Positions 1 through 64,000 of a stretch of 64,000 nucleotides of DNA are shown here, one piece after another; position 1 is the first letter of the stretch; every line of letters starts with the position of its first letter. Origin of the DNA: Comamonadaceae bacterium (GTDB lineage Bacteria; Pseudomonadota; Gammaproteobacteria; Burkholderiales; Burkholderiaceae_C); the NCBI GenBank assembly GCA_947456305.1, contig CANGPN010000006.1, positions 62,001 through 126,000 of the forward strand, read 5' to 3'. The notes beneath the pieces are model-generated. The model was given only the letters and a program-made list of their open reading frames with translations. It searched no databases and had not been told where the DNA came from. A program made the translations under genes and the position numbers.

Positions 1-730
1 GAGTGAGTTGAGGTATTTAAGACAACCCGTGTCGGAGTTGCTTCATCACAGTTTCAAACACCTTGTGGCGCAATGCATGCACCGCGCCACTGCACAAGCT
101 GCATTCGCCACACCAGATGGTTTCGTCACGCCCATGGCGGCAGTGGCGGGTTCGGTGGCGCAAGCCTTGTTGCCATTTCTTGCGCAGCCCGGTGTGGACA
201 AAGCCTTTGTGAACAACGGTGGTGATATTGCTTTGCATTTGCAAGCCGGTGAAAGCTGGCGCGTCGGTGTGGTGACAGATTTGGCGCAGGCATTAAGCGG
301 AATGCAAACGCATGAACTGGTGATAGACGGCGCGTTTGTCATCAGTGCTGACATGCCGGTGCGAGGCATTGCCACCAGCGGTTGGCAGGGACGCAGTTTT
401 TCTTTGGGCATTGCCGACAGCGTGACCGTGTTGGCCGCGACTGCGGCGCAGGCCGATGTGGCAGCCACTTTGATTGCGAATGCAGTGAACACCGACGACC
501 CGCGCATTCAACGCCGCCGCGCAGACAGCTTGCGCGACGACACCGATTTGGGCGCGCGCTTGGTGACTGTGGATGTGCCGCCTTTGTCAGAGGCGCAGAT
601 TCAGCAGGCTTTGCAACTCGGGCTAGACTGTGCCCGTGACATGCAGGCGCGTGGATTCATTCACGCGGCCTTGTTGAGTTGTCAAGGCCATGCAGTGTTG
701 GCCGAATCTTTGGAATGCCGGGTGGAATGA
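1..730 (+). CDS. UPF0280 family protein (ApbE-like), 5' truncated by window
   Basis: The reading frame is open back to base 2, so the N terminus is missing; about 243 residues are visible and the family is usually some 280 long. The visible part has the UPF0280/ApbE-like pattern: an NNGGDIALHL strand, a RGIATSGW stretch followed by a GIADSVTVLA strand, and an Ala-rich helix ending in NAV. ApbE proteins are FAD:protein FMN transferases. UPF0280 members share the fold, but I know of no established reaction for them. The stop overlaps the next start (ATGATGA at 727-733), so the first three genes are probably translationally coupled. The family call is fairly firm; the role is unknown. Confidence 0.8.
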   Translation, partial: SELRYLRQPVSELLHHSFKHLVAQCMHRATAQAAFATPDGFVTPMAAVAGSVAQALLPFLAQPGVDKAFVNNGGDIALHLQAGESWRVGVVTDLAQALSGMQTHELVIDGAFVISADMPVRGIATSGWQGRSFSLGIADSVTVLAATAAQADVAATLIANAVNTDDPRIQRRRADSLRDDTDLGARLVTVDVPPLSEAQIQQALQLGLDCARDMQARGFIHAALLSCQGHAVLAESLECRVE

Positions 731-1383
731 TGAGTGAATCAATAGAAGTACGACGCGTCTTAACCCATGTGGAGCATATTCACCATGAGTTCGGCCCGCC
801 CGCAGAACAGCCCTTGGTGCGCGGTGCCATTGCTGCGGTGTTGCGCAACCCGTATGCAGGCGCTTACCACGCAGACATCTTGCCCATGATGGAAGCGCTC
901 AATCCTTTGGGCGTGGACTTGGCCAAACAATTGTGCGATGCCATGGGTGTGAAGCCTGAGCAAATACAAGGCTATGGCAAAGGCGCGATTGTGGGGGCCG
1001 CCGGTGAATTGGAGCACGGTGCTTTGTGGCATGTGCCGGGTGGTTACGCCATGCGCGAACTGCTGGGTTGGAAAGGTGAACGCGCGTCTTACGCAAAAGG
1101 CGGTGGCGGCGACAAACCCACAGGCCAACCGGGTAACGGTTTGTCCATCGTGCCATCTACTAAAAAAGTGGGCCCGCCGGGCGCGGCCTTGGATGTGCCC
1201 CTGACACACATCAACGCAAGCTATGTGCGCAGCCATTTCGATGCGATAGAAATGCGTGTGCCGGGCGCGCCGCATGCCGATGAAATCATCGTCATTCTGG
1301 CCATGAGCACAGGCGCACGCGTGCACGCGCGTGTCGGTGGTTTGAAAGCACAAGACATCAGTCAATGGAACGGGTTGCGTTGA
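727..1383 (+). CDS. Amino acid synthesis family protein (DUF1185), copy 1
   Basis: This 218-residue protein belongs to the amino_acid_synth (DUF1185) family. It shares with the next gene the blocks GKGAIVGAAGELEHG (middle), VPSTKKVGPPGAALDVPL, and YVRSHFDAIEMRVPGAPHADEI near the C terminus. The start is ATG 727 or ATG 730, overlapping the stop of the UPF0280 gene. It has no signal peptide or membrane segment. The family name rests on old genetic annotation and I know of no secure biochemical activity. Location in an operon with nicotinamidase and a molybdenum hydroxylase suggests a part in N-heterocycle or amide metabolism, but that is inference. Confidence 0.85.
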   Translation: MMSESIEVRRVLTHVEHIHHEFGPPAEQPLVRGAIAAVLRNPYAGAYHADILPMMEALNPLGVDLAKQLCDAMGVKPEQIQGYGKGAIVGAAGELEHGALWHVPGGYAMRELLGWKGERASYAKGGGGDKPTGQPGNGLSIVPSTKKVGPPGAALDVPLTHINASYVRSHFDAIEMRVPGAPHADEIIVILAMSTGARVHARVGGLKAQDISQWNGLR

Positions 1384-1399
1384 ACACGCAGGAGACAAC

Positions 1400-1984
1400 A
1401 TGAAAGCACAGATACGCAAAATCATTGTTCAAGTGGACGAGATTCATCAAGACGGCGGTAAAGCAGTGAACCCGCCGACACGCCGCGCATTGGCCATGGC
1501 CGTCATTGCCAATCCGTATGCAGGTCGTTTCAGCGAGTCCTTGGATGAACTGATTGACATAGGCGAAGAACTTGGCGGCTTGCTCGGCGAGCGTTGCGTG
1601 CAAGCGCTGGGAATTGCGCCCGAGCAGGCACAAAGCTATGGCAAAGCCGCCATCGTCGGTGAAGGCGGTGAGTTGGAGCACGCAGCTGCCATTCTTCACC
1701 CCAAACTCGGTGCACCCTTGCGCAAAGCGGTCAGCGTTGGTGCGGCACTCGTGCCGTCTGCGAAAAAACAAGGCACGCTAGGCTCGGCAGTGGATGTGCC
1801 CTTGGGTCACAAAGACGCGGCGTTTGTGCGCAGCCATTTCGATGCCATGGAAGCACGTGTGGCTGATGCGCCGCGTGCGAATGAAATCGTGGTGGCAGTG
1901 GTGGTCACTGACAGTGGCAGACCGCATCCGCGCATCGGCGGATTGCAAGTACATGAAATCGTGGGCAAAGACGGCCTGCGGTAA
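1400..1984 (+). CDS. Amino acid synthesis family protein (DUF1185), copy 2
   Basis: A 194-residue paralogue of the preceding gene, 16 bp downstream, with an AGGAGA ribosome site at 1389-1394. Conserved blocks are IRKIIVQVDEIHQDGGK at the N terminus, YGKAAIVGEGGELEHAA, DVPLGHKDAAFVRSHFDAME, and RIGGLQVHEIVGKDGLR at the C terminus. Copy 1 carries about 20 extra residues in its middle (a GWKGERASYAKGGGG stretch) that copy 2 lacks, so the pair is an old, diverged duplication. A heteromeric enzyme is possible. No membrane segments are seen. Exact function unknown. Confidence 0.85.
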   Translation: MKAQIRKIIVQVDEIHQDGGKAVNPPTRRALAMAVIANPYAGRFSESLDELIDIGEELGGLLGERCVQALGIAPEQAQSYGKAAIVGEGGELEHAAAILHPKLGAPLRKAVSVGAALVPSAKKQGTLGSAVDVPLGHKDAAFVRSHFDAMEARVADAPRANEIVVAVVVTDSGRPHPRIGGLQVHEIVGKDGLR

Positions 1985-2043
1985 ATCAGCCTTGAGCCAG
2001 TTTCCCTACGCACGGGTTGTGCGGTTTTTTTGTTTGGAGATGG

Positions 2044-2769
2044 ATGATGAAAGCAGACCGTAGAAAACTATTGACCGCGTTGGGCACCATGGGCGCATTG
2101 GGTGCAGTCGCACCTTGGGCCTGGTCAGCGACCAAAGTCAAACCCGGTGAAGACTCGGTGTTGATCGTGGTCGATGTACAAAATTGTTTCGTCGAAGGCG
2201 GCACCTTGCCCGTGGCCAAAGGCTCGGAAGTCGTGCCAGTCATCAACCGCATTTCCAAAGCGTTTGACAACATCGTCGTCACACAAGACTGGCACACCCA
2301 AGGCCATGCGTCATTTGCATCTGCCTACGGTGGCAAAAAACCATTTGAAACCACCAAGCTCAGCTATGGCACACAGGTGTTGTGGCCCGACCATTGCGTG
2401 CAAGGCACCAAGGACGCAGAGTTGCACAAAGACCTGGCCTTGCCGTCTGCGCAATTGATCATCCGCAAGGGCTACCACCCCAAGGTGGACAGCTATTCCG
2501 CATTCATGGAAGCTGACGGCAAAACTGCCACCGGTTTGTCCGGCTACTTGAAACAACGCGGTATTAAATCGGTGTTCGTCACCGGTTTGGCCACTGACTT
2601 CTGCGTGGCATGGACAGCAATGGACGCACGCGCTGCGGGCTTTGAAGTGTCGGTGGTGGAAGACGCCTGCCGTGGCATTGACTTGAACGGCTCTTTGGAT
2701 GCGGCTTGGAAAAGCATGGCTGAAAAAGGTGTCAAACGGATTCAGTCCGGTGATATCCAAATCGGTTGA
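2044..2769 (+). CDS. pncA: Nicotinamidase/isochorismatase-family amidohydrolase with Tat-like signal
   Basis: Predicted to hydrolyse nicotinamide to nicotinate and ammonia. From ATG 2044 (GGAGA ribosome site at 2036-2040) the protein has 241 residues. The cysteine hydrolase triad is visible: D44 (VVDVQNCF), K142 (IIRKGYH) and C187 (TDFCVAW). The PncA metal ligands D82, H84 and H88 are in QDWHTQGH. Unusually, the first 30 residues form a signal: twin arginine (DRRKLL), a hydrophobic stretch and an Ala-x-Ala-like cleavage region (WAWSAT). This suggests export by Tat, whereas typical PncA is cytosolic. It sits directly upstream of the nicotinate-dehydrogenase-like genes, so nicotinamide is the most likely substrate. 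Confidence 0.85.
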   Translation: MMKADRRKLLTALGTMGALGAVAPWAWSATKVKPGEDSVLIVVDVQNCFVEGGTLPVAKGSEVVPVINRISKAFDNIVVTQDWHTQGHASFASAYGGKKPFETTKLSYGTQVLWPDHCVQGTKDAELHKDLALPSAQLIIRKGYHPKVDSYSAFMEADGKTATGLSGYLKQRGIKSVFVTGLATDFCVAWTAMDARAAGFEVSVVEDACRGIDLNGSLDAAWKSMAEKGVKRIQSGDIQIG

Positions 2770-2796
2770 TTGCAAACCTTCGCGCCACTGCCGCTC

Positions 2797-3288
2797 ATGT
2801 TGACCATGCGATCAGTGGACGTGAAGCTCAAGGTCAATCAACAAACGGTTGATCTGACCTTGAGCAGTGCCGCCACGCTGCTGCATGTGCTGCGCAATGA
2901 CCTTGGCCTGAATGCACCGAAATACGGATGCGGTCTGGGTGAATGCGGTGCTTGCACGGTATGGATAGACGGCACACCTGCGCGGGCTTGCGTGATTCCC
3001 GCACTTGAAATATCAGACAGAGACATCACCACTTTAGAAGGTCTGGGTAATGCGCAACAACCGCACCCGGTGCAACAGGCATTCATAGACACACAGGCCG
3101 CGCAATGCGGTTATTGTTTGAACGGCATGCTCATGATGACCGTGGCCTTGCTAAATAAAAATCCGCAACCTACTGACGAAGAAATACTTCGGGCTTTGTC
3201 GGCCAATCTGTGCCGATGTGGCACGCATGTAGAAATCATCGCGGCAGTGCACCGTGCTGCTGAACTGATGAAAGCGCAAACACCGTGA
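2797..3288 (+). CDS. nicA: (2Fe-2S)-binding subunit of molybdenum hydroxylase (NicA-like)
   Basis: Small iron-sulfur subunit of a xanthine-oxidase-family hydroxylase, 163 residues from ATG 2797 (ATG 2809 also possible). The N-terminal plant-type [2Fe-2S] domain has C45, C50, C53 and C65 (YGCGLGECGACTV...ARAC). The C-terminal four-helix [2Fe-2S] domain has C104, C107, C139 and C141 (QCGYCLNGM...LCRCGTH). These clusters carry electrons from the molybdenum site to the cytochrome c domains of the partner. The stop overlaps the next start (GTGA at 3285). Pairing with a large subunit fused to c-type cytochromes, and the nicotinamidase upstream, favour nicotinate over isoquinoline or an aldehyde as substrate. 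Confidence 0.85.
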   Translation: MLTMRSVDVKLKVNQQTVDLTLSSAATLLHVLRNDLGLNAPKYGCGLGECGACTVWIDGTPARACVIPALEISDRDITTLEGLGNAQQPHPVQQAFIDTQAAQCGYCLNGMLMMTVALLNKNPQPTDEEILRALSANLCRCGTHVEIIAAVHRAAELMKAQTP

Positions 3289-6200
3289 GCATGCGTGCAT
3301 CACAAGTGCAAACACGCGCCGATCTGTTTCAGGCACAAGGTGTGTTGCGCGTGGTGCGAGCCCCTGTACCTGCTGCACCGCCTGTGCCGGGTCAACCCAG
3401 TTTTGTGTACAGCCAAGCAGATGAGGGCATGGAATGTTTCATCGCGTTATGGGACGACGGCAGCGTCACCGCTTTGCACGGCCATGTGGATTTAGGCACA
3501 GGTCTTCGCACCGCGCTCACGCAAATCGTCGCTGAAGAATTGTCGATATCGCCGTCACGCATACACATGGTGATGGGCATGACGGCGGTGTCGCCCAACC
3601 AAGGCGCAACCATAGCCAGCGCCTCTATTCAAAACCATGCCGCACCTTTGCGTGCAGCCGCCGCCCAAGCCGCGCAATGGTTGTTGTTGCAAGCCGCGCG
3701 TTTGTGGGTGTTGCCGGTTGAAGATTTGCGCATGACGCCAGACGGCATTCAAGCCAAAGACCGCGCACCGGTGGCTTGGGGCAATTTGCTCAAAGGCTTG
3801 AACATCGAATTGAGCTTGGACTTGAACACAGCACTCAAGCCCTTGGAGCAACACAGCGTGGCAGGCGACAGCTTGCCGCGCATAGACATACCCGCCAAAG
3901 TGTTTGGTGAACTGGTGTTTGTGCATGACATGCGCTTGCCCGGCATGTTGCACGGGCGTGTGGTGCGCCCGCCGTATGCAGGTGCAGACAGCGGTGACTT
4001 CATCGGTCAAACTTTAGAGCGCGTGGAAGCGCAATCGATAGCGCACATTCCCGGCATACGCTCGGTGGTGGTGCAAGCCGATTTTGTCGGCATCGTGGCA
4101 GAGCGTGAAGAACACGCCGAGCAAGCCATGCGCGAACTCGTGGTGCATTGGAAAGCATGGCCTGGCATGCCTGATGTATCGGATGCAGAAAACGCCATCC
4201 GCCGTAACCCGTCGACTGCACGTCAGTTGATCAATGACGGTGATGTGGACCAAGCCTTGAGCGATGCCGCGCAACATTTGCAACGCACCTATGTGTGGCC
4301 TTACCAGTTGCATGCGTCCATCGGCCCGTCGTGCGCGGTGGCACATTGGCAACCGCCGCAAGAAAACGGCTCGTCATTTCAATTGCGTGTATGGGCCGGT
4401 ACGCAAAACCCGCATGCCTTGCGCGCTGACATTGCATTGCTTTGCGGTTTGCGTGACACCGACGTGGATGTGTTGCGCATGGAGGCCGCCGGTTGCTATG
4501 GCCGCAATGGCGCAGATGATGTGGCCGCAGATGCGGCGTTGTTGTCCAAGGCTGTGGGTGCGCCGGTGCGTGTGCAACTCAGCCGCGAACAAGAGCACCT
4601 GTGGGAGCCCAAGGGTGCGGCGCAACTCATGCAGGTGCAAGGTGGTTTGTCTGGCAACGGCGAGCCCAGCGGTTATGACTTTCAAGCCTCTTACCCATCG
4701 AATGGCGCCACCACACTCGCGCTGTTACTCACGCGCACCGTAGAGCCGTTGGCACGAAGTTTCGAGATGGGCGACCGCACCGCATGTCCGCCTTATGACT
4801 ATGCAGATATGCGCGTCACTGTGAACGACATGCCGCCGATATTGCGTGCGTCCTGGTTGCGCGGCGTGTCTGCATTGCCGAATGCATTCGCGCATGAAAG
4901 CTTTATCGATGAATTGGCCAGCGCTGCGGGGGCAGACCCGTTGCAATACCGCTTGGCGCACATGTCAGATGAACGGGCCCGTGAGGTGTTGCAGGCCACC
5001 GCTGACAAAGCCGGTTGGAAAGTTCACACCCAAGCGCAACAACAAGCTGCGCAAGGCGAATGGCTGCAAGGCCAGGGCGTGGCATATGCCAGATACACAC
5101 ACAGCAAATGGCCGGGCTTTGGTGCGGCGTGGGCGGCGTGGGTGGCCGATGTGCAAGTGAACAAAACCACAGGCGAAGTGCAAGTCAAACGTGTGGTGGT
5201 CGGGCATGACGCAGGCCGCGTCATCAACCCCAAAGGTGTAGAGCAGCAAGTGCATGGCAATGTGTTGCAAACCACCAGTCGCGCATTGTTTGAGCAAATA
5301 CAGACCGACAGCGTGGACGGCAGCGTAACCAGCGCCGAGTGGGGCAGTTACCCGATTTTGAATTTCAGACAAGTGCCTGTCATTGAAGTGGTGCAAATGC
5401 CGCGTCCGCAACAAGACCCGTTGGGTGCGGGTGAGTCGTCATCTGTGCCGGGCACCGCCGCGATTGCGAATGCGATTTTTGATGCCACCGGTGTGCGATT
5501 TCGCAACCCGCCATTCACACCGGAAGTGGTACGCGCCGCACTCAACCCATTGGCTTCACCAGTCACACCGACACAGCCAGCAGAGCAGGTCATGCCGGAT
5601 GTGCCGCGCTCTAAACAACCCGGCTTGTTGAATGTGTGGGGCTGGAAGCAAATAAGCGGCGTGTTGTTAGCCACGCTGGCAGTGGGTGCAGCGGTGGTGG
5701 GTTGGCGCAGTGCATTACCACGCATCACACCTCTGAGCGCATCTTTCAGCGAAGCGCAACTGCAACGCGGTGCGCAGTTGGCCGCACTTGGAAATTGCGT
5801 GAGTTGCCACACCGCAGAGCAGGGCGCGACACTGGCAGGTGGCAAAGCTTTTGACACGCCTTACGGCACGGTGTACAGCAGCAACCTCAGCCCCGACCCG
5901 GACACAGGCATAGGCGCATGGTCTTACCAAGCGTTTGCCCGCGCCATGCGCCAAGGCGTGTCGCGCGATGGTCATGCTTTGTACCCGGTGTTTCCGTTCA
6001 CATCGTTTGCGCGCATGAGTGATGAAGACATGACTGCGCTGTATGCCTGGTTGATGACGCAAACACCGGTGGCGCAAACCACACCTGCAGCTGAAATGCT
6101 CATGGGTTTGAACATGCGTCCTTTGCTGTCGGTGTGGAACGCGGTGTTTCACAACGACAGACAAGAGCGTTACGATAGCGCGCAAACACCGCAATGGAAC

Positions 6201-6914
6201 CGGGGTGAATATCTGGTGAATGGCGTGGCGCATTGCGGCGCGTGTCACACACCGCGCAACCTCATGGGTGCCGAACAAAAGCAAACCGCGTACATGCAAG
6301 GTGCTTGGGTAGATGGTTGGCAAGCGCCTGCACTGACCAGCTTCAACCGTTCGCCCATGCCGTGGCGCGAACAGGATTTTTTCAATTACCTGCGCAAAGG
6401 CCACACCGGTTTTCATGGCACGGCCAACGGACCGATGGCGCAAGTGGTGCGCAATTTGCAAGCCGTGCCAGATGCAGACATACACGCCATGGCGGTGTAC
6501 TTGGCATCACTCAACCCGAATGCGTCAGCATTGGGCGATGCGGATTACGGTGCGCATGCAGTGGCCGTGGTGATGAATGCCGCAGAACAAGCGCCTTTGC
6601 CAGATGCGGCGGACCGACAGTTTGCGGGCAGCTGCGGTGCTTGCCACCACGACGGCGATGGACCGCAGTTGTTGGGCGTGAACCAACCCTTGGCGCTCAA
6701 CGGTAATTTGCACAGCGACAGCCCGGCCAATCTGGTGAATGTGATTTTGAAAGGCGTGCAGCAACCCGCGTCACGCGATATCGGCTTCATGCCCGCGTTT
6801 GAACACAGCTTGAGCAAACCGCAAATCATTGGCTTGGTGCAATGGATGCGGCAAAGGTATGCACCGGGTAAACCGGCGTGGAGTGTGGAAGAGATCAATA
6901 AGGTGATGAATTAA
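3285..6914 (+). CDS. nicB: Molybdopterin-binding / triheme cytochrome c subunit, nicotinate dehydrogenase NicB-like
   Basis: A 1209-residue protein, close to the length of Pseudomonas NicB. Residues 1 to about 760 are the aldehyde oxidase/xanthine dehydrogenase molybdopterin domain, ending with the [18 protein letters not shown] block. One membrane segment follows at about 787-807 ([11 protein letters not shown]...). The C-terminal third holds three c-type haem sites: CVSCH near 838, CGACH near 984 and CGACH near 1117. There is no N-terminal signal, so the catalytic domain is probably cytoplasmic and the haems periplasmic. Known NicAB hydroxylates nicotinate to 6-hydroxynicotinate. Start is GTG 3285 in the GTGA overlap, or ATG 3291. 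Substrate is inferred from the gene order. Confidence 0.8.
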
Positions 6915-6916
6915 CG

Positions 6917-7456
6917 ATGACTGTTCGCGACATTCTCAAAATGGGTGACCCCCGGTTGCTGCAATTCGCAGAGCCGGTGAAAGCATTTGATACGCCTGAG
7001 TTGCACACACTCATCAGCGACATGCGCGAAACCATGGCTGCGGTGAATGGCGCGGGACTGGCAGCGCCGCAAATCGGCATTAACTTGCAACTTGTTATCT
7101 TCGGCAGCGACCAAACCAACCCGCGATACCCCGACAGACCCTTGGTACCAAAAACCGTGTTGATCAACCCGGTCATCACACCCATAGGCACTGACGAAGA
7201 ACACGATTGGGAAGGATGCTTATCTGTGCCCGGCTTGCGCGGCATGGTGCCGAGGTGGGCGCAGATTCGTTACACAGGTATGGATGAAACAGGTCACGCG
7301 ATTGACAGAACCGTGAACGGTTTTCATGCGCGCGTAGTGCAACACGAATGCGACCATTTGATTGGCAAGCTATACCCGATGCGAGTGAGGGACTTCACCA
7401 AGTTTGGTTACACCGAGGTGTTGTTTCCGGAGATTGGGGATGTGGAGGATGATTGA
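6917..7456 (+). CDS. def: Peptide deformylase
   Basis: A 179-residue peptide deformylase that removes formyl from nascent N-terminal methionine. All three family motifs are present: GAGLAAPQ at 45-52, EGCLS at 99-103 (C101 metal ligand) and HECDH at 143-147 (two His ligands and the catalytic Glu). Length and motifs fit an active metalloenzyme. It starts two bases after the nicB stop and is probably co-transcribed, an unusual partner because def usually sits with fmt. Burkholderiales often carry extra PDF copies, so this may be an accessory one. A role in deformylating a pathway intermediate is considered under findings. Confidence 0.92.
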
Positions 7457-8123
7457 TCCAAGGCCGCAATTCCCCACTTCGCAAATCTGCAAACCGGTCT
7501 ACTGCTTGCGCCCTGTGCCGCAGTGACGGGTTGATACAACCCAGCACATAGTGAATTTGCTGGTGCCTACTGTCCAAGTCTTTTCAGTGGGTGATGCGTT
7601 CGCGAGCAAGGTCTGACTGTGCTGCGGGAAGGCGGAATTCAAAGTTGCTGACTGCTTCACCGCTGCGTTTCGATGTGCATGCCCTATACGTTGCGCGACC
7701 AACCATGATCAATCGCTTGTTGTGCATAAGCAAGCCGAATATCCGTCGATTTGAGTCGGGGGAGCAGGACGATGTTGTGGCCCCAAGGCAATTGTCCAAC
7801 GGCCTTTTGGACGAATTCAGGGTCTGGCCACGCTTTAGTAAATGCGCGCACTTACAGCAGATTTGCCCTTGAAAAGCCTTTCATCTCTGGAAACGCTCTA
7901 CGCAGGTCATGTGCAAGCCGCTCAATGACTTTTGCGCCCTAATCCGGCGCTGCTGTTCTTCACCGATGTTTTTTTGTGGAGATGGGCAGTCATGAGGTAG
8001 GGCGGGGGCGGGCGTTGCTGTTACCATGAATGAATAAAAAGTAGTCAAATAATAACCCCGAAATGCATTTATTACGCATAATTTATATTGAAATTTACTC
8101 ATAAAACATTCTTAAATCACGCC
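7457..8123. other. Gap without recognisable gene
   Basis: About 670 bp between def and the next gene. Only short reading frames occur (for example 7591-7872 plus and 7584-7799 minus). None has a ribosome site, a conserved motif or composition that I recognise. I see no tRNA cloverleaf, inverted-repeat ends or direct repeats. The last 100 bases (about 8020-8110) are clearly AT-rich and may hold the promoter of the gene at 8124. It could be remnant coding sequence, but I cannot identify any parent family. Confidence 0.5.
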
Positions 8124-8825
8124 ATGCCACACACCTTGTCTGCCCCCGTTCGTGTTTTGTTGCGCTTATTCATGGCCTGGCTTTTTCTGGTCGGCTTGAG
8201 CCATTCGCATGCACAAACACCAGCGCCCACATTGCCCGCTGGCAAGTCCTCAACTTTCGTAGTGATGCAAGGTTTTTCAGTGGATGTGTCGCGATTGAAT
8301 CCGCAGCAACAAGCGTTCATCACGCCGGTGTTGTCAGCCCAGTTTGAATTGATTCGACGCGCTGATTTACCGCCGATGCTGTTGGCGTTCATGAAAACCA
8401 TTCCTCTGATGGTTGACCCGAGTTTGCCCGTGGGCGGTACCCCCGCGTTGTTCAGTAACGGCAACTTATCCGGCAGAGGTGTAGTGAAAACCAGTCTGGT
8501 ACCTATTCCCTCCGACAAGCCGGTGATATTGCATGAAATGTTGCATGCTTACGATTGGAATTACTGGCGGTTTGACAAGCCGGAGATTCAATCAGCTTAT
8601 GCCCAAGCAGTGAATCAAAACTTGTACCCGCAATGGTCAGGCAGTCACTTTTTACAAAATGCCAGAGAGTTTTTTGCGGTGACGGGAACGGTGTATTTGG
8701 TAGGGCGTATCAAACAGCCGCCGTTTGACTGTCGTGCGCTGGCTGGTTTGCAACCAGACTATCTGAAGTTCATGGAGAACCTGTTTGGCCCGCACCCTTA
8801 TTGCAATAGCGTTGACTCTAGGTAA
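8124..8825 (+). CDS. Secreted putative zinc metallopeptidase (HExxH)
   Basis: A 233-residue protein from ATG 8124. Residues 1-30 are a signal peptide (basic MPHTLSAPVR, hydrophobic core, SHAQ cleavage site). HEMLHAYDW at 137-145 contains an HExxH zincin motif. A downstream NAREFFAVTG could supply the third ligand, a glutumate, as in gluzincin-like folds of the anthrax lethal factor type. There is a single domain and no membrane segment after the signal. It is convergent with crtB, with 5 bp between the stops. The zinc-binding role is inferred from the motif; I do not recognise the family. Confidence 0.6.
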   Translation: MPHTLSAPVRVLLRLFMAWLFLVGLSHSHAQTPAPTLPAGKSSTFVVMQGFSVDVSRLNPQQQAFITPVLSAQFELIRRADLPPMLLAFMKTIPLMVDPSLPVGGTPALFSNGNLSGRGVVKTSLVPIPSDKPVILHEMLHAYDWNYWRFDKPEIQSAYAQAVNQNLYPQWSGSHFLQNAREFFAVTGTVYLVGRIKQPPFDCRALAGLQPDYLKFMENLFGPHPYCNSVDSR

Positions 8826-8830
8826 ATACG

Positions 8831-9898
8831 TCAGCGCTGGTAACGATTCAATGGAATACCAGCGTTTTGTCTTCTTTGTATTTCCAAGCGCTCAAACATA
8901 TTCAACATAGATTCGATGCGTGGCGGTTTGGGCAAGTTCAATTCCAAGTCGGCAACCGCTTGAGCACTGAGGCGGCACTGGTCCACCAAATACGCAATGC
9001 CAGCCAGCGGTTGCGGCTGATGACGTTGCACTGTCACCCAGCGCGACTGCACCCAAGCGCGAGCCAGTAGCCACAGTTTGCGTTTGCCGCTGACCACGCT
9101 TCTATGGTTCACCGGGTCCATGCCTATGCGGCGCAGTTGGTGGCCTATTTCTGCATAAATCAAATTGGCAGACATGATGGCTGATCTGCAATCACGCGGC
9201 AAATGCGCAATGCCTGCGGTGGACTGTTTGTACAAGCCGTCCGCTTCTTGCAGCACGCGTTCAACCACGCGTTGCAAAGCCAGTGTGCACACAGGGTGTT
9301 GTAGCCATTCATCGGGGTTAATGCCTTCTTCGCGCAGCCATTGCAAGGGCAGGTAGACACGGCCAATGCGTGCGTCTTCGCCGACATCACGCGCGATGTT
9401 GGTGAGTTGCATGGCCACACCCAATTCACACGCACGCGCCAAGGTGACGGCTTGTTGCGGGCCCATGATCCAGCACATCATGGCGCCGACGCTGCCGGCC
9501 ACCCGTGCGGCATAGCCGTGTAACTCTTCCATGGTTTCATAACGACGCTCGTTGCCGTCCCAGGCAAAACCGTCAAGCAGGGCATCCAGCAAATGGCGCG
9601 GCAATGCGTGGCGTTGCACCACCACGGCCAGCGCACGGTCTTCAACCGTGTATTCCGGTTGACCGGCGTATATGCGGTCCAGCCTGTGGTGCAGCACTTT
9701 CAAACTGCGCTCTATCGAGTCGCCTAAGTCCACCATGTCGTCAGCCACGCGGCAAAACGCATACAAGGCGATGGCTGCATCGCGTATGCGTTGAGGCAAT
9801 AAACGGCTGGCGGCGAAAAAAGTTTTGGAGCCGCCGCGCATCATTTCGACGCAAGCGGCCAGGTCGCGGTCGGCCTGGTCAGTGAAAGGCAAGGGCAT
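8831..9898 (-). CDS. crtB: Phytoene synthase
   Basis: Condenses two geranylgeranyl diphosphates to phytoene, the first committed carotenoid step. The 355-residue protein has both Asp-rich motifs of squalene/phytoene synthases: DDMVD at 53-57 and a second RDVGED block near 180, each binding Mg-diphosphate. ATG 9898 (MPLPFTDQ) is preferred; an upstream TTG at 9916 would only add six residues. The start overlaps the end of crtI by 20 bp. It is the last gene of the long bchF-to-crtB minus-strand array. The next isoprenoid genes (crtE, crtC, crtD, crtF) are not in the window. Confidence 0.95.
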   Translation of the reverse strand: MPLPFTDQADRDLAACVEMMRGGSKTFFAASRLLPQRIRDAAIALYAFCRVADDMVDLGDSIERSLKVLHHRLDRIYAGQPEYTVEDRALAVVVQRHALPRHLLDALLDGFAWDGNERRYETMEELHGYAARVAGSVGAMMCWIMGPQQAVTLARACELGVAMQLTNIARDVGEDARIGRVYLPLQWLREEGINPDEWLQHPVCTLALQRVVERVLQEADGLYKQSTAGIAHLPRDCRSAIMSANLIYAEIGHQLRRIGMDPVNHRSVVSGKRKLWLLARAWVQSRWVTVQRHQPQPLAGIAYLVDQCRLSAQAVADLELNLPKPPRIESMLNMFERLEIQRRQNAGIPLNRYQR

Positions 9899-11417
9899 GG
9901 GGAACCACCTGTTCAAGCATCTTGGCAGACATCAGCACACTGGGCACGCCTGCACCTGGTTGTGTACCGGCACCCACTAAAAATAAATTTTGAATGTCTT
10001 CGCTGCGGTTGTGCGGACGGAACCACGCGCTTTGTGTGAGCACCGGCTCTAGGCCAAAGCCCGCGCCTTTGAAGGACCATAAACGGTCTTGGAAATCTTG
10101 TGGCGTGGTGACTTTGGAGGTCACGATGTGTTGCTTCAAACCGGACAACACACTGTCTTGCAACACCGTGGCAATGGCTTCGCGGTATTGCTCGGTGATG
10201 GCCGGCCAGTCGGTGCCGCTGCTGAGGTTGGGCACCACCGACAGCGCATAAAACGTGTCGCAGCCCTCTGGTGCGAGCGACGGGTCGGTGGCGGTGGGGC
10301 GGTACAGGTACAAGCTGAAATCTTTGGACAGCGTGTGGTTTTTGAAAATGTCTTGCAACAAACCTTGGTAGCGCGGGCCCAGCACCATCATGTGGTGAGG
10401 CACGTCTGTGTATTGTTTGTCGGTGCCGAAATACCAGACGAACAAGCCGGAGGAGTAATTGCCTTTGTCAATCCGGCGGTCGGTCCAGTGCGGACGGTAT
10501 TTTTCTTCTATCAAATGTTTGTAGGTCCAGGCGGCATCTGCGTTGCTGACGATAATGTCAGAGCCTAAGAATTCGCCATTTTCTAATTCCACGCCTACTG
10601 CTTTGCCGTTGTCTACGCGAATGCGGGTGACAGCAGCGTTGTAGCGTATCGGTACATGTCTGTGCTTGAGCAGGTCGACCAAGGCGTTGACGATGGCCCC
10701 GGTGCCTCCCATGGCCGAGTGCACGCCCCAGCGTTGCTCAAGAATATGAATCAATGAATACACGCAGGTCACAGAGAACGGGTTGCCGCCGATCAGCAGC
10801 GGGTGAAAGCTCATGACGATGCGCAACTTGGGGTGTTTGAGGTATGAAGCCACCATGCTGTAGATGGAGCGCCAGGCTTTCATTCGCATCAGGTTGGGCA
10901 TGGCCTTGATCACATCGGTCAAGGTCTCGAAAGGAATAGATCCGAGCTCGACAAAACCCAGTTCATAGCATTTCGCCGAGGCTTTCATCAGGTCTTTGAA
11001 ACCTTGGACATCCACTGGGCTGATGGCCTCGATTTGCGCCAGCATGGAAGCTTCGTCGTTGCTGTAATCAAAGTGTGTGCCGTCGTCAAAACGTATGCGG
11101 TAGAACGGTGACATGGGCCGCAAATCGACATGGTCTTGCATGCGCTGGCCGCAAAGCGTGAACAATTCTTCAAGCAAATGTGGCAAGGTGATGATGGTGG
11201 GGCCAGCATCGAAAGTGAAGCCGTCTTGCTTGTGTACATAGGCACGGCCGCCGGGGGCATCGAGTTTTTCCAGCACTTGAACTTGGTAGCCTTGTACGCT
11301 GAGTCGTATGGCCGCAGCCAGTCCGCCAAAGCCGCTGCCGATGACAATGGCGCGTGGCGAATTCTTGGCGGCACTGCCCCCTGAAGCTCTGTCTTCTGAA
11401 CTGCGAAAAGCATTCAT
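9879..11417 (-). CDS. crtI: Phytoene desaturase
   Basis: An FAD-dependent carotenoid desaturase, 512 residues, expected to convert phytoene to neurosporene or lycopene. The N-terminal Rossmann motif is VIGSGFGGLAAAIRL at about 24-38, followed by the EKLDAPGGRA block. The C terminus has the typical LFLVGAGTQPGAGVPS carotenoid-oxidase signature. ATG 11417 overlaps the puhE stop (ATGA), so the two are translationally coupled; the open frame upstream of it lies inside puhE and is not used. It is unusual to see crtI-crtB attached directly behind puhE instead of near crtA/crtC. Confidence 0.95.
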   Translation of the reverse strand: MNAFRSSEDRASGGSAAKNSPRAIVIGSGFGGLAAAIRLSVQGYQVQVLEKLDAPGGRAYVHKQDGFTFDAGPTIITLPHLLEELFTLCGQRMQDHVDLRPMSPFYRIRFDDGTHFDYSNDEASMLAQIEAISPVDVQGFKDLMKASAKCYELGFVELGSIPFETLTDVIKAMPNLMRMKAWRSIYSMVASYLKHPKLRIVMSFHPLLIGGNPFSVTCVYSLIHILEQRWGVHSAMGGTGAIVNALVDLLKHRHVPIRYNAAVTRIRVDNGKAVGVELENGEFLGSDIIVSNADAAWTYKHLIEEKYRPHWTDRRIDKGNYSSGLFVWYFGTDKQYTDVPHHMMVLGPRYQGLLQDIFKNHTLSKDFSLYLYRPTATDPSLAPEGCDTFYALSVVPNLSSGTDWPAITEQYREAIATVLQDSVLSGLKQHIVTSKVTTPQDFQDRLWSFKGAGFGLEPVLTQSAWFRPHNRSEDIQNLFLVGAGTQPGAGVPSVLMSAKMLEQVVPHALAFH

Positions 11418-12262
11418 GCGGCATCTGCCTGTTTGGCAGCATTCACCGGCAGGTGTACATGGCTTTCCGGGGTAACCAGCCGCTGAGCCGCTCCGTACGG
11501 ACTGCGCTTCATGGCCCAGCCCCACAAACGTTGCAGTGGTAATGCAATCACCATCAACACATGTTCAATGATGGCCAGTCCCAGCAACGAAGACAACAAC
11601 ACCCAGCCGGTGCTGATGGTGACGGCACCGGTTTGCAGTTCCCACACCATCCAAGACCACACTACACAAGACAATGCCATGGTGAAAAAGAAGAACGGGC
11701 TGATGCCGCCGCTTTTGAAATAGCTGCCTATGTAGCGAAGGTGTGCGGGCAAATATTGCGAGCCGACTTGCGGCACACCAAAAAACAAATTGAGTTTGGC
11801 GCTCAAGCGCATGCACCACAGCAAAGCGTAAGTGCACAGCGCCACATGGTTGGGCTGGCCTTGTTGCATGGCCAGCAGCACACCAAAGTTAAACAGCAAT
11901 GCGACCTCGTGGTAGAGCAAGGCCATGACCGATTGGCCGAAGCGGCGGTTGATGCCCAGTCCCGGTTCCAGTGCCACGCGCCTGGGCCCGGCCAACCAAC
12001 CGGTGAGAAACGCCATTTCGTGCCAACTCCACATGGCGATCACACTGACAAAACCGATGTAGGCGTTCAGCACCGAATGCGAGCGCATGCTGATGGACGT
12101 GGTCCATAAACTCAAGCCCAGCAAAAAGCTCAGACAAAACATGCTCCAGCGAAACGTGGACACCGGCAAACGCACCAGCCACAAAATTGCGCCCGTGCCC
12201 AACCACCAGCAGAACACTGCGAAGACGCAGGCGCCGACGGTGGAGGACAAAAAATCCATCAT
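11414..12262 (-). CDS. puhE: Photosynthetic complex assembly protein 2 (PuhE)
   Basis: A 282-residue multi-spanning membrane protein of the DUF3623/PuhE family, involved in reaction-centre assembly and bacteriochlorophyll control in purple bacteria. About seven hydrophobic segments are visible, with the family's WHEMAFLTGWLAGPRR loop in the second quarter, the NHVALCTYALLWCMRLSAKLN helix region, and a KLNLFFGVP motif. Start is ATG 12262 (or 12259). A longer frame reaching 12442 overlaps acsF and is rejected. It begins 10 bp after the acsF stop. Its place between acsF and crtI supports the identification. Confidence 0.9.
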   Translation of the reverse strand: MMDFLSSTVGACVFAVFCWWLGTGAILWLVRLPVSTFRWSMFCLSFLLGLSLWTTSISMRSHSVLNAYIGFVSVIAMWSWHEMAFLTGWLAGPRRVALEPGLGINRRFGQSVMALLYHEVALLFNFGVLLAMQQGQPNHVALCTYALLWCMRLSAKLNLFFGVPQVGSQYLPAHLRYIGSYFKSGGISPFFFFTMALSCVVWSWMVWELQTGAVTISTGWVLLSSLLGLAIIEHVLMVIALPLQRLWGWAMKRSPYGAAQRLVTPESHVHLPVNAAKQADAA

Positions 12263-12272
12263 GCGCAGCCTG

Positions 12273-13385
12273 TTACCAAGTGGGCTGCATACGGATGTCC
12301 GCAGGCAACTCGTTTTTCTTGACCGGCAACAAATACAAACGACCGAAGACGAATACCGCTTGCACCGCAGTGACTGCACGACCAATGGCACCGAAGATGC
12401 CGCCGCGCTCTTTGGCTTTGGCGTTGGCGATGGACAGTTCAACCAGACGCTTCATGCATGCGCGAAACGTCGGGTGGTCGATGTCAACCTCAACCGGAAA
12501 CACCTGGCGCGCAATGTCTGATGTGATGCGAAACACCTCATAGTCGTACTCGGTAGATTCAAAGCCCATGGCTTCATGCAACAGCGGACGCGTGTGGTCG
12601 CGCACATACATGGTGGCATACACGGCCAGAATGAAAAAACGAATCCACAGCAGGTTGACACCGCGCAGCAACTCGGGGTGGGCGCGCATGATGAGGGCAA
12701 ACGATTCGCCGTGGCGGAACTCGTCATTGCACCAGCGCTCGAACCAACGGAAGATGGGGTGAAAACGCTTGTCCGGGTTTTTTTCTAGCTGACGGTAAAT
12801 GGTGATGTAACGTGCGTAGCCGATTTTTTCTGACAAGTAAGTGGCGTAAAAAATGAATTTGGGTTTGAAGAATGTGTATGACTTGGTGCGCTTGAGTTGG
12901 CCCAGGTCAATGCCTAAATCAAAGTCGCGCAATGACTGGTTGATGAAACCCGCGTGGCGTGACTCGTCACGCGCCATGAAGGTCATCAGTTGTTTGATGT
13001 CGGGGTTACTCACATGCTTGCGCACTTCGTTGTACAAAATGCAGCCGGAGAATTCGGAGGTGAGCGAGCTGATGAGAAAGTCTAAAAACTCTTGGCGCAT
13101 TTCTGGTGAGAGTTGCGGCATCAACACCTTGACTTCTTCTGCAAACGCTGCGTCGCGTTGAAAGTGGTCGTGGTTGTTGTCTCCCTCGTACTCTTTCATC
13201 ATGGTGTCCCATTCGGCGCGCACCGGTTCCACATTCAACTTGTCCATGGCGTCGAAATCGGTGGTGTAGAAGCGCGGGCTGAGCACCGTGTTGCGCACCG
13301 CCTTGGCGTTGGCATCGGCAGCGTTTTCAACGGTGCCTATCAACAACTCAACATGGTCAAAATCTAATGCGGCAGCGTTGGTCAT
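12273..13385 (-). CDS. acsF: Aerobic Mg-protoporphyrin IX monomethyl ester oxidative cyclase
   Basis: The O2-dependent diiron cyclase that forms ring E of bacteriochlorophyll, converting Mg-protoporphyrin monomethyl ester to divinylprotochlorophyllide. The 370-residue protein has ferritin-like ligand motifs: an E in the [14 protein letters not shown] helix, DESRHAGF, and [12 protein letters not shown]. Its length matches the AcsF family. Presence of the oxygen-dependent enzyme, with no bchE in the window, fits a phototroph living in oxic water. It lies between puhC and puhE, the standard position in betaproteobacterial photosynthesis clusters. Confidence 0.96.
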
Positions 13386-13388
13386 GGC

Positions 13389-13865
13389 TTACTCCTGGGA
13401 GGCTTTCTGAGGTAAAGGGGTGAGGTATTGCAACTGGGCAAACGCGGACATATTGGTCGGACCAAACGATTCCAGGTCAATGCGTGCGCCGGTGGCCGGG
13501 TCAAGCAAAGTCAAGCGACTATCGGTGTGGCCGATCAATTCAAACGCAGGGCCTGAGCCAATGCCACGGCGCATGCGCTCGCGCGACAAGGTGCGCAATG
13601 TGCCGCGAACAAAACCTTGTTCGCCTTGAAAGCGTGTGATTTCCATTTGGTTTTGAGCTTGCAGCACGGCGACGTCGCCGTTGGGGCGGTCTTCAAAACG
13701 CAAACTCAGTTGCCAGCTGACAGGGGCGTCTTCTTGCGGCGTGATCACGCCCTGGCCGCGCAAAAAGCCGACCACCAGCAACACGCTACACAAAAAGCCG
13801 ACAAAAATCCAACCGGTCAAGCTGTGTTGACCTGGCAGGTGATTGTTGGAAATCGACTGGCTCAT
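13389..13865 (-). CDS. puhC: Photosynthetic complex assembly protein PuhC
   Basis: A 158-residue protein with one N-terminal membrane segment (about 18-37) and a periplasmic domain of about 120 residues containing the family pattern RFEDRPNGDVAV...F..GEQGFVRGTLRTL.RERM and a GPAFELIGHTD.RLTL block. PuhC aids assembly or reorganisation of the RC-LH1 complex. It overlaps puhB by ATGA at 13862-13865 and is followed 4 bp later by acsF. Length and context fit; the catalytic role, if any, is not known. Confidence 0.9.
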   Translation of the reverse strand: MSQSISNNHLPGQHSLTGWIFVGFLCSVLLVVGFLRGQGVITPQEDAPVSWQLSLRFEDRPNGDVAVLQAQNQMEITRFQGEQGFVRGTLRTLSRERMRRGIGSGPAFELIGHTDSRLTLLDPATGARIDLESFGPTNMSAFAQLQYLTPLPQKASQE

Positions 13866-14536
13866 GCGGACACCGTTTGTGAACTTCGGTTGTTCGGTGT
13901 GAAGACCGGCGGCTCATCAATGATGTCGCCCAGCATGACGGGCACGCTAGGGTTGACTTCGCGCCAGGCCTGCACCAGGCGCTCGCCGACACGAACGGCA
14001 TCGGGTATGTAGCGCAAACAAGGTTCAGGGTTTTTCAATGCCCAGGGTTTGGCATGCGGCCACAGGTTCAGCCAAGCGATGTGGTCGTCGCCGCTGAGTT
14101 TCAATGCAATATCGCCGCTGCCGTTTTTCATAGGCTTGACGCTGGCGGCTGCCACCATGCGCAGCGGCAAATTGAAGGTGAGGGTCAACACAATGCCAAT
14201 GCGCATGACCACGCGTTTGCTGGTCAAGGTGTAGAGCGCAGTGCGAGCGGTCAGCCAAGCCAGCCAAGTGAGCAATCCCAGCGAGGTCAGGCTGAGTGCC
14301 ACGCTGGTGGCCAGTGGCACGATTAAGCGCGGCTCGGGTTCACCCAATAAGTAAACCGCTTGCAGCACCACCATCACGAGAAAGTAAATAGCCAGTGTGC
14401 GTACATGAAATACGTGGAGCGCCAGTTGTTTCCAATCGGGCGCACCTTGCCACAACAGCCGTTCGCCTGCGGGCAGCGGTTCGGGCAGGCCCGGGGCTGC
14501 CTCGAACTCGTGTTCGTGGTGAGGGTTGATATTCAA
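13862..14536 (-). CDS. puhB: Photosynthetic complex putative assembly protein PuhB
   Basis: A 224-residue membrane protein of the PuhB family with a PH-like domain. It begins with a His/Glu-rich segment (NINPHHEHEFE), then LPAGERLLWQGAPDW, a common start of bacterial PH domains. Two membrane spans (about 46-65 and 75-98) and the RTALYTLTSKRVVMRIGI strand pair follow. PuhB is a dimeric assembly factor for the reaction centre. It is coupled to both neighbours by ATGA overlaps, which fits co-translation of puhA, puhB and puhC. Confidence 0.92.
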   Translation of the reverse strand: MNINPHHEHEFEAAPGLPEPLPAGERLLWQGAPDWKQLALHVFHVRTLAIYFLVMVVLQAVYLLGEPEPRLIVPLATSVALSLTSLGLLTWLAWLTARTALYTLTSKRVVMRIGIVLTLTFNLPLRMVAAASVKPMKNGSGDIALKLSGDDHIAWLNLWPHAKPWALKNPEPCLRYIPDAVRVGERLVQAWREVNPSVPVMLGDIIDEPPVFTPNNRSSQTVSA

Positions 14537-15294
14537 AACAAAGGCTCCTGACGTTCAGGCACAGCGTATAAAGTGCCCGCGCCGTAATAGGCGGTGATTT
14601 TTTCTTCTTCCAGCAAAGTGATTTGCGTGTCGCTTTTGGTTTTCGGCACGTTGGCAAATTGCGAAGCCAAAATGGAAGACACATGCACGCCACGGCGGTT
14701 GATGCGCGAGAAGGTCATGGGCAGCAACACGGTGTCGCCTGAATGCAATGACACCTCGATGTAGCGGAACATCATTTCGCAGCGGTCTACCCACAGGTCT
14801 TTGACATGACCGGCCTCAAAGCGGTCCAAGCCATACACCGGCAGACCGCGCGGGTCGATATCGGGTGACATCACATCATGGTCGGAGGCAATCCGCAACG
14901 GCACAATCTTGACATCGCCCCCGTTGTAGAGATCAGGTTCATCTGCACGTGCCGCCCAAGCGCCAGGTCCGACACCGGCGAGCAAGGGGTCACCCACAGG
15001 CTCTAATGGTGCGCCCAGCCAACCGTGTGCAGGTTGTGCGCTGTAACTGCCGTCTGCGCGGTTGACATCCGGGGCCAGCACTTCGCGACCATCGGCGAGC
15101 TTGTACACCTTGGGCTCAGGCACCGGCCAACCGATTTGCACCGGTCCGCCTTGCAGGTGGCCGTTGTCCATCGGATAACCTTCGCGGTGGTTTTCGCGAA
15201 CGAGGTAATAAATCAGACCGGCGAAAAAAGCCCAGAACATGTAGAGCACGATTTGTGCAACGTCTACATATTGGGTGATAGCACCTGTTTCCAT
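14533..15294 (-). CDS. puhA: Photosynthetic reaction centre H subunit
   Basis: The 253-residue H subunit caps the cytoplasmic side of the type II reaction centre and tunes quinone protonation. One N-terminal transmembrane helix (QIVLYMFWAFFAGLIYYL, about 14-31) is followed by the PRC-barrel cytoplasmic domain, including YPMDNGHLQGGPVQIGWPVPEPK-like family sequence and the VKDLWVDRCEMMFRYIEV strand region. ATG 15294 (METGAITQY) is preferred over ATG 15300, because AGGAG at 15303-15307 is then spaced correctly. The lhaA stop lies 34 bp upstream. Confidence 0.96.
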   Translation of the reverse strand: METGAITQYVDVAQIVLYMFWAFFAGLIYYLVRENHREGYPMDNGHLQGGPVQIGWPVPEPKVYKLADGREVLAPDVNRADGSYSAQPAHGWLGAPLEPVGDPLLAGVGPGAWAARADEPDLYNGGDVKIVPLRIASDHDVMSPDIDPRGLPVYGLDRFEAGHVKDLWVDRCEMMFRYIEVSLHSGDTVLLPMTFSRINRRGVHVSSILASQFANVPKTKSDTQITLLEEEKITAYYGAGTLYAVPERQEPLF

Positions 15295-15328
15295 GCTCAT
15301 TCTCCTTGTAAGAGCGCTTTTAAAAATC

Positions 15329-16753
15329 TCAGCCCGGCAGTTCTGCCAGACCCAATCGGCCAGCCTCGGGCACAGGTGCCAGCCGTTTGCGGCTGACCAA
15401 TGGGCCCAAAGCAATCAACACACAAAACAGCATGTACATCTCGATGTGAAACACCACGCTGTAACCCGTCACAGGTGAGACCAAGGCCTCACCCAGCATG
15501 CCTTGCTCGGCCAAACTGCCGATCAGGTCGCGGGTGACACCACCCACGGCCATGGCCAGTCCGGACGCAGTGGCTTGCACTGCACCCCAGGCACCGAGCA
15601 CCATGCCTGCATGTGTTTTATCGGTCATGGCCATGGCGGTGAGCAACATGCCCACAGAAAACAAACCGCCGCCAAAACCGATCAAGGTGGCACCCGATTG
15701 AAACAACAGCGCTGACTGCAACGGTGCTGAAAAAATAATGTAAGCGAATGCAGGCAGACCGATGAGTGCACCGATGGCAGCCAAGCGGCAGGCATCCATG
15801 CCACGCGATAAAAACCGGGCTGAAAGCGCAAAGGCCAGCAATGCGCCGGCTGAAGTCATGGCAGTCAAGGCGCTGGTCAGACTGACATCCAAGCCCAGCA
15901 CTTGCGCGCCGTATGGCTCCAACACAATGTCTTGCATGCTGAAAGCGGCAGTGCCCAAACCCACGGTCCATAAAAAGCGTTTCATTTGCGGCAATGCCAT
16001 GAGCTGTCGCCAGTTGTGTGAAAACCCGTCGGGCTCACGCTCACCGCGTTTGCTGCTCCGGGCTTCTTGTTTCCATAGCGAGATCAGGTTCAAACCGACG
16101 GTCATCACCGCACAGCCTTGCACCACTTGAATCAATTTTTTCGGTGAGAAATCGCTGAGCAAATAACTGAGAGCAGCGCTGCCAACAATCAATCCAACCA
16201 ATTGCATGGCGTACATGAGAGCCACCACGCGAGGGCGTTTGTCTTCGGGCGACACATCAGAGGCCAGCGCCAGCCCTGCGGTTTGCGTGATTTGCATGCC
16301 AGCGCCCACGAACAAAAACGCCATGGCGGCACCGAAGCGAATCACCCACAAATAGCCTTCGCGCGGCTCGGACAAACCCAGCAATGCAAACGGCATGATG
16401 GCCAGGCCCGCGAACATCAAAATCGTGCCCATCCACATGTACGGAATGCGTCTGAGCCCTAACGCGGATGGATGCGTGTCGCTGCGGTAACCGATCATGG
16501 CGCGTAGCGGTGCAAACACCAGCGGCAATGCCACTGACAAGGCCACCCACCAAGCAGGTACTTGCAGCTCAATGATCATCACGCGGTTGAGCGTGCCCAC
16601 CAGCAAGGCCATGGTCATGCCGACAGACAACTGAAACAAAGCCAAACGGAACAAGCGCGCCAGCGGCAAATCCGCAGAAGCAGCGTCCGCAAACGGGACG
16701 TACTGCATCATCAGGGATTGCATCCACACGGGCGGGCGCAGAGTGCGTTTCAT
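15329..16753 (-). CDS. lhaA: Light-harvesting complex assembly protein LhaA (PucC-type MFS)
   Basis: A 474-residue protein of the bacteriochlorophyll delivery (BCD/PucC) branch of the major facilitator superfamily with about 12 hydrophobic spans. It is thought to deliver pigment to, or help assemble, LH1. Family sequence includes PLRAMIGYRSDTHPS after the second helix pair and the glycine-rich LIGFGGGLFSVGMLLTAMAM segment. ATG 16753 overlaps the bchM stop (ATGA). Its position between bchM and puhA is the conserved one, favouring LhaA over PucC of LH2. Confidence 0.93.
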   Translation of the reverse strand: MKRTLRPPVWMQSLMMQYVPFADAASADLPLARLFRLALFQLSVGMTMALLVGTLNRVMIIELQVPAWWVALSVALPLVFAPLRAMIGYRSDTHPSALGLRRIPYMWMGTILMFAGLAIMPFALLGLSEPREGYLWVIRFGAAMAFLFVGAGMQITQTAGLALASDVSPEDKRPRVVALMYAMQLVGLIVGSAALSYLLSDFSPKKLIQVVQGCAVMTVGLNLISLWKQEARSSKRGEREPDGFSHNWRQLMALPQMKRFLWTVGLGTAAFSMQDIVLEPYGAQVLGLDVSLTSALTAMTSAGALLAFALSARFLSRGMDACRLAAIGALIGLPAFAYIIFSAPLQSALLFQSGATLIGFGGGLFSVGMLLTAMAMTDKTHAGMVLGAWGAVQATASGLAMAVGGVTRDLIGSLAEQGMLGEALVSPVTGYSVVFHIEMYMLFCVLIALGPLVSRKRLAPVPEAGRLGLAELPG

Positions 16754-17475
16754 GTTTGCACCCACTCCCACGCTTGCGATGTGTAAAAACCGCTGGAGAC
16801 GCGTTGCATGCGCTGGGGCCGCCAGCCGTGCTGACGCACTGCGCGCTCCAGGTAGACATGCAAAGTGGATTTACGCACCGGCGCCAGTTGCGGTGAACGG
16901 TCGGTGCGCGGAAACAAGCGGCCCATGGCGTGCATGATTGCAAGCAAAGGTGAATGCGGCGCGAAGGTGAACAAAATGGCGTGCTTGGTGCGCTTGCTCA
17001 AAGACTCGAATGCATTGGCAATGTCTTGGGTGTCGTAATGGATGAGCGAATCCATGCAGACCACGTAGTCAAACTCGCCGTGTTCGGCGGCCAGCATATC
17101 GCCAGCTAAAAACGTGATGCTGCCGCCTTTGGCGCTGAGCGCGGCGTTGGTCAGCAAATCTTGCGCATGGCGTTCACGCGCCAAATTCACCAACGTGGGA
17201 GACAAATCGATGGCCACCACATGCGCACCACGTTGCATGGCTTCTTGCGCCAAAGCACCCGTGCCGCAACCGGCATCGAGCAAACGCATGCCGCGCATGT
17301 CTTCGGGCAACCAAGACAACAAGGTGTGGCGCATTTGGTCGCGGCCGCGTCGCACGGTGGCGCGAATGCGTCCCACCGGCGCGTTGGAGGTCAGTACCTC
17401 CCAGGCCTTGGCAGCGGTGCGATCGAAATAGGTTTCGATCTGGCCGCGTCGTGCGACATAACTGGCGTGGTTCAT
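16750..17475 (-). CDS. bchM: Mg-protoporphyrin IX O-methyltransferase
   Basis: Transfers methyl from S-adenosylmethionine to the propionate of Mg-protoporphyrin IX, the step between BchHID and AcsF. The 241-residue protein has SAM motif I LLDAGCGTGALAQ at about 69-81, the acidic VVAIDLSP strand, and DYVVCMDSLIHY near the middle. Its N terminus (YVARRGQIETYFDRTAAKAWE) is typical of BchM. The start codon is one base after the bchL stop. Translation coupling with bchL and lhaA is probable. Confidence 0.95.
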   Translation of the reverse strand: MNHASYVARRGQIETYFDRTAAKAWEVLTSNAPVGRIRATVRRGRDQMRHTLLSWLPEDMRGMRLLDAGCGTGALAQEAMQRGAHVVAIDLSPTLVNLARERHAQDLLTNAALSAKGGSITFLAGDMLAAEHGEFDYVVCMDSLIHYDTQDIANAFESLSKRTKHAILFTFAPHSPLLAIMHAMGRLFPRTDRSPQLAPVRKSTLHVYLERAVRQHGWRPQRMQRVSSGFYTSQAWEWVQT

Positions 17476-17476
17476 C

Positions 17477-20013
<2,537 letters not shown>

Positions 20014-20023
20014 GTGTGTGTCC

Positions 20024-21890
<1,867 letters not shown>

Positions 21891-21930
21891 TTATTTAAAG
21901 ATGACACTAATAGGGTTTTCCCTAGGTTTA

Positions 21931-22806
21931 ATGTGTATGAAAACCTTGACACTTGAAGCGTTTTCAAATTCCGTTGGCTTAAGGCCTGAGAAAAGAGGTC
22001 AAGTGGAACTCTCGATCAATTCCGACATCAACCGACCTCTGCATAAAACCCTGGTTTCCCATGTCATACCGCAGTTGTTGGGTGCTGCTGTGCGCAGCTA
22101 TGACAAACAACCCTTTAACGCCGGCCATAGCGTGGCGCTGGGCCAGGCCTGTATTTCGGCTAACGCCGGCGAGGCCGAAACCCTGGTCAAAAGCCTGCTG
22201 AGTCAGGGTTTTGACATTGAAAGCTTGTATTTAGACGCTATTCCTGAGGCTGCGCGCCTGTTCCACGATTGGTGGAATGCTGATGAAATTGACTTTATTT
22301 CAGTCACTCAGGGTATTTTTAGGCTGGAAGAATTGGTTTACAGCTTGAGCGCCGAGTTCGTCATGGGCGGCAACCAGCAGTTGCCGGGCAGTCAGTTGAA
22401 TGCCTTGCTGGTCAAACCGCCGGGGGCTCACCATTCGCTGGGATTGCTGATTTTGTCCCAGTATTTCAGGCGCTACGGCTGGCAGGTCATCAGTGCCAAC
22501 CAGTTCACGCTTGACGACTTGCTGGGCGCTGTGCGCTCGGAGTGGGTGGACGTGGTGGGCTTGTCGCTGTCTGAGGACAAGCAGGTGCCGGAGATGAAAA
22601 AAACCATAGTCCGTTTGCGCCAGCAATCCAGCAATCCGCAACTCCGGGTCATGGTAGGCGGGCCTTTGCTGCGCTTTCGTGACGATCTGGCCGTTTTGCT
22701 GGGCGCTGACTTTGCGTGTTTGCACGCCGATCAGGCGCAAGCGACGGCTTTGCAACAGGTGAAAAAACTGACAACTTTGTCAAGCGTCAAGGTGGCTAGA
22801 CGCTAA
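21931..22806 (+). CDS. aerR: PpaA/AerR-type cobalamin-binding antirepressor of photosynthesis genes
   Basis: AerR/PpaA proteins bind cobalamin and relieve repression by PpsR/CrtJ. Visible are a helical cap (FDIESLYLDAIPEAARLF..WW) and a B12-binding Rossmann domain with KPPGAHHSLGLLILSQYF and VMVGGPLL, in place of the classical DxHxxG. The frame is open from ATG 21901, but that codon lies inside the predicted promoter (-10 at 21908-21913), so ATG 21931 (291 residues) or 21937 is preferred. The gene is directly upstream of ppsR, as in Rhodobacter-type clusters. Confidence 0.88.
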   Translation: MCMKTLTLEAFSNSVGLRPEKRGQVELSINSDINRPLHKTLVSHVIPQLLGAAVRSYDKQPFNAGHSVALGQACISANAGEAETLVKSLLSQGFDIESLYLDAIPEAARLFHDWWNADEIDFISVTQGIFRLEELVYSLSAEFVMGGNQQLPGSQLNALLVKPPGAHHSLGLLILSQYFRRYGWQVISANQFTLDDLLGAVRSEWVDVVGLSLSEDKQVPEMKKTIVRLRQQSSNPQLRVMVGGPLLRFRDDLAVLLGADFACLHADQAQATALQQVKKLTTLSSVKVARR

Positions 22807-22935
22807 AGAGTGCAAGCTTGGCTTTAAACTGGCAGTTAGAATGCAATCGAAATTGAAATTATTTATATTTTTAGAATCGTGTCCGGGTTTCAGCTTGACC
22901 TGCGTGGTGTCTTGCTTTTGTGATGGTTTATTCCC

Positions 22936-24321
22936 GTGAAACTTTCTTCTTTACCCGCTAATCTTGTTGAAAATCTGCTGACAACTTTGTCAGATGTGAT
23001 TTTCGTGCTCAATCCTGAGGGCGTGATTGAGGAAATCAACGTTTCCGGTAAAGAGTTGCAAAAATTGCCACTGAAAGAGCTTCAAGGTAAAACCTTGGCC
23101 TCTTTGGCTGCGCTGGACAGCCAGGATAAAGTACGCCAATTGCTCACTCCGCCTGCCGCAGGGGCGGTCAGTGCCTGGCGCCATGTCAATTTGTTAGCGC
23201 CCGGGGACGTGGATTTACCGCTGCAAATGATTTGCCTGCCCCAGCCCGACACCGATTTAAGCTGGGTATTCGGGCGAGATTTGAGCGGCGTTTCCCAAAT
23301 GCAGCGTCGGCTGGTGGACGCCCACCAGTCTATGGAGCGCGACTACCTTCGACTGCGTCACATGGAAGCGCGTTACCGCTTGCTGTTTGAGTCGGTGGCC
23401 GACCCTATGCTGGTGGTGGATGTGGCGCAACGTCGCATCATGGAAGCCAACCACGCAGCGCAACTGGTATTCAAAGACGCTGTCAAACGCCTGGCCGGTA
23501 CGGACATCGCACAATGTTTTGAAGCTGTGTCCCGCGAAAACCTGGAGGCTTTGCTGCGCGCAGCGCAAGCCTCGGGGCGCATGGAAAACACCCGCGTGCG
23601 CAGTCTCAAGGCCGAGCAGGACTGCCAGCTGTTCGCGTCGGTGTTTGTGCAAGAGGGCGGGCCGCAATTTTTGTTGCGCATGCAGTCCGCGGCGGGTGCG
23701 GCTGGCGACAGTGAGATGCAACCGGGCCGCGACTGGTTCCGACTGGCCTTGGAGAATGCGCCCATTGGCTTTGTCGTCACCGACAGCAGCGGCACGGTAT
23801 TGGCCAGTAATCCGGAGTTTTGCGGCATGCTGGGTTTGAGTTCGCACAGTCAGTTAATAGACAAAAACCTCGAAGACTACATGTCACGCGGCTCTGTCGA
23901 TCTGGGTGTGCTTCTCAATAATTTGCGCCAATCGCGCACGGTGCGCGGATTTGCTACCGAATTGCGCAGCAGCGTCGGCGTGATGATGGCCGTCGATATA
24001 GCGGCGGTAACCCTCAGCGGCGATCAGCCAACTTATGGTTTTTTCATACGCGATATACAAGCCGGGCGCGGCGCCAACCGGCCGGCCACCTCCGGCATGG
24101 CCGACTCGGTCGAGCAGTTGTCCCAACTGGTCGGGCGCATGCCCATGAAAGACATCGTCGGCGAAACCAGCACCATGATTGAGCGCATGTGTATACAGGC
24201 CGCGCTGGAACTCACCCATAACAACCGCGCCTCGGCGGCTGAAATGCTGGGTTTGTCGCGCCAAAGTCTTTACGTCAAATTGCATCGCTACGGCATGGTG
24301 TCTGAGGCAGACTCAGAGTAA
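22936..24321 (+). CDS. ppsR: Photosynthesis transcriptional regulator PpsR/CrtJ
   Basis: A redox- and light-responsive repressor of bch, crt and puc genes under oxygen. The 461 residues (GTG start 22936) comprise an N-terminal PAS (about 12-115), a Q-linker helix (MQRRLVDAHQSMERDYLRLR), two PAS domains (about 145-255 and 270-385) and a C-terminal Fis-type HTH (RASAAEMLGLSRQSLYVKLHRYGM). A cysteine just before the HTH (ERMCIQAAL) matches the redox-active CrtJ residue. The start of the gene contains a CTGACA-N4-TGTCAG dyad at 22978-22993, discussed in findings. Confidence 0.96.
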   Translation: MKLSSLPANLVENLLTTLSDVIFVLNPEGVIEEINVSGKELQKLPLKELQGKTLASLAALDSQDKVRQLLTPPAAGAVSAWRHVNLLAPGDVDLPLQMICLPQPDTDLSWVFGRDLSGVSQMQRRLVDAHQSMERDYLRLRHMEARYRLLFESVADPMLVVDVAQRRIMEANHAAQLVFKDAVKRLAGTDIAQCFEAVSRENLEALLRAAQASGRMENTRVRSLKAEQDCQLFASVFVQEGGPQFLLRMQSAAGAAGDSEMQPGRDWFRLALENAPIGFVVTDSSGTVLASNPEFCGMLGLSSHSQLIDKNLEDYMSRGSVDLGVLLNNLRQSRTVRGFATELRSSVGVMMAVDIAAVTLSGDQPTYGFFIRDIQAGRGANRPATSGMADSVEQLSQLVGRMPMKDIVGETSTMIERMCIQAALELTHNNRASAAEMLGLSRQSLYVKLHRYGMVSEADSE

Positions 24322-24342
24322 ACCCTTGGCGCTGTCAAAAAG

Positions 24343-24360
24343 CGTCAACTTAGATTGACA
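24343..24360. promoter_or_regulatory. PpsR-type operator upstream of bchG
   Basis: CGTCAACTTAGATTGACA is a near match to TGT-N12-ACA with one changed base in the left half. Further TGTCAA half-sites lie at 24333-24338 and 24369-24374. TTGACA at 24355-24360 is spaced 17 bp from AAAAAT at 24378-24383, a possible -35/-10 pair for bchG. If that promoter is used, transcription would start near ATG 24390. Confidence 0.6.
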
Positions 24361-24374
24361 TTTATCGCTGTCAA

Positions 24375-25274
24375 ATGAAAAATGGGGTAATGCCATTACC
24401 CCAAGCATCTGCGGTTTTAGAGCTTTTAAAGCCCGTCACCTGGTTTCCGCCCATGTGGGCGTTCGCCTGCGGCGTGGTGTCTTCGGGCCAAGCTTTGTCA
24501 GACCGTCTATGGCTGATTTTCAGTGGCATCGTATTGGCCGGGCCTATGGTGTGCGCCAGCAGCCAGGCGGTGAACGATTGGTTTGACCGGCATGTCGATG
24601 CCATCAACGAGCCGAACCGGCCTATACCTTCGGGCCGGATTCCCGGTCACTGGGGCTTGTGGATTGCCATGGTGTGGACCGGCTTGTCCTTGGTGTGGGC
24701 TTGGCAATTAGGCCCCTGGGGTTTCAAGGCGACTGTGTTGGCCTTGTTACTGGCTTGGGGCTACAGCGCCCCGCCATTCCGATTCAAACAAGACGGCTGG
24801 CTGGGCAACGCTGCTTGCGGTCTTAGCTATGAAGGCCTGGCGTGGATCACAGGTGCGGCCGTTATGTCAGGCGGGGCCTTGCCAGACGCACGTATTCTGA
24901 CCCTGGCTTTGCTCTACAGTCTGGCGGCGCACGGCATCATGACTTTGAACGATTTCAAAGCCATCGAAGGCGACCGGCAAATGGGCGTGTGGTCCTTGCC
25001 GGTGCAACTCGGTGTCAAACGCGCGGCCGGCACCGCCTGCTGGGTCATGTTGCTGCCGCAATTTGTCGTGGTGGCTTTGCTGCTGTGCTGGAGCGACTGG
25101 TCTTACGCATTGGCCGTGTTGTTATTGATTTATGCCCAGGTACCTTTGATGCACCGGTTCATGAAAGACCCTGTGAAGCAAGCCTTGGGCTTGAGTGCAT
25201 TCGGTGTGCCGCTGCTGGTGGCCGGCATGATGGTCAGTGCATTTGGTTTGCGACATGCAACTGGGACTGCCTGA
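24375..25274 (+). CDS. bchG: Bacteriochlorophyll synthase (bacteriochlorophyllide prenyltransferase)
   Basis: Esterifies bacteriochlorophyllide a with geranylgeranyl diphosphate. The 299-residue UbiA-family membrane protein has the first Asp-rich motif NDWFDRHVDAINEP (N67, D68, D71, D75) and about eight hydrophobic spans, with the second motif in LNDFKAIEGDRQMG. The N terminus LLKPVTWFPPMWAF is diagnostic for BchG/ChlG. ATG 24375 gives the longest form; ATG 24390 is equally compatible with the family and with the putative promoter. It precedes bchP by 43 bp. Confidence 0.96.
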   Translation: MKNGVMPLPQASAVLELLKPVTWFPPMWAFACGVVSSGQALSDRLWLIFSGIVLAGPMVCASSQAVNDWFDRHVDAINEPNRPIPSGRIPGHWGLWIAMVWTGLSLVWAWQLGPWGFKATVLALLLAWGYSAPPFRFKQDGWLGNAACGLSYEGLAWITGAAVMSGGALPDARILTLALLYSLAAHGIMTLNDFKAIEGDRQMGVWSLPVQLGVKRAAGTACWVMLLPQFVVVALLLCWSDWSYALAVLLLIYAQVPLMHRFMKDPVKQALGLSAFGVPLLVAGMMVSAFGLRHATGTA

Positions 25275-25317
25275 TGATGCCTTGTTTTGAATCCCCCCTG
25301 AAGTCTGGAGAAGACCT

Positions 25318-26517
25318 ATGAAAAACGATACCTATGACGTGATTGTGGTCGGTGGCGGACCTGCCGGTGCCACTGCCGCTGATGATTTGGCCAGATCAGG
25401 ACAGCGGGTGTTGCTGCTGGATCGCCAGGGCCGCATCAAACCTTGCGGTGGTGCGATACCGCCGCGTTTGATCAAGGACTTCGCTATACCAGATGAGTTG
25501 CTGGTCGCCAAAGCACGTGCCGCCCGCATGGTGTCGCCGTCCGACAAAAAAGTTGATATTCCCATCGAAGGCGGATTCGTGGGCATGGTCAACCGGGACC
25601 AGTTTGACGAATGGTTGCGCGTGCGCGCCGAATCACATGGCGCAGTGCGCCAGCGCGGTGTGTTTGACAAGCTGTCGCGGGACGACGACGGCGTCAGTCG
25701 GGTGCATTTCACCGTGCGAACCGATGATGGCTTGAGTTTTGCGGCCAGTACACGGGGGCGCTGCATCATCGGCGCCGATGGGGCTAAGTCTGAAGTCGCC
25801 AGGCAAGCCGTGCCGGGTGCTGAAAAAACCAAATATGTGTTCGCCTACCACGAGATTTTGCAAACACCGGCCGACATGCTGCAAACCGACGCAGACCCGT
25901 CGCGTTGCGATGTGTATTACAGAGGCAGTTTGTCGCCTGATTTTTACGGCTGGGTGTTTCCGCACGGCGACACCATGAGCGTGGGCACCGGCAGCGCCGA
26001 CAAAGGTTTTTCTTTGCGCGGTGCGGTCGGGCGTTTGCGCGACGCGGCCGGCTTGCAGCAGGCCACGGTGTTGCGCCGCGAGGGCGCGCCTTTGCCCATG
26101 AAGCCGCTGCCGCGCTGGGACAACGGGCGCGATGTGGTGCTGGCCGGCGACGCCGCCGGGGTGGTGGCACCTGCCTCCGGTGAAGGCATTTACTACGCCA
26201 TGCTGGGCGGCCGTTTAGCCGCTGAAGCTGCGCATGAGATGCTGACCACAGGCAACACCAAGGCCTTGAAACTGGCACGCAAGCGTTTCATGAAAGACCA
26301 CGGCACTGTGTTCCTGGTGCTGGGCATCATGCAATATTTCTGGTACAGCACCGACAAGCGCCGTGAAAGTTTTGTCAAGATGTGCGAGGACAAGGACGTG
26401 CAAAAACTGACGTTTGATTCGTACATGAACAAAAAGCTGGAGCGCAAAAAACCGCTGGCGCACGTGAAAATTTTCTTTAAGGACATGGCGCATTTGATGG
26501 GCATGGCCAAGACCTGA
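25318..26517 (+). CDS. bchP: Geranylgeranyl (bacteriochlorophyll) reductase
   Basis: Reduces the geranylgeranyl side chain to phytyl on bacteriochlorophyll (and free geranylgeranyl diphosphate). The 399-residue flavoprotein has the FAD motif VVGGGPAGATAADDL at about 11-25, RQGRIKPCGGAIPPRL after it, and VVLAGDAAGVVAPASGEGIYYAM near 265-285. The start follows a GGAGAAG ribosome site at 25306-25312. It is convergent with the membrane gene ending at 26559, with a strong hairpin at 26535-26553 between them. Confidence 0.96.
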   Translation: MKNDTYDVIVVGGGPAGATAADDLARSGQRVLLLDRQGRIKPCGGAIPPRLIKDFAIPDELLVAKARAARMVSPSDKKVDIPIEGGFVGMVNRDQFDEWLRVRAESHGAVRQRGVFDKLSRDDDGVSRVHFTVRTDDGLSFAASTRGRCIIGADGAKSEVARQAVPGAEKTKYVFAYHEILQTPADMLQTDADPSRCDVYYRGSLSPDFYGWVFPHGDTMSVGTGSADKGFSLRGAVGRLRDAAGLQQATVLRREGAPLPMKPLPRWDNGRDVVLAGDAAGVVAPASGEGIYYAMLGGRLAAEAAHEMLTTGNTKALKLARKRFMKDHGTVFLVLGIMQYFWYSTDKRRESFVKMCEDKDVQKLTFDSYMNKKLERKKPLAHVKIFFKDMAHLMGMAKT

Positions 26518-26534
26518 GACAGTTGGATGCAGAT

Positions 26535-26553
26535 CGGGGCCTACTACGCCCCG
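26535..26553. terminator. Hairpin between convergent bchP and membrane gene
   Basis: CGGGGC pairs with GCCCCG around a seven-base loop in the 41-bp space between two convergent stops. There is no U-run on either strand, so it is only terminator-like; it could also protect the 3' ends of both transcripts. Confidence 0.4.
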
Positions 26554-26558
26554 TGTCA

Positions 26559-27116
26559 TCAACCGGGGGTTTTGGTTTTGTATATGTAAAGTAAAAGCCG
26601 TATCAAGCCCATGACCAGCAGAACGCCGCTGACATCGCCGACAAACATGATTTGCAAGCCGTCAAGCATATTGTCAATCACGTGGTTCCAGTAAAGCAGC
26701 AACTGGTTCATGGACGAATTCAACACGGCATACATCAAGCCCATGGCGGACAGGATTTTCCAGTTCATGTTTTGCAACCCGGCTTGCAGCAATCCCTGGT
26801 CTGTGAAAAAGCAGACGGTTAACCAAGGCGCCAGACCATTGGCCACCGCCAGTTCAAAAGCCAAGGCCGGGTTACCGGTGAAATAAAAAGCCAATGCAGC
26901 ACACAGAGATACTGTGAATACGCTTAATGCGCCCACTAAGCCAAAAACCAACACCAGCAAAAATTTGATGCCGCTGGGCAAGTGAATCAGGTGGGCGCCG
27001 GGTGCCAGCAACAAGGGTGCGGTCAATACATTGTTCAAGGTATAAAAAACACCGAAAACCAGGGTCAGCACAAAATAAGTGACGGCCCGGTTATGCCAAA
27101 ACACCTGAGAAGTCAT
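26559..27116 (-). CDS. MASE1-like integral membrane protein of unknown function
   Basis: A 185-residue protein made almost entirely of about six hydrophobic segments (roughly 11-31, 44-64, 66-80, 85-106, 118-138 and 152-176). HLPSGIKFLLVLVFG and FVGDVSGVLLVMGLI resemble the opening and closing motifs of MASE1 sensory domains, but no signalling domain is attached. It overlaps the upstream MarR-like gene by ATGA, so the two form a pair. It lies inside the photosynthesis cluster between bchO and bchP. The MASE1 resemblance is my reading of motifs; it could be a transporter-like module. Function unknown. Confidence 0.65.
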   Translation of the reverse strand: MTSQVFWHNRAVTYFVLTLVFGVFYTLNNVLTAPLLLAPGAHLIHLPSGIKFLLVLVFGLVGALSVFTVSLCAALAFYFTGNPALAFELAVANGLAPWLTVCFFTDQGLLQAGLQNMNWKILSAMGLMYAVLNSSMNQLLLYWNHVIDNMLDGLQIMFVGDVSGVLLVMGLIRLLLYIYKTKTPG

Positions 27117-27460
27117 CTGTTTTGGGGTATGGCTTGTGTGATGGCCGTCGACAAGCGTTCGAAATAAGCCTCGCCCATAGGGGTCAGCACCATGAACTTG
27201 GTGCGGCGGTTAGTGCCTTGGAAAACCGATTTGATGAATCCCGTGTTCAACAACACATCAAGTTTGCGGTGCAAGGTGGCAGGCGAGCCCAGGCTTTTGA
27301 GTCCCATGACATCCGAGACGGTCAGCAGTTTATCGGCGGCTTGATTGACTGCAATTTCTTCCAGTATCAATTTACAAGTTGAATCCAATTGGCTGGATTC
27401 TGCGGTCTGGTCAATGGCTTTGAGCAGGTTTAAAAAATTGATGTAATAGTTTGATTTCAT
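27113..27460 (-). CDS. MarR-like winged-helix transcriptional regulator
   Basis: A 115-residue single-domain protein. The central segment VSDVMGLKSLGSPATLHRKLDVLLNTGFI is a winged-helix recognition unit, and RRTKFMVLTPMGEAYFERL is a MarR-type wing and dimer helix. The start at 27460 has an AGAGGAA ribosome site. A promoter CTGACA (27512-27507), 18 bp, TAGAAT (27488-27483) precedes it, and a perfect dyad overlaps the -35, suggesting autorepression. It follows bchO by 108 bp and overlaps the MASE1-like gene. Target genes are unknown. Confidence 0.75.
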   Translation of the reverse strand: MKSNYYINFLNLLKAIDQTAESSQLDSTCKLILEEIAVNQAADKLLTVSDVMGLKSLGSPATLHRKLDVLLNTGFIKSVFQGTNRRTKFMVLTPMGEAYFERLSTAITQAIPQNR

Positions 27461-27482
27461 TAATTTGTTTCCTCTAGCAAGA

Positions 27483-27512
27483 ATTCTAGGCTCAAGCTGA
27501 CAAAACTGTCAG
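27483..27512 (-). promoter_or_regulatory. Promoter and dyad operator of the MarR-like gene
   Basis: CTGACA-AAAC-TGTCAG at 27497-27512 is a perfect 6+6 dyad. Its distal arm is also the -35 (CTGACA on the minus strand), set 18 bp from a TAGAAT -10 at 27488-27483. This is the layout of a self-repressed MarR-family gene. The half-sites are oriented opposite to PpsR sites, so PpsR is unlikely to bind. Confidence 0.6.
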
Positions 27513-27568
27513 AATTCGCAAAATCCATGATTGAATTTAAAGGGTATTCATTCTTAATTATTGAAAAA

Positions 27569-28456
27569 TTAAGCATTTTCAGACTGAAATACTGGGTATG
27601 CCAAACCTGAGTTCAGGCAATAAGCCAGCACTTCCTGCGGCGCTTCTTCGTGCAGCAAATGACCGTATCCATGCCAGGTTTGTATATGTCCATCGCTCAG
27701 CAAATCCAGCGCGTCTTGTGCTTGGGCGGGTGCTACCGTGCGGTCTTTGTCGCCGATGAGCATTCGCACCGGGCAGCGCAGGCGACGCAGTTTTCGCGCG
27801 CCCAGCGACAAATCCCAGGCTGCCATCATCTTGAGCGCGCCTTGCGCATGCGATGGACTGGCCACCAATTGCGCATACAAGGCATGTCCGCGTTCATCGA
27901 GTTGCGAGCCTGTGCTTTGCAGCAGTTTGTCCAGCATACCCTGACTGGACGCCTGGCGCGCAAACCACTGCGGCACCAGCGGGGTGATGGCTAGCAATTT
28001 GGCGGCGGGTGGAAACAGCAGGCCGGCCAATCCAGGCAAGGGTAACCAAGCCGGGTTGATGGCCCACAGTGCTTGTGGGTGTAAGCCCTGGTCCAGCACC
28101 ATTTGGGCGGCGATGGCCGCGCCCGCTGAATGGCCGATGAAGGCTTGCACCGGCCAATTCATCTGCCTTAGCAATTCACCTATGCCTTGGGCCATGCCGG
28201 ACATTGACATGCCGTCTCCATAGGCCAGGCTGGAAAACCCATGTCCCGGCAAGTCAATGGCCAGCACTTGCGCATGTTCAGCCAACGGCAAGAACATATC
28301 CCGCCAGGTGTGGGACGACGCGCCGGTACCGTGTAACAACAACACGCGCGGCCCTTGCGTACCGGTCTGCTGCACATGCCAACGCACACCGGCGGCTTGG
28401 ACAAACCGGCTGTGTTCAGCATTGGGCCAGTCGCGACCTTGGCTTGCCCAATCCAT
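27569..28456 (-). CDS. bchO: BchO, alpha/beta hydrolase of Mg-chelatase operon
   Basis: A 295-residue alpha/beta-hydrolase fold protein conserved behind bchD in purple bacteria; its reaction is not established, though a role near Mg-chelatase is assumed. The LLLHGTGASSHTW oxyanion-hole region and the nucleophile elbow IGHSAGAAIAAQM are clear, and the C-terminal His lies in GYGHLLHEEAP. ATG 28456 is 2 bp past the bchD TAG; a longer frame reaching 28708 overlaps bchD and is rejected. Confidence 0.92.
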   Translation of the reverse strand: MDWASQGRDWPNAEHSRFVQAAGVRWHVQQTGTQGPRVLLLHGTGASSHTWRDMFLPLAEHAQVLAIDLPGHGFSSLAYGDGMSMSGMAQGIGELLRQMNWPVQAFIGHSAGAAIAAQMVLDQGLHPQALWAINPAWLPLPGLAGLLFPPAAKLLAITPLVPQWFARQASSQGMLDKLLQSTGSQLDERGHALYAQLVASPSHAQGALKMMAAWDLSLGARKLRRLRCPVRMLIGDKDRTVAPAQAQDALDLLSDGHIQTWHGYGHLLHEEAPQEVLAYCLNSGLAYPVFQSENA

Positions 28457-28458
28457 AG

Positions 28459-30354
28459 CTAGGCCGGGTTGCGCCAAACCGGCGTGGTCAAAGCAGCGGT
28501 CTGGTTTTGCCAGACGGGTTTGACTGCTGGCGGCGTTGGTAGTGCTGAGCCGGATTGCACGGATTGAATCGCTTGAGCCATGCGCCGCCCGTTGGCCAGC
28601 GGCAGCGGCACGTAACGCGCGCCCATTTCTTGGGCCAATTGCTGGGCTTGTGGCTCCGGTCTGGCGCTGGTGTCCAGCCAAATGGCGGGCAGGCCGTGGG
28701 CACGCCATTGACGCGCCAAAGTGAGCGCATCCTCCAGCGCTTGTGCACGTCCACCTTGGCCTTGCAGCGTGACGTTTGGCCTGCCGTCTGACAACATCAC
28801 CAAACTGGGCGAATGCCCCAAGCGTTTTTCTGCCAGCGCCACGTGCAGACTTTGTTCAATGGCTTTGGCCAAAGGTGTGCCGCCGCCACCGGGCAAGCCG
28901 GACAGACTGCGCTTGGCCCGCACCAGCGATTTGGTCGGCGGCAACAACACCTCGGCGCTGGTGCCGCGAAAGCCGATGACGCAGACTTGGTCGCGTCTTG
29001 CATAAGACTGTGCGAGCAGCAACTCGACCGCACCTTTGGCCTCGGCCAGCCGGTGCAGCGCGGCAGAACCGGAGGCATCAATCGCGAATATCAAACAGGT
29101 GGGGCTGTTTTCTGCATAACGGTGGACGTGGAAATCTTCGGTGCGAATGGCTAGGCGGGCTTTGGAACTGGCTGGAATGCGGCGCAGTTTTTGGCGCGGC
29201 ACAGCGGCGTTCAAAGTGGCCAACACATGCAGACGCGCGCCTTGGCGCGGGTTGCCCGGGCGTGGCGGCATGGGCGTGCCGCGCATCAAACTAATTTTTC
29301 TGTCGCCGCTTCGGCCCTGGCCCCGACCGGCCACTGGCGCTTGTCGGCCTTGGGCCAGTTGCGCCAACACATCAGGCGGCAGGCTGGCAAGCGCGGCTTC
29401 CAGCACGGTTTCGGCCATGGCTTGCGGGTCGAATTCGGGCTCGTCCTGCTCGTCCGTGTTTTTCTCTTGGTCTTGCGACGTGTCCTCGGGAGGCGCTTGC
29501 TCGGGTGGTGTTTCTTGCGCTTCTTGGGGCGGCGGGGGTTCTTCAGGTGCAGGCGGTTCTTCTGCTTGCTCGGGCGGCGGTGGCAAGCGGGTGGCGCGTG
29601 GTGTGATCACCAGTCTCGCCGCACGCCCCAAGTCTTCGTCTTCAATCAGATCGCTGCCGCGCAATGCCGCCATCACTTTGGCCAACTTGATGGCCGCTAA
29701 AGGCGCGCGCAAACTGTCCACTCCAAGCGCCATGGCGGTTTGGCACAAGGCCTGCAATTGAGCGTCACTCACCGGCATTTGCAAAGCGTGGGCACGCAGC
29801 GCGTGCATATCGAGTTCGGGCAAGGTATCCAGCACCATGCGGGTGTCTTCAGATTCGCCGCCCGCACGGCCCAGGTGACGCAGGTCCAGCCAAATACCCA
29901 GCCGTTCCTGCAAGCCACCGGCCAGCGGCGGTTCATCTTCCAAAGCCTCGTCCAATGCGGCAACGCCGATGAATGTGTCTTGCATCACGCCGCTGCTGCC
30001 CAAAGTGAGCTGGCCTTGGTCCAGCACCTGACCCAGAATGGCAGCGGTGTCGTCAGGTAGTCGCTCGGCCATGGGCAGCAGCAACACAGTGGGCGTGGTT
30101 TGCAGCAGCAAACCCGGTTGGTAGATGGCACGCCCGGCGTTCAGCGTGGCACCGAGGTCTAAACCGCCGAGCAGGCGTTCGCTGTCGGCGTGGCCGGGTA
30201 AACGTCTGAGCGTGGGATGTAAGCGGCTGAGTTCAGCCAGCCATTGGTCGCGCACCGGGCCATGTGGCGCGCGCAGCCAGACACCACGCAAACCCGCCGG
30301 GTCGACGCTGAGCGCGGCTGCCGCCCATAAGGCATCGTCCCAGGCCAGGTTCAC
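28459..30354 (-). CDS. bchD: Magnesium chelatase subunit D
   Basis: AAA+ adaptor subunit of Mg-chelatase, forming a platform with BchI hexamers to insert Mg into protoporphyrin IX. The 631 residues comprise a degenerate AAA+ module (about 1-260), a Pro/Glu-rich acidic linker (about 262-320), and a C-terminal von Willebrand A domain with the MIDAS motif DASGS (FAIDASGSAA) near 435. The start is GTG 30354, overlapping the bchI stop by GTGA. The order bchH-I-D-O on one strand suggests a single chelatase operon. Confidence 0.96.
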   Translation of the reverse strand: MNLAWDDALWAAAALSVDPAGLRGVWLRAPHGPVRDQWLAELSRLHPTLRRLPGHADSERLLGGLDLGATLNAGRAIYQPGLLLQTTPTVLLLPMAERLPDDTAAILGQVLDQGQLTLGSSGVMQDTFIGVAALDEALEDEPPLAGGLQERLGIWLDLRHLGRAGGESEDTRMVLDTLPELDMHALRAHALQMPVSDAQLQALCQTAMALGVDSLRAPLAAIKLAKVMAALRGSDLIEDEDLGRAARLVITPRATRLPPPPEQAEEPPAPEEPPPPQEAQETPPEQAPPEDTSQDQEKNTDEQDEPEFDPQAMAETVLEAALASLPPDVLAQLAQGRQAPVAGRGQGRSGDRKISLMRGTPMPPRPGNPRQGARLHVLATLNAAVPRQKLRRIPASSKARLAIRTEDFHVHRYAENSPTCLIFAIDASGSAALHRLAEAKGAVELLLAQSYARRDQVCVIGFRGTSAEVLLPPTKSLVRAKRSLSGLPGGGGTPLAKAIEQSLHVALAEKRLGHSPSLVMLSDGRPNVTLQGQGGRAQALEDALTLARQWRAHGLPAIWLDTSARPEPQAQQLAQEMGARYVPLPLANGRRMAQAIQSVQSGSALPTPPAVKPVWQNQTAALTTPVWRNPA

Positions 30355-31376
30355 GCGCCCAATACCTCCTCAAGCGCACGTTGCACACGCGTGCCCGAGC
30401 CGGTGTCGTCCAGCGGATTGCGGCGCAAGCGGTGGCGTAACGCCAGCGGCGCGATGGCGCGCAAATGCGCCGTGGTGACGGTTTTTTTGCCTTGGATGGC
30501 GGCGAAGGCTCGGCTGGCGCGCATCAAAGTGAGTTCGGCGCGCAAACCGTCGGTGCCCAGTTTTTGGCACAGCTGTGCGCAAGTGCGCAGCAAGTCGTCA
30601 CCGGCCACCACTTTGTCCAGTGTTTTGCGGGCTTTCAAAATATGGTTGCGCAAGGCTTCGTTGTCAGCAGCATAGGCTTGACGGAACGCTTCGGGGTCGC
30701 GCTCAAACGCATCGCGGCGTTTGATGACGAGCACGCGTTGGTCCAGGTCTTGCGGCGTTTTCACTTCCACCGATAAACCGAAGCGGTCGAGTAACTGAGG
30801 TCGCAATTCGCCTTCTTCCGGGTTGCCACTGCCGACCAACACAAACCGCGCCGGATGTCGCACGCTCAAACCTTCGCGTTCCACCACGTTTTCGCCGGAG
30901 GCGGCGACATCAATCAGCAAATCGACCAAATGGTCTTCCAGCAAATTCACTTCGTCTATGTACAAAAAACCTCGGTTGGCCTGCGCGAGCAATCCGGGTG
31001 AAAACGCTTTAACGCCTTGACTCAGCGCTTGTTCTAAATCGAGTGCGCCAACCACCCGGTCTTCGGTGGCACCCAAGGGCAGGTCGATGACCGGCACGGG
31101 TTTGCTTTCTGTGGCTATTTTTTTGCCGGATTTCAAACTAGCGCAATCCGGGCATGTTGCTGAATTGATGGCCGGGTCGCAGCCGTAACGACAGCCTTTG
31201 ACCACTTGTATGGGGGGAAGTAAGTCTGCCAAGGCGCGCACGGCGGTGGATTTGCCAGTGCCTCTGTCGCCCAGTGCAAGCACGCCGCCGACTTTGGGGT
31301 CGACAGCCACGATTTGAATCGCCAGTTTCATCTCGTCTTGACCGACGATGGCGGAGAAAGGAAAAGGTATAGCCAT
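30351..31376 (-). CDS. bchI: Magnesium chelatase subunit I
   Basis: AAA+ ATPase motor of Mg-chelatase, 341 residues. Walker A is GDRGTGKST at about 36-44; Walker B is GFLYIDEVNLL; the sensor segment is VLVGSGNPEEGELRPQLLDRFG. A family insertion with Cys residues (YGCDPAINSATCPDC) near 85-100 could bind metal or act as a redox switch. It starts 64 bp after the bchH stop and overlaps bchD by GTGA. Confidence 0.97.
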   Translation of the reverse strand: MAIPFPFSAIVGQDEMKLAIQIVAVDPKVGGVLALGDRGTGKSTAVRALADLLPPIQVVKGCRYGCDPAINSATCPDCASLKSGKKIATESKPVPVIDLPLGATEDRVVGALDLEQALSQGVKAFSPGLLAQANRGFLYIDEVNLLEDHLVDLLIDVAASGENVVEREGLSVRHPARFVLVGSGNPEEGELRPQLLDRFGLSVEVKTPQDLDQRVLVIKRRDAFERDPEAFRQAYAADNEALRNHILKARKTLDKVVAGDDLLRTCAQLCQKLGTDGLRAELTLMRASRAFAAIQGKKTVTTAHLRAIAPLALRHRLRRNPLDDTGSGTRVQRALEEVLGA

Positions 31377-31440
31377 GAAGCAATCTTACGCAAGGTGCAT
31401 GGCCTAACCGCTGCCACGCGGGAAAAGTGGAACCACCGTA

Positions 31441-34400
31441 TTAAGTTTGGCTCGCTTCGTAAACGCCTTCCAAGCGGTCTTCCAACTCATCGCTGGCTTG
31501 CTGTAATTGACGAAGCATGTCGGCATCAGGCGTCCAGTAGGCGCGCTGCGAAGCCTCGATCAAGCGGTTGGCTAAACGGGCCGATGCGGTGGGGTTGAGT
31601 TTGGCCATGCGGTCACGCATTTCCGGATCCAAGACAAATGTTTCCGAGAGTTGTTTGTAAACCCAAGGCTGAACTTGGCCGGTGGTGGACGACCAGCCCA
31701 TGGTGTTGGTGATGTGGACTTCAATTTGCCGCACGCCTTCGTAGCCATGCTCAAGCATGCCTTCGTACCATTTAGGGTTGAGCATGCGTGTGCGTGTTTC
31801 CAGCGCGACTTGTTCGGTCAGGCTGCGTACCGTACCGTCGCCACGGGTTTGATCGCCGATATACACCGGTGTGTTTTCGGTGCCGCCTTTGGCTTGTCGC
31901 ACCGCGCGGGTGATGCCGCCCAGCGTGTCGAAATAGTTGTCGACGGTGGTGACTCCGAGTTCTACCGACTCCAGGTTTTGGTAAGTGAGTTGCACATCGG
32001 CCAGCGCGCTTTTTAAGAGGCCGGGGTTGGACACCGGATGGCCGTTGACACCGAATGCAAAGCCTTTGCGTGAGGTGTAAGCCGTGGCCAATTCGTCTTC
32101 TTCTTCCCAGCCGCCGTTGTCTACCAAATGGTTGACGTTGGCGCCGTAGGTGCCGTCTGCGTTACCAAATACGCGCAAGGCCGCGGTTGCCATGTCGCAC
32201 TGGTGCTCGGCCTGGTAGGCCAGTGCGTGTTTACGTATGAAGTTTTGTTCGACGGGTTCGTCGGCTTGCGCGGCCAGCAAGGCGGCTTGCGCCAGCATTT
32301 TGATTTGCAAAGGCAGTAAGTCGCGGAAGATGCCCGAGAGCGTGACCACCACGTCTATGCGCGGGCGACCGAGTTCGGCCAGCGGTATCAGTTGCGCGCC
32401 AACCAATCGGCCGTAGCTGTCAAAGCGGGGTTTGGCACCCAGCAAACGCAGCGCCTGTCCGATTTGGCTGCCTTCTGATTTCAGGTTATCACTGCCCCAC
32501 AACACAATGGCTACCGATTCGGGCAGCGGGTTGCCGTCGTCCATGAAACGGGCAATGAGTTTGTCGGCCTGTTTGGCGCCGTCTTGCACCGCGAAAGCGC
32601 TGGGGATGCGAAACGGGTCAAAGCCGTGCAGGTTGCGTCCGGTGGGTAATACATCCGGTGTGCGTAGCAAATCGCCGCCGGGCGCCGGGTGTATGTAGCG
32701 GCCGTCAAGCGCGCCCAGCAAGCCTTCGATTTCGCTGTTTTTACCCATCAGCTCGAATGTTTTGGCGAGTGTGTCAAACAACTTGATGCGCTCTTCGCCT
32801 GCTGGAAGACCGCTGAGTTCAGCGGCTTTGGCCGCGCTGCTGCCTTTGACAATCGCTTGAATGGACGCAGGATGGACTGCGCCCAAGTGTTGGCTCTCAG
32901 CCATGGCGCTCAACATATCAGTGAATTGCGATTCAGTGAACGGTTTGCCCACCACATGCAAGCCATGCGGAATCAAGGTGTATTCCAATTCCAGAATCTG
33001 CGTCGACAGTTGCTCAATTTGTTGTTGCACCTCAAGCACGGCTTGCTCGTCGTCAAGCAGTTGCCAAACCGGCTCGGAAGGTAACAAGTCAATGGCTGCG
33101 GCCTGCGCCTGAATCAATTGCGCCAGGCTGTTGATGTCTACCGCATCGGAAGGACTCAGGTTGCGCCAACGGTCAATCGAGGCTTTCAAGTCCACCAGGC
33201 CGCTGTACAAACCGGCTTCTTCGACGGTGGGCGACAAATAACTGATTAAAGTCGCGCCGCCTCTGCGCTTGGCAATCGCGCCTTCGGACGGGTTGTTGGC
33301 CGCGTACAAATAAAAATTCGGTAAGTCTTGTATCAAACGATCAGGCCAGCAACTGCCTGCCAAACCGGTTTGCTTGCCCGGCATGAATTCGAGAGAACCG
33401 TGGGTGCCGAAATGCATGACGGCGTGCGCAGCGAAATCTTCGCGCAAGTAACGGTAAAACGCCGAGAACGCATGCGTCGGGGCAAAGCCGCCTTCGAACA
33501 GCAAACGCATGGGGTCGCCTTCGTGGCCGAACGACGGTTGCACCGTGACCAGCAAATTGCCGAACTGATGGCCGAGTACAAAAATTGATTGGCCGTTGGA
33601 CAACTGCTGTCCGGGCGCCGGTCCCCAATGCGCTTCTATTTCCCCCAGATGGTGTTCGCGGCGCACATGGTCGTCAGCCGCTATCAAAGTGTGCACATTG
33701 GCCTGGGAACCGTATTGCAAACGGTTGCCTTCCAGAATGCTTTGCTCCAGCGCTTCGCGTGATTCAGGCATATCCACGCTATAGCCTTGATCCTTCATGG
33801 CTTGCATGGTGTTGAACAAGGACTCGAACACGCCGAGGTAAGCCGCCGTGCCGGTGTTGCCTGCATTCGGCGGAAAATTAAAGATCACCATGGCTACGCG
33901 TCGTTTTGCACGTTCGCTGCGGCGCAAGGCCACCAGTTTGGCCACCCGTCTGGCGAGCATGGAGGTGCGCTCGGTGCAGGTGAACATGTCTTCCTGGTGG
34001 TGGTCTTTGGTGAAGGTGCAGCGTTGTTCGCAACCGGTGCAGGTCACGCCGTCGGCTCCGGGGCGCCCGCCGTAAACCATGGGAACCACAGAGCCGTCTA
34101 ACTCGGGAATCGCCACCATGATGGTTGACTCGACCGGCAGCAAACCCCGGCTGGAGCCGCCCCATTGGTCCAGGGTTTGAAACTCGACCGGATGCGCGGC
34201 GATGTAAGGCACGTCCATCTTGCCCAGGATTTCTTCGGCGGCGTGTGCGTCGTTATAAGCAGGGCCGCCCACTAATGAAAAACCGGTGAGTGAGATGACT
34301 GCGTCCACGGTGCATTTGCCGTCTTTGATGAAGTAAGCCTCAATGGCGGGACGTGAATCCAGTCCGGCAGCAAATGCGGGTACGGCTTGCAGACCTTGCA

Positions 34401-35235
34401 CCTCCAAAGCCGCAATCACCGCGTCATAGTGCTGGGCGTTGTTGGCTATCAGATAAGAGCGCAACAGCAATATGCCAACCCGGCCTTTGGCTGCTTGCGA
34501 CTTGACCATGACCGGCAGTTTGTGAATATCCGCGTCCAAACGCGGTTGCATGCGCGGGTGGTAGACACCAACTTCGGGGTATTCAGCGGGTGCGGCAATT
34601 TTGAGACTGGCGTTGTTTTTGGCTAAAGCGTGTTTGGCGTAACGTTCCACCAAATAAAGCACCAGGTTGTGAATGTTTTCCTGTGAGCCGCCCAGCCAGT
34701 ATTGCAAGGTGAGGAAATATGCCCGCAAATCCTGGGCGGTGCCGGGTACAAAACGCAGTATTTGCGGCAGACGGCGCAGCATCTTCATTTGTCTGGCACC
34801 GGCAGAGGCATCCTGCCCGGCTTGAGGTTTGCTGCCGCGAAGTTTTTTCAGAAATGCCATCGGCCCTGTGCTGGGTTTGCCCATATCGAGCTTGCCCATG
34901 CGGGTCAGTTTGACCACCTCAGCGGCCGACATGATGCAGACCATGGCGGCGCAGTCATCGCGCCGCGCTTGCAGCTCAGGCAAAATCGGTTGGAAATGGT
35001 CTTCCAGAAAAAGCATGGTCACCATGATGATGTCGGCATGGGCGATGTCCGCCTTGCATCTGGACAGTTTGTTCGCGTCTGAGGTGTATTCAGAAGCCGA
35101 GTGAATCGAAAAGCTCAGGCCGGGGATCAACCGTACCAATGCATCCCGTGCCTTGAGGGCCGCGCTGTTGAGGTGCGTGTCCATGGTCAAAATGACCACT
35201 TTGGCCGGATTTTTCGCTGTCGAAGGGTTCGTCAT
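31441..35235 (-). CDS. bchH: Magnesium chelatase subunit H
   Basis: The 1264-residue porphyrin-binding catalytic subunit of Mg-chelatase, the first committed enzyme of bacteriochlorophyll synthesis. It has the CobN/Mg-chelatase architecture: an N-terminal DUF3479 part (MDTHLNSAALKARDAL), then the large CobN domain with HFGTHGSLEFMPGKQTGL, a strongly conserved block near residue 610. Full length, without frameshift. It is the first gene of a bchH-I-D-O array, preceded by a PpsR palindrome at 35285-35302. In many purple bacteria bchH instead sits between bchB and bchL. Confidence 0.97.
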   Translation of the reverse strand: MTNPSTAKNPAKVVILTMDTHLNSAALKARDALVRLIPGLSFSIHSASEYTSDANKLSRCKADIAHADIIMVTMLFLEDHFQPILPELQARRDDCAAMVCIMSAAEVVKLTRMGKLDMGKPSTGPMAFLKKLRGSKPQAGQDASAGARQMKMLRRLPQILRFVPGTAQDLRAYFLTLQYWLGGSQENIHNLVLYLVERYAKHALAKNNASLKIAAPAEYPEVGVYHPRMQPRLDADIHKLPVMVKSQAAKGRVGILLLRSYLIANNAQHYDAVIAALEVQGLQAVPAFAAGLDSRPAIEAYFIKDGKCTVDAVISLTGFSLVGGPAYNDAHAAEEILGKMDVPYIAAHPVEFQTLDQWGGSSRGLLPVESTIMVAIPELDGSVVPMVYGGRPGADGVTCTGCEQRCTFTKDHHQEDMFTCTERTSMLARRVAKLVALRRSERAKRRVAMVIFNFPPNAGNTGTAAYLGVFESLFNTMQAMKDQGYSVDMPESREALEQSILEGNRLQYGSQANVHTLIAADDHVRREHHLGEIEAHWGPAPGQQLSNGQSIFVLGHQFGNLLVTVQPSFGHEGDPMRLLFEGGFAPTHAFSAFYRYLREDFAAHAVMHFGTHGSLEFMPGKQTGLAGSCWPDRLIQDLPNFYLYAANNPSEGAIAKRRGGATLISYLSPTVEEAGLYSGLVDLKASIDRWRNLSPSDAVDINSLAQLIQAQAAAIDLLPSEPVWQLLDDEQAVLEVQQQIEQLSTQILELEYTLIPHGLHVVGKPFTESQFTDMLSAMAESQHLGAVHPASIQAIVKGSSAAKAAELSGLPAGEERIKLFDTLAKTFELMGKNSEIEGLLGALDGRYIHPAPGGDLLRTPDVLPTGRNLHGFDPFRIPSAFAVQDGAKQADKLIARFMDDGNPLPESVAIVLWGSDNLKSEGSQIGQALRLLGAKPRFDSYGRLVGAQLIPLAELGRPRIDVVVTLSGIFRDLLPLQIKMLAQAALLAAQADEPVEQNFIRKHALAYQAEHQCDMATAALRVFGNADGTYGANVNHLVDNGGWEEEDELATAYTSRKGFAFGVNGHPVSNPGLLKSALADVQLTYQNLESVELGVTTVDNYFDTLGGITRAVRQAKGGTENTPVYIGDQTRGDGTVRSLTEQVALETRTRMLNPKWYEGMLEHGYEGVRQIEVHITNTMGWSSTTGQVQPWVYKQLSETFVLDPEMRDRMAKLNPTASARLANRLIEASQRAYWTPDADMLRQLQQASDELEDRLEGVYEASQT

Positions 35236-35284
35236 GCGCGATGGCTTCTCTGAAGGAAGGTTGAGATGTACGCAACACAGGATG

Positions 35285-35302
35285 TGTCAATACAAGTTGA
35301 CA
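35285..35302. promoter_or_regulatory. PpsR operator between bchH and tspO
   Basis: TGTCAATACAAGTTGACA is a perfect TGT-N12-ACA palindrome, TGTCAA against TTGACA. It lies 50 bp upstream of bchH (minus) and 46 bp upstream of tspO (plus). Neither direction has a convincing -10 at 16-18 bp from the TTGACA, though TATAAC occurs at 35325-35330 on the tspO side. It probably controls both genes. Confidence 0.75.
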
Positions 35303-35348
35303 TTACAAATTGTCTGGATAAATTTATAACTAGGGATAACCCTTAGGC

Positions 35349-35939
35349 ATGAGAAAACAATTCCCTACACCAAGCCCCATGGATACGGCCCCCTTTTCGG
35401 ACCAGACTGCAGTCAAACCCACAATAAAAAAACATTGGCGCAGTCTGCTGGCGGCGTTTGCCTTGAGTTTTGCCGTGGCCGGTATCGGCGGCAGCCTGAC
35501 CGTGCTGGACGCCTGGTACTTTGGCCTGCATCAACCGGGATGGAAGCCGCCAGACCCCGCGTTTGGGGTGATCTGGTCGGTCATCTTCAGCTTATGCGCT
35601 GTCAGCGGCTGGCTGGGCTGGCATGCCTGCGCCGATCGCAGTCAGCGCAGTACATGGCTGGTTTTATGGTTTTCGAATGCTTTTTTCAACATATTCTGGA
35701 GCCAGATTTACTTTAAATGGCACCGGCCTGACTGGTCAATGATGGAATTGCCGTTCATCTGGTTAACCATATGGGCATTGATGGTGTTTATCTACCCTCG
35801 CAGGCGTCTGGCGGCCGGTTTGCTGTTGCCTTATGTGGTTTGGGTCAGTGCGGCCGGGGTGCTCAACCATGACACGGTGGTGCTCAACGGACCTTTCGGT
35901 TCGCAGAGCTACTTACTTGAGCGTCAACCTGGGGAATAG
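35349..35939 (+). CDS. tspO: TspO/MBR family protein (tryptophan-rich sensory protein)
   Basis: A 196-residue membrane protein with five hydrophobic spans and the Trp-rich TspO pattern (WYFGLHQPGWKPPDPAFGVIW near 58-78, WSQIYFKWHRPDW near 116-128). TspO (CrtK) binds tetrapyrroles and lowers photosynthesis gene expression under oxygen in Rhodobacter. The first 30 residues are a hydrophilic extension. ATG 35349 is the default; ATG 35379 would give 186 residues. Divergent from bchH across a PpsR site. Confidence 0.93.
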   Translation: MRKQFPTPSPMDTAPFSDQTAVKPTIKKHWRSLLAAFALSFAVAGIGGSLTVLDAWYFGLHQPGWKPPDPAFGVIWSVIFSLCAVSGWLGWHACADRSQRSTWLVLWFSNAFFNIFWSQIYFKWHRPDWSMMELPFIWLTIWALMVFIYPRRRLAAGLLLPYVVWVSAAGVLNHDTVVLNGPFGSQSYLLERQPGE

Positions 35940-36027
35940 CTGGGGCGTTAAAGACCCGCAGGCCGTTGTGGGAAAATAACGGTCGTTCCATCCCCCGTAG
36001 GGGTTTTCATTTTTACCGGAGATATAC

Positions 36028-36333
36028 ATGACCAGTCGTCGCGAATTTGTTATTCAACTCAGTTTGGGCAGCGCTGCCCTGTTGGCAGGCGGCCAGGTAT
36101 TTGCCGAGGCCTTGGTTGACGAGAAAGACGCCCAAGCTTCAGCCTTGGGTTACAAGGCTGACACCACCAAAGTGGACGGTAAAAAATACGCTGCTCACAA
36201 ACCCGAGCAACAGTGCAGCAATTGCGCCTTGTTCCAAGGCAAGGCTGGCGACAAAGCAGGCGCATGCCCCTTGTTTGCAGGCAAGCACGTCGCTGCCACC
36301 GGCTGGTGCAGTGCCTACGCGAAAAAAGCCTGA
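36028..36333 (+). CDS. hip: High-potential iron-sulfur protein (HiPIP)
   Basis: A soluble periplasmic [4Fe-4S] electron carrier that re-reduces the reaction centre in many purple bacteria and can serve instead of cytochrome c2. The 101-residue precursor has a Tat-like signal (TSRREFVIQLSLGS, cleavage near 26) and the four cluster cysteines C63, C66, C80 and C94 with the GWCSAY ending. The ribosome site CGGAGAT is at 36015-36021. Followed by a strong terminator. Placement within the photosynthesis cluster supports a role in cyclic electron flow. Confidence 0.95.
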   Translation: MTSRREFVIQLSLGSAALLAGGQVFAEALVDEKDAQASALGYKADTTKVDGKKYAAHKPEQQCSNCALFQGKAGDKAGACPLFAGKHVAATGWCSAYAKKA

Positions 36334-36362
36334 TTAATCCGGCTCAGGTTTCAAACCGACAC

Positions 36363-36394
36363 AACCCCTGAGGCCTTGGCCCCAGGGGTTTTTT
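36363..36394 (+). terminator. Rho-independent terminator after HiPIP gene
   Basis: AACCCCTG pairs with CAGGGGTT, with an inner GGCC/GGCC pairing, followed by six T residues ending at 36394. It lies 30 bp after the HiPIP stop and 145 bp before dxs, separating the two transcripts. Confidence 0.85.
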
Positions 36395-36428
36395 ATTGCT
36401 GTTAAGCTATCAAGGGTAAACCCCTTAT

Positions 36429-36446
36429 TGTCAACCTCAGTTGACA
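36429..36446. promoter_or_regulatory. PpsR operator upstream of dxs
   Basis: TGTCAACCTCAGTTGACA is a perfect PpsR-type palindrome located 62 bp before the dxs start and just after the HiPIP terminator. No good -10 follows TTGACA at 17 bp, so the exact promoter is unclear. It suggests that isoprenoid precursor supply is repressed together with pigment synthesis under high oxygen. Confidence 0.75.
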
Positions 36447-36507
36447 CATTTAAGCTTGCCGACAAGCGCGCCTTGCCCGTTTGGCAAGCATTGCAGGAGT
36501 AGGCCTC

Positions 36508-38406
36508 ATGACCCCATTGTTAGACAGCATTCAATCGCCCGATGATGTGCGGCGGCTGTCACCCCAGCAACTGCCTGCGCTGGCCGAAGAGTTGCGGCAT
36601 TTTTTGATTCAATCGGTGGGCCAAACCGGCGGTCATTTCAGCTCTAACCTGGGAACCGTTGAACTGACCGTGGCACTGCATTATGTTTTTAATACCCCGC
36701 ATGACCGCCTCGTCTGGGATGTGGGCCATCAGACCTACCCGCACAAAATCCTTACCGGCCGCCGCGATCGCATGGGCAGTTTGCGTCAATTAGGCGGTCT
36801 GGCGGGTTTTCCCAAGCGTGACGAAAGCGAATACGACAATTTTGGAACGGCGCATTCATCCACCAGTATTTCTGCTGCACTCGGCATGGCCATGGCAGCC
36901 AAGCAAAAAGGCGAGCACCGCCATAGCGTGGCCATCATCGGTGACGGCGCCATGACGGCTGGCATGGCGTTTGAGGCCATGAACAACGCCGGTGTGTCTG
37001 ATTGCAATATGTTGGTCGTGTTGAACGATAACGACATGTCCATCAGTCCGCCGGTCGGCGCGCTCAACCGTTATCTGGCGCAACTGATGAGCGGGCGTTT
37101 TTACACGGCTGCTAAAGAAGTCGGCAGACAGGTTCTAAAAAACGCACCGCCCTTGTTCGAGTTGGCGCGTCGGTTGGAGCACCAGACCAAGGGCTTGATA
37201 TTGCCGGCCACATTGTTTGAAAAATTCGGCTTTAACTACATCGGTCCGATAGACGGTCACGACCTCGACGCCTTGATTCCGACATTGCAAAACATCAAAA
37301 ACTTGAGCGGACCGCAGTTTTTGCATGTGGTCACACGCAAAGGTCAAGGCTATAGACTGGCCGAAGCCGACCCCGTCGCCTACCACGGCCCCGGTAAATT
37401 CGACCCCAAGGTGGGACTGGTGGCGCCGACCACCGCTCCCAAGCCGACATTCAGTCAGGTGTTCGGCAACTGGTTGTGCGATATGGCTGCTCAGGACCCG
37501 CGTCTGGTGGCCATCACCCCGGCCATGCGCGAAGGTTCAGGCATGGTTGAATTTCACCGTCGTTACCCTGCGCGTTACCACGATGTCGGTATTGCCGAAC
37601 AACATGCGTTGACCTTTGCAGCCGGTTTGGCGTGTGAAGGATTGAAACCGGTGGTGGCTATTTATTCCACGTTTTTGCAGCGCGCTTACGACCAGTTGAT
37701 CCATGACGTGGCTTTGCAAAAACTTCCCATGGTGCTGGCGCTGGATCGCGCAGGTATCGTCGGCGCCGATGGACCTACACATGCCGGTGTTTACGATATA
37801 CCGTTTTTGCGCTGCATTCCACAAGTGAGTATTGCCTGTCCGGCTGATGAAAACGAATGCCGCATGTTGCTCAGCACGGCGCATGCCCAAGACCATACGG
37901 TGGCGGTGCGCTACCCGCGCGGTGCCGGCGCCGGCACGCCCATGACAACCGGTTTACCCACTTTGCCTTTTGGTAAAGGCGAAGTCCGCCGGCAAGGCCA
38001 AGGTGTGGCAATTCTGGCGTTTGGCACCTTGCTGTACCCGACTTTGCAAGTCGCCGAGCAACTGAATGCCACGGTGGTCAATATGCGCTGGGCCAAACCG
38101 CTGGATACCGAACTGCTGCTGCAAATCGCAGCGACTCATACGGCTTTGGTAACCGTCGAAGAGGGCGCTCTCATGGGCGGTGCCGGTTCTGCTGTGTTGG
38201 AAGCTTTGCAAGACGCTGGTATCACTGTTCCTGTGTTGCGATTGGGCGTACCTGATGTCTATACCGAGCACGGCGATCCGGTGAAAATTCTGTCTCATCT
38301 GGGACTCGATGCTGCGGGTATCGAGCAATCAATACGGCGGCGTTTTGCCTCTATCATCAAGGCAGAAGTACCACCTGCCGCCAAAGGTTTGAAGTTGGTC
38401 GGCTGA
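36508..38406 (+). CDS. dxs: 1-deoxy-D-xylulose-5-phosphate synthase
   Basis: Thiamine-diphosphate enzyme joining pyruvate and glyceraldehyde 3-phosphate, the first step of the MEP isoprenoid pathway. It supplies geranylgeranyl diphosphate for carotenoids and phytyl tails. The 632-residue protein has the TPP motif [18 protein letters not shown] (about 150-167), the [18 protein letters not shown] block and the transketolase [15 protein letters not shown] region. ATG 36508 is preceded by AGGAGT at 36495-36500. It probably is a second, photosynthesis-linked dxs; whether a housekeeping copy exists elsewhere cannot be told. Confidence 0.96.
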
Positions 38407-38447
38407 TAAAATTTTCCGCATTCACACCTTGTTTGATTGGAGACACC

Positions 38448-39527
38448 ATGGATCGTCGTTCAGCTCTTAAAAACGCAGGCATTGCCGGCGTACTTGCCAC
38501 AGGTATTGCACCTGCGGTGCATGCCCAGGAAGCCATTCGCTGGCGCTTGGCCTCCAGCTTTCCCAAATCGCTGGACACCATTTTTGGTGCTTCTGAAACA
38601 TTCGCCAAAAAAGTCAGCGAATTAAGCGGCGGTAAATTCGTCATCTCCACCCACGCTGCAGGTGAACTCATGCCCCCGTTCGGCGTGGTCGACGGTGTGC
38701 AAAACGGCACGGTTGAAATGGCGCACACCTCACCTTATTACTTTTTCGGCAAAGACGAAACTTTTGCGCTCGGCTGTGCCGTGCCTTTCGGCTTGAACAG
38801 CCGCCAAATGACATCCTGGATGTACCAGGGCAACGGCTTGAAACTCATGCGTGAGTTTTACAAGCAGTACAACATTGTGAATTTTCCCGGTGGCAATACC
38901 GGTGCACAGATGGGCGGCTGGTTCCGCAAGGAAGTCAAATCTATTGCCGAAATCAAGGGCTTGAAATTCCGTGTCGGCGGTTTTGCCGGCAAGGTGATCG
39001 AGCGAATGGGCGGTGTGCCGCAAAACATTCCCGGCGGCGAGATTTACCAGGCCTTGGAAAAAGGCACCATTGACGCTGCAGAGTGGATCGGGCCTTACGA
39101 CGATCAAAAACTGGGCTTTAACAAAGTCGCGCCGTTTTACTACTACCCCGGCTGGTGGGAGGGCGGCCCACAGCTGGACTTCTTTATCAACGACAAAGCC
39201 TACAACAGCTTGTCTGCTGTCAACAAGTCCATCATTGAATGCGCCTCAGCTTTTGCCCACGTTGATTGCCAGGCTAAATACGATGCCCGCAACCCAGGCG
39301 CTTTGATGCAACTGGTGGGCAGCAAAACCAAGGTTTTGCCTTTCCCCAAAGACGTCATGGACATTGCTTTCAAAGAAGCCATGGCTTTGTACGACGAACT
39401 CAGCGCCAAGAACCCGAACTGGAAAAAAGTCTACGCCGATTACTCCGCGTTCCGCAAAGAGCAAAACCTGTGGTTCCGCTTCTCCGAAGCGTCATTTGAC
39501 CGCTATATGCAAGGCGTCAAGCTCTGA
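38448..39527 (+). CDS. TRAP transporter substrate-binding protein (TakP/DctP-like)
   Basis: A 359-residue periplasmic solute receptor. The N terminus (MDRRSALKNAGIAGVLATG) is a Tat-like signal cut near AVHAQ. The mature protein resembles the TakP group for 2-oxo acids: WRLASSFPKSLDTIFGASE, GGNTGAQMGGWFRKE and GAAEWIGPYDD-like sequence (IDAAEWIGPYDDQKLGF). The conserved arginine that binds a carboxylate is expected in the GLKFRVGGFAGKV block. ATG 38448 has a TTGGAGA ribosome site. It follows dxs by 41 bp. The membrane subunits are encoded opposite, downstream. Likely ligands: pyruvate, lactate or branched 2-oxo acids. Confidence 0.88.
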   Translation: MDRRSALKNAGIAGVLATGIAPAVHAQEAIRWRLASSFPKSLDTIFGASETFAKKVSELSGGKFVISTHAAGELMPPFGVVDGVQNGTVEMAHTSPYYFFGKDETFALGCAVPFGLNSRQMTSWMYQGNGLKLMREFYKQYNIVNFPGGNTGAQMGGWFRKEVKSIAEIKGLKFRVGGFAGKVIERMGGVPQNIPGGEIYQALEKGTIDAAEWIGPYDDQKLGFNKVAPFYYYPGWWEGGPQLDFFINDKAYNSLSAVNKSIIECASAFAHVDCQAKYDARNPGALMQLVGSKTKVLPFPKDVMDIAFKEAMALYDELSAKNPNWKKVYADYSAFRKEQNLWFRFSEASFDRYMQGVKL

Positions 39528-39543
39528 TTTTTTGGTGGCAATG

Positions 39544-39580
39544 AAAAAGCCCCGCTGTGTGAACTGCGGGGCTTTTTTTT
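39544..39580. terminator. Rho-independent terminator between dctP and dctM genes
   Basis: AAAAAGCCCCGC and GCGGGGCTTTTT form a stem of at least 7 GC pairs with A and T tracts on both sides, followed by eight T residues. It can act on both strands and serves the two convergent TRAP transcripts. Confidence 0.9.
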
Positions 39581-39649
39581 GGCTGCTTGACGGCAACTGC
39601 CTTGAGTGCAAGCCTTAGCCTACAGGTCCGTCGAGCGGACACTGAGGTT

Positions 39650-41416
39650 TTATTTTTTACCGGCGTCCTTGTTCATGGACTCTTGCATCATTTTCATCGG
39701 GTCATCTTCAGGCTTGGTTTCACCTTCAGTGCCAGGTTGAGCCGTCGGGTCAGCAGAAGGGTCGCCGTCGTGCGTGGCATTCATCATTTCCAGTTGGACC
39801 TGCTCGGCGTTCAAGCCTTCTTCTTTGTCCAGTCCGCTGGAGACAATGCCGGGGAAGGCGATGATCAGGCCGACCATAATGATTTGAATGATCACAAATG
39901 GCACGGCACCCCAGTAAATCTGCATGGTGGTGACGGGCGGAATTTCCTTTTGCGTGGTCTTGTCGAAGTAGGCTTTGATAGGTGCCACGCTGCGCAAATA
40001 AAACAATGCGAAACCAAACGGCGGATGCATGAACGAAGTTTGCATGTTCACGCCTAAGAGCACGCCAAACCAAATCAAGTCGATGCCGAGTTTTTCCGCC
40101 ACTGGTCCGATCAAAGGCACCACAATGAACGAGAGTTCAAAGAAGTCCAGAAAGAAGGCCAGGAAAAAAATCAGCATATTGACCACGATCAAAAAGCCGA
40201 GCTGACCACCTGGCAGATTGCCCAGCAGGTGTTCGACCCATTTCGGTCCATCTACGCCTTGGAATACCAGGCTGAAGCAAGTGGAGCCAATCAGAATAAA
40301 CACCACAAAACTGGCGAGTTTGGTGGTGCTGGTCAGCGCCTGCTTGAGCAGTGAGTAACTCAGCCTATTGCGCACAGTTGCCATGATGATGGCACCCAAT
40401 GCTCCCATGGCACCGCCTTCGGTGGGGGTGGCAATGCCGAGGAAAATCGTACCCAACACCAGGAAGATCAACAACAAAGGCGGAATCAACACAAAAGTGA
40501 CGCGTTCGGCCATGTTGGAAAGCAAGCCAAGGCGCAAGGTTTTGTTGATCACAGCCAGAACAAAGGCCAACATCACACCCGCGCAAAGCGACACGACGAT
40601 GGTTTCGTCGGCGGGTGGAGTGGAGCCGGTTGTACCGGTATACATATCGACAAGGCTTGGATAGCTATGTGCAAGGTAAAAGGCAGAAACGGTACACAAA
40701 ATGGTCAGTAGCAGCAATGACAGCAAACCGTTTTTACCGTTGTCTTCACGGATGGTGCGAGCCGACAAAGGCAACGCTGGTACCCATTGCGGCCGGAAGA
40801 TAGCCACGCCGATGATGAATGACACATACAAGCCGGTGAGGGCAAAGCCGGGAATGAAAGCGCCTTTGTACATTTCGCCCACACTGCGGCCCAACTGGTC
40901 GGCCAGAATGATCAGCACCAGCGATGGTGGGATGATTTGGGCCAGTGTGCCCGAGGCAGCAATGACGCCGGAGGCAATGCGTCTGTCGTAGCCGTAGCGC
41001 AGCATGATGGGCAGGGAAATCAAACCCATGGAGATGACCGATGCCGCTACTACGCCGGTGGTCGCAGCAAGCAGAGCACCGACAAAAATCACGGCAAAAG
41101 CCAGACCGCCGCGCACCGGGCCAAACAACTGACCGATGGTGTCTAGCAAGTCTTCGGCCATGCCGGAGCGTTCCAATATCAAGCCCATGAGCGTGAAGAA
41201 AGGAATGGCCAGCAAGGTGTCGTTTTGCATGATGCCGAAAATGCGCAATGGCAGCGCTTGCAACAAGGCCTCAGGCAGCACACCGAGTTCGATGCCGATG
41301 AAGCCGAAAAACAAGCCGCAAGCACCCAGACTGAAGGCGACGGGAAAACCCATCAGCAGAAAAATGATCAGCCCCAAAAACATGATTGGGGCCAGGTTGG
41401 TGATAAAGAATTCCAT
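39650..41416 (-). CDS. TRAP transporter large permease subunit (DctM type)
   Basis: A 588-residue transport subunit with about 12 spans that uses the sodium gradient to import the ligand handed over by the binding protein. Conserved DctM features include FFTLMGLILERSGMAEDLL, GASGTLAQIIPPSLVLIILAD and GIATPTEGGAMGALGA. It has a hydrophilic acidic tail of about 50 residues (GEGETKPEDDP region) and an upstream PPVTT loop, longer than in typical DctM. It lies 17 bp after the small permease gene. Confidence 0.92.
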   Translation of the reverse strand: MEFFITNLAPIMFLGLIIFLLMGFPVAFSLGACGLFFGFIGIELGVLPEALLQALPLRIFGIMQNDTLLAIPFFTLMGLILERSGMAEDLLDTIGQLFGPVRGGLAFAVIFVGALLAATTGVVAASVISMGLISLPIMLRYGYDRRIASGVIAASGTLAQIIPPSLVLIILADQLGRSVGEMYKGAFIPGFALTGLYVSFIIGVAIFRPQWVPALPLSARTIREDNGKNGLLSLLLLTILCTVSAFYLAHSYPSLVDMYTGTTGSTPPADETIVVSLCAGVMLAFVLAVINKTLRLGLLSNMAERVTFVLIPPLLLIFLVLGTIFLGIATPTEGGAMGALGAIIMATVRNRLSYSLLKQALTSTTKLASFVVFILIGSTCFSLVFQGVDGPKWVEHLLGNLPGGQLGFLIVVNMLIFFLAFFLDFFELSFIVVPLIGPVAEKLGIDLIWFGVLLGVNMQTSFMHPPFGFALFYLRSVAPIKAYFDKTTQKEIPPVTTMQIYWGAVPFVIIQIIMVGLIIAFPGIVSSGLDKEEGLNAEQVQLEMMNATHDGDPSADPTAQPGTEGETKPEDDPMKMMQESMNKDAGKK

Positions 41417-41433
41417 GATTTGTATTTCCTGGC

Positions 41434-42039
41434 TCAGGCTTTGGATGATTGGGCTTTGGCTTCAGCGAGCTTGCGGATTTCCTCGGCCAGCTCTTCTTCC
41501 GCGGATTTTTCACCGACCTTAAGTGTCGGGTCCTCGATCAGACCTTTGGAAAATGCGATACGTTTGATCAACTCAGACGCACCTTGCAGCCACAACAGCC
41601 CGAAACCCAAAGGAATCATGGCATACACCGGCCAGCGGATCAGACCGCCGGCATTGGATGACATTTCGCTGGTCACCAGTCCTTTCCAAAAGAAGGGAAT
41701 GCCGAACCACATGATGGCGGTACACATGGGGAGCATGAAAAATGCGAAACCGAAAATATCTATTTTGTTTTGCGTCTGCCGGTCAAAGCGTGAATAAACC
41801 ACATCAATTTTGACGTGTTCGTTTTGCAGCAAGGTATAGCAAGAGGCCAGCAAAAACGAAGCGGCAAACAAATACCACTGGACTTCCAGAAAAGCGTTGG
41901 AGCTGTTGTTGAAGATTTTGCGCACCAAGGCGTTGATGGCGCTGATCAGGGTGGCGCCCAAAATCAACCAGATAACGTATTTGTTGATCCAGGTATTGAA
42001 GCGGTCAATACCGTTTGAAAATTTAAGCAATCCCTGCAT
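41434..42039 (-). CDS. TRAP transporter small permease subunit (DctQ type)
   Basis: A 201-residue four-helix membrane subunit of the TRAP transporter. It has the DctQ opening with INKYVIWLILGATLISAINALVRKIF, the FLEVQWYLFAASFLLASCYTLLQNEHVKIDV block that marks the family, and a Glu/Lys-rich C-terminal helix (SAEEELAEEIRKLAEAKA). It is the first gene of the two-gene dctQM unit, 63 bp downstream of the GAF/Fis regulator on the same strand. The partner binding protein is on the opposite strand past dctM. Confidence 0.9.
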   Translation of the reverse strand: MQGLLKFSNGIDRFNTWINKYVIWLILGATLISAINALVRKIFNNSSNAFLEVQWYLFAASFLLASCYTLLQNEHVKIDVVYSRFDRQTQNKIDIFGFAFFMLPMCTAIMWFGIPFFWKGLVTSEMSSNAGGLIRWPVYAMIPLGFGLLWLQGASELIKRIAFSKGLIEDPTLKVGEKSAEEELAEEIRKLAEAKAQSSKA

Positions 42040-42102
42040 GTCAGGCTCCGATCGAAAGGCAAGCGCGCATTCTATGCGCCTGACAGACAGTTCGGTGTAA
42101 GT

Positions 42103-43191
42103 TTAGTGACTCGTTTTGCGCGCCAGCTTGCGGTAAAGCGTGGCGCGGCTGATGCCCAGTGCCTTGGCGGCTTGCGCGACATTGCCTTTGGCATGTGCGA
42201 TGGCCTTGTTGATCACCGCCGATTGAATTTGTTGCAAAGCGCCTGTAGTAGCCGGTTGTGTCGCATTTTGGCAATCAAATTGCAAGCCGGCTTGTACATG
42301 CAGATGCAGACCCGACCACAAGGGGACTTCCATGGTGTTGGCATGGGAGGCCGCATCAAATAACAAACCCATGGGAATCGCAAACAAGTCGCTAGCATGG
42401 GATTGCGGTTGTTTATTCAAATTCAGCATATCACGGGCAAGAAGATTGGCGCCCAGAATTTGACCCTCATCATCCAGCAGCAACAATCCATCATGATCGT
42501 CACCCATTAACCTGCCGGGCCAGTTCAAACGCAGCAACAAGTGGTGGGGCTGGCGCAGCAGCAGGGCATTGCTGATGCTGCGCGCGGATAACTCAGCGAG
42601 ATGCATCAATTCCGGGCGCTCCTGGCTCATGACCCCAGTCAAATCTAACATGCCTATGCATTCGCCCATGCCGTTCCACAAGGGTGCACCGGCGCAACTG
42701 TAGACAGAGGTGTCTTTGAAGAAATGCTCGCCCCGGTGCAACCAGACCGGTTTGCGGGTGCTCAGTGCCGCGCTGATGGCCGTGGTACCCACTGCGTTTT
42801 CGCTCAGGTCCACGCCCACACGGGCAATGGCTTCAATGCGCTTGTCTTGACGATCAATACCTTCACTGGTGTCCACCACCATGCCGTTGGCATCGGTGAT
42901 CAATGCAAAAAAAGAAGTGCCTGCAATCGCGCGGCCAAGACGTGCCAGTTCCGGTCGGGCGGCTTGGACAAACTCGTGGTTCTGGTCCAAGGTGCGATTG
43001 ATTTGTGCTTGGGATAAGGGGTCAAAACCCACTTCAAAATGCGGTTGCATGCCTTGTTGTAAGCAGCGTAGCCAGCTTTGGCTGACCCAATCAGGTACCC
43101 AGGGAGTTGTCGGCGAGCCCTCGCTCAGCACCTCTTGGCGAGCTTGCTCAATTTGGTTCAGGCGGGTGACGGAAAGGGTGGATGGGTTCAT
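42103..43191 (-). CDS. GAF/PAS-domain, Fis-type HTH regulator without AAA+ domain
   Basis: A 362-residue AcoR-like regulator. An N-terminal GAF-type sensory region (about 60-210; ENAVGTTAISAALSTRKPVWLHRGEHFF and CAGAPLWNGMGECIGMLDLTG) is followed by a PAS-like part (DGLLLLDDEGQILGANLLA) and a C-terminal Fis HTH (NVAQAAKALGISRATLYRKLARK). The central sigma-54 AAA+ module of AcoR is absent, so it cannot drive open-complex formation. ATG 43191 is preferred, since an upstream start would enter crcB. It lies upstream of dctQM and may control the transporter, which is inference. Confidence 0.8.
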   Translation of the reverse strand: MNPSTLSVTRLNQIEQARQEVLSEGSPTTPWVPDWVSQSWLRCLQQGMQPHFEVGFDPLSQAQINRTLDQNHEFVQAARPELARLGRAIAGTSFFALITDANGMVVDTSEGIDRQDKRIEAIARVGVDLSENAVGTTAISAALSTRKPVWLHRGEHFFKDTSVYSCAGAPLWNGMGECIGMLDLTGVMSQERPELMHLAELSARSISNALLLRQPHHLLLRLNWPGRLMGDDHDGLLLLDDEGQILGANLLARDMLNLNKQPQSHASDLFAIPMGLLFDAASHANTMEVPLWSGLHLHVQAGLQFDCQNATQPATTGALQQIQSAVINKAIAHAKGNVAQAAKALGISRATLYRKLARKTSH

Positions 43192-43228
43192 GTGGGTGGC
43201 AATGTCCTGTATGGCGCTGACAACCGGC

Positions 43229-43612
43229 TTACCGCGCCCAGAGTAATTCAATGGTTTTGATACCAGCCAGGGTGCACAGCAAAGAACCGAACAAATGCAA
43301 ACCGGCTGTCAGCAAAGCAAGCATGTAGCGCGAGCCCATCAGCATTTGCACCACTTCGCTGCTGAATGATGAAAAAGTGGTCAAAGCGCCCAGAAAACCG
43401 GTGACCAAGAGCAATCTCCACAAGGGGTCTAGTTCGGGTAATTGCTGAAATACAGCAACGCACACACCGATCAAATAACCGCCAATCAAATTGGCATACA
43501 GCGTGCCCAGTGGCAGGCTTGTGTTTGGGTTGAAGTGCACCCCGAGTTGCCAGCGCGCTAAAGCGCCAATGCAGGCACCGATACAAATGGCGATGATTGC
43601 AGACATGGTCAT
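43229..43612 (-). CDS. crcB: Fluoride efflux transporter CrcB (Fluc)
   Basis: A 127-residue dual-topology fluoride channel with four hydrophobic spans. Diagnostic sequence includes GALARWQLG at the N terminus, GTLYANLIGGYLIG with the family's Asn, and GFLGALTTFSSFSSE with the Thr-Phe-Ser fluoride-line residues. Start is ATG 43612 or 43606. I looked for a fluoride riboswitch in the 95 bp upstream and saw none. It forms dimers from one gene; no second copy is adjacent. Confidence 0.93.
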   Translation of the reverse strand: MTMSAIIAICIGACIGALARWQLGVHFNPNTSLPLGTLYANLIGGYLIGVCVAVFQQLPELDPLWRLLLVTGFLGALTTFSSFSSEVVQMLMGSRYMLALLTAGLHLFGSLLCTLAGIKTIELLWAR

Positions 43613-43706
43613 CACTAAAAAAAACAAGATTCAATTATGAACTGCAATGCTGCAAGCCAGACGCAAGGGTTATTCGGCTTGCAACCCAGGCCGCATAATC
43701 GGGCGC

Positions 43707-44051
43707 ATGAAAAAAACTTACCCGTTACAAGCCGAAGGTCGGCACCCTGACAGGGTGTTGGATGCAGTGAAACACGATGTGCGCAAGTATTTAAAACGCG
43801 AGCGTCGCAGGCCATTGCCTGAAGGTGTGGATTTCTGGGACTTCAGTTGCAAATTCGGTTTGACTGTGGAAACCGCCGAGGTGGTGCATTTGTCCGCCGT
43901 GATTCCATCGATAGATGCCGCCGCCAAAGAACAGGCAACACAGGTCTATGTGGAAATCATCACCACACATGGCAAGCGCACACCCAAACCAGTGGCCTTA
44001 GCCAATGAAGCATTGGTGGTTGAGGATGACGAAGACGATTTACCGGAGTGA
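43707..44051 (+). CDS. DUF6172-like small conserved protein
   Basis: A 114-residue soluble basic-then-acidic protein. The N-terminal half is Lys/Arg-rich (DAVKHDVRKYLKRERRRPLPEGVDFWDF), then come a beta-rich SCKFGLTVETAEVVHLSAV segment and an acidic tail (VVEDDEDDLPE). The pattern matches a conserved hypothetical family (DUF6172) of beta/gammaproteobacteria whose function is not known to me. ATG 43707 is preferred over an upstream ATG 43647, which lies in the divergent crcB promoter region. The next gene starts 3 bp past the stop. Confidence 0.7.
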   Translation: MKKTYPLQAEGRHPDRVLDAVKHDVRKYLKRERRRPLPEGVDFWDFSCKFGLTVETAEVVHLSAVIPSIDAAAKEQATQVYVEIITTHGKRTPKPVALANEALVVEDDEDDLPE

Positions 44052-44054
44052 ATC

Positions 44055-44729
44055 ATGATGTTGCAAGGGCTGAGAATTCTGGTGACCCAGGCCGATGCGT
44101 TCATGGGGCCTGCTTTGTGCCAGGCTTTATCCGCACACGGCGCAGTCGTGCTGGCAGACACGCAAGACCTGACCGACCCTGATGCGCCGCAACGCTTGGT
44201 GGCGCAACACGGCCACATCGATGTGTTGTTGGTGAATCTGGCCATGCCCGCACCTTCCACCCAGGCCGCCGAAGTGACTGAAGATGAATGGCAGTCGGTG
44301 TTTGACACCATGGTGCATCCGCTGCCGCGTTTGGTCAAAGCGGTGTTGCCGCAAATGCAAGCGCGAGGCCAGGGAAAAATTTTGGTGATGGGCAGTGCCA
44401 GTGCTTTACGCGGCATGAAACGCGCATCCAGCTACAGCGCGGCTCGCGGTGCGCAATTGGCTTACGTGCAAGCTATTGGTGTGGAGTTGGCGCCGCTGAA
44501 TATCCAGGTGAATGCGATTGCCCAAAATTTTGTCGACAACCCCACCTATTTCCCGCCCGAGGTACAAGCCAATCCGCGCTTCATTGAGCGAATGAAGCGC
44601 GAAGTGCCACTGGGCAGATTGGTCAAAGCGCAAGAGGATGCTGAATTCGCGGCATACCTGTGTTCAAAAAACGCCGACTGCTTCGTCGGCCAAGTGTTTC
44701 CTGTCAGCGGCGGCTGGGCGGTGCGCTGA
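44055..44729 (+). CDS. Short-chain dehydrogenase/reductase-like protein with altered active site
   Basis: A 224-residue SDR-fold protein. Family features are the LLVNLAMPAP strand (N61), the SASALRGMKRASSYSAARGA helix and the C-terminal FVGQVFPVSGGW. Two key elements deviate: the cofactor loop TGxxxGxG reads TQADAFMG, and the catalytic YxxxK is Y127-SAA-R131. It may therefore be an inactive or altered SDR. ATG 44055 or 44058; 3 bp after the DUF6172 gene, so probably co-transcribed. Convergent with the alpha/beta hydrolase, with one base between the stops. Confidence 0.8.
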   Translation: MMLQGLRILVTQADAFMGPALCQALSAHGAVVLADTQDLTDPDAPQRLVAQHGHIDVLLVNLAMPAPSTQAAEVTEDEWQSVFDTMVHPLPRLVKAVLPQMQARGQGKILVMGSASALRGMKRASSYSAARGAQLAYVQAIGVELAPLNIQVNAIAQNFVDNPTYFPPEVQANPRFIERMKREVPLGRLVKAQEDAEFAAYLCSKNADCFVGQVFPVSGGWAVR

Positions 44730-44730
44730 T

Positions 44731-45744
44731 TCAGTCTTTGTCAAGCGCTACCAGGTTATTTACTAACGCGGTTTTGAAGCGATCAAAGTTTTGCATTTGC
44801 GGTGCATGACCTAAATCGGGGAACAGCACCAGTCGTGCGCCGGGAATGGTTTTGACGGCTTTGAGCGACATGGCTCTGTAATTGCCCAGTTGCGATTTCA
44901 AAGGCTCTTGCACCAGGTCTTTGCCCAAAGCGGTGGTGTCTTTTACACCGATCATCAGCACAGTGGGTACTTTAAGTTTCGCGAATTCGTGCAACACCGG
45001 TTGCTCAAAAATCATCTCATACACAAGCGCTGAATGCCGGGCGACGGTTTGCTTGCCCGGTCCGCGAAACATGCCTGCAATCATTTGTACCCAGGGCTCA
45101 TACTCGTCTTTCCATTCGCCGGCGTAGTAGTTGCTGCGTTCATAGTTACGCAGCCGCTCTTCGGTGAATTCAAGCTCGCGCGCATACCATTGGTCAACGC
45201 TGAGCGACGGCACACCCAGTGCTTTCCAGTCCTCTAAACCCAGCGGGTTAACCATCACCAGTTGCGTGACTTCTTGGGGAAACATCAAGGCGTAACGCGT
45301 GGCCAACATGCCGCCCATGGAGTGACCGATCACCGTGGCCTTGTCGATCTTCAATGACTTGAGCAATGCATGCGTGTTGTCGGCCAAGCCTGCAAAACTG
45401 TAGCTGTAGTTATCTGGCTTGGTGGATTTGCAAAAGCCGATCTGGTCGGGCACTATCACTCTGAAACCGGTTTGTTGCAACAACTGCGCGGTCTCATGCC
45501 AGGTGGCGGCGCAAAAGTTTTTCCCGTGCAGCAACACCACCGCATGGCCATTGGCCTGCTTGGGCTTGTAATCCATATAAGCCATGTGCATGGCTTGGTT
45601 TTGCGCTTTGAAATTGAAGCTTGCAACCGGCGCGGGATAGTCAAAACCTTCAAGCTCAGCGCCGTACACAGCGGCATCCGCGTGTGCCGACAAAGCGGCG
45701 GTCATGCACAGTGAAGCGAATAGTTTTTTCATGGTGTGTGTCAT
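44731..45744 (-). CDS. Secreted alpha/beta hydrolase
   Basis: A 337-residue alpha/beta-hydrolase with a signal peptide ([20 protein letters not shown] from ATG 45732). The oxyanion region [14 protein letters not shown], the nucleophile elbow [13 protein letters not shown] and the His-containing [13 protein letters not shown] are visible, with an acid in [10 protein letters not shown]. The frame starts at ATG 45744, overlapping the ureG stop (ATGA); ATG 45732 gives a better signal. The substrate is unknown. Coupling to ureG may be only positional. Confidence 0.85.
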
Positions 45745-46400
45745 GCGCGGAGCATGCCTTTGGTTTCAATGAACGACACCACCGCATCCAAACCGCTGAG
45801 GGTTTTGAGATTGGTCATGACAAAGGGTTTGAGGCCTTGCGGACCGCTGCGCATGCGCTCGGTGTCTGACTTCATCACCTCCAAGTTGGCGCCGACGTGC
45901 GGGGCCAAATCGGTTTTGTTGATGATGAACAAATCGCTTTTAGTGATGCCGGGGCCGCCTTTGCGAGGGATTTTTTCTCCAGCGGCGACATCAATCACAT
46001 AAATGGTGAGGTCGCTCAACTCCGGGCTGAAGGTGGCCGCTAAATTGTCACCGCCGCTTTCGATGAACACCACATCTGCGTCAGGAAATTTGTCCAGCAT
46101 GCGGTCAATGGCTTCGAGGTTGATAGAGGCATCTTCACGAATGGCGGTGTGCGGACAACCGCCAGTTTCCACACCCATGATGCGCTCGGCAGGCAATGCG
46201 CCGCTGACGGTCAACAAGCGTTGGTCTTCTTTGGTGTAGATGTCATTCGTGATGGCGATCAAATCGTAGTTGTCGCGCATGGCTTTGCACAGCATTTCCA
46301 GCAAAGTGGTTTTACCGGAGCCCACCGGGCCGCCGATACCGACGCGCAATGGCGGGAGTTTTTTATGGCGGTTGGGAATGTGATGAAGTGGTGTGCTCAT
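45741..46400 (-). CDS. ureG: Urease accessory protein UreG
   Basis: SIMIBI-class GTPase that powers nickel delivery to urease. The 219-residue protein has the P-loop [11 protein letters not shown] at about 23-33, [15 protein letters not shown] with the CPH metal-binding motif near 76-78, [15 protein letters not shown], and [10 protein letters not shown] as the guanine-specificity motif. It overlaps ureF (ATGA at 46397-46400). Unlike some UreG proteins it has no His-rich N-terminal tail. Confidence 0.97.
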
Positions 46401-47098
46401 GATCTGAAAAGCCGGGAGTATTGTGTTTCGTGTCGCGCTGACAAAATGGCCAGACGCGGGTTAAAGGATTGCTGTTGATTGTCAGGCACAGACAAGGCCT
46501 GCGCGACAGCAAGGGGTATTTCGGCGCTCAAGGCTGACAGCATGCGTTGGCCGCTGAGTTGCCCCAATGGCACGGATTTGATAGCGGCTTGCACCATGTT
46601 TTCCGCCCAGGCAAACGCGCAGGTGAGCAGCCCTTCGTGTGCGTCAACCGCATGTGTGTTCAAAGCGAGTGCAAACACCAACGGCCAAGTAGGTGGCAAG
46701 CTCTCGCAAAACAGCATGTCTGCTTCATCTGCGGCCTGGTGGTTGCGCAACCAAATCAAGAGCGAACGCCCCATTTGCTCGGTTTGCAAACGCATCTCAA
46801 AGGTTTCGCGGGTTTGTATCACCCAGTCATTGAGTTGCTGCAAAGCGGCATTGTTATGAGTGCGCCAGGCTTTCATGGCTTGCGCGACCACGGGAAATTC
46901 GCTGCGGGCTTGCACCAAATGCAGTTGGTCTATCAACCAAAGTTGCGCTGAAGTTTCATCGGTGACCAGACCGTGTTCAACCGCTGCCTCCATGCCTTCT
47001 GAATACGAAAAACCGCCGACCGGCAAAGCGGGTGAGGCCAGTTGCATCAACCACAGCAAGCGGTGGGCAGGGTTCATGGCCGCTGTGGTGGCTGTCAT
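46397..47098 (-). CDS. ureF: Urease accessory protein UreF
   Basis: A 233-residue all-helical accessory protein that, with UreD and UreG, loads nickel into apo-urease. The diagnostic [20 protein letters not shown] is at about 18-37, with QLRLVQARSE-type helices and a conserved [11 protein letters not shown] near the C terminus. Start at 47098 ([10 protein letters not shown]), although ATG 47077 is also plausible. It lies 51 bp after ureE and overlaps ureG. Confidence 0.94.
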
Positions 47099-47149
47099 GG
47101 TGAATCTGCTGTTGAAATACTGTGCACTGGAAAAATCAATGAAGACTGG

Positions 47150-47761
47150 TCAGTGCGAATGGTCGTGGCCGCAGCCGGGGCCATGCACATGTGCTTGTGG
47201 CTCAGTATGGGTGTGATTGTGCTCATGCCCATGCTTTTGATCATGGGCGTGGCCGTGATCGTGAGAATGACCGTGGTCATGGTGACCGTGACCTGCGTGC
47301 GCACTGTGTTCACCATACGCGCCGTTTTCCGGTTCAAACGATTCATCGACTGCCACAACGGTCATATGCATGTCGCGCAGCATGTCGGCCAGCACATGGT
47401 CGGGTTCGATTTTCAAATGGTCGGCTTGCAACTCGATGGGCACATGCCGGTTACCCAAGTGGTAGGCGGCGCGGGTTAAATCGAACACGCTGCCGTGGTC
47501 CGGGCAATGCGTGATACGCAACACGGGTTGCGGTGCAGCCAGCACCTTGAGCAATGAACCGTCTTCGCCCACCAGCACATCGCCGCCGCGCACCACTTGG
47601 CCGCGTTGCAAAAACACGCCCACGCTTTGGCCGTTGGAGTCGGTGGTTTCGAAGCGGCTTTTTTGTCGCACATCCCAGTCCAGCGTGACGCTGGCCGCGC
47701 GTTTGAGTAAGGCGTTGGCCAGACCTTGGCCTTGGCGTATGAGTTTGGAGTAATGAATCAT
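47150..47761 (-). CDS. ureE: Urease accessory protein UreE, His-rich nickel chaperone
   Basis: A 203-residue nickel metallochaperone with the UreE N-terminal peptide-binding domain (LDWDVRQKSRFETTDSNG, about 28-45) and a metal-binding domain with ITHCPDHGSVFDLTRAAYHLGNRHVP-like family sequence including the GNRH motif. The last 50 residues contain more than 20 His, alternating with Asp, Gly and Ala, for multiple nickel binding. It begins 72 bp after ureC. The long tail suggests nickel storage as well as transfer. Confidence 0.95.
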   Translation of the reverse strand: MIHYSKLIRQGQGLANALLKRAASVTLDWDVRQKSRFETTDSNGQSVGVFLQRGQVVRGGDVLVGEDGSLLKVLAAPQPVLRITHCPDHGSVFDLTRAAYHLGNRHVPIELQADHLKIEPDHVLADMLRDMHMTVVAVDESFEPENGAYGEHSAHAGHGHHDHGHSHDHGHAHDQKHGHEHNHTHTEPQAHVHGPGCGHDHSH

Positions 47762-47833
47762 GAGCGAATCAAAAGTTGCGTTCCAGTGATGCCGTTAGGC
47801 AAACCGTAACGGTACCACTGTTAATCCCTCTGG

Positions 47834-49579
47834 TTAAAACAGGAAATAGCGTTGCGCCATCGGCAGCACGCTCGCAGGCTCGCAAGTCAACAACAAACCG
47901 TCAGCCCGCACCGCATAGGTTTGTGCATCGACTTCCATGCGTGGCGCGTAATCGTTGTGCAGCATGTGGCGTTTGCCTATGCCGCGAATATTTTTCACCG
48001 CGCTCAAAGTTTTGTGCAAACCAAAACGTTCACCAATACCAGCCGCCAATCCTGCTTGCGACACAAAGCTCAGCGACCCTCGGTGCAAAGCACCGCCAAA
48101 GGCACCAAACATCGGGCGGTAATGCACAGGCTGCGGTGTCGGAATGGACGCGTTCGGGTCGCCCATGGCTGCCATGGCGATGAAGCCGCCTTTCATGATG
48201 ATGAAAGGTTTGACACCGAAGAACGCCGGTTTCCACAACACCAGATCGGCCCATTTGCCAACCTCTATGCTGCCCACTTCGTGGCTGATGCCGTGTGCAA
48301 TGGCCGGGTTGATGGCGAGTTTGGACACATAGCGTTTGACCCGCGCGTTGTCGTGGCGGTCAGTGTCGCCGGGCAAGGGTCCGCGTTGTTGCTTCATCTT
48401 GTGTGCGGTTTGCCAGCAGCGCATGATGACCTCGCCGACACGGCCCATGGCTTGGCTGTCTGAGCTGAACATGCTGATCGCGCCCAGGTCGTGCAGTATG
48501 TCTTCGGCTGCAATGGTTTCGCGGCGTATGCGGCTTTCGGCAAACGCCAAATCTTCGGCAATAGACGGGTCCAAGTGGTGACACACCATCAGCATGTCCA
48601 CGTGTTCATCCAAAGTGTTGATGGTGTAGGGCCGCGTCGGGTTGGTGGAAGACGGCAGCACATTGGCTTCGCCCACCACTTTCAAAATATCCGGTGCATG
48701 ACCGCCGCCTGCGCCTTCGGTGTGGAAGGTGTGGATGGTGCGGCCTTTGAACGCGGCAATCGTGTCTTCGACAAAACCGGATTCATTCAGCGTGTCGGTG
48801 TGAATTGCGACTTGTGTGTCCGTGTCTTCAGCCACGTTCAAACAGTTGTCGATGGCCGCAGGCGTGGTGCCCCAGTCTTCGTGCAGTTTGAGGCCGATGG
48901 CACCGGCGTTGATTTGTTCGTGCAATGCATTTGGTAAAGACGCATTGCCTTTACCCAAGAAACCCAAATTCATAGGAAACGCATCAGCGGCTTGCAGCAT
49001 GCGCTCTAAGTTCCAAGGCCCCGGCGTGCAAGTAGTAGCGAAGGTGCCCGTGGCCGGTCCTGTGCCACCGCCGAGCATGGTGGTCACACCACTGGCCAGC
49101 GCTTCTTCAATTTGTTGTGGCGCGATGAAATGGATGTGGGTGTCAATCGCGCCGGCAGTCACGATCATGCCTTCGCAAGAAATGATTTCTGTGCCCGGGC
49201 CGATGACGATGTCGACACCGGGTTGGGTGTCCGGGTTACCCGCTTTGCCAATGGCGGCGATGCGTGAGTTTTTGATGCCTATGTCGGCTTTGACAATGCC
49301 CCAGTGGTCGATGATGAGCGCGCTGGTCAACACCGCGTCCATGGCACCACCGGCTTGTGCACCAGTGCCCAGTGGGCCGTTGCGGGTACGCTGCGATTGC
49401 GCCATGCCGTCGCGTATGGTTTTGCCGCCGCCGAATTTCACTTCCTCGCCATAACTGCCTGCACGCAAGGTGTAATCGTCTTCCACTTCAATGATGAGAT
49501 CGGTGTCTGCCAATCGCACCCGGTCGCCGACAGTCGGGCCGAACATTTCTGCATACGCGCGTTTTTCAATTTGTGCCAT
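47834..49579 (-). CDS. ureC: Urease subunit alpha (UreC)
   Basis: Catalytic subunit hydrolysing urea to ammonia and carbamate. In the 581-residue product the active-site residues are in place: nickel ligands H148 and H150 (DTHIH), carbamylated K231 (GLKLHEDWG), H260 (AIHTDT), H286 (HTFHTEG) and D374 ([10 protein letters not shown]). The mobile flap has C333 and H334 (MVCHHLDPS). ATG 49579 overlaps the ureB stop (ATGA). The gene is intact and predicted active. Confidence 0.98.
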
Positions 49580-49905
49580 CACTTGGCCCCTTTCAATCCG
49601 CCTTGCACGTCGCCGCGAAAACCGTAAATCTGTCTGTCACCCGCATAGTCCACCAACTCAACGGTGCGTTCCTGGCCCGGCTCGAAACGCACGGCGGTGC
49701 CTGAAGCAATATTCAAACGCATGCCGGTGGCTTTTTCGCGATCGAAATGCAAACCATGGTTGGTTTCGGCAAAGTGGTAGTGCGAACCGACTTGTATAGG
49801 ACGGTCGCCTGCGTTTTTCACCAGCAGGGTGCAAGTACGGCGTCCCACATTCAACGCATGTTGACCGGCGTCTATGAACATCTCGCCTGGAATCATGCGG
49901 CTCAT
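49579..49905 (-). CDS. ureB: Urease subunit beta (UreB)
   Basis: A 108-residue structural subunit with the family start MIPGEMF, the [10 protein letters not shown] motif with its conserved His cluster, and [16 protein letters not shown] near the end. ATG 49905 overlaps the stop of the 53-aa gene upstream (ATGA at 49902-49905); ATG 49896 (MIPGEMF) is the family-typical start and equally possible. Forms the urease trimer with UreA and UreC. Confidence 0.96.
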
Positions 49906-50063
49906 TTGCGTGTTTCCCACCAAATGCCAGCCAACACCACGGCCAGTACCAATAGACCGAACAAATCAGACGCATGTGAGTGCGGTGATGCTTCTCCATG
50001 GCCGGGATGGGCCATGACTTGAGAACCTAAGCATGCGCACAGCACTAAAAATGATTTCAACAT
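49902..50063 (-). CDS. 53-aa secreted/membrane His-rich protein in the ureJ position
   Basis: Starts at ATG 50063, preceded by AGGAG at 50068-50072 with good spacing, and stops in an ATGA overlap with ureB. Residues 1-18 form a signal ([18 protein letters not shown]). Next comes [16 protein letters not shown], with five His in about 12 residues, then a membrane segment [15 protein letters not shown] and a short basic end. HupE/UreJ nickel permeases begin with the same signal plus HPGHG pattern but are about 190 residues. This may be a shrunken UreJ or an independent nickel-binding peptide. The reading frame is certain; the function is inferred. Confidence 0.7.
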
Positions 50064-50080
50064 GGTGAACTCCTGTGTAT

Positions 50081-50383
50081 TTAAATAATCGGCTGATGGA
50101 CGGTGACCAGCTTGGTGCCGTCCGGGAAAGTGGCTTCGACTTGTATGTCGGGGATCATTTCTGCAATGCCATCCATTACATCGGAACGCGTCAATATGTT
50201 GCGGCCTTCACTCATGAGTTGCGCCACGGTTTTACCGTCGCGTGCACCTTCCATCACCGCCGCGCTGATGAAAGCCACCGCTTCCGGGTAATTGAGTTTC
50301 AAGCCTCTGGCCTTGCGGCGTTCGGCCAGCAGCGCTGCGGTGAATATCAACAGCTTGTCTTTTTCGCGGGGCGTGAGTTCCAT
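50081..50383 (-). CDS. ureA: Urease subunit gamma (UreA)
   Basis: A 100-residue protein with the family sequence [39 protein letters not shown] and a C-terminal [17 protein letters not shown] block. First gene of the ureABCEFG array. Upstream on the minus strand a sigma-54-like element lies at 50443-50428, 45 bp before the start. No strong ribosome site is seen. The urtA gene diverges from it across 294 bp. Confidence 0.97.
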
Positions 50384-50427
50384 GGTGTGGGCGTGATGTG
50401 TGGGTCAATGAACAGGCTTGATTGTGA

Positions 50428-50443
50428 TGCAAATGCCATGCCT
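50428..50443 (-). promoter_or_regulatory. Candidate sigma-54 promoter for ureA
   Basis: On the minus strand AGGCATGGCATTTGCA resembles the TGGCAC-N5-TTGCA consensus, with two mismatches in the -24 element and a perfect -12 element. Transcription would start near 50416, about 33 bp before ureA. It is weaker than the urtA promoter and needs experimental support. Confidence 0.45.
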
Positions 50444-50460
50444 TAGGGCGTCAATCAGCA

Positions 50461-50541
50461 TGCACCATATTGGCGAACCTGTGTCGCATGAAATTGGTGC
50501 ATATCTTGGCGCGGAGTGTATTGACTTGGTGCGGATGCACC
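50461..50541. promoter_or_regulatory. NtrC-like enhancer dyads between ureA and urtA
   Basis: Three motifs related to the NtrC site GCACC-N5-GGTGC cluster here: TGCACCATATTGGCGAA at 50461-50477, CGCATGAAATTGGTGCA at 50485-50501, and the inverted pair GGTGCGGATGCACC at 50528-50541. They lie 55-135 bp upstream of the urtA sigma-54 promoter, the usual enhancer distance. NtrC control of both divergent operons is inferred. Confidence 0.6.
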
Positions 50542-50595
50542 CTAAATAAAGGCATTATTTCCATTCAATTGCAAAGGATGGTTGATTTAGATGGT

Positions 50596-50611
50596 TGGCA
50601 CAAGGCTTGCA
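50596..50611 (+). promoter_or_regulatory. Sigma-54 promoter of the urt operon
   Basis: TGGCACAAGGCTTGCA matches the sigma-54 consensus TGGCAC-N5-TTGCA exactly. Transcription should begin near 50623, leaving a leader of about 55 bases before urtA. Together with the NtrC-like dyads upstream this indicates induction by nitrogen limitation. Confidence 0.85.
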
Positions 50612-50677
50612 AAGGTGGATGGCGCAGCCCACAAGGCGCGTTTCTTCTAACCCTCGTATTGATTTGGAGTTCTTCGC

Positions 50678-51949
50678 ATGTTTAACCGTCGCTTTCATTT
50701 GAAAACCCTGGTCGCTGCAGCAGCAGTTGCTAGCGGCTCTTTGTACATGACCGCAGTCCAAGCCGCTGACACCATCAAAGTCGGCGTGTTGCACAGCCTC
50801 TCCGGCACCATGGCCATTTCCGAGACTGTGTTGAAAGACACCGTGCTCATGGCCATCGACGAAATCAACGCCAAAGGCGGTGTGCTCGGTAAAAAGCTTG
50901 AGCCAGTGGTGGTTGACCCTGCGTCTAACTGGCCTTTGTTTGCTGAAAAAACCAAGCAGTTGCTCGGTCAAGACAAAGTGGCAGTGATCTTCGGTTGCTG
51001 GACTTCAGTGTCACGCAAATCGGTGTTGCCAGTGGTTGAAGAAATGAACGGCTTGCTGTTCTATCCCGTTCAATACGAAGGCGAAGAGCTGTCAAAGAAC
51101 GTGTTCTACACAGGTGCAGCTCCTAACCAGCAAGCAATTCCTGCGGTTGACTATTTGATGAGCAAAGACGGCGGCTCTGCCAAGCGTTGGGTGCTGCTCG
51201 GTACAGACTATGTGTACCCACGTACCACCAATAAAATTTTGCGCGCATACCTGATCAGCAAAGGCGTGAAAGAGTCTGACATCGACGAGAAATACACACC
51301 GTTTGGTCACTCCGATTACCAAACCATCGTGGCTGATATCAAGAAATTTTCTACCGGCGGCAAAACTGCTGTGGTCTCCACCATCAACGGTGACTCCAAC
51401 GTTCCTTTCTACAAAGAATTGGGCAACGCCGGTTTGAAAGCCAAAGACGTGCCTGTGGTTGCTTTCTCTGTGGGTGAAGAAGAATTGCGCGGCGTGGACA
51501 CCAAGCCTTTGGTCGGTCACTTGGCTGCATGGAATTACTTCCAATCCATCAAGAACCCAACCAACGATGCATTCATCAAAAAATGGTCTGACTACGCCAA
51601 AGCCAAAGGCATTGCCGGTCACAAAGACAAGCCTTTGACCAATGACCCGATGGAAGCCACTTACATCGGTATCAATATGTGGAAGCAAGCGGTTGAAAAA
51701 GCCAAGTCCACCGATGTTGACAAAGTCATCGCAGCCATGGCTGGTCAAACCTTCAAAGCACCTAGCGGCATCACCAGCAAGATGGATGAGAAAAACCACC
51801 ACTTGCACAAGTCGGTGTTCATTGGCGAAATCAAAGCTGACGGTCAGTTCAACGTGGTTTGGAAAACAGATAAACCTGTCAAAGCCAAGCCTTGGAGCCC
51901 GTACATCCCTGGCAACGATGTCAAACCTGACGAACCTGTCAAGAAGTAA
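50678..51949 (+). CDS. urtA: Urea ABC transporter substrate-binding protein UrtA
   Basis: A 423-residue periplasmic receptor of the high-affinity urea ABC transporter (HAAT family). Signal peptide 1-29 (FNRRFHLKTLVAAAAVASG..., VQAAD cleavage). Characteristic UrtA blocks: KVGVLHSLSGTMAISE, FGCWTSVSRKSVLPVVEE, LFYPVQYEGEE, and GTDYVYPRTTNKILRAYL. Codon use is more biased than in its neighbours, which fits high expression. Two RNA hairpins follow the gene. Driven by the sigma-54 promoter at 50596. Confidence 0.97.
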   Translation: MFNRRFHLKTLVAAAAVASGSLYMTAVQAADTIKVGVLHSLSGTMAISETVLKDTVLMAIDEINAKGGVLGKKLEPVVVDPASNWPLFAEKTKQLLGQDKVAVIFGCWTSVSRKSVLPVVEEMNGLLFYPVQYEGEELSKNVFYTGAAPNQQAIPAVDYLMSKDGGSAKRWVLLGTDYVYPRTTNKILRAYLISKGVKESDIDEKYTPFGHSDYQTIVADIKKFSTGGKTAVVSTINGDSNVPFYKELGNAGLKAKDVPVVAFSVGEEELRGVDTKPLVGHLAAWNYFQSIKNPTNDAFIKKWSDYAKAKGIAGHKDKPLTNDPMEATYIGINMWKQAVEKAKSTDVDKVIAAMAGQTFKAPSGITSKMDEKNHHLHKSVFIGEIKADGQFNVVWKTDKPVKAKPWSPYIPGNDVKPDEPVKK

Positions 51950-51962
51950 TTCGAGAGGGACA

Positions 51963-51988
51963 GCATTGACTGCGCAAGCGGTCAATGC
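51963..51988 (+). other. Perfect hairpin in the urtA-urtB spacer
   Basis: GCATTGAC pairs with GTCAATGC, with a further CGC/GCG pairing inside the loop. It lies 14 bases after the urtA stop and has no U-run, so it is likely to stabilise the 3' end of urtA mRNA. Confidence 0.55.
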
Positions 51989-52004
51989 CGGATGCGAAAC
52001 ACGA

Positions 52005-52033
52005 GGGGGAGGGCGCAAGTCACTCCCCCTTTT
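52005..52033 (+). terminator. Intra-operon attenuator between urtA and urtB
   Basis: GGGGGAG pairs with CTCCCCC across an 11-base loop, followed by TTTT. It is a partial Rho-independent terminator inside the operon and would keep UrtA in excess over the membrane and ATPase subunits, as is usual for binding proteins. Confidence 0.65.
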
Positions 52034-52056
52034 GATGAACAGCGAGAAGAGCAGGT

Positions 52057-53637
52057 ATGAAAGCGATAGCTTTATTTTTAGCAGCGTGCGTGAATATGTG
52101 TAGCCTGGGTTCAGCGCATGCATTGACACCACAGCAAGTGCATGACATCGTCACAGGTGAAACCGATGCGCGCATTGAAAGTCTGCAAAAAGCATTGGCA
52201 CAGGCTGATGCACAGACGGCCGTATTTTTACAAGCCTTGGCTGACGATGTCGTATTCGTTGCAGGCGATCAGGTGTTGATCGTGCGCGACGGCAAAGGCA
52301 TTGAGCCTGCCACTGGCAATGCCATCGCAGTTCCTGCGAATGCAGAAAGCGTAGTCAGCAACAACCGCATGCGCGGTGAAATCGATTCGGCATTGGCCGC
52401 GCTGCAATTGCTCAGCCCGGACGATGCGCTGCGTATGAAAGCGGCCCAGGCTTTGGTGTCAGAGCCGGATCCGAGCAAAAAACCGCTGCTGGAAAAAGCC
52501 ATTGCAGTAGAAAAAAATTCAGCCATCAGTCAGTTGTTGCTGTTGGCGCAGGCGGCGATTGATATCACCAGCACAGATGCAGCCGTGCGTTTGGCGGCAG
52601 CCAAGGCCTTGGGTAACAGCAAAACCCCGAATACGCAGCTGTTGTTGAACCAACAAATGACGCAAGAAACCGACCCCGGGGTGAGAGCGCAGATGCAAGC
52701 TTCGTTGTCCGAAATCAAATCTGCATTGGCATGGGGCGAGCGGCTCGGTGCGCTGTTCACCGGATTGAGTTTGGGCTCGATTTTGTTACTCGTGGCCCTC
52801 GGTCTGGCCATCACTTACGGTTTGATGGGCGTGATCAACATGGCCCACGGCGAGTTGATGATGGTCGGCGCCTATGCCACTTATGTGGTGCAAGCATTTT
52901 TTCGCAAACACATGGGCGGTGCATTTGATTACTACCTGGTGGCTGCATTGCCGATTGCGTTTTTGTCTGCGGCATTGGTGGGTGCATTGCTTGAGCGTGC
53001 GGTGTTGCGGCATTTGTATGGCAGACCTTTGGAAACTTTATTGGCCACCTGGGGCATCAGTTTGATATTGATGCAAACCGTGCGCACTCTGTTTGGTGCG
53101 CAAAACGTGGCGGTGGAAAACCCGTCATGGATGAGCGGAGGTGTTCAAGTGTTGGTGAATCTGAGTTTGCCTTGGAACCGCTTGTTGATTGTGGTGTTTG
53201 CTTTGCTGGTGCTCGCAGGCGTGGCCTTGTTGATCAGCCAGACACGCTTGGGTTTGTTTGTGCGAGGCGTGACACAAAACCGCGCCATGGCTTCGTGCAT
53301 GGGCGTGAACACTGCGCGCATTGACACCTACGCATTCGCATTAGGCTCTGGCATTGCGGGCTTGGCCGGTTGTGCGCTGAGCCAGATCGGCAACGTCGGT
53401 CCCGACTTGGGTCAAGGCTACATCGTGGATGCGTTCATGGTGGTGGTTTTGGGCGGTGTCGGTCAATTGGCGGGCACTGTGTATGCAGCGCTGGGTTTGG
53501 GCGTGTTGAATAAGTTGTTAGAAGGTTGGACCGGGGCAGTGCTGGCGAAAATCGCCGTGCTGGTGTTCATCATCATCTTCATCCAAAAGAGACCGCAAGG
53601 TTTGTTTGCGATGAAGGGCCGCAGTGCGGAGGCATGA
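52057..53637 (+). CDS. urtB: Urea ABC transporter permease UrtB
   Basis: A 526-residue LivH-like permease with an N-terminal signal and a helical periplasmic domain of about 220 residues (HEAT-like, Ala/Leu rich) that is typical of UrtB, then about eight membrane spans. Permease landmarks are GLAITYGLMGVINMAHGELMM, the GVTQNRAMASCMGVNTARID cytoplasmic loop and the C-terminal LVFIIIFIQKRPQGLFAMKGR. The urtC start lies 1 bp after the stop. Confidence 0.95.
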   Translation: MKAIALFLAACVNMCSLGSAHALTPQQVHDIVTGETDARIESLQKALAQADAQTAVFLQALADDVVFVAGDQVLIVRDGKGIEPATGNAIAVPANAESVVSNNRMRGEIDSALAALQLLSPDDALRMKAAQALVSEPDPSKKPLLEKAIAVEKNSAISQLLLLAQAAIDITSTDAAVRLAAAKALGNSKTPNTQLLLNQQMTQETDPGVRAQMQASLSEIKSALAWGERLGALFTGLSLGSILLLVALGLAITYGLMGVINMAHGELMMVGAYATYVVQAFFRKHMGGAFDYYLVAALPIAFLSAALVGALLERAVLRHLYGRPLETLLATWGISLILMQTVRTLFGAQNVAVENPSWMSGGVQVLVNLSLPWNRLLIVVFALLVLAGVALLISQTRLGLFVRGVTQNRAMASCMGVNTARIDTYAFALGSGIAGLAGCALSQIGNVGPDLGQGYIVDAFMVVVLGGVGQLAGTVYAALGLGVLNKLLEGWTGAVLAKIAVLVFIIIFIQKRPQGLFAMKGRSAEA

Positions 53638-53638
53638 C

Positions 53639-54763
53639 ATGAACCAGATTCAATTACCTCAAGCGCCTCGTTTGTTGTCTCCGTTGGGCTGGACCGTGTT
53701 CTTAGCTTTGCTGTTGTGCGTGGGTTTGCTTGTGCCCGCGCTCAATCTGTGGTTGCCGGTGTCCCATCCACTGCACATGAGCGATTTCGCTGTCTCGCTG
53801 GTTGGAAAAATCATGTGCTACGCCATTTGCGCATTGGCCATGGATTTGATCTGGGGTTACACCGGCATTTTGTCTTTGGGCCACGGCTTGTTTTTTGCGT
53901 TGGGTGGTTACGCCATGGGCATGTATTTGATGCGCCAGATCGGCACCGACGGCAATTACAAATCCGAGTTACCTGACTTCATGGTGTTCCTCGATTGGAA
54001 AACCTTGCCCTGGCATTGGTACTTCAGCGACAGCTTCATCGCCACGTTGTTGCTGGTAGTGTTGGCCCCGGGGCTGCTTGCTTTGGTGTTTGGTTACTTT
54101 GCATTCCGCTCGCGCATCAAAGGCGTGTATTTCTCCATCATCACCCAGGCCATGACGTTCGCTTTCATGTTGCTGTTTTTCCGCAATGAAACAGGCTTTG
54201 GCGGTAACAACGGCTTCACCGATTTCAAACGCATATTGGGCGCGCCTATAGCCACACCGAACATGCGCATGCTGTTGTTCGTGTTAACTGGTGCTTGTTT
54301 GCTCGGCTGTTATTTGGCGGCGCGCTGGCTGGTGCAAAGCAAATACGGCCGTGTGTTGCAAGCCATTCGCGATGCTGAAAGCCGGGTCATGTTTTCGGGC
54401 TACTCACCATTGCCTTACAAACTCAGCATCTGGGTGATTTCAGCGGTGATGTGTGGCATTGCCGGTGCGCTGTATGTGCCGCAGGTAGGCATCATCAACC
54501 CGAGTGAAATGAGTCCTGCCAACTCGATTGAGATTGCAGTTTGGGCGGCGGTCGGCGGACGCGCGAGTTTGATAGGCCCGATCGTCGGCGCATTCATGGT
54601 CAACGGGGCCAAGAGTTGGTTAACTGTGGTCGCACCCGAATATTGGTTGTATGTGCTGGGCGCTTTGTTCATTGCTGTCACCTTGTACATGCCGCAAGGC
54701 GTGGTCGGATTACTGGGCAATCTGAAAAAAAGAATCAGTTCGAGTAAAGGGGATTCCGTATGA
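53639..54763 (+). CDS. urtC: Urea ABC transporter permease UrtC
   Basis: A 374-residue LivM-like permease pairing with UrtB. About nine hydrophobic spans, with the LIWGYTGILSLGHGLFFALGGYAMGMYL region near 65-92, the NNGFTDF loop and the EAA-like VLQAIRDAESRVMFSGY loop near 245. ATG 53639 is preferred. It overlaps urtD by ATGA. Confidence 0.95.
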   Translation: MNQIQLPQAPRLLSPLGWTVFLALLLCVGLLVPALNLWLPVSHPLHMSDFAVSLVGKIMCYAICALAMDLIWGYTGILSLGHGLFFALGGYAMGMYLMRQIGTDGNYKSELPDFMVFLDWKTLPWHWYFSDSFIATLLLVVLAPGLLALVFGYFAFRSRIKGVYFSIITQAMTFAFMLLFFRNETGFGGNNGFTDFKRILGAPIATPNMRMLLFVLTGACLLGCYLAARWLVQSKYGRVLQAIRDAESRVMFSGYSPLPYKLSIWVISAVMCGIAGALYVPQVGIINPSEMSPANSIEIAVWAAVGGRASLIGPIVGAFMVNGAKSWLTVVAPEYWLYVLGALFIAVTLYMPQGVVGLLGNLKKRISSSKGDSV

Positions 54764-55632
54764 CACCTGAACTCATGAGCGAAGGCGCAGCGCGGCTGGA
54801 GAAGCACAAATTCAAACAAGTACAGTCGCCATCGTCAGGGGACCGCGATGCCAGTTATTCACGCATACACACGCCAGGCGAATTGGATCTGACACACGGA
54901 CGCATTCTGTATCTGGAAGATGTGAACGTCAGCTTTGATGGATTCAAAGCCATCAACAATTTATCTCTGGACATTGGCGTGGGTGAATTGCGTTGCATCA
55001 TCGGCCCCAATGGCGCAGGCAAAACCACCATGATGGACATCATCACGGGCAAAACCAAGCCGGATTCAGGTCAGGTATTTTTTGGCAGCACCATCGATTT
55101 GTTGCGACACAACGAACCTGAAATTGCACAAATGGGCATAGGCCGGAAATTTCAAAAGCCCACGGTGTTTGAACACCTCACGGTGTTTGAAAACCTGGAG
55201 TTAGCCCTCAAAACCGCTAAAGGCGTGGCGGCATCCATGTTGTTCAAACTCAAAGCTGAACAAAAAGACCGCTTGAGCGAAGTGCTGCACACCATCCATT
55301 TGGAAAACCACTTATTGCGTCAGGCAGGCAACCTGAGCCACGGCCAAAAGCAATGGCTGGAGATTGGCATGTTGTTGATGCAAGACCCCAAGCTGTTGCT
55401 GCTGGATGAGCCGGTGGCGGGTATGACCGACCAAGAAACCGAACGCACTGCGGAATTGTTTTTATCACTCAAAGGCAAACATTCGCTGATGGTGGTGGAA
55501 CATGACATGGCGTTCATCCGGCAGATTGCAGATGTGGTCACCGTGTTGTGCGATGGGTCTGTGTTGGCCCAAGGCTCGTTTGATGATGTACAAGATGATG
55601 AACGCGTCATCGAAGTTTATTTGGGGCGCTAA
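54760..55632 (+). CDS. urtD: Urea ABC transporter ATP-binding protein UrtD
   Basis: A 290-residue ABC ATPase of the LivG type. Walker A is GPNGAGKTT at about 88-96; the signature is LSHGQKQWLEIGM; Walker B is LLLLDEPVAGM. It has an N-terminal extension of about 45 residues before the first strand, longer than the family norm. It overlaps urtC and precedes urtE by 3 bp. Confidence 0.95.
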   Translation: MTPELMSEGAARLEKHKFKQVQSPSSGDRDASYSRIHTPGELDLTHGRILYLEDVNVSFDGFKAINNLSLDIGVGELRCIIGPNGAGKTTMMDIITGKTKPDSGQVFFGSTIDLLRHNEPEIAQMGIGRKFQKPTVFEHLTVFENLELALKTAKGVAASMLFKLKAEQKDRLSEVLHTIHLENHLLRQAGNLSHGQKQWLEIGMLLMQDPKLLLLDEPVAGMTDQETERTAELFLSLKGKHSLMVVEHDMAFIRQIADVVTVLCDGSVLAQGSFDDVQDDERVIEVYLGR

Positions 55633-55635
55633 AGC

Positions 55636-56328
55636 ATGCTGGCGATTGAACACATACACCAATACTATGGCGGCTCTCACATACTGCGAGATGTCAGCTT
55701 GACGGCCAAAGCCGGTCAAATCACAGTGCTTCTGGGCAGAAACGGCGTGGGCAAAACCACTTTGCTCAAAGCCCTGATGGGGCTGGTGCCGGTACGCGAA
55801 GGCCACATCAGTTTTCAAGGCCACACCATCACCAATGCCACACCTTATGAACGGGCTCGGGCGGGCATTGGTTATGTGCCGCAAGGCCGTGACATCTTCA
55901 ACCGCTTGACCGTGGAAGACAACTTGCGCATGGGGCTGGCCACTCAGCCTGCATCTGCGGATATTCCTGCTGAACTGTTTGAGTTGTTTCCTATCCTGGA
56001 CCAAATGCGCAATCGGCGTGGGGGTGACTTATCCGGCGGTCAACAACAGCAACTCGCCATTGCCCGTGCATTGGCAGGTAAACCTAAATTATTGGTATTG
56101 GATGAACCCACAGAAGGTATTCAACCCAGCATTATCAAAGACATCGGTCGCGTCATACAACGGCTTGCCGCTAGGGGTGATATGGCGATTTTGCTTTGTG
56201 AACAGTATTACGACTTTGCCGAGGAACTGGCTGATCAATACTTGGTAATGGAACGCGGTGAGGTCATAGCCAGCGGTCCGGGCTCTGAAATGAAAGCCAA
56301 AGGTATTCGCAAACTGGTGTCTATTTGA
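55636..56328 (+). CDS. urtE: Urea ABC transporter ATP-binding protein UrtE
   Basis: A 230-residue LivF-type ABC ATPase. Walker A is GRNGVGKTT near 35-43, the signature LSGGQQQQLAIARAL is near 135, and Walker B is LLVLDEPTEG. The sequence GYVPQGRDIFNRLTVEDNLRMG is typical of UrtE. Last gene of the urtABCDE operon, followed by a weak terminator hairpin at 56394. Confidence 0.96.
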   Translation: MLAIEHIHQYYGGSHILRDVSLTAKAGQITVLLGRNGVGKTTLLKALMGLVPVREGHISFQGHTITNATPYERARAGIGYVPQGRDIFNRLTVEDNLRMGLATQPASADIPAELFELFPILDQMRNRRGGDLSGGQQQQLAIARALAGKPKLLVLDEPTEGIQPSIIKDIGRVIQRLAARGDMAILLCEQYYDFAEELADQYLVMERGEVIASGPGSEMKAKGIRKLVSI

Positions 56329-56393
56329 TACCGCTTGTTTGCAGTATTCACCGAAACCGTTAACGCATACGCTGTGAAAACTGACGGGTGTTG

Positions 56394-56416
56394 GGTGTTC
56401 CGGATAAACACCTTTT
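56394..56416 (+). terminator. Possible terminator after urtE
   Basis: GGTGTT pairs with AACACC over a seven-base loop and is followed by TTTT. The stem is only 6 bp, so it is a moderate candidate for the end of the urt operon. Confidence 0.45.
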
Positions 56417-56509
56417 GAATAAGTGCATACTGTCGTGAGTTCCTAACGCTTGGCATTCAGCCAAGATTAGATTGAATATCAACACAGCAGTACAGGGCAG
56501 GACAGCGAG

Positions 56510-57754
56510 ATGGAATTGCAGACGGAATTATTGAGTGGCTTTGCCACGGCCATCGGTATTGGTTTATTGATAGGCACCGTCAGAGAAAAACTCCACAGTT
56601 CGCAAACATTGACTTCAGGTATCCGTACCCACGCCTTATTGGCAGTGATCTCAAGTGCAGCCATGAGCATCAGCGCCACCGCTTTTCTCGTCACCTTTGT
56701 CATCGTTGGTGCGTTAGTGGTGGTGGCTTATCGCCACAATATGCAGACCGACCCCGGTATGACTGGCGAAGTGTCTTTGCTGGCCACCGCCATGTTGTCA
56801 GCCTTAGCCAGTCAAGACCCTGTACTGGCTTCTGCGTCAGGCGTGGTCGTCGCCGGTTTGTTATTTGCCAAGATACCGTTGAGGCGGTTCAGTCGTGAGA
56901 TGCTCAGCACCACCGAGTTGCAAGACGGTTTGTTGCTGTGCGCTGCTATTTTGGTGGTGCTGCCCTTGCTGCCTAAGCAACCCGTTGATCCCTGGGGTGC
57001 GCTTCAGCCTTACGCCTTGTGGCGTATTGTGGTGCTGATCATGGGTGTGGGCATGCTTGGACATATCGCATTGCGCGTAGTGGGTACGTTTTGGGGATTG
57101 CCGTTGACAGGTTTTTTCTCCGGTTTTGTATCGTCTACAGCAGCGTCAGCGACTTTCGGGTACCAGGTCAAGCAGCAACCTGACTTGCTCGGTGTGTCAG
57201 TGGCCGCTACGTTGTTATCCAATGTGGCTTCAGTGGGATTGTTGGTTTTGGTTTTACAAGTCAGCGCACCAGAGTTTTTGCAAATCACATGGCCGCCCCT
57301 GGCCGCTGCCATTGCTTGCTTGCTGCTGACGTCATTGTTCTGGTTACGCCACAGCAATGTGCATGGCGTTACATCCATGCAATTGACCGCACATGCTTTC
57401 AATCTGCGATATGCCTTGATGATTGCCATTGTCATCAGCCTGGTGCTTTTACTTTCGGCAGTGATGGGTGAATGGTTAGGTGAGGCCGGTGCGATTGCTT
57501 CTGCTGTGCTTGTAGGACTGGGTGAAATTCACGCGGCAGGTATCAGTCTGGCGCATTTGAGTCGCTTACCTGAGCATTCCAATTTACATTTGATTTGGGG
57601 TTTGTGGGGAGTGTTGACTGCGAGCACTTTGTCCAAATCGGTGTTAGCAACTATCAGCGGCGGTTGGCAATTCGGCTGGCGTGTGGCTTCAGCGCTGGTG
57701 CTGATGTTGTGTGCGTTTGCAGCCACTTTGCTGTGGTGCCAGCCCGGGCTTTGA
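56510..57754 (+). CDS. MgtC/SapB-DUF4010 family membrane protein
   Basis: A 414-residue protein with about 12 hydrophobic spans. The N terminus has the MgtC-like block GLLIGTVREKLHSSQTLTSGIRTHALL; the rest is the DUF4010 domain, including PLTGFFSGFVSSTAASATFG and SALVLMLCAFAATLLW. The family is linked to Mg or other divalent metals, but its activity is unsettled. It sits between the urt genes and ureD, so a nickel- or magnesium-related role in urease maturation is conceivable but not shown. ATG 56510, with GACAGCGAG as a weak ribosome site. Confidence 0.8.
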   Translation: MELQTELLSGFATAIGIGLLIGTVREKLHSSQTLTSGIRTHALLAVISSAAMSISATAFLVTFVIVGALVVVAYRHNMQTDPGMTGEVSLLATAMLSALASQDPVLASASGVVVAGLLFAKIPLRRFSREMLSTTELQDGLLLCAAILVVLPLLPKQPVDPWGALQPYALWRIVVLIMGVGMLGHIALRVVGTFWGLPLTGFFSGFVSSTAASATFGYQVKQQPDLLGVSVAATLLSNVASVGLLVLVLQVSAPEFLQITWPPLAAAIACLLLTSLFWLRHSNVHGVTSMQLTAHAFNLRYALMIAIVISLVLLLSAVMGEWLGEAGAIASAVLVGLGEIHAAGISLAHLSRLPEHSNLHLIWGLWGVLTASTLSKSVLATISGGWQFGWRVASALVLMLCAFAATLLWCQPGL

Positions 57755-57802
57755 TCATGCCGGCACCCGACAGTGGTGTAGGGGGATCTGCCAAGTGAAA
57801 GT

Positions 57803-58222
57803 TTATGGCTTAGGTATGGCGTCCAACTGATCGTTCATCAGTTGCATCATGGACTGCATCATGACCTTGTGCTTTTCCATCATTTGATGATGTTTTTTGG
57901 AGGATTTTTTAACGCCAGCCATGCAATGCATCTCTCCCGCCGCATGACCACTCATCATTTGCATGCTTTCACGCATGACTTTCATCTGTTCTTTCATCAG
58001 TGCTTGACGCTCTGTGTCCGTGGAGGCTGCTGATATTTTTAGGTGCATGTCTTTCATGGCTTGCAGCTGAGTGTCCATTTTTTTCATCATGTCCGTGTGG
58101 CTGCCGGCGGATCCCGCAGTTGCAGAAGGCATGTCGTGCATAGAGTGATCGGTTTCGGCATAAGACAAATGCGTCAGTCCAGACAACACAGCGATCAATG
58201 AGATTTTCCGGAAGTAGTTCAT
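57803..58222 (-). CDS. Met/His-rich secreted protein of unknown function
   Basis: A 139-residue protein from ATG 58222 (AAGAG ribosome site). Residues 1-24 form a signal (YFRKISLIAVLSGLTHLSYA). The mature part is helical and very rich in Met, His and Lys: HSMHDMPS, MMKKMDTQLQAMKDMHLK, MQMMSGHAAGEMHCMAG, KKHHQMMEKHKVMMQ. This composition is that of periplasmic copper- or nickel-binding proteins, but I recognise no named family. A frame open to 58276 is ignored. It lies between the DUF4010 gene and ureD, and is probably expressed after ureD on the same strand. Confidence 0.65.
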   Translation of the reverse strand: MNYFRKISLIAVLSGLTHLSYAETDHSMHDMPSATAGSAGSHTDMMKKMDTQLQAMKDMHLKISAASTDTERQALMKEQMKVMRESMQMMSGHAAGEMHCMAGVKKSSKKHHQMMEKHKVMMQSMMQLMNDQLDAIPKP

Positions 58223-58347
58223 AAGCTCTTTCTGTGGGTATGCGCCCGGCAGTATGGTCGGACAACAGGTAACCATTATGTGCTTTTAGAGCACACTCAG
58301 CTTTGCGCTAGGTCAATCTCTGGGCAAGTAATAAAGTGAGTCAAACA

Positions 58348-59178
58348 CTACATCGCCCAGATGCGGGGGGGCACAGCGGGCAGGCCCCAGCATTGGTGAC
58401 GCCATTGCAACCAGACAGTGCGCAGCAAGTCCATGGCACTTTCCACTTGCGCGCAAAGCACACGAACCACCACCACGCGTGCATCTGGAGAGGTCACACC
58501 AGCGTGTAGGCGCAATGTATGGGCTTCGCACACATCGCGAGCTAGGGCGACAACGTGCTCGCGTGTTACATCATCCATGGCAGTGCCTTGGGCAAAGACC
58601 AGCGTCGATTGACAACTGTGACCGTTGAGTCCCAGTGGGCTATGGAGCAAGCGCTGATCATTAGCAGCTACCAAGCCTCGTTCTAGCCAGACATTCGCAA
58701 TTTCCAAATGTTGTTGAAATTGGCCTGTGACAAAGGGTTGATCAGCATGCGGCAGACCCAAAGCGGTGACATCCCAGGCCATGAGTTTGCTGCCCGGCGC
58801 CATGTGAAATACCGCTTGGTTATGCGCCTGACAGCCGTTGTAGGCCAGCGCCTCCAGGGGCAGCCATTCCAGACTAGCGCCTTCATGTAAGCGGGCGTGT
58901 ACCTCTTGAAGCGCAGTCTTTGCATCCGAGCCATAAAAACGCGTGGCACCGGGCGTGGTGATCAAGGCGTGCGAACCGGTTTGTAATTCGATGTCTATGA
59001 GCAATTCATCGCCGCCCACAAGACCTGAAGGCGGGTGCACCAGTATGTTGTGACAAACAAGGTCACCTTCCGGGTAAAGGCTTTTCAGAATACGCAGCGG
59101 TCCCTGGTGTTCATGGCGAGCCACACAACGCTCGCTTTCAACGCTGTAGTCAACCCGGAGTTTGGCCTGCCATCCCAT
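58348..59178 (-). CDS. ureD: Urease accessory protein UreD (UreH)
   Basis: A 276-residue accessory protein that scaffolds UreF and UreG on apo-urease and carries nickel. Typical blocks: GPLRILKSLYPEGDLVCHNILVHPPSGLVGGDEL, the TPGATRFYGS strand, and LEWLPLEALAYNGCQA. The rest of the urease genes are some 8 kb away beyond the urt operon. The start is 8 bp downstream of the ZIP-like gene, so it may be transcribed with that gene. Confidence 0.95.
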   Translation of the reverse strand: MGWQAKLRVDYSVESERCVARHEHQGPLRILKSLYPEGDLVCHNILVHPPSGLVGGDELLIDIELQTGSHALITTPGATRFYGSDAKTALQEVHARLHEGASLEWLPLEALAYNGCQAHNQAVFHMAPGSKLMAWDVTALGLPHADQPFVTGQFQQHLEIANVWLERGLVAANDQRLLHSPLGLNGHSCQSTLVFAQGTAMDDVTREHVVALARDVCEAHTLRLHAGVTSPDARVVVVRVLCAQVESAMDLLRTVWLQWRHQCWGLPAVPPRIWAM

Positions 59179-59186
59179 AGGATTCT

Positions 59187-60572
59187 TTACTCAATGAGCT
59201 TGAATCCTACTGCAGTGACAAAACCGATCAATGTTGAAAATCCAGCCATATTGGGGGTGGACAAATGGGCGGCTTCAGGGAGCATCGCTGAACCTATCAT
59301 GGTGAGCATGGCACCAGCTGCTATACCCTCCACCACCACCATAGCCGAGTGAGGAATAGATTCACCGACATAAGCGCCAAAAGCTGCACCGACTGCACAA
59401 ATCACGGTCAATGTGGCCCATAACAAAATGATTTTGCTTTTGGAAAAACCTTGTTGCTTCATATTGACGCTGGCAGACAAAGCCTCAGGAAAGTTTGAGA
59501 GAAATAAAGCGCCTACCAGTGTCAATGGCATGACATCAAAAAAAGACAGCGGCAAGCCAGTTGCTGCTTTGGTTGTTACCAATGACAGCATGACCGTGCC
59601 AATCACAAAGCTCTCAGGAATCACATCCAGCAAATTGCCCAGCCAGATGGCCATACCTGCGTTACTGTGCTCTTCTTTCATACTGTTCAAATCGCTGGCG
59701 CTGGGGATTTCAGTCCCGCCGGTGCGCAATGCGTCAATCGCCAAGTTTGCCCATTTCTGTTTGGCAACTGCAGCCTGGTCCAAGTGGCGTTGATTCTCCA
59801 AAATACGCTCAGAGGCCAAATCACGGACGGTGACTGCAAAATCAGGATGAAGTTTTGCAAAGTATTCATATTGCGCTTTGTGCAGTACCAGCAATTCAGC
59901 CGCACCGTGTTCAGCAACAGCAGTGGTGGTATGGGATTGCCGGGCAAGAAAGGACACTTCGCCAAGCAAATCACCGCGTTCTGCCGTCCTTGAACTTCCG
60001 TCGGTGTGTGTCAGGGTCAGGCTACCGGCGCGAACTACATAAAGTTCGTTTGAATCGTCGCCTGCGTTGAACAATGTCTCGCCCTGGACAATGAATTTGG
60101 GATGCAGCATTTTGAGTAGTTCATTCATTAGCTCAGGCGACATGCTGCTGAAAAAAGAAGAATTACCGATGGACTGCATCAATTCAGCCCTGCGTTTGTT
60201 TTTGTTTTTAGCATGCTGCGCAATCACATAAGCGCCTTTTCGTAAATAACCGCCATGGCTGCTGAGTAGCTGGTCAAGCACGATGAAAATAATACCGCCG
60301 CCAATCAATGACACCAGCAATGTGATGAAGTGGTGAACCTCGACGCTGCGGTCTGCCATATCTGCGTGAGCCAAGGCCTCTACGGTAGGCGATACCAGTT
60401 CTATGGCTAACGCAGAGATCAAAGCACCTGCACCAAAGCCGCAGAGTGCGCCAACGGTGGCGTTTGACATCGGTGTACTAAGACCGACGATAGCGCCCAG
60501 AATCATGGAGCCGGCGGCAATTGCACCCAAAATAGCCGCCCATATCAGCAATGTATTTCCCAGATCGCCCAT
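59187..60572 (-). CDS. ZIP-like metal transporter with inserted cyclic-nucleotide-binding-like domain
   Basis: A 461-residue protein in three parts. Residues 1-110 have three membrane segments. Residues about 133-255 form a CNB-type domain (SPELMNELLKML..., ELYVVRAGSLTLTH, GDLLGEVSFLARQSHTTTAVA). Residues about 305-461 have five more membrane segments with the ZIP-like motif GNLLDVIPESFVIG and EGIAAGAMLTMIGSAMLPEA. The phosphate-binding Arg of true CNB domains is replaced (SHTTTA), so nucleotide binding is doubtful. It ends 8 bp before ureD on the same strand. Confidence 0.75.
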   Translation of the reverse strand: MGDLGNTLLIWAAILGAIAAGSMILGAIVGLSTPMSNATVGALCGFGAGALISALAIELVSPTVEALAHADMADRSVEVHHFITLLVSLIGGGIIFIVLDQLLSSHGGYLRKGAYVIAQHAKNKNKRRAELMQSIGNSSFFSSMSPELMNELLKMLHPKFIVQGETLFNAGDDSNELYVVRAGSLTLTHTDGSSRTAERGDLLGEVSFLARQSHTTTAVAEHGAAELLVLHKAQYEYFAKLHPDFAVTVRDLASERILENQRHLDQAAVAKQKWANLAIDALRTGGTEIPSASDLNSMKEEHSNAGMAIWLGNLLDVIPESFVIGTVMLSLVTTKAATGLPLSFFDVMPLTLVGALFLSNFPEALSASVNMKQQGFSKSKIILLWATLTVICAVGAAFGAYVGESIPHSAMVVVEGIAAGAMLTMIGSAMLPEAAHLSTPNMAGFSTLIGFVTAVGFKLIE

Positions 60573-60647
60573 GTCATCTCCTTCAGTTCACAGCTAGTCC
60601 ACTCACGATGCGTTAAAAGGCAAGCGATGGAATGCGCCAAATTCGAT

Positions 60648-61595
60648 TCAAGAGGGTTCTTGGTCCAGATTTTTTTCTTGCCGCACTTGCGCGGCAATCG
60701 CTTCAACCTGCTCGTCTGACATACCGTATTTAGCTTGCATATTTTTCAAGTGAGCTGCTTCCTCTTCAGTCACGACGCCATCTGCCAATACTTCACGGAT
60801 TTCCATTTCATACATGGCTTCGCGGCGACTGACTTGGGTGGTGTAAGCGGTAGACACCACACCGGTCAAAATGGCTGCCAATGCTATGGCCAGTATTTGA
60901 GTAACGATGACAAGAATCACCCCGGGGAAAGTGACTGGATCGACGTTACCCCATCCTGAAATGATGGTGATGACAAACCAATGCATGGCAGCTGGAATGG
61001 AGGGAAACACCTCAGGCTGATCGTGGCCTTCGATGATGTAGATCAGTGATGAAAACAATAAACCGCTGATTAACAATAAAAACAAGGCTGATGAAAATGA
61101 ATCTCTCTCTGATTTGATAGCCTCGAACATATCGTCCATGGCGCTGTTGTAGCGAGACAATTTAAAGATACGCAACAAGCGGAACATGCGAAGAACGCGT
61201 AAGTCTGTGCCGGGTAATAGCAATTGCAGGTAAAAGGGCACGGTGCTGAAAAAATCAACCAGACCGAAGAAGCTGAAGATGTAGCTTTTGCGGCCTTCCC
61301 AGGCGCTGCCGCCTTCGGCAACCAATTTTTGGGCGTAAGACCAGACGCGAAGTACATATTCAATAGAAAAGATGCCGACACTGAACAAATCAAAATAATG
61401 AAAATAGTGTCCCCACTCCTCATGTATGTCAGGTACGGACTCCAAAATAATGGCCACTACATTCAGTACCACCAGCAAGGCAATGAATATTTCACAGAAC
61501 CGGCTTGCCGGTTCACTGACATCGCCTTCTAGTATGCGGAAAACACGCGATTGAATGCGTTGATAAGCGGATTGGGGAACAGTAGAGCTAGCCAT
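60648..61595 (-). CDS. Voltage-gated ion channel paralogue A (SGWGN filter)
   Basis: A 315-residue six-helix channel. S1 is at about 33-52, the S2 Glu in FSIEYVLRVW, S3 in FGLVDFFSTVPFYL, and S4 in DLRVLRMFRLLRIFKLSR (131-148). The pore loop reads ITIISGWGNVDPVT, with W215 where K channels have Tyr and N217 in place of Asp. The C-terminal DGVVTEEEAAHLKNMQAKYGMSDEQV is a TerB/EF-like helical segment shared with the next two genes. It overlaps channel B by one base (TAATG). Ion selectivity cannot be assigned to K+ with confidence. Confidence 0.85.
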   Translation of the reverse strand: MASSTVPQSAYQRIQSRVFRILEGDVSEPASRFCEIFIALLVVLNVVAIILESVPDIHEEWGHYFHYFDLFSVGIFSIEYVLRVWSYAQKLVAEGGSAWEGRKSYIFSFFGLVDFFSTVPFYLQLLLPGTDLRVLRMFRLLRIFKLSRYNSAMDDMFEAIKSERDSFSSALFLLLISGLLFSSLIYIIEGHDQPEVFPSIPAAMHWFVITIISGWGNVDPVTFPGVILVIVTQILAIALAAILTGVVSTAYTTQVSRREAMYEMEIREVLADGVVTEEEAAHLKNMQAKYGMSDEQVEAIAAQVRQEKNLDQEPS

Positions 61596-62614
61596 TATTT
61601 CAATTTACCTTGAGCCTGATCCAACATGGTCTGGACTTCTTTATCACTTAAACGGAATTGCGCTTGTAAGCGTTTGAGCGTTTCGCGCTCGGCATCGGTC
61701 ACTACACCATCTGCCAGCACATGAAGCAATTGCGCTTTGTAGGCGGATTTTTTACGAGATAACTGGTTTGAAAAGGCCGAGGCCACGATACCCGTCATGA
61801 TCGCCGCCATACAAACACCGAGAAAACCTGTGAGTAATGCGACGATTTCACCGCCCTTAGTCACCGGTTCAATATTGCCGTAGCCTGAGGTAATAGTCAC
61901 AATCGCCCAGTAAATGGCGTGAGGTATGGTGCCGAACTGTTCAGGCTGGGCATGACCTTCCGCAAAGTGCATCAAAGATGCTGAAACTATGGTGGCAATC
62001 AGTAGCAAGAATGCGGCGGAGCCAAAAGCTCTTCGCTCAGAATACACTGCAGAAAACAAATCTTGCAGTGCAGAGTTGTATTTCGAGAGTTTTAAAATAC
62101 GCAACAAACGCAGCACGCGCAAAATGCGCAAATCCAGTGTTGGAAAAAACACATGCATGTAGTAAGGCATGGTGGCGAAGAAGTCCACCAGGCCGAACGG
62201 GCTGAAGATGTAACCGCGTCTGCCTTTCCAGGCGCTGTCTGAAAATTTCGCACCAAGTGACCAGACACGCAAAATATATTCAAGCGTGAAAAACATCACA
62301 CTCCAAAATTCAAGTTCGTGAAAAAAATCTTTGAATTCAGCGTGCACCTCAGGCACAGAATCCAATATCACAGCTGAACAGTTCACGAGAACAACAACGG
62401 TGATTAGCCATTCACAATATTTAGATAAAAACTGATCCGGAGAACCATCAAGAATTTCCATGACAGTTTGACGCAGACCGGGCTTGGCTATAACAGTTTC
62501 ATTCATAACAGTAGAAGAGACGGAGATGGGGGCGGCAGTCTGCAAAGCCTCCCCGCACTGGTGGCAAAAGAGATGGTCTGACGGGTTGTCAGACTGGCAC
62601 ACTGGGCAATTCAT
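61595..62614 (-). CDS. Voltage-gated ion channel paralogue B with zinc ribbon (SGYGN filter)
   Basis: A 339-residue channel. The N terminus is a zinc ribbon (C3, C6, C17, C20: CPVC...CHQC). Voltage sensor: LEYILRVW (S2), GLVDFFATMPYYM (S3), DLRILRVLRLLRILKLSK (S4, 161-178). The pore loop is VTITSGYGNIEPVT (S243 to N247), without the usual TVGYGD. The C-terminal DGVVTDAERETLKRLQAQFRLSDKEV resembles paralogue A. Starts 8 bp after channel C, so the three are co-transcribed. Confidence 0.85.
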   Translation of the reverse strand: MNCPVCQSDNPSDHLFCHQCGEALQTAAPISVSSTVMNETVIAKPGLRQTVMEILDGSPDQFLSKYCEWLITVVVLVNCSAVILDSVPEVHAEFKDFFHELEFWSVMFFTLEYILRVWSLGAKFSDSAWKGRRGYIFSPFGLVDFFATMPYYMHVFFPTLDLRILRVLRLLRILKLSKYNSALQDLFSAVYSERRAFGSAAFLLLIATIVSASLMHFAEGHAQPEQFGTIPHAIYWAIVTITSGYGNIEPVTKGGEIVALLTGFLGVCMAAIMTGIVASAFSNQLSRKKSAYKAQLLHVLADGVVTDAERETLKRLQAQFRLSDKEVQTMLDQAQGKLK

Positions 62615-62621
62615 GCAAGAC

Positions 62622-64000
62622 TTAAGCGCCGGATTTCCTTGATTGAAGTTGTTGCCAGAGCGCTAATTCTGATGGAGACAGTCGCTCGGATTCCCGTGCC
62701 GAAGCTTCAAATTTCGCTGTGTCAGTCATCAAGGCTAACTGGTGAATTTGGCCCACCAAGTTTTTGTAGTGCTCAACGGCTAATTCAGGTTTTTCAGCGA
62801 TTAAATGGATTGGCAAGGAGTTAATTTTGCTTTTCTCGTTTTCCTGCTCTTGGATAATGGTCTCGAGTAAAGAGTTAATTTCCTCAATCGTCAAATGCAA
62901 GCGCTTTGCTTCTTGCCTGATAACAGAGATTTCTTCTTCACTTAAATGTCCGTCTTTTAACATCACCAATAAATTGGCTTTAAGCGCATTACGCTCTTTT
63001 ACCAATTGATCGCTGAAGGCCGAGGACAGCAAAGCCGCTGGAATCGCAAAAATACCGATACCAATCAGCGCCAGCACAATGGTCATTGCACGTCCCACCG
63101 GCGTGACAGGAGAAATATCTCCATAACCCACAGAAGCCAAGGTGATCACAGCCCAGTAAAAAGCAGTGGGAATATTTTCAAATTTGTCCGGCTGTGCTTC
63201 GTGTTCAAACAAATAACCCAGGCTGGCAGTCAACACAAGCAACAGCATCATGATGAATGCAGAGGCGCTCATCACCGGCCATTCGCGAACCAGCACTTTG
63301 CCCAAAATAGCGGTCGCATCACTGTGGCGAGTCAGTTTGAGCAAACGCGCCAGTCGGAATACCCGCAGGAAACGCAAATCAAACACATGGGACAACACGA
63401 CTTCCAAGAAGAAGGGCATGATGGCTAACAGATCAATCACCGTGGCAGGTGTGGAAGCTTGTTTGATACGACCGGCAATCGCTTGTTTGAATCCCGGCTC
63501 TTCCACGCAAGCGTAAATACGCATGCAATATTCCACACTGAAAATGGCCACTGCCAATGCATCCAGTATGGCGAACTCCACGTTGATCACGTAGCTGATG
63601 GAATGCACCGACTCCAGCACCACGGCCAGCACGGAAATGATCACCCAGATGCCGATGAAGGTATCAAAAATCGTTTGCATGGTGCCGCCGTAAGCACTGG
63701 GGAACACCAGCGCATGGATACGCTGGCGGAATGTACGGCCACGGTTGAGTTCAGAAAATTCTTTGATCGCGGGAATGACAATGCGAAACAGTTTCAAGAT
63801 TCGCAGCAGTCGCAAGAACCGCAAGGCGCGCAAATCCACTGGAATGAAGGATTGCAAGAAGAAGGGTGCAACTGCCAGAAAGTCGATGATGGCGAACGGG
63901 CTAAAAATGTAAGCCAAGCGAGGCATTTTGCGTTTGTTGAATTCCAAATCTTCCGGGGCCAGGTAAAGCCTCATCAAATATTCAATCACGAAGACCGTGA
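62622..64000 (-). CDS. Voltage-gated ion channel paralogue C, two voltage-sensor modules (5' cut by window)
   Basis: The frame is open to the window edge, so the N terminus is missing. The visible part starts inside S2 of a first voltage sensor (VFVIEYLMRLYLAP, S4 DLRALRFLRLLRILKLFR at 52-69). A second complete sensor follows (S1 about 107-126, FSVEYCMRIYA, S4 DLRFLRVFRLARLLKLTR at 204-221), then one pore with a canonical filter TLASVGYGD (283-291). The C-terminal helices (MLKDGHLSEEEISVIRQEAKRL) match paralogues A and B. No pore lies between the two sensors. Residue numbers count from the first codon after 63990. Confidence 0.85.
   Translation of the reverse strand, partial: TVFVIEYLMRLYLAPEDLEFNKRKMPRLAYIFSPFAIIDFLAVAPFFLQSFIPVDLRALRFLRLLRILKLFRIVIPAIKEFSELNRGRTFRQRIHALVFPSAYGGTMQTIFDTFIGIWVIISVLAVVLESVHSISYVINVEFAILDALAVAIFSVEYCMRIYACVEEPGFKQAIAGRIKQASTPATVIDLLAIMPFFLEVVLSHVFDLRFLRVFRLARLLKLTRHSDATAILGKVLVREWPVMSASAFIMMLLLVLTASLGYLFEHEAQPDKFENIPTAFYWAVITLASVGYGDISPVTPVGRAMTIVLALIGIGIFAIPAALLSSAFSDQLVKERNALKANLLVMLKDGHLSEEEISVIRQEAKRLHLTIEEINSLLETIIQEQENEKSKINSLPIHLIAEKPELAVEHYKNLVGQIHQLALMTDTAKFEASARESERLSPSELALWQQLQSRKSGA

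Follow-up and report, generated by a model that had tools for sequence, protein, structure and literature searches.

Near the end of the 64,000-nucleotide stretch of Comamonadaceae DNA analyzed here (the window), three adjacent minus-strand genes, A, B, and C, encode voltage-gated channel paralogs whose selectivity filters read SVGYGD, TSGYGN, and ISGWGN, respectively. The original prediction had the place of these genes and all three filters right, as the open frames confirmed, and proposed that their products form a heteromeric channel or serve as specialized subunits. Do three adjacent genes with different filters encode one channel? On balance, we favor two linked channel systems as the best explanation, one made by A and the product of the gene directly upstream of it, P5, and the other by B and C.

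A and B are separated by 7 nt, one fewer than the 8 bp first reported, and the expected TAATG overlap is present, with one base common to the B stop and the C start. This spacing suggests that A, B, and C are co-transcribed. Consensus scans found 6 promoter-like sites (versus 8.9 in shuffles) and 15 terminator-like sites (versus 9.3). A gene for a ZIP-like transporter follows C here but in only 7 of the 101 loci searched, and an NCBIfam search with proteins P0001-P0005 gave no match over the cut-off. That A, B, or C might be a pseudogene at this locus, a worry raised with the original prediction, was rejected: all three frames are unbroken, and their groups are under purifying selection, with median pairwise dN/dS values, from a simple Nei-Gojobori count over non-independent sequence pairs, of 0.156 for channels with the tandem sensors of A, 0.073 for B, and 0.104 for C. 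Elsewhere, three matches to A (G006:C9, G017:C20, and G053:C91) each contain one stop, and these copies seem interrupted.

Positions of the channel genes, their voltage-sensor domains (VSDs), pores and filters, and the flanking genes.
Feature	Position	Strand	Description
ZIP-like transporter with inserted cyclic-nucleotide-binding domain	59187-60572	minus	downstream of C
Gene C	60648-61595	minus	315 aa; one VSD + pore
C filter ISGWGN	60945-60962	minus	same one-residue deletion as B; Trp replaces Tyr
Gene B	61595-62614	minus	339 aa; one VSD + pore
B filter TSGYGN	61874-61891	minus	one residue shorter than K+ channel signature
Gene A, in-window part	62622-64000	minus	residues about 95-553 of 553
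Gene A, whole	L007:4623-6284; window 62622-64283 (extrapolated)	minus	553 aa; runs beyond window end
A pore domain S5-P-S6	62979-63290	minus	Pfam + own profile
A filter SVGYGD	63117-63134	minus	normal length
A VSD2, pore-attached sensor	63300-63674	minus	profile match + conserved residues
A VSD1, extra N-terminal sensor, in-window part	63743-64000	minus	start lies outside window
P5, directly upstream of A	L007:6287-6976; window 64286-64975 (extrapolated)	minus	wholly outside window

Two voltage sensors and one pore in A

Pfam Ion_trans matches all three proteins (A, 153 bits in two stretches; B, 108.8 bits; C, 96.7 bits; cut-off, 25), and the S1-S6 core that they were said to share is present in each. 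A single common layout, however, did not hold up, as A carries a second, N-terminal VSD. Its architecture is VSD1, linker, VSD2, single pore, and cytosolic tail, with profile matches on the open frame at residues 57-177 (VSD1), 207-327 (VSD2), and 332-435 (pore), and two complete VSDs precede one pore in 80 of the 80 best related loci from named contigs. A has the S1-S4 sensor with S4 charges, the S5-P-S6 segment, and the normally spaced T/S-x-G-Y-G-D filter of a voltage-gated K+ channel, but its two sensors for one pore depart from the single sensor per pore module of such a channel. To our knowledge, channels of this superfamily have one voltage sensor per pore module. TPC and four-domain channels likewise carry several VSDs per polypeptide, with one pore module per VSD, whereas A combines two VSDs with a single pore.

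The pore is nearly uniform among relatives, with SVGYGD in 99 of 103 distinct A-type pores and SIGYGD in four, and a pore-helix Trp-to-Gly spacing of 9 in 105 of 105 tandem channels. Among the sampled class and phylum genomes, which overlap with each other and with the order sample and for which loci are given for best matches only, a full-length A match was found only in the window's genome and in one other of its order. Where a long frame came with no locus (e.g., G394, G781, and G703), the match range alone decided. Of the 52 dereplicated A proteins (72 extracted), 42 went into alignment A1, the ten omitted comprising one truncated protein and others that were longer or similar. In the open-licence PubMed Central literature we found nothing on point for tandem VSDs, odd filters, or short filters.

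The nearest solved structures to A are those of 6TM voltage-gated K+ channels (Kv4.2, the Kv1.2-2.1 chimera, and KCNQ2), from which A differs by the extra complete VSD ahead of the channel. VSD2, S4-S5, the pore, and SVGYGD align with Kv4.2 over model residues 179-429 (Z 15.9, 5.6 Å over 229 residues). The best 60 of 313 PDB sequences match A only from residue 184 onward, and among the 50 structure matches listed, 7ej1_B spans residues 5-441 and the rest begin at 176 or later. The AlphaFold model of whole A is a monomer with a low-confidence filter (pLDDT <50 at residues 382-388), and because the PDB aligner compared mainly residues 178-488 of this model, VSD1 was modeled separately. In a profile search VSD1 matches PDB voltage sensors, and the model of VSD1 alone (mean pLDDT 83.0) aligns with Kv4.2 (7uk5_A; Z 14.0, 2.3 Å over 118 residues); the predicted fold of the isolated domain is VSD-like.

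Voltage-sensor domains can work alone, as in Hv1, and VSD1 has no pore attached to it. It could be a structural relic, and it might act outside K+ pore gating altogether, as a structural or localization module or as an Hv1-like proton path. We regard such a role outside gating as possible though rather unlikely, given how well the positions for gating charge and charge transfer are preserved. Both VSDs retain S2 Glu, S3 Asp, and S4 Arg/Lys in 114 of 114 tandem channels with one exception, the last VSD1 Arg (113 of 114); this check took in 114 of the 118 distinct tandem sequences, those with a VSD1 match of at least 110 aa (of 118), and dropped four with a short match. The VSD1 charge positions are kept even in sequences down to 46% identity with the first.

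In midpoint-rooted trees built from short domains, with low support at several deeper nodes, VSD1 forms a single clade joined to the B and C sensors (support 0.957) and VSD2 clusters with single-VSD channels, so A looks like a fusion that added the N-terminal sensor. Our preferred reading is that A is a voltage-gated K+ channel subunit that acquired this second, complete sensor in that way. Four copies of A would form one K+-selective SVGYGD pore with four attached VSD2 domains and four outer VSD1 domains, each VSD1 joined to the rest of A by a cytosolic linker, and the outer sensors may shift or sharpen the voltage response.

P5, the gene upstream of A

P5 is a previously undescribed protein, and it is A's steady neighbor, rather than B or C. 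As called from a TTG start it has 229 aa, and its real length is probably 204 aa, judging from a nearly invariant Met26 at which translation would start. Its sequence contains a single hydrophobic helix and four invariant cysteines. P5 lies directly upstream of A in 70 of the 80 loci from named contigs; six others lack the DNA, and the remaining four of the 74 loci with sufficient upstream DNA gave no P5. By BLAST and one profile, from which absence was called, it was not found beside the paralogous tandem channels and is found beside 0 of 57 single-VSD loci.

KCNE and Nav beta are auxiliary single-TM channel subunits. P5 resembles them in its single hydrophobic helix and differs in matching no Pfam family (at E 0.01) and nothing in the PDB better than E 0.16; it also has the four invariant cysteines and adjoins A. 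Its gene neighborhood makes an auxiliary subunit of A the most likely role for P5, as a one-helix protein with a putative disulfide-type extracytoplasmic domain.

The filters of B and C

The loss of Asp after GYG had been singled out as unusual in B and C. By itself this loss is unremarkable, since that position is occupied by Asn or His in hERG/EAG-type channels and in the first filters of K2P channels. A simple D-to-N substitution was rejected as the chief filter change, as one residue is missing before GYG: the Trp-to-GxG spacing is 8 in B and C (41 B and 39 C sequences), not the 9 that goes with TxGYG in K+-selective channels, and the alignment gap in B falls opposite the Val of TTVGYGD. 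Judged from the alignments, the change is a deletion plus substitutions; the earlier comparison was out of register and lacked the deletion. Some B filters read TSGNGN. For three B sequences and a single-VSD channel, all of which have no Pro at the usual post-filter distance, the spacing was counted by eye (8, 8, 8, and 9).

Single-VSD proteobacterial relatives (e.g., L076, L275, and L246), the nearest by pore tree and profile, share the one-VSD core of B and C but keep the normal filter spacing. All 57 with the filter read have this spacing and Asp after GYG (Glu in L270 alone), with L218 giving 10 by the Trp anchor and a normal 15 by the Ile-Pro anchor, and L289 left out of the count. NaK and HCN, which are related to K+ channels but only weakly selective, also keep normal filter spacing. 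NaK (TVGDGN) has Asn after the filter, as B and C do, and in this comparison only B and C shorten the spacing. In the available text of PMC9822992, four filter sites go with K+ selectivity and fewer than four with weak selectivity, the non-selective NaK having two. The available text of PMC12484442 mentions the deletion of a single residue from human SK2 without locating it in the filter, and this case plays no part in our argument.

Outside the filter, the S4 Arg/Lys are invariant across 18 B and C sequences. The C-terminal tails do bear the visible TerB/EF-like resemblance first proposed, but no profile match passes its cut-off: Pfam TerB is sub-threshold and in B only (E 0.056, 14.2 bits versus 24.4), and no EF-hand model was listed. 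A zinc ribbon was rejected as a defining part of B, as the N-terminal CxxC...CxxC occurs in only 6 of 36 B sequences; the DZR zinc-ribbon profile scores 23.6 bits on B (cut-off, 27.3).

Kv5/6/8/9 are silent regulatory subunits for Kv2, and B and C might similarly be electrically silent, with a non-conducting short filter, and tune A or other tandem channels. An invariant deletion, non-standard residues, and low dN/dS would fit such a role, as would the strong A-type match (E <1e-100) in 47 of 49 genus genomes with C (the exceptions are a fragment, G060, and a weak match, G044). We nevertheless consider silent subunits unlikely, because B shows strong conservation in S6 and the P-loop, as for a working pore, and the B-C linkage is tighter than that of either with A. 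We prefer a conducting B-C channel, whose ancestor would have been a normal TTxGYGD channel that lost one P-loop residue and was then duplicated. B and C most likely assemble together; the resulting voltage-gated cation channel would have fewer than four K+ sites and select K+ weakly or not at all.

Gene order and subunit partnership

A search for the same three-gene order, suggested with the original prediction, showed that A-B-C recurs in many genomes of the genus, beyond chance. B is immediately upstream of C at 47 of 50 C places, and at a 48th (G001) it lies in pieces around an assembly gap. One locus, L159, holds B without C, with 1377 nt left after B, so B is not strictly dependent on C. 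The trio as a fixed unit was rejected, as A often occurs without B and B sometimes without A.

Were A, B, and C to co-assemble, A would contribute the K+ filter and tandem sensors, and B and C would modify selectivity. The gene order agrees with this, A being directly upstream at 43 of 49 B places, and the tails and S6 ends of the three proteins are similar. We find co-assembly improbable, however. B adjoins A at 43 of the 62 A places in the genus and is missing at 19 (contig ends not sorted out), and at 53 of the 80 named-contig loci B is absent even though 1 kb or more of sequence lies beyond A. Conversely, six of the 49 B places have no adjacent A; at least two of these (G046 and G060) begin close to where their contig ends, and G052 is a clear case, with 5.3 kb read upstream of B that holds no A. 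In a mixed ring, the shorter P-loop would also need to be compatible with one of normal length. An A+B+C heteromer is thus only one option, because the trio is not the basic unit and A's steady partner is P5. What survives of the heteromer proposal is the notion of partner subunits, which the co-travel of B and C and their retained, diverged filters fit.

We rejected an assembly or sequencing artifact as the source of the tandem frame or the filter deletion: metagenome-assembled genomes form most of the sources, but this reading is practically refuted by the identical tandem layout at all 80 loci, some in records without a MAG label (NZ_NESK01000041, Limnohabitans sp. 2KL-17; NZ_NERW01000002, Limnohabitans sp. 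T6-20; NZ_JACVPY010000002, Polynucleobacter sp. UB-Piko-W3), and by the recurrence of the deletion across 80 distinct sequences of B and C, of which three had to be counted by eye.

Some genomes also carry a second gene for a tandem-sensor channel, overlapped by one for a bacterial sodium-type channel, so these clusters may be bacterial excitability modules.

The remarkable features of this locus are the tandem VSD and the one-residue filter deletion, neither of which the original prediction had seen. A natural two-sensor subunit with kept gating charges would allow a direct test of how many sensors one pore can use, and also of the coupling of a second sensor ring to the pore. Such tests of A may need no metagenome material, because tandem channels are also present in Limnohabitans and Polynucleobacter records not labeled as MAGs. 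B and C have a K+-channel filter minus one residue, maintained under purifying selection, and pose in natural form the question of how many ion sites are required for K+ selectivity. Tentatively, and at rather long reach, freshwater Burkholderiales would have a K+ channel with eight working sensors for one pore and a one-helix beta subunit, and one genus would have, linked to it, a two-subunit, weakly selective channel with a short filter.

Gene A: one pore with two voltage sensors

The three tandem channel genes A, B and C lie on the minus strand, with 7 nt between A and B and a one-base overlap between B and C. The frame of A opens with TTG, has ATG as codon 3, and starts 2 nt beyond the end of P5, a one-helix, four-cysteine protein encoded directly upstream and outside the window. 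On the other side, the ZIP-like neighbour scores 33.9 bits against Pfam Zip, slightly below the 35.1 cut-off, and the gene beyond it resembles what we take to be ureD. A ZIP-like gene follows C in 7 of 101 loci searched, two of the 7 being one genome.

Coordinates of the genes discussed; window positions carry no prefix, and G, L and C before a colon denote genome, locus and contig (G000, the window's own genome, with the window at G000:C6:62001-126000; L007, its locus with A and P5)
Feature	Position	Strand	Remark
Gene C	60648-61595	minus	filter ISGWGN
Gene B	61595-62614	minus	filter TSGYGN
Gene A, 3' part in window	from 62622	minus	filter SVGYGD
Gene A, full frame	L007:4623-6284		reaches beyond window; 553 aa from TTG
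P5	L007:6287-6976		229 aa as called
ZIP-like transporter	59187-60572		3' of C; cyclic-nucleotide-binding domain inserted mid-protein
Lone sodium-type channel	L008:2922-3746		G000, C10; filter TLEGWS
Further channel	L009:3093-4124		G000, C1; filter TTTGYGD
A-type matches with one in-frame stop	G006:C9:389774-391411; G017:C20:49219-50781; G053:C91:6171-6950
Single-sensor channels with A linker, without VSD1	L083:5359-6627; L078:5219-6433; L084:5585-6781		same genus
Sodium-type gene and paralogous tandem channel	L070:10753-13262		G049
Consecutive tandem-channel genes	L073:2547-5803; L082:602-3825		G019; G050
70- and 190-aa genes	L070:9978-10790

Pfam Ion_trans matched two separate stretches of A. 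Separate profiles for the extra N-terminal voltage-sensor domain (VSD1), the pore-attached sensor (VSD2) and the pore, built from 42 A proteins, matched our A in the order VSD1-VSD2-pore, and the same profiles gave this layout in 80/80 named-contig loci (the best 80 of 157 relatives), a few of whose genes end at contig ends. Their record titles name mainly Comamonadaceae or Burkholderiales MAGs; Limnohabitans, Polynucleobacter and Ramlibacter occur among the titles, as do a few unexpected MAG labels such as Thermoflexus. In L090 numbering, the working residues of VSD1 (E99, D132, R150, R153, R156, R159, K162, R165) and VSD2 (E249, D282, R302, R305, R308, R311, K314) are invariant in the 42 proteins and kept in all 114 distinct tandem channels, paralogues included, except for R165 (113; Ser in L075). 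Searched against the PDB, the VSD1 profile picked up voltage sensors, most strongly 4bgn_A (E 2.8e-10). AlphaFold modelled the whole chain with a mean pLDDT of 78.7, low in the filter region, and VSD1 alone with 83.0; the latter model aligned with the Kv4.2 sensor in two structures, 7e84_A with Z 14.4 (139 residues, 6.7 Å) and 7uk5_A with Z 14.0 (118 residues, 2.3 Å). We conclude that A is a member of the voltage-gated channel superfamily, yet departs from its rule of a single sensor for each pore module.

We searched 369 class and 398 phylum genomes, overlapping samples that both contain our genome, with profiles; apart from our genome, only G840, which belongs to the same order, gave a full-length tandem match. 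The searches yielded 59 loci (L170-L228), comprising 2 tandem and 57 single-VSD channels; matches without a locus were classified by match range. Within the genus, an A-type match of at least 58% identity occurs in 61 of 73 genomes, at 62 places, two of them partial, and paralogous tandem channels at 43-53% identity are also found. The three stop-bearing copies are possibly decayed or assembly errors.

A 161-sensor tree unites VSD1 in one clade (support 0.978), which groups (0.957) with the sensors of B, C and four single channels. VSD2 clusters with single-VSD channels; its closest neighbours are three sensors, those of L083 and L078 from the same genus included (0.986). VSD1 resembles C's sensor (45%, 96 bits) more than it resembles VSD2 (34%, 72 bits). 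Channels of the L083/L078 type (frames of 399-423 aa) carry the A linker and lack VSD1; these, with L084, could be a pre-fusion form or a secondary loss. Read most simply, the sequences suggest that A arose by fusion of a B/C-type sensor ahead of a complete channel.

P5 and the order of the genes

A P5 relative found by BLAST lies directly upstream of A, on the same strand, in 69/80 loci, at least two cut by contig ends, and a profile adds L157 (70/80). Six of the 80 have less than 400 nt upstream of A; neither search found P5 upstream of A in L127, L144, L147 or L165. The profile matched no ORF in the flanks (~1.5 kb) of the 57 single-VSD loci, P5 is absent beside paralogous tandem channels adjoining sodium-type channel genes, and among 200 order genomes only our own matched. 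P5 has one hydrophobic helix and four invariant cysteines (C104, C138, C166, C215); Met26, nearly invariant, is likely its true start. Pfam gave no family for 34 members at E 0.01, and the PDB nothing better than E 0.16.

At 47 of the 50 places in the genus where C occurs, B sits immediately upstream. The exceptions are G045, which begins at contig base 10, G028, whose C is on a different contig, and G001, where B is present upstream but in fragments flanking an assembly gap. Of the 49 B places, 43 have A upstream; of the 62 A places, 43 have B downstream. Among the 80 named-contig loci, B follows A in 17, 13 of them with C as well; three of the rest stop within 2 nt past B, and L159 continues for 1377 nt without C. 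Ten loci extend less than 1 kb past A; the other 53 extend 1 kb or more with no B. These counts make P5-A the widespread unit, with B-C added to it.

A sodium-type gene overlaps or lies within ~50 nt of a paralogous tandem-channel gene in G049, G033, G009, G041 and G052 (L075, with one on either side); its filter is TLESWADGI in G049 and G033, and an ATGA overlap was read in G049. There the pair comes after A-B-C, so that five voltage-gated channel genes occupy ~7 kb. The consecutive tandem-channel genes of L073 and L082 have overlapping frames, the first with SVGYGD and the second with SIGYGD or SVGYGD. Genes of 70 and 190 aa stand after C, ahead of the next channel gene, in six loci searched (L070, L071, L072, L088, L089, L096).

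The shortened filter of B and C

The spacing between the pore-helix Trp and the first GxG glycine is 9 in 105/105 tandem channels and 8 in the 38/38 B and 39/39 C read by script, as in three further B outside that count. Single-VSD relatives have 9 in 60 of 61 read; L218 has 10 by the Trp anchor and is normal by a second anchor. A B/C profile search of 229 class and 249 phylum genomes yielded, with L076 and L204, 60 channels, some of them genes of the first count: 57 have 9, our B and C have 8, and L289 was misread and excluded. Independently, phmmer placed the gap opposite Val of TTVGYGD in Kv1.2-2.1.

B filters (n=36) read TSGYGN (32), TAGYGN (3) or TSGYGH (1); beyond these, TSGFGN (3) and TSGNGN (2) have B-type flanking sequence. 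The TSGNGN orthologues (L054, L053), with Asn at the Tyr place, are altered in the stretch after the filter. C filters (n=38) read ISGWGN (29), VSGWGN (6), IAGWGN (2) or VAGWGG (1), keeping the Trp in 38/38. Median pairwise dN/dS is 0.073 for B, 0.104 for C and 0.156 for tandem channels. The pores of B and C fall in a single clade (0.994) adjoining normal-filter channels, so the one-residue deletion most likely arose once, ahead of the B/C split. B and C are superfamily members that depart from standard filter spacing.

Proposed working and selectivity

We found no description of a tandem VSD like that of A, or of a shortened B/C-type filter, in open-licence papers. Our results concern sequence, architecture, deletion, conservation and order; from them we infer how the proteins may work. 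A would assemble as a tetramer around a single K+ pore, with eight sensors, of which the outer ones would influence gating; P5 is a putative auxiliary subunit.

The original prediction had called the loss of Asp after GYG in B and C, and Trp for Tyr in one of them, unusual for bacterial K+ channels. Filters of the hERG and K2P types carry Asn or His at that place, so a filter can lose Asp and still be selective. In Shaker, a deletion within the filter reportedly abolished K+ selectivity. According to PMC9822992, the TxGYG filter makes four sites, against two in the non-selective NaK (TVGDGN) and likewise only two in the filter of HCN1, whose channel type is significantly permeable to Na+. B and C would together build a channel with fewer ion sites in its filter.
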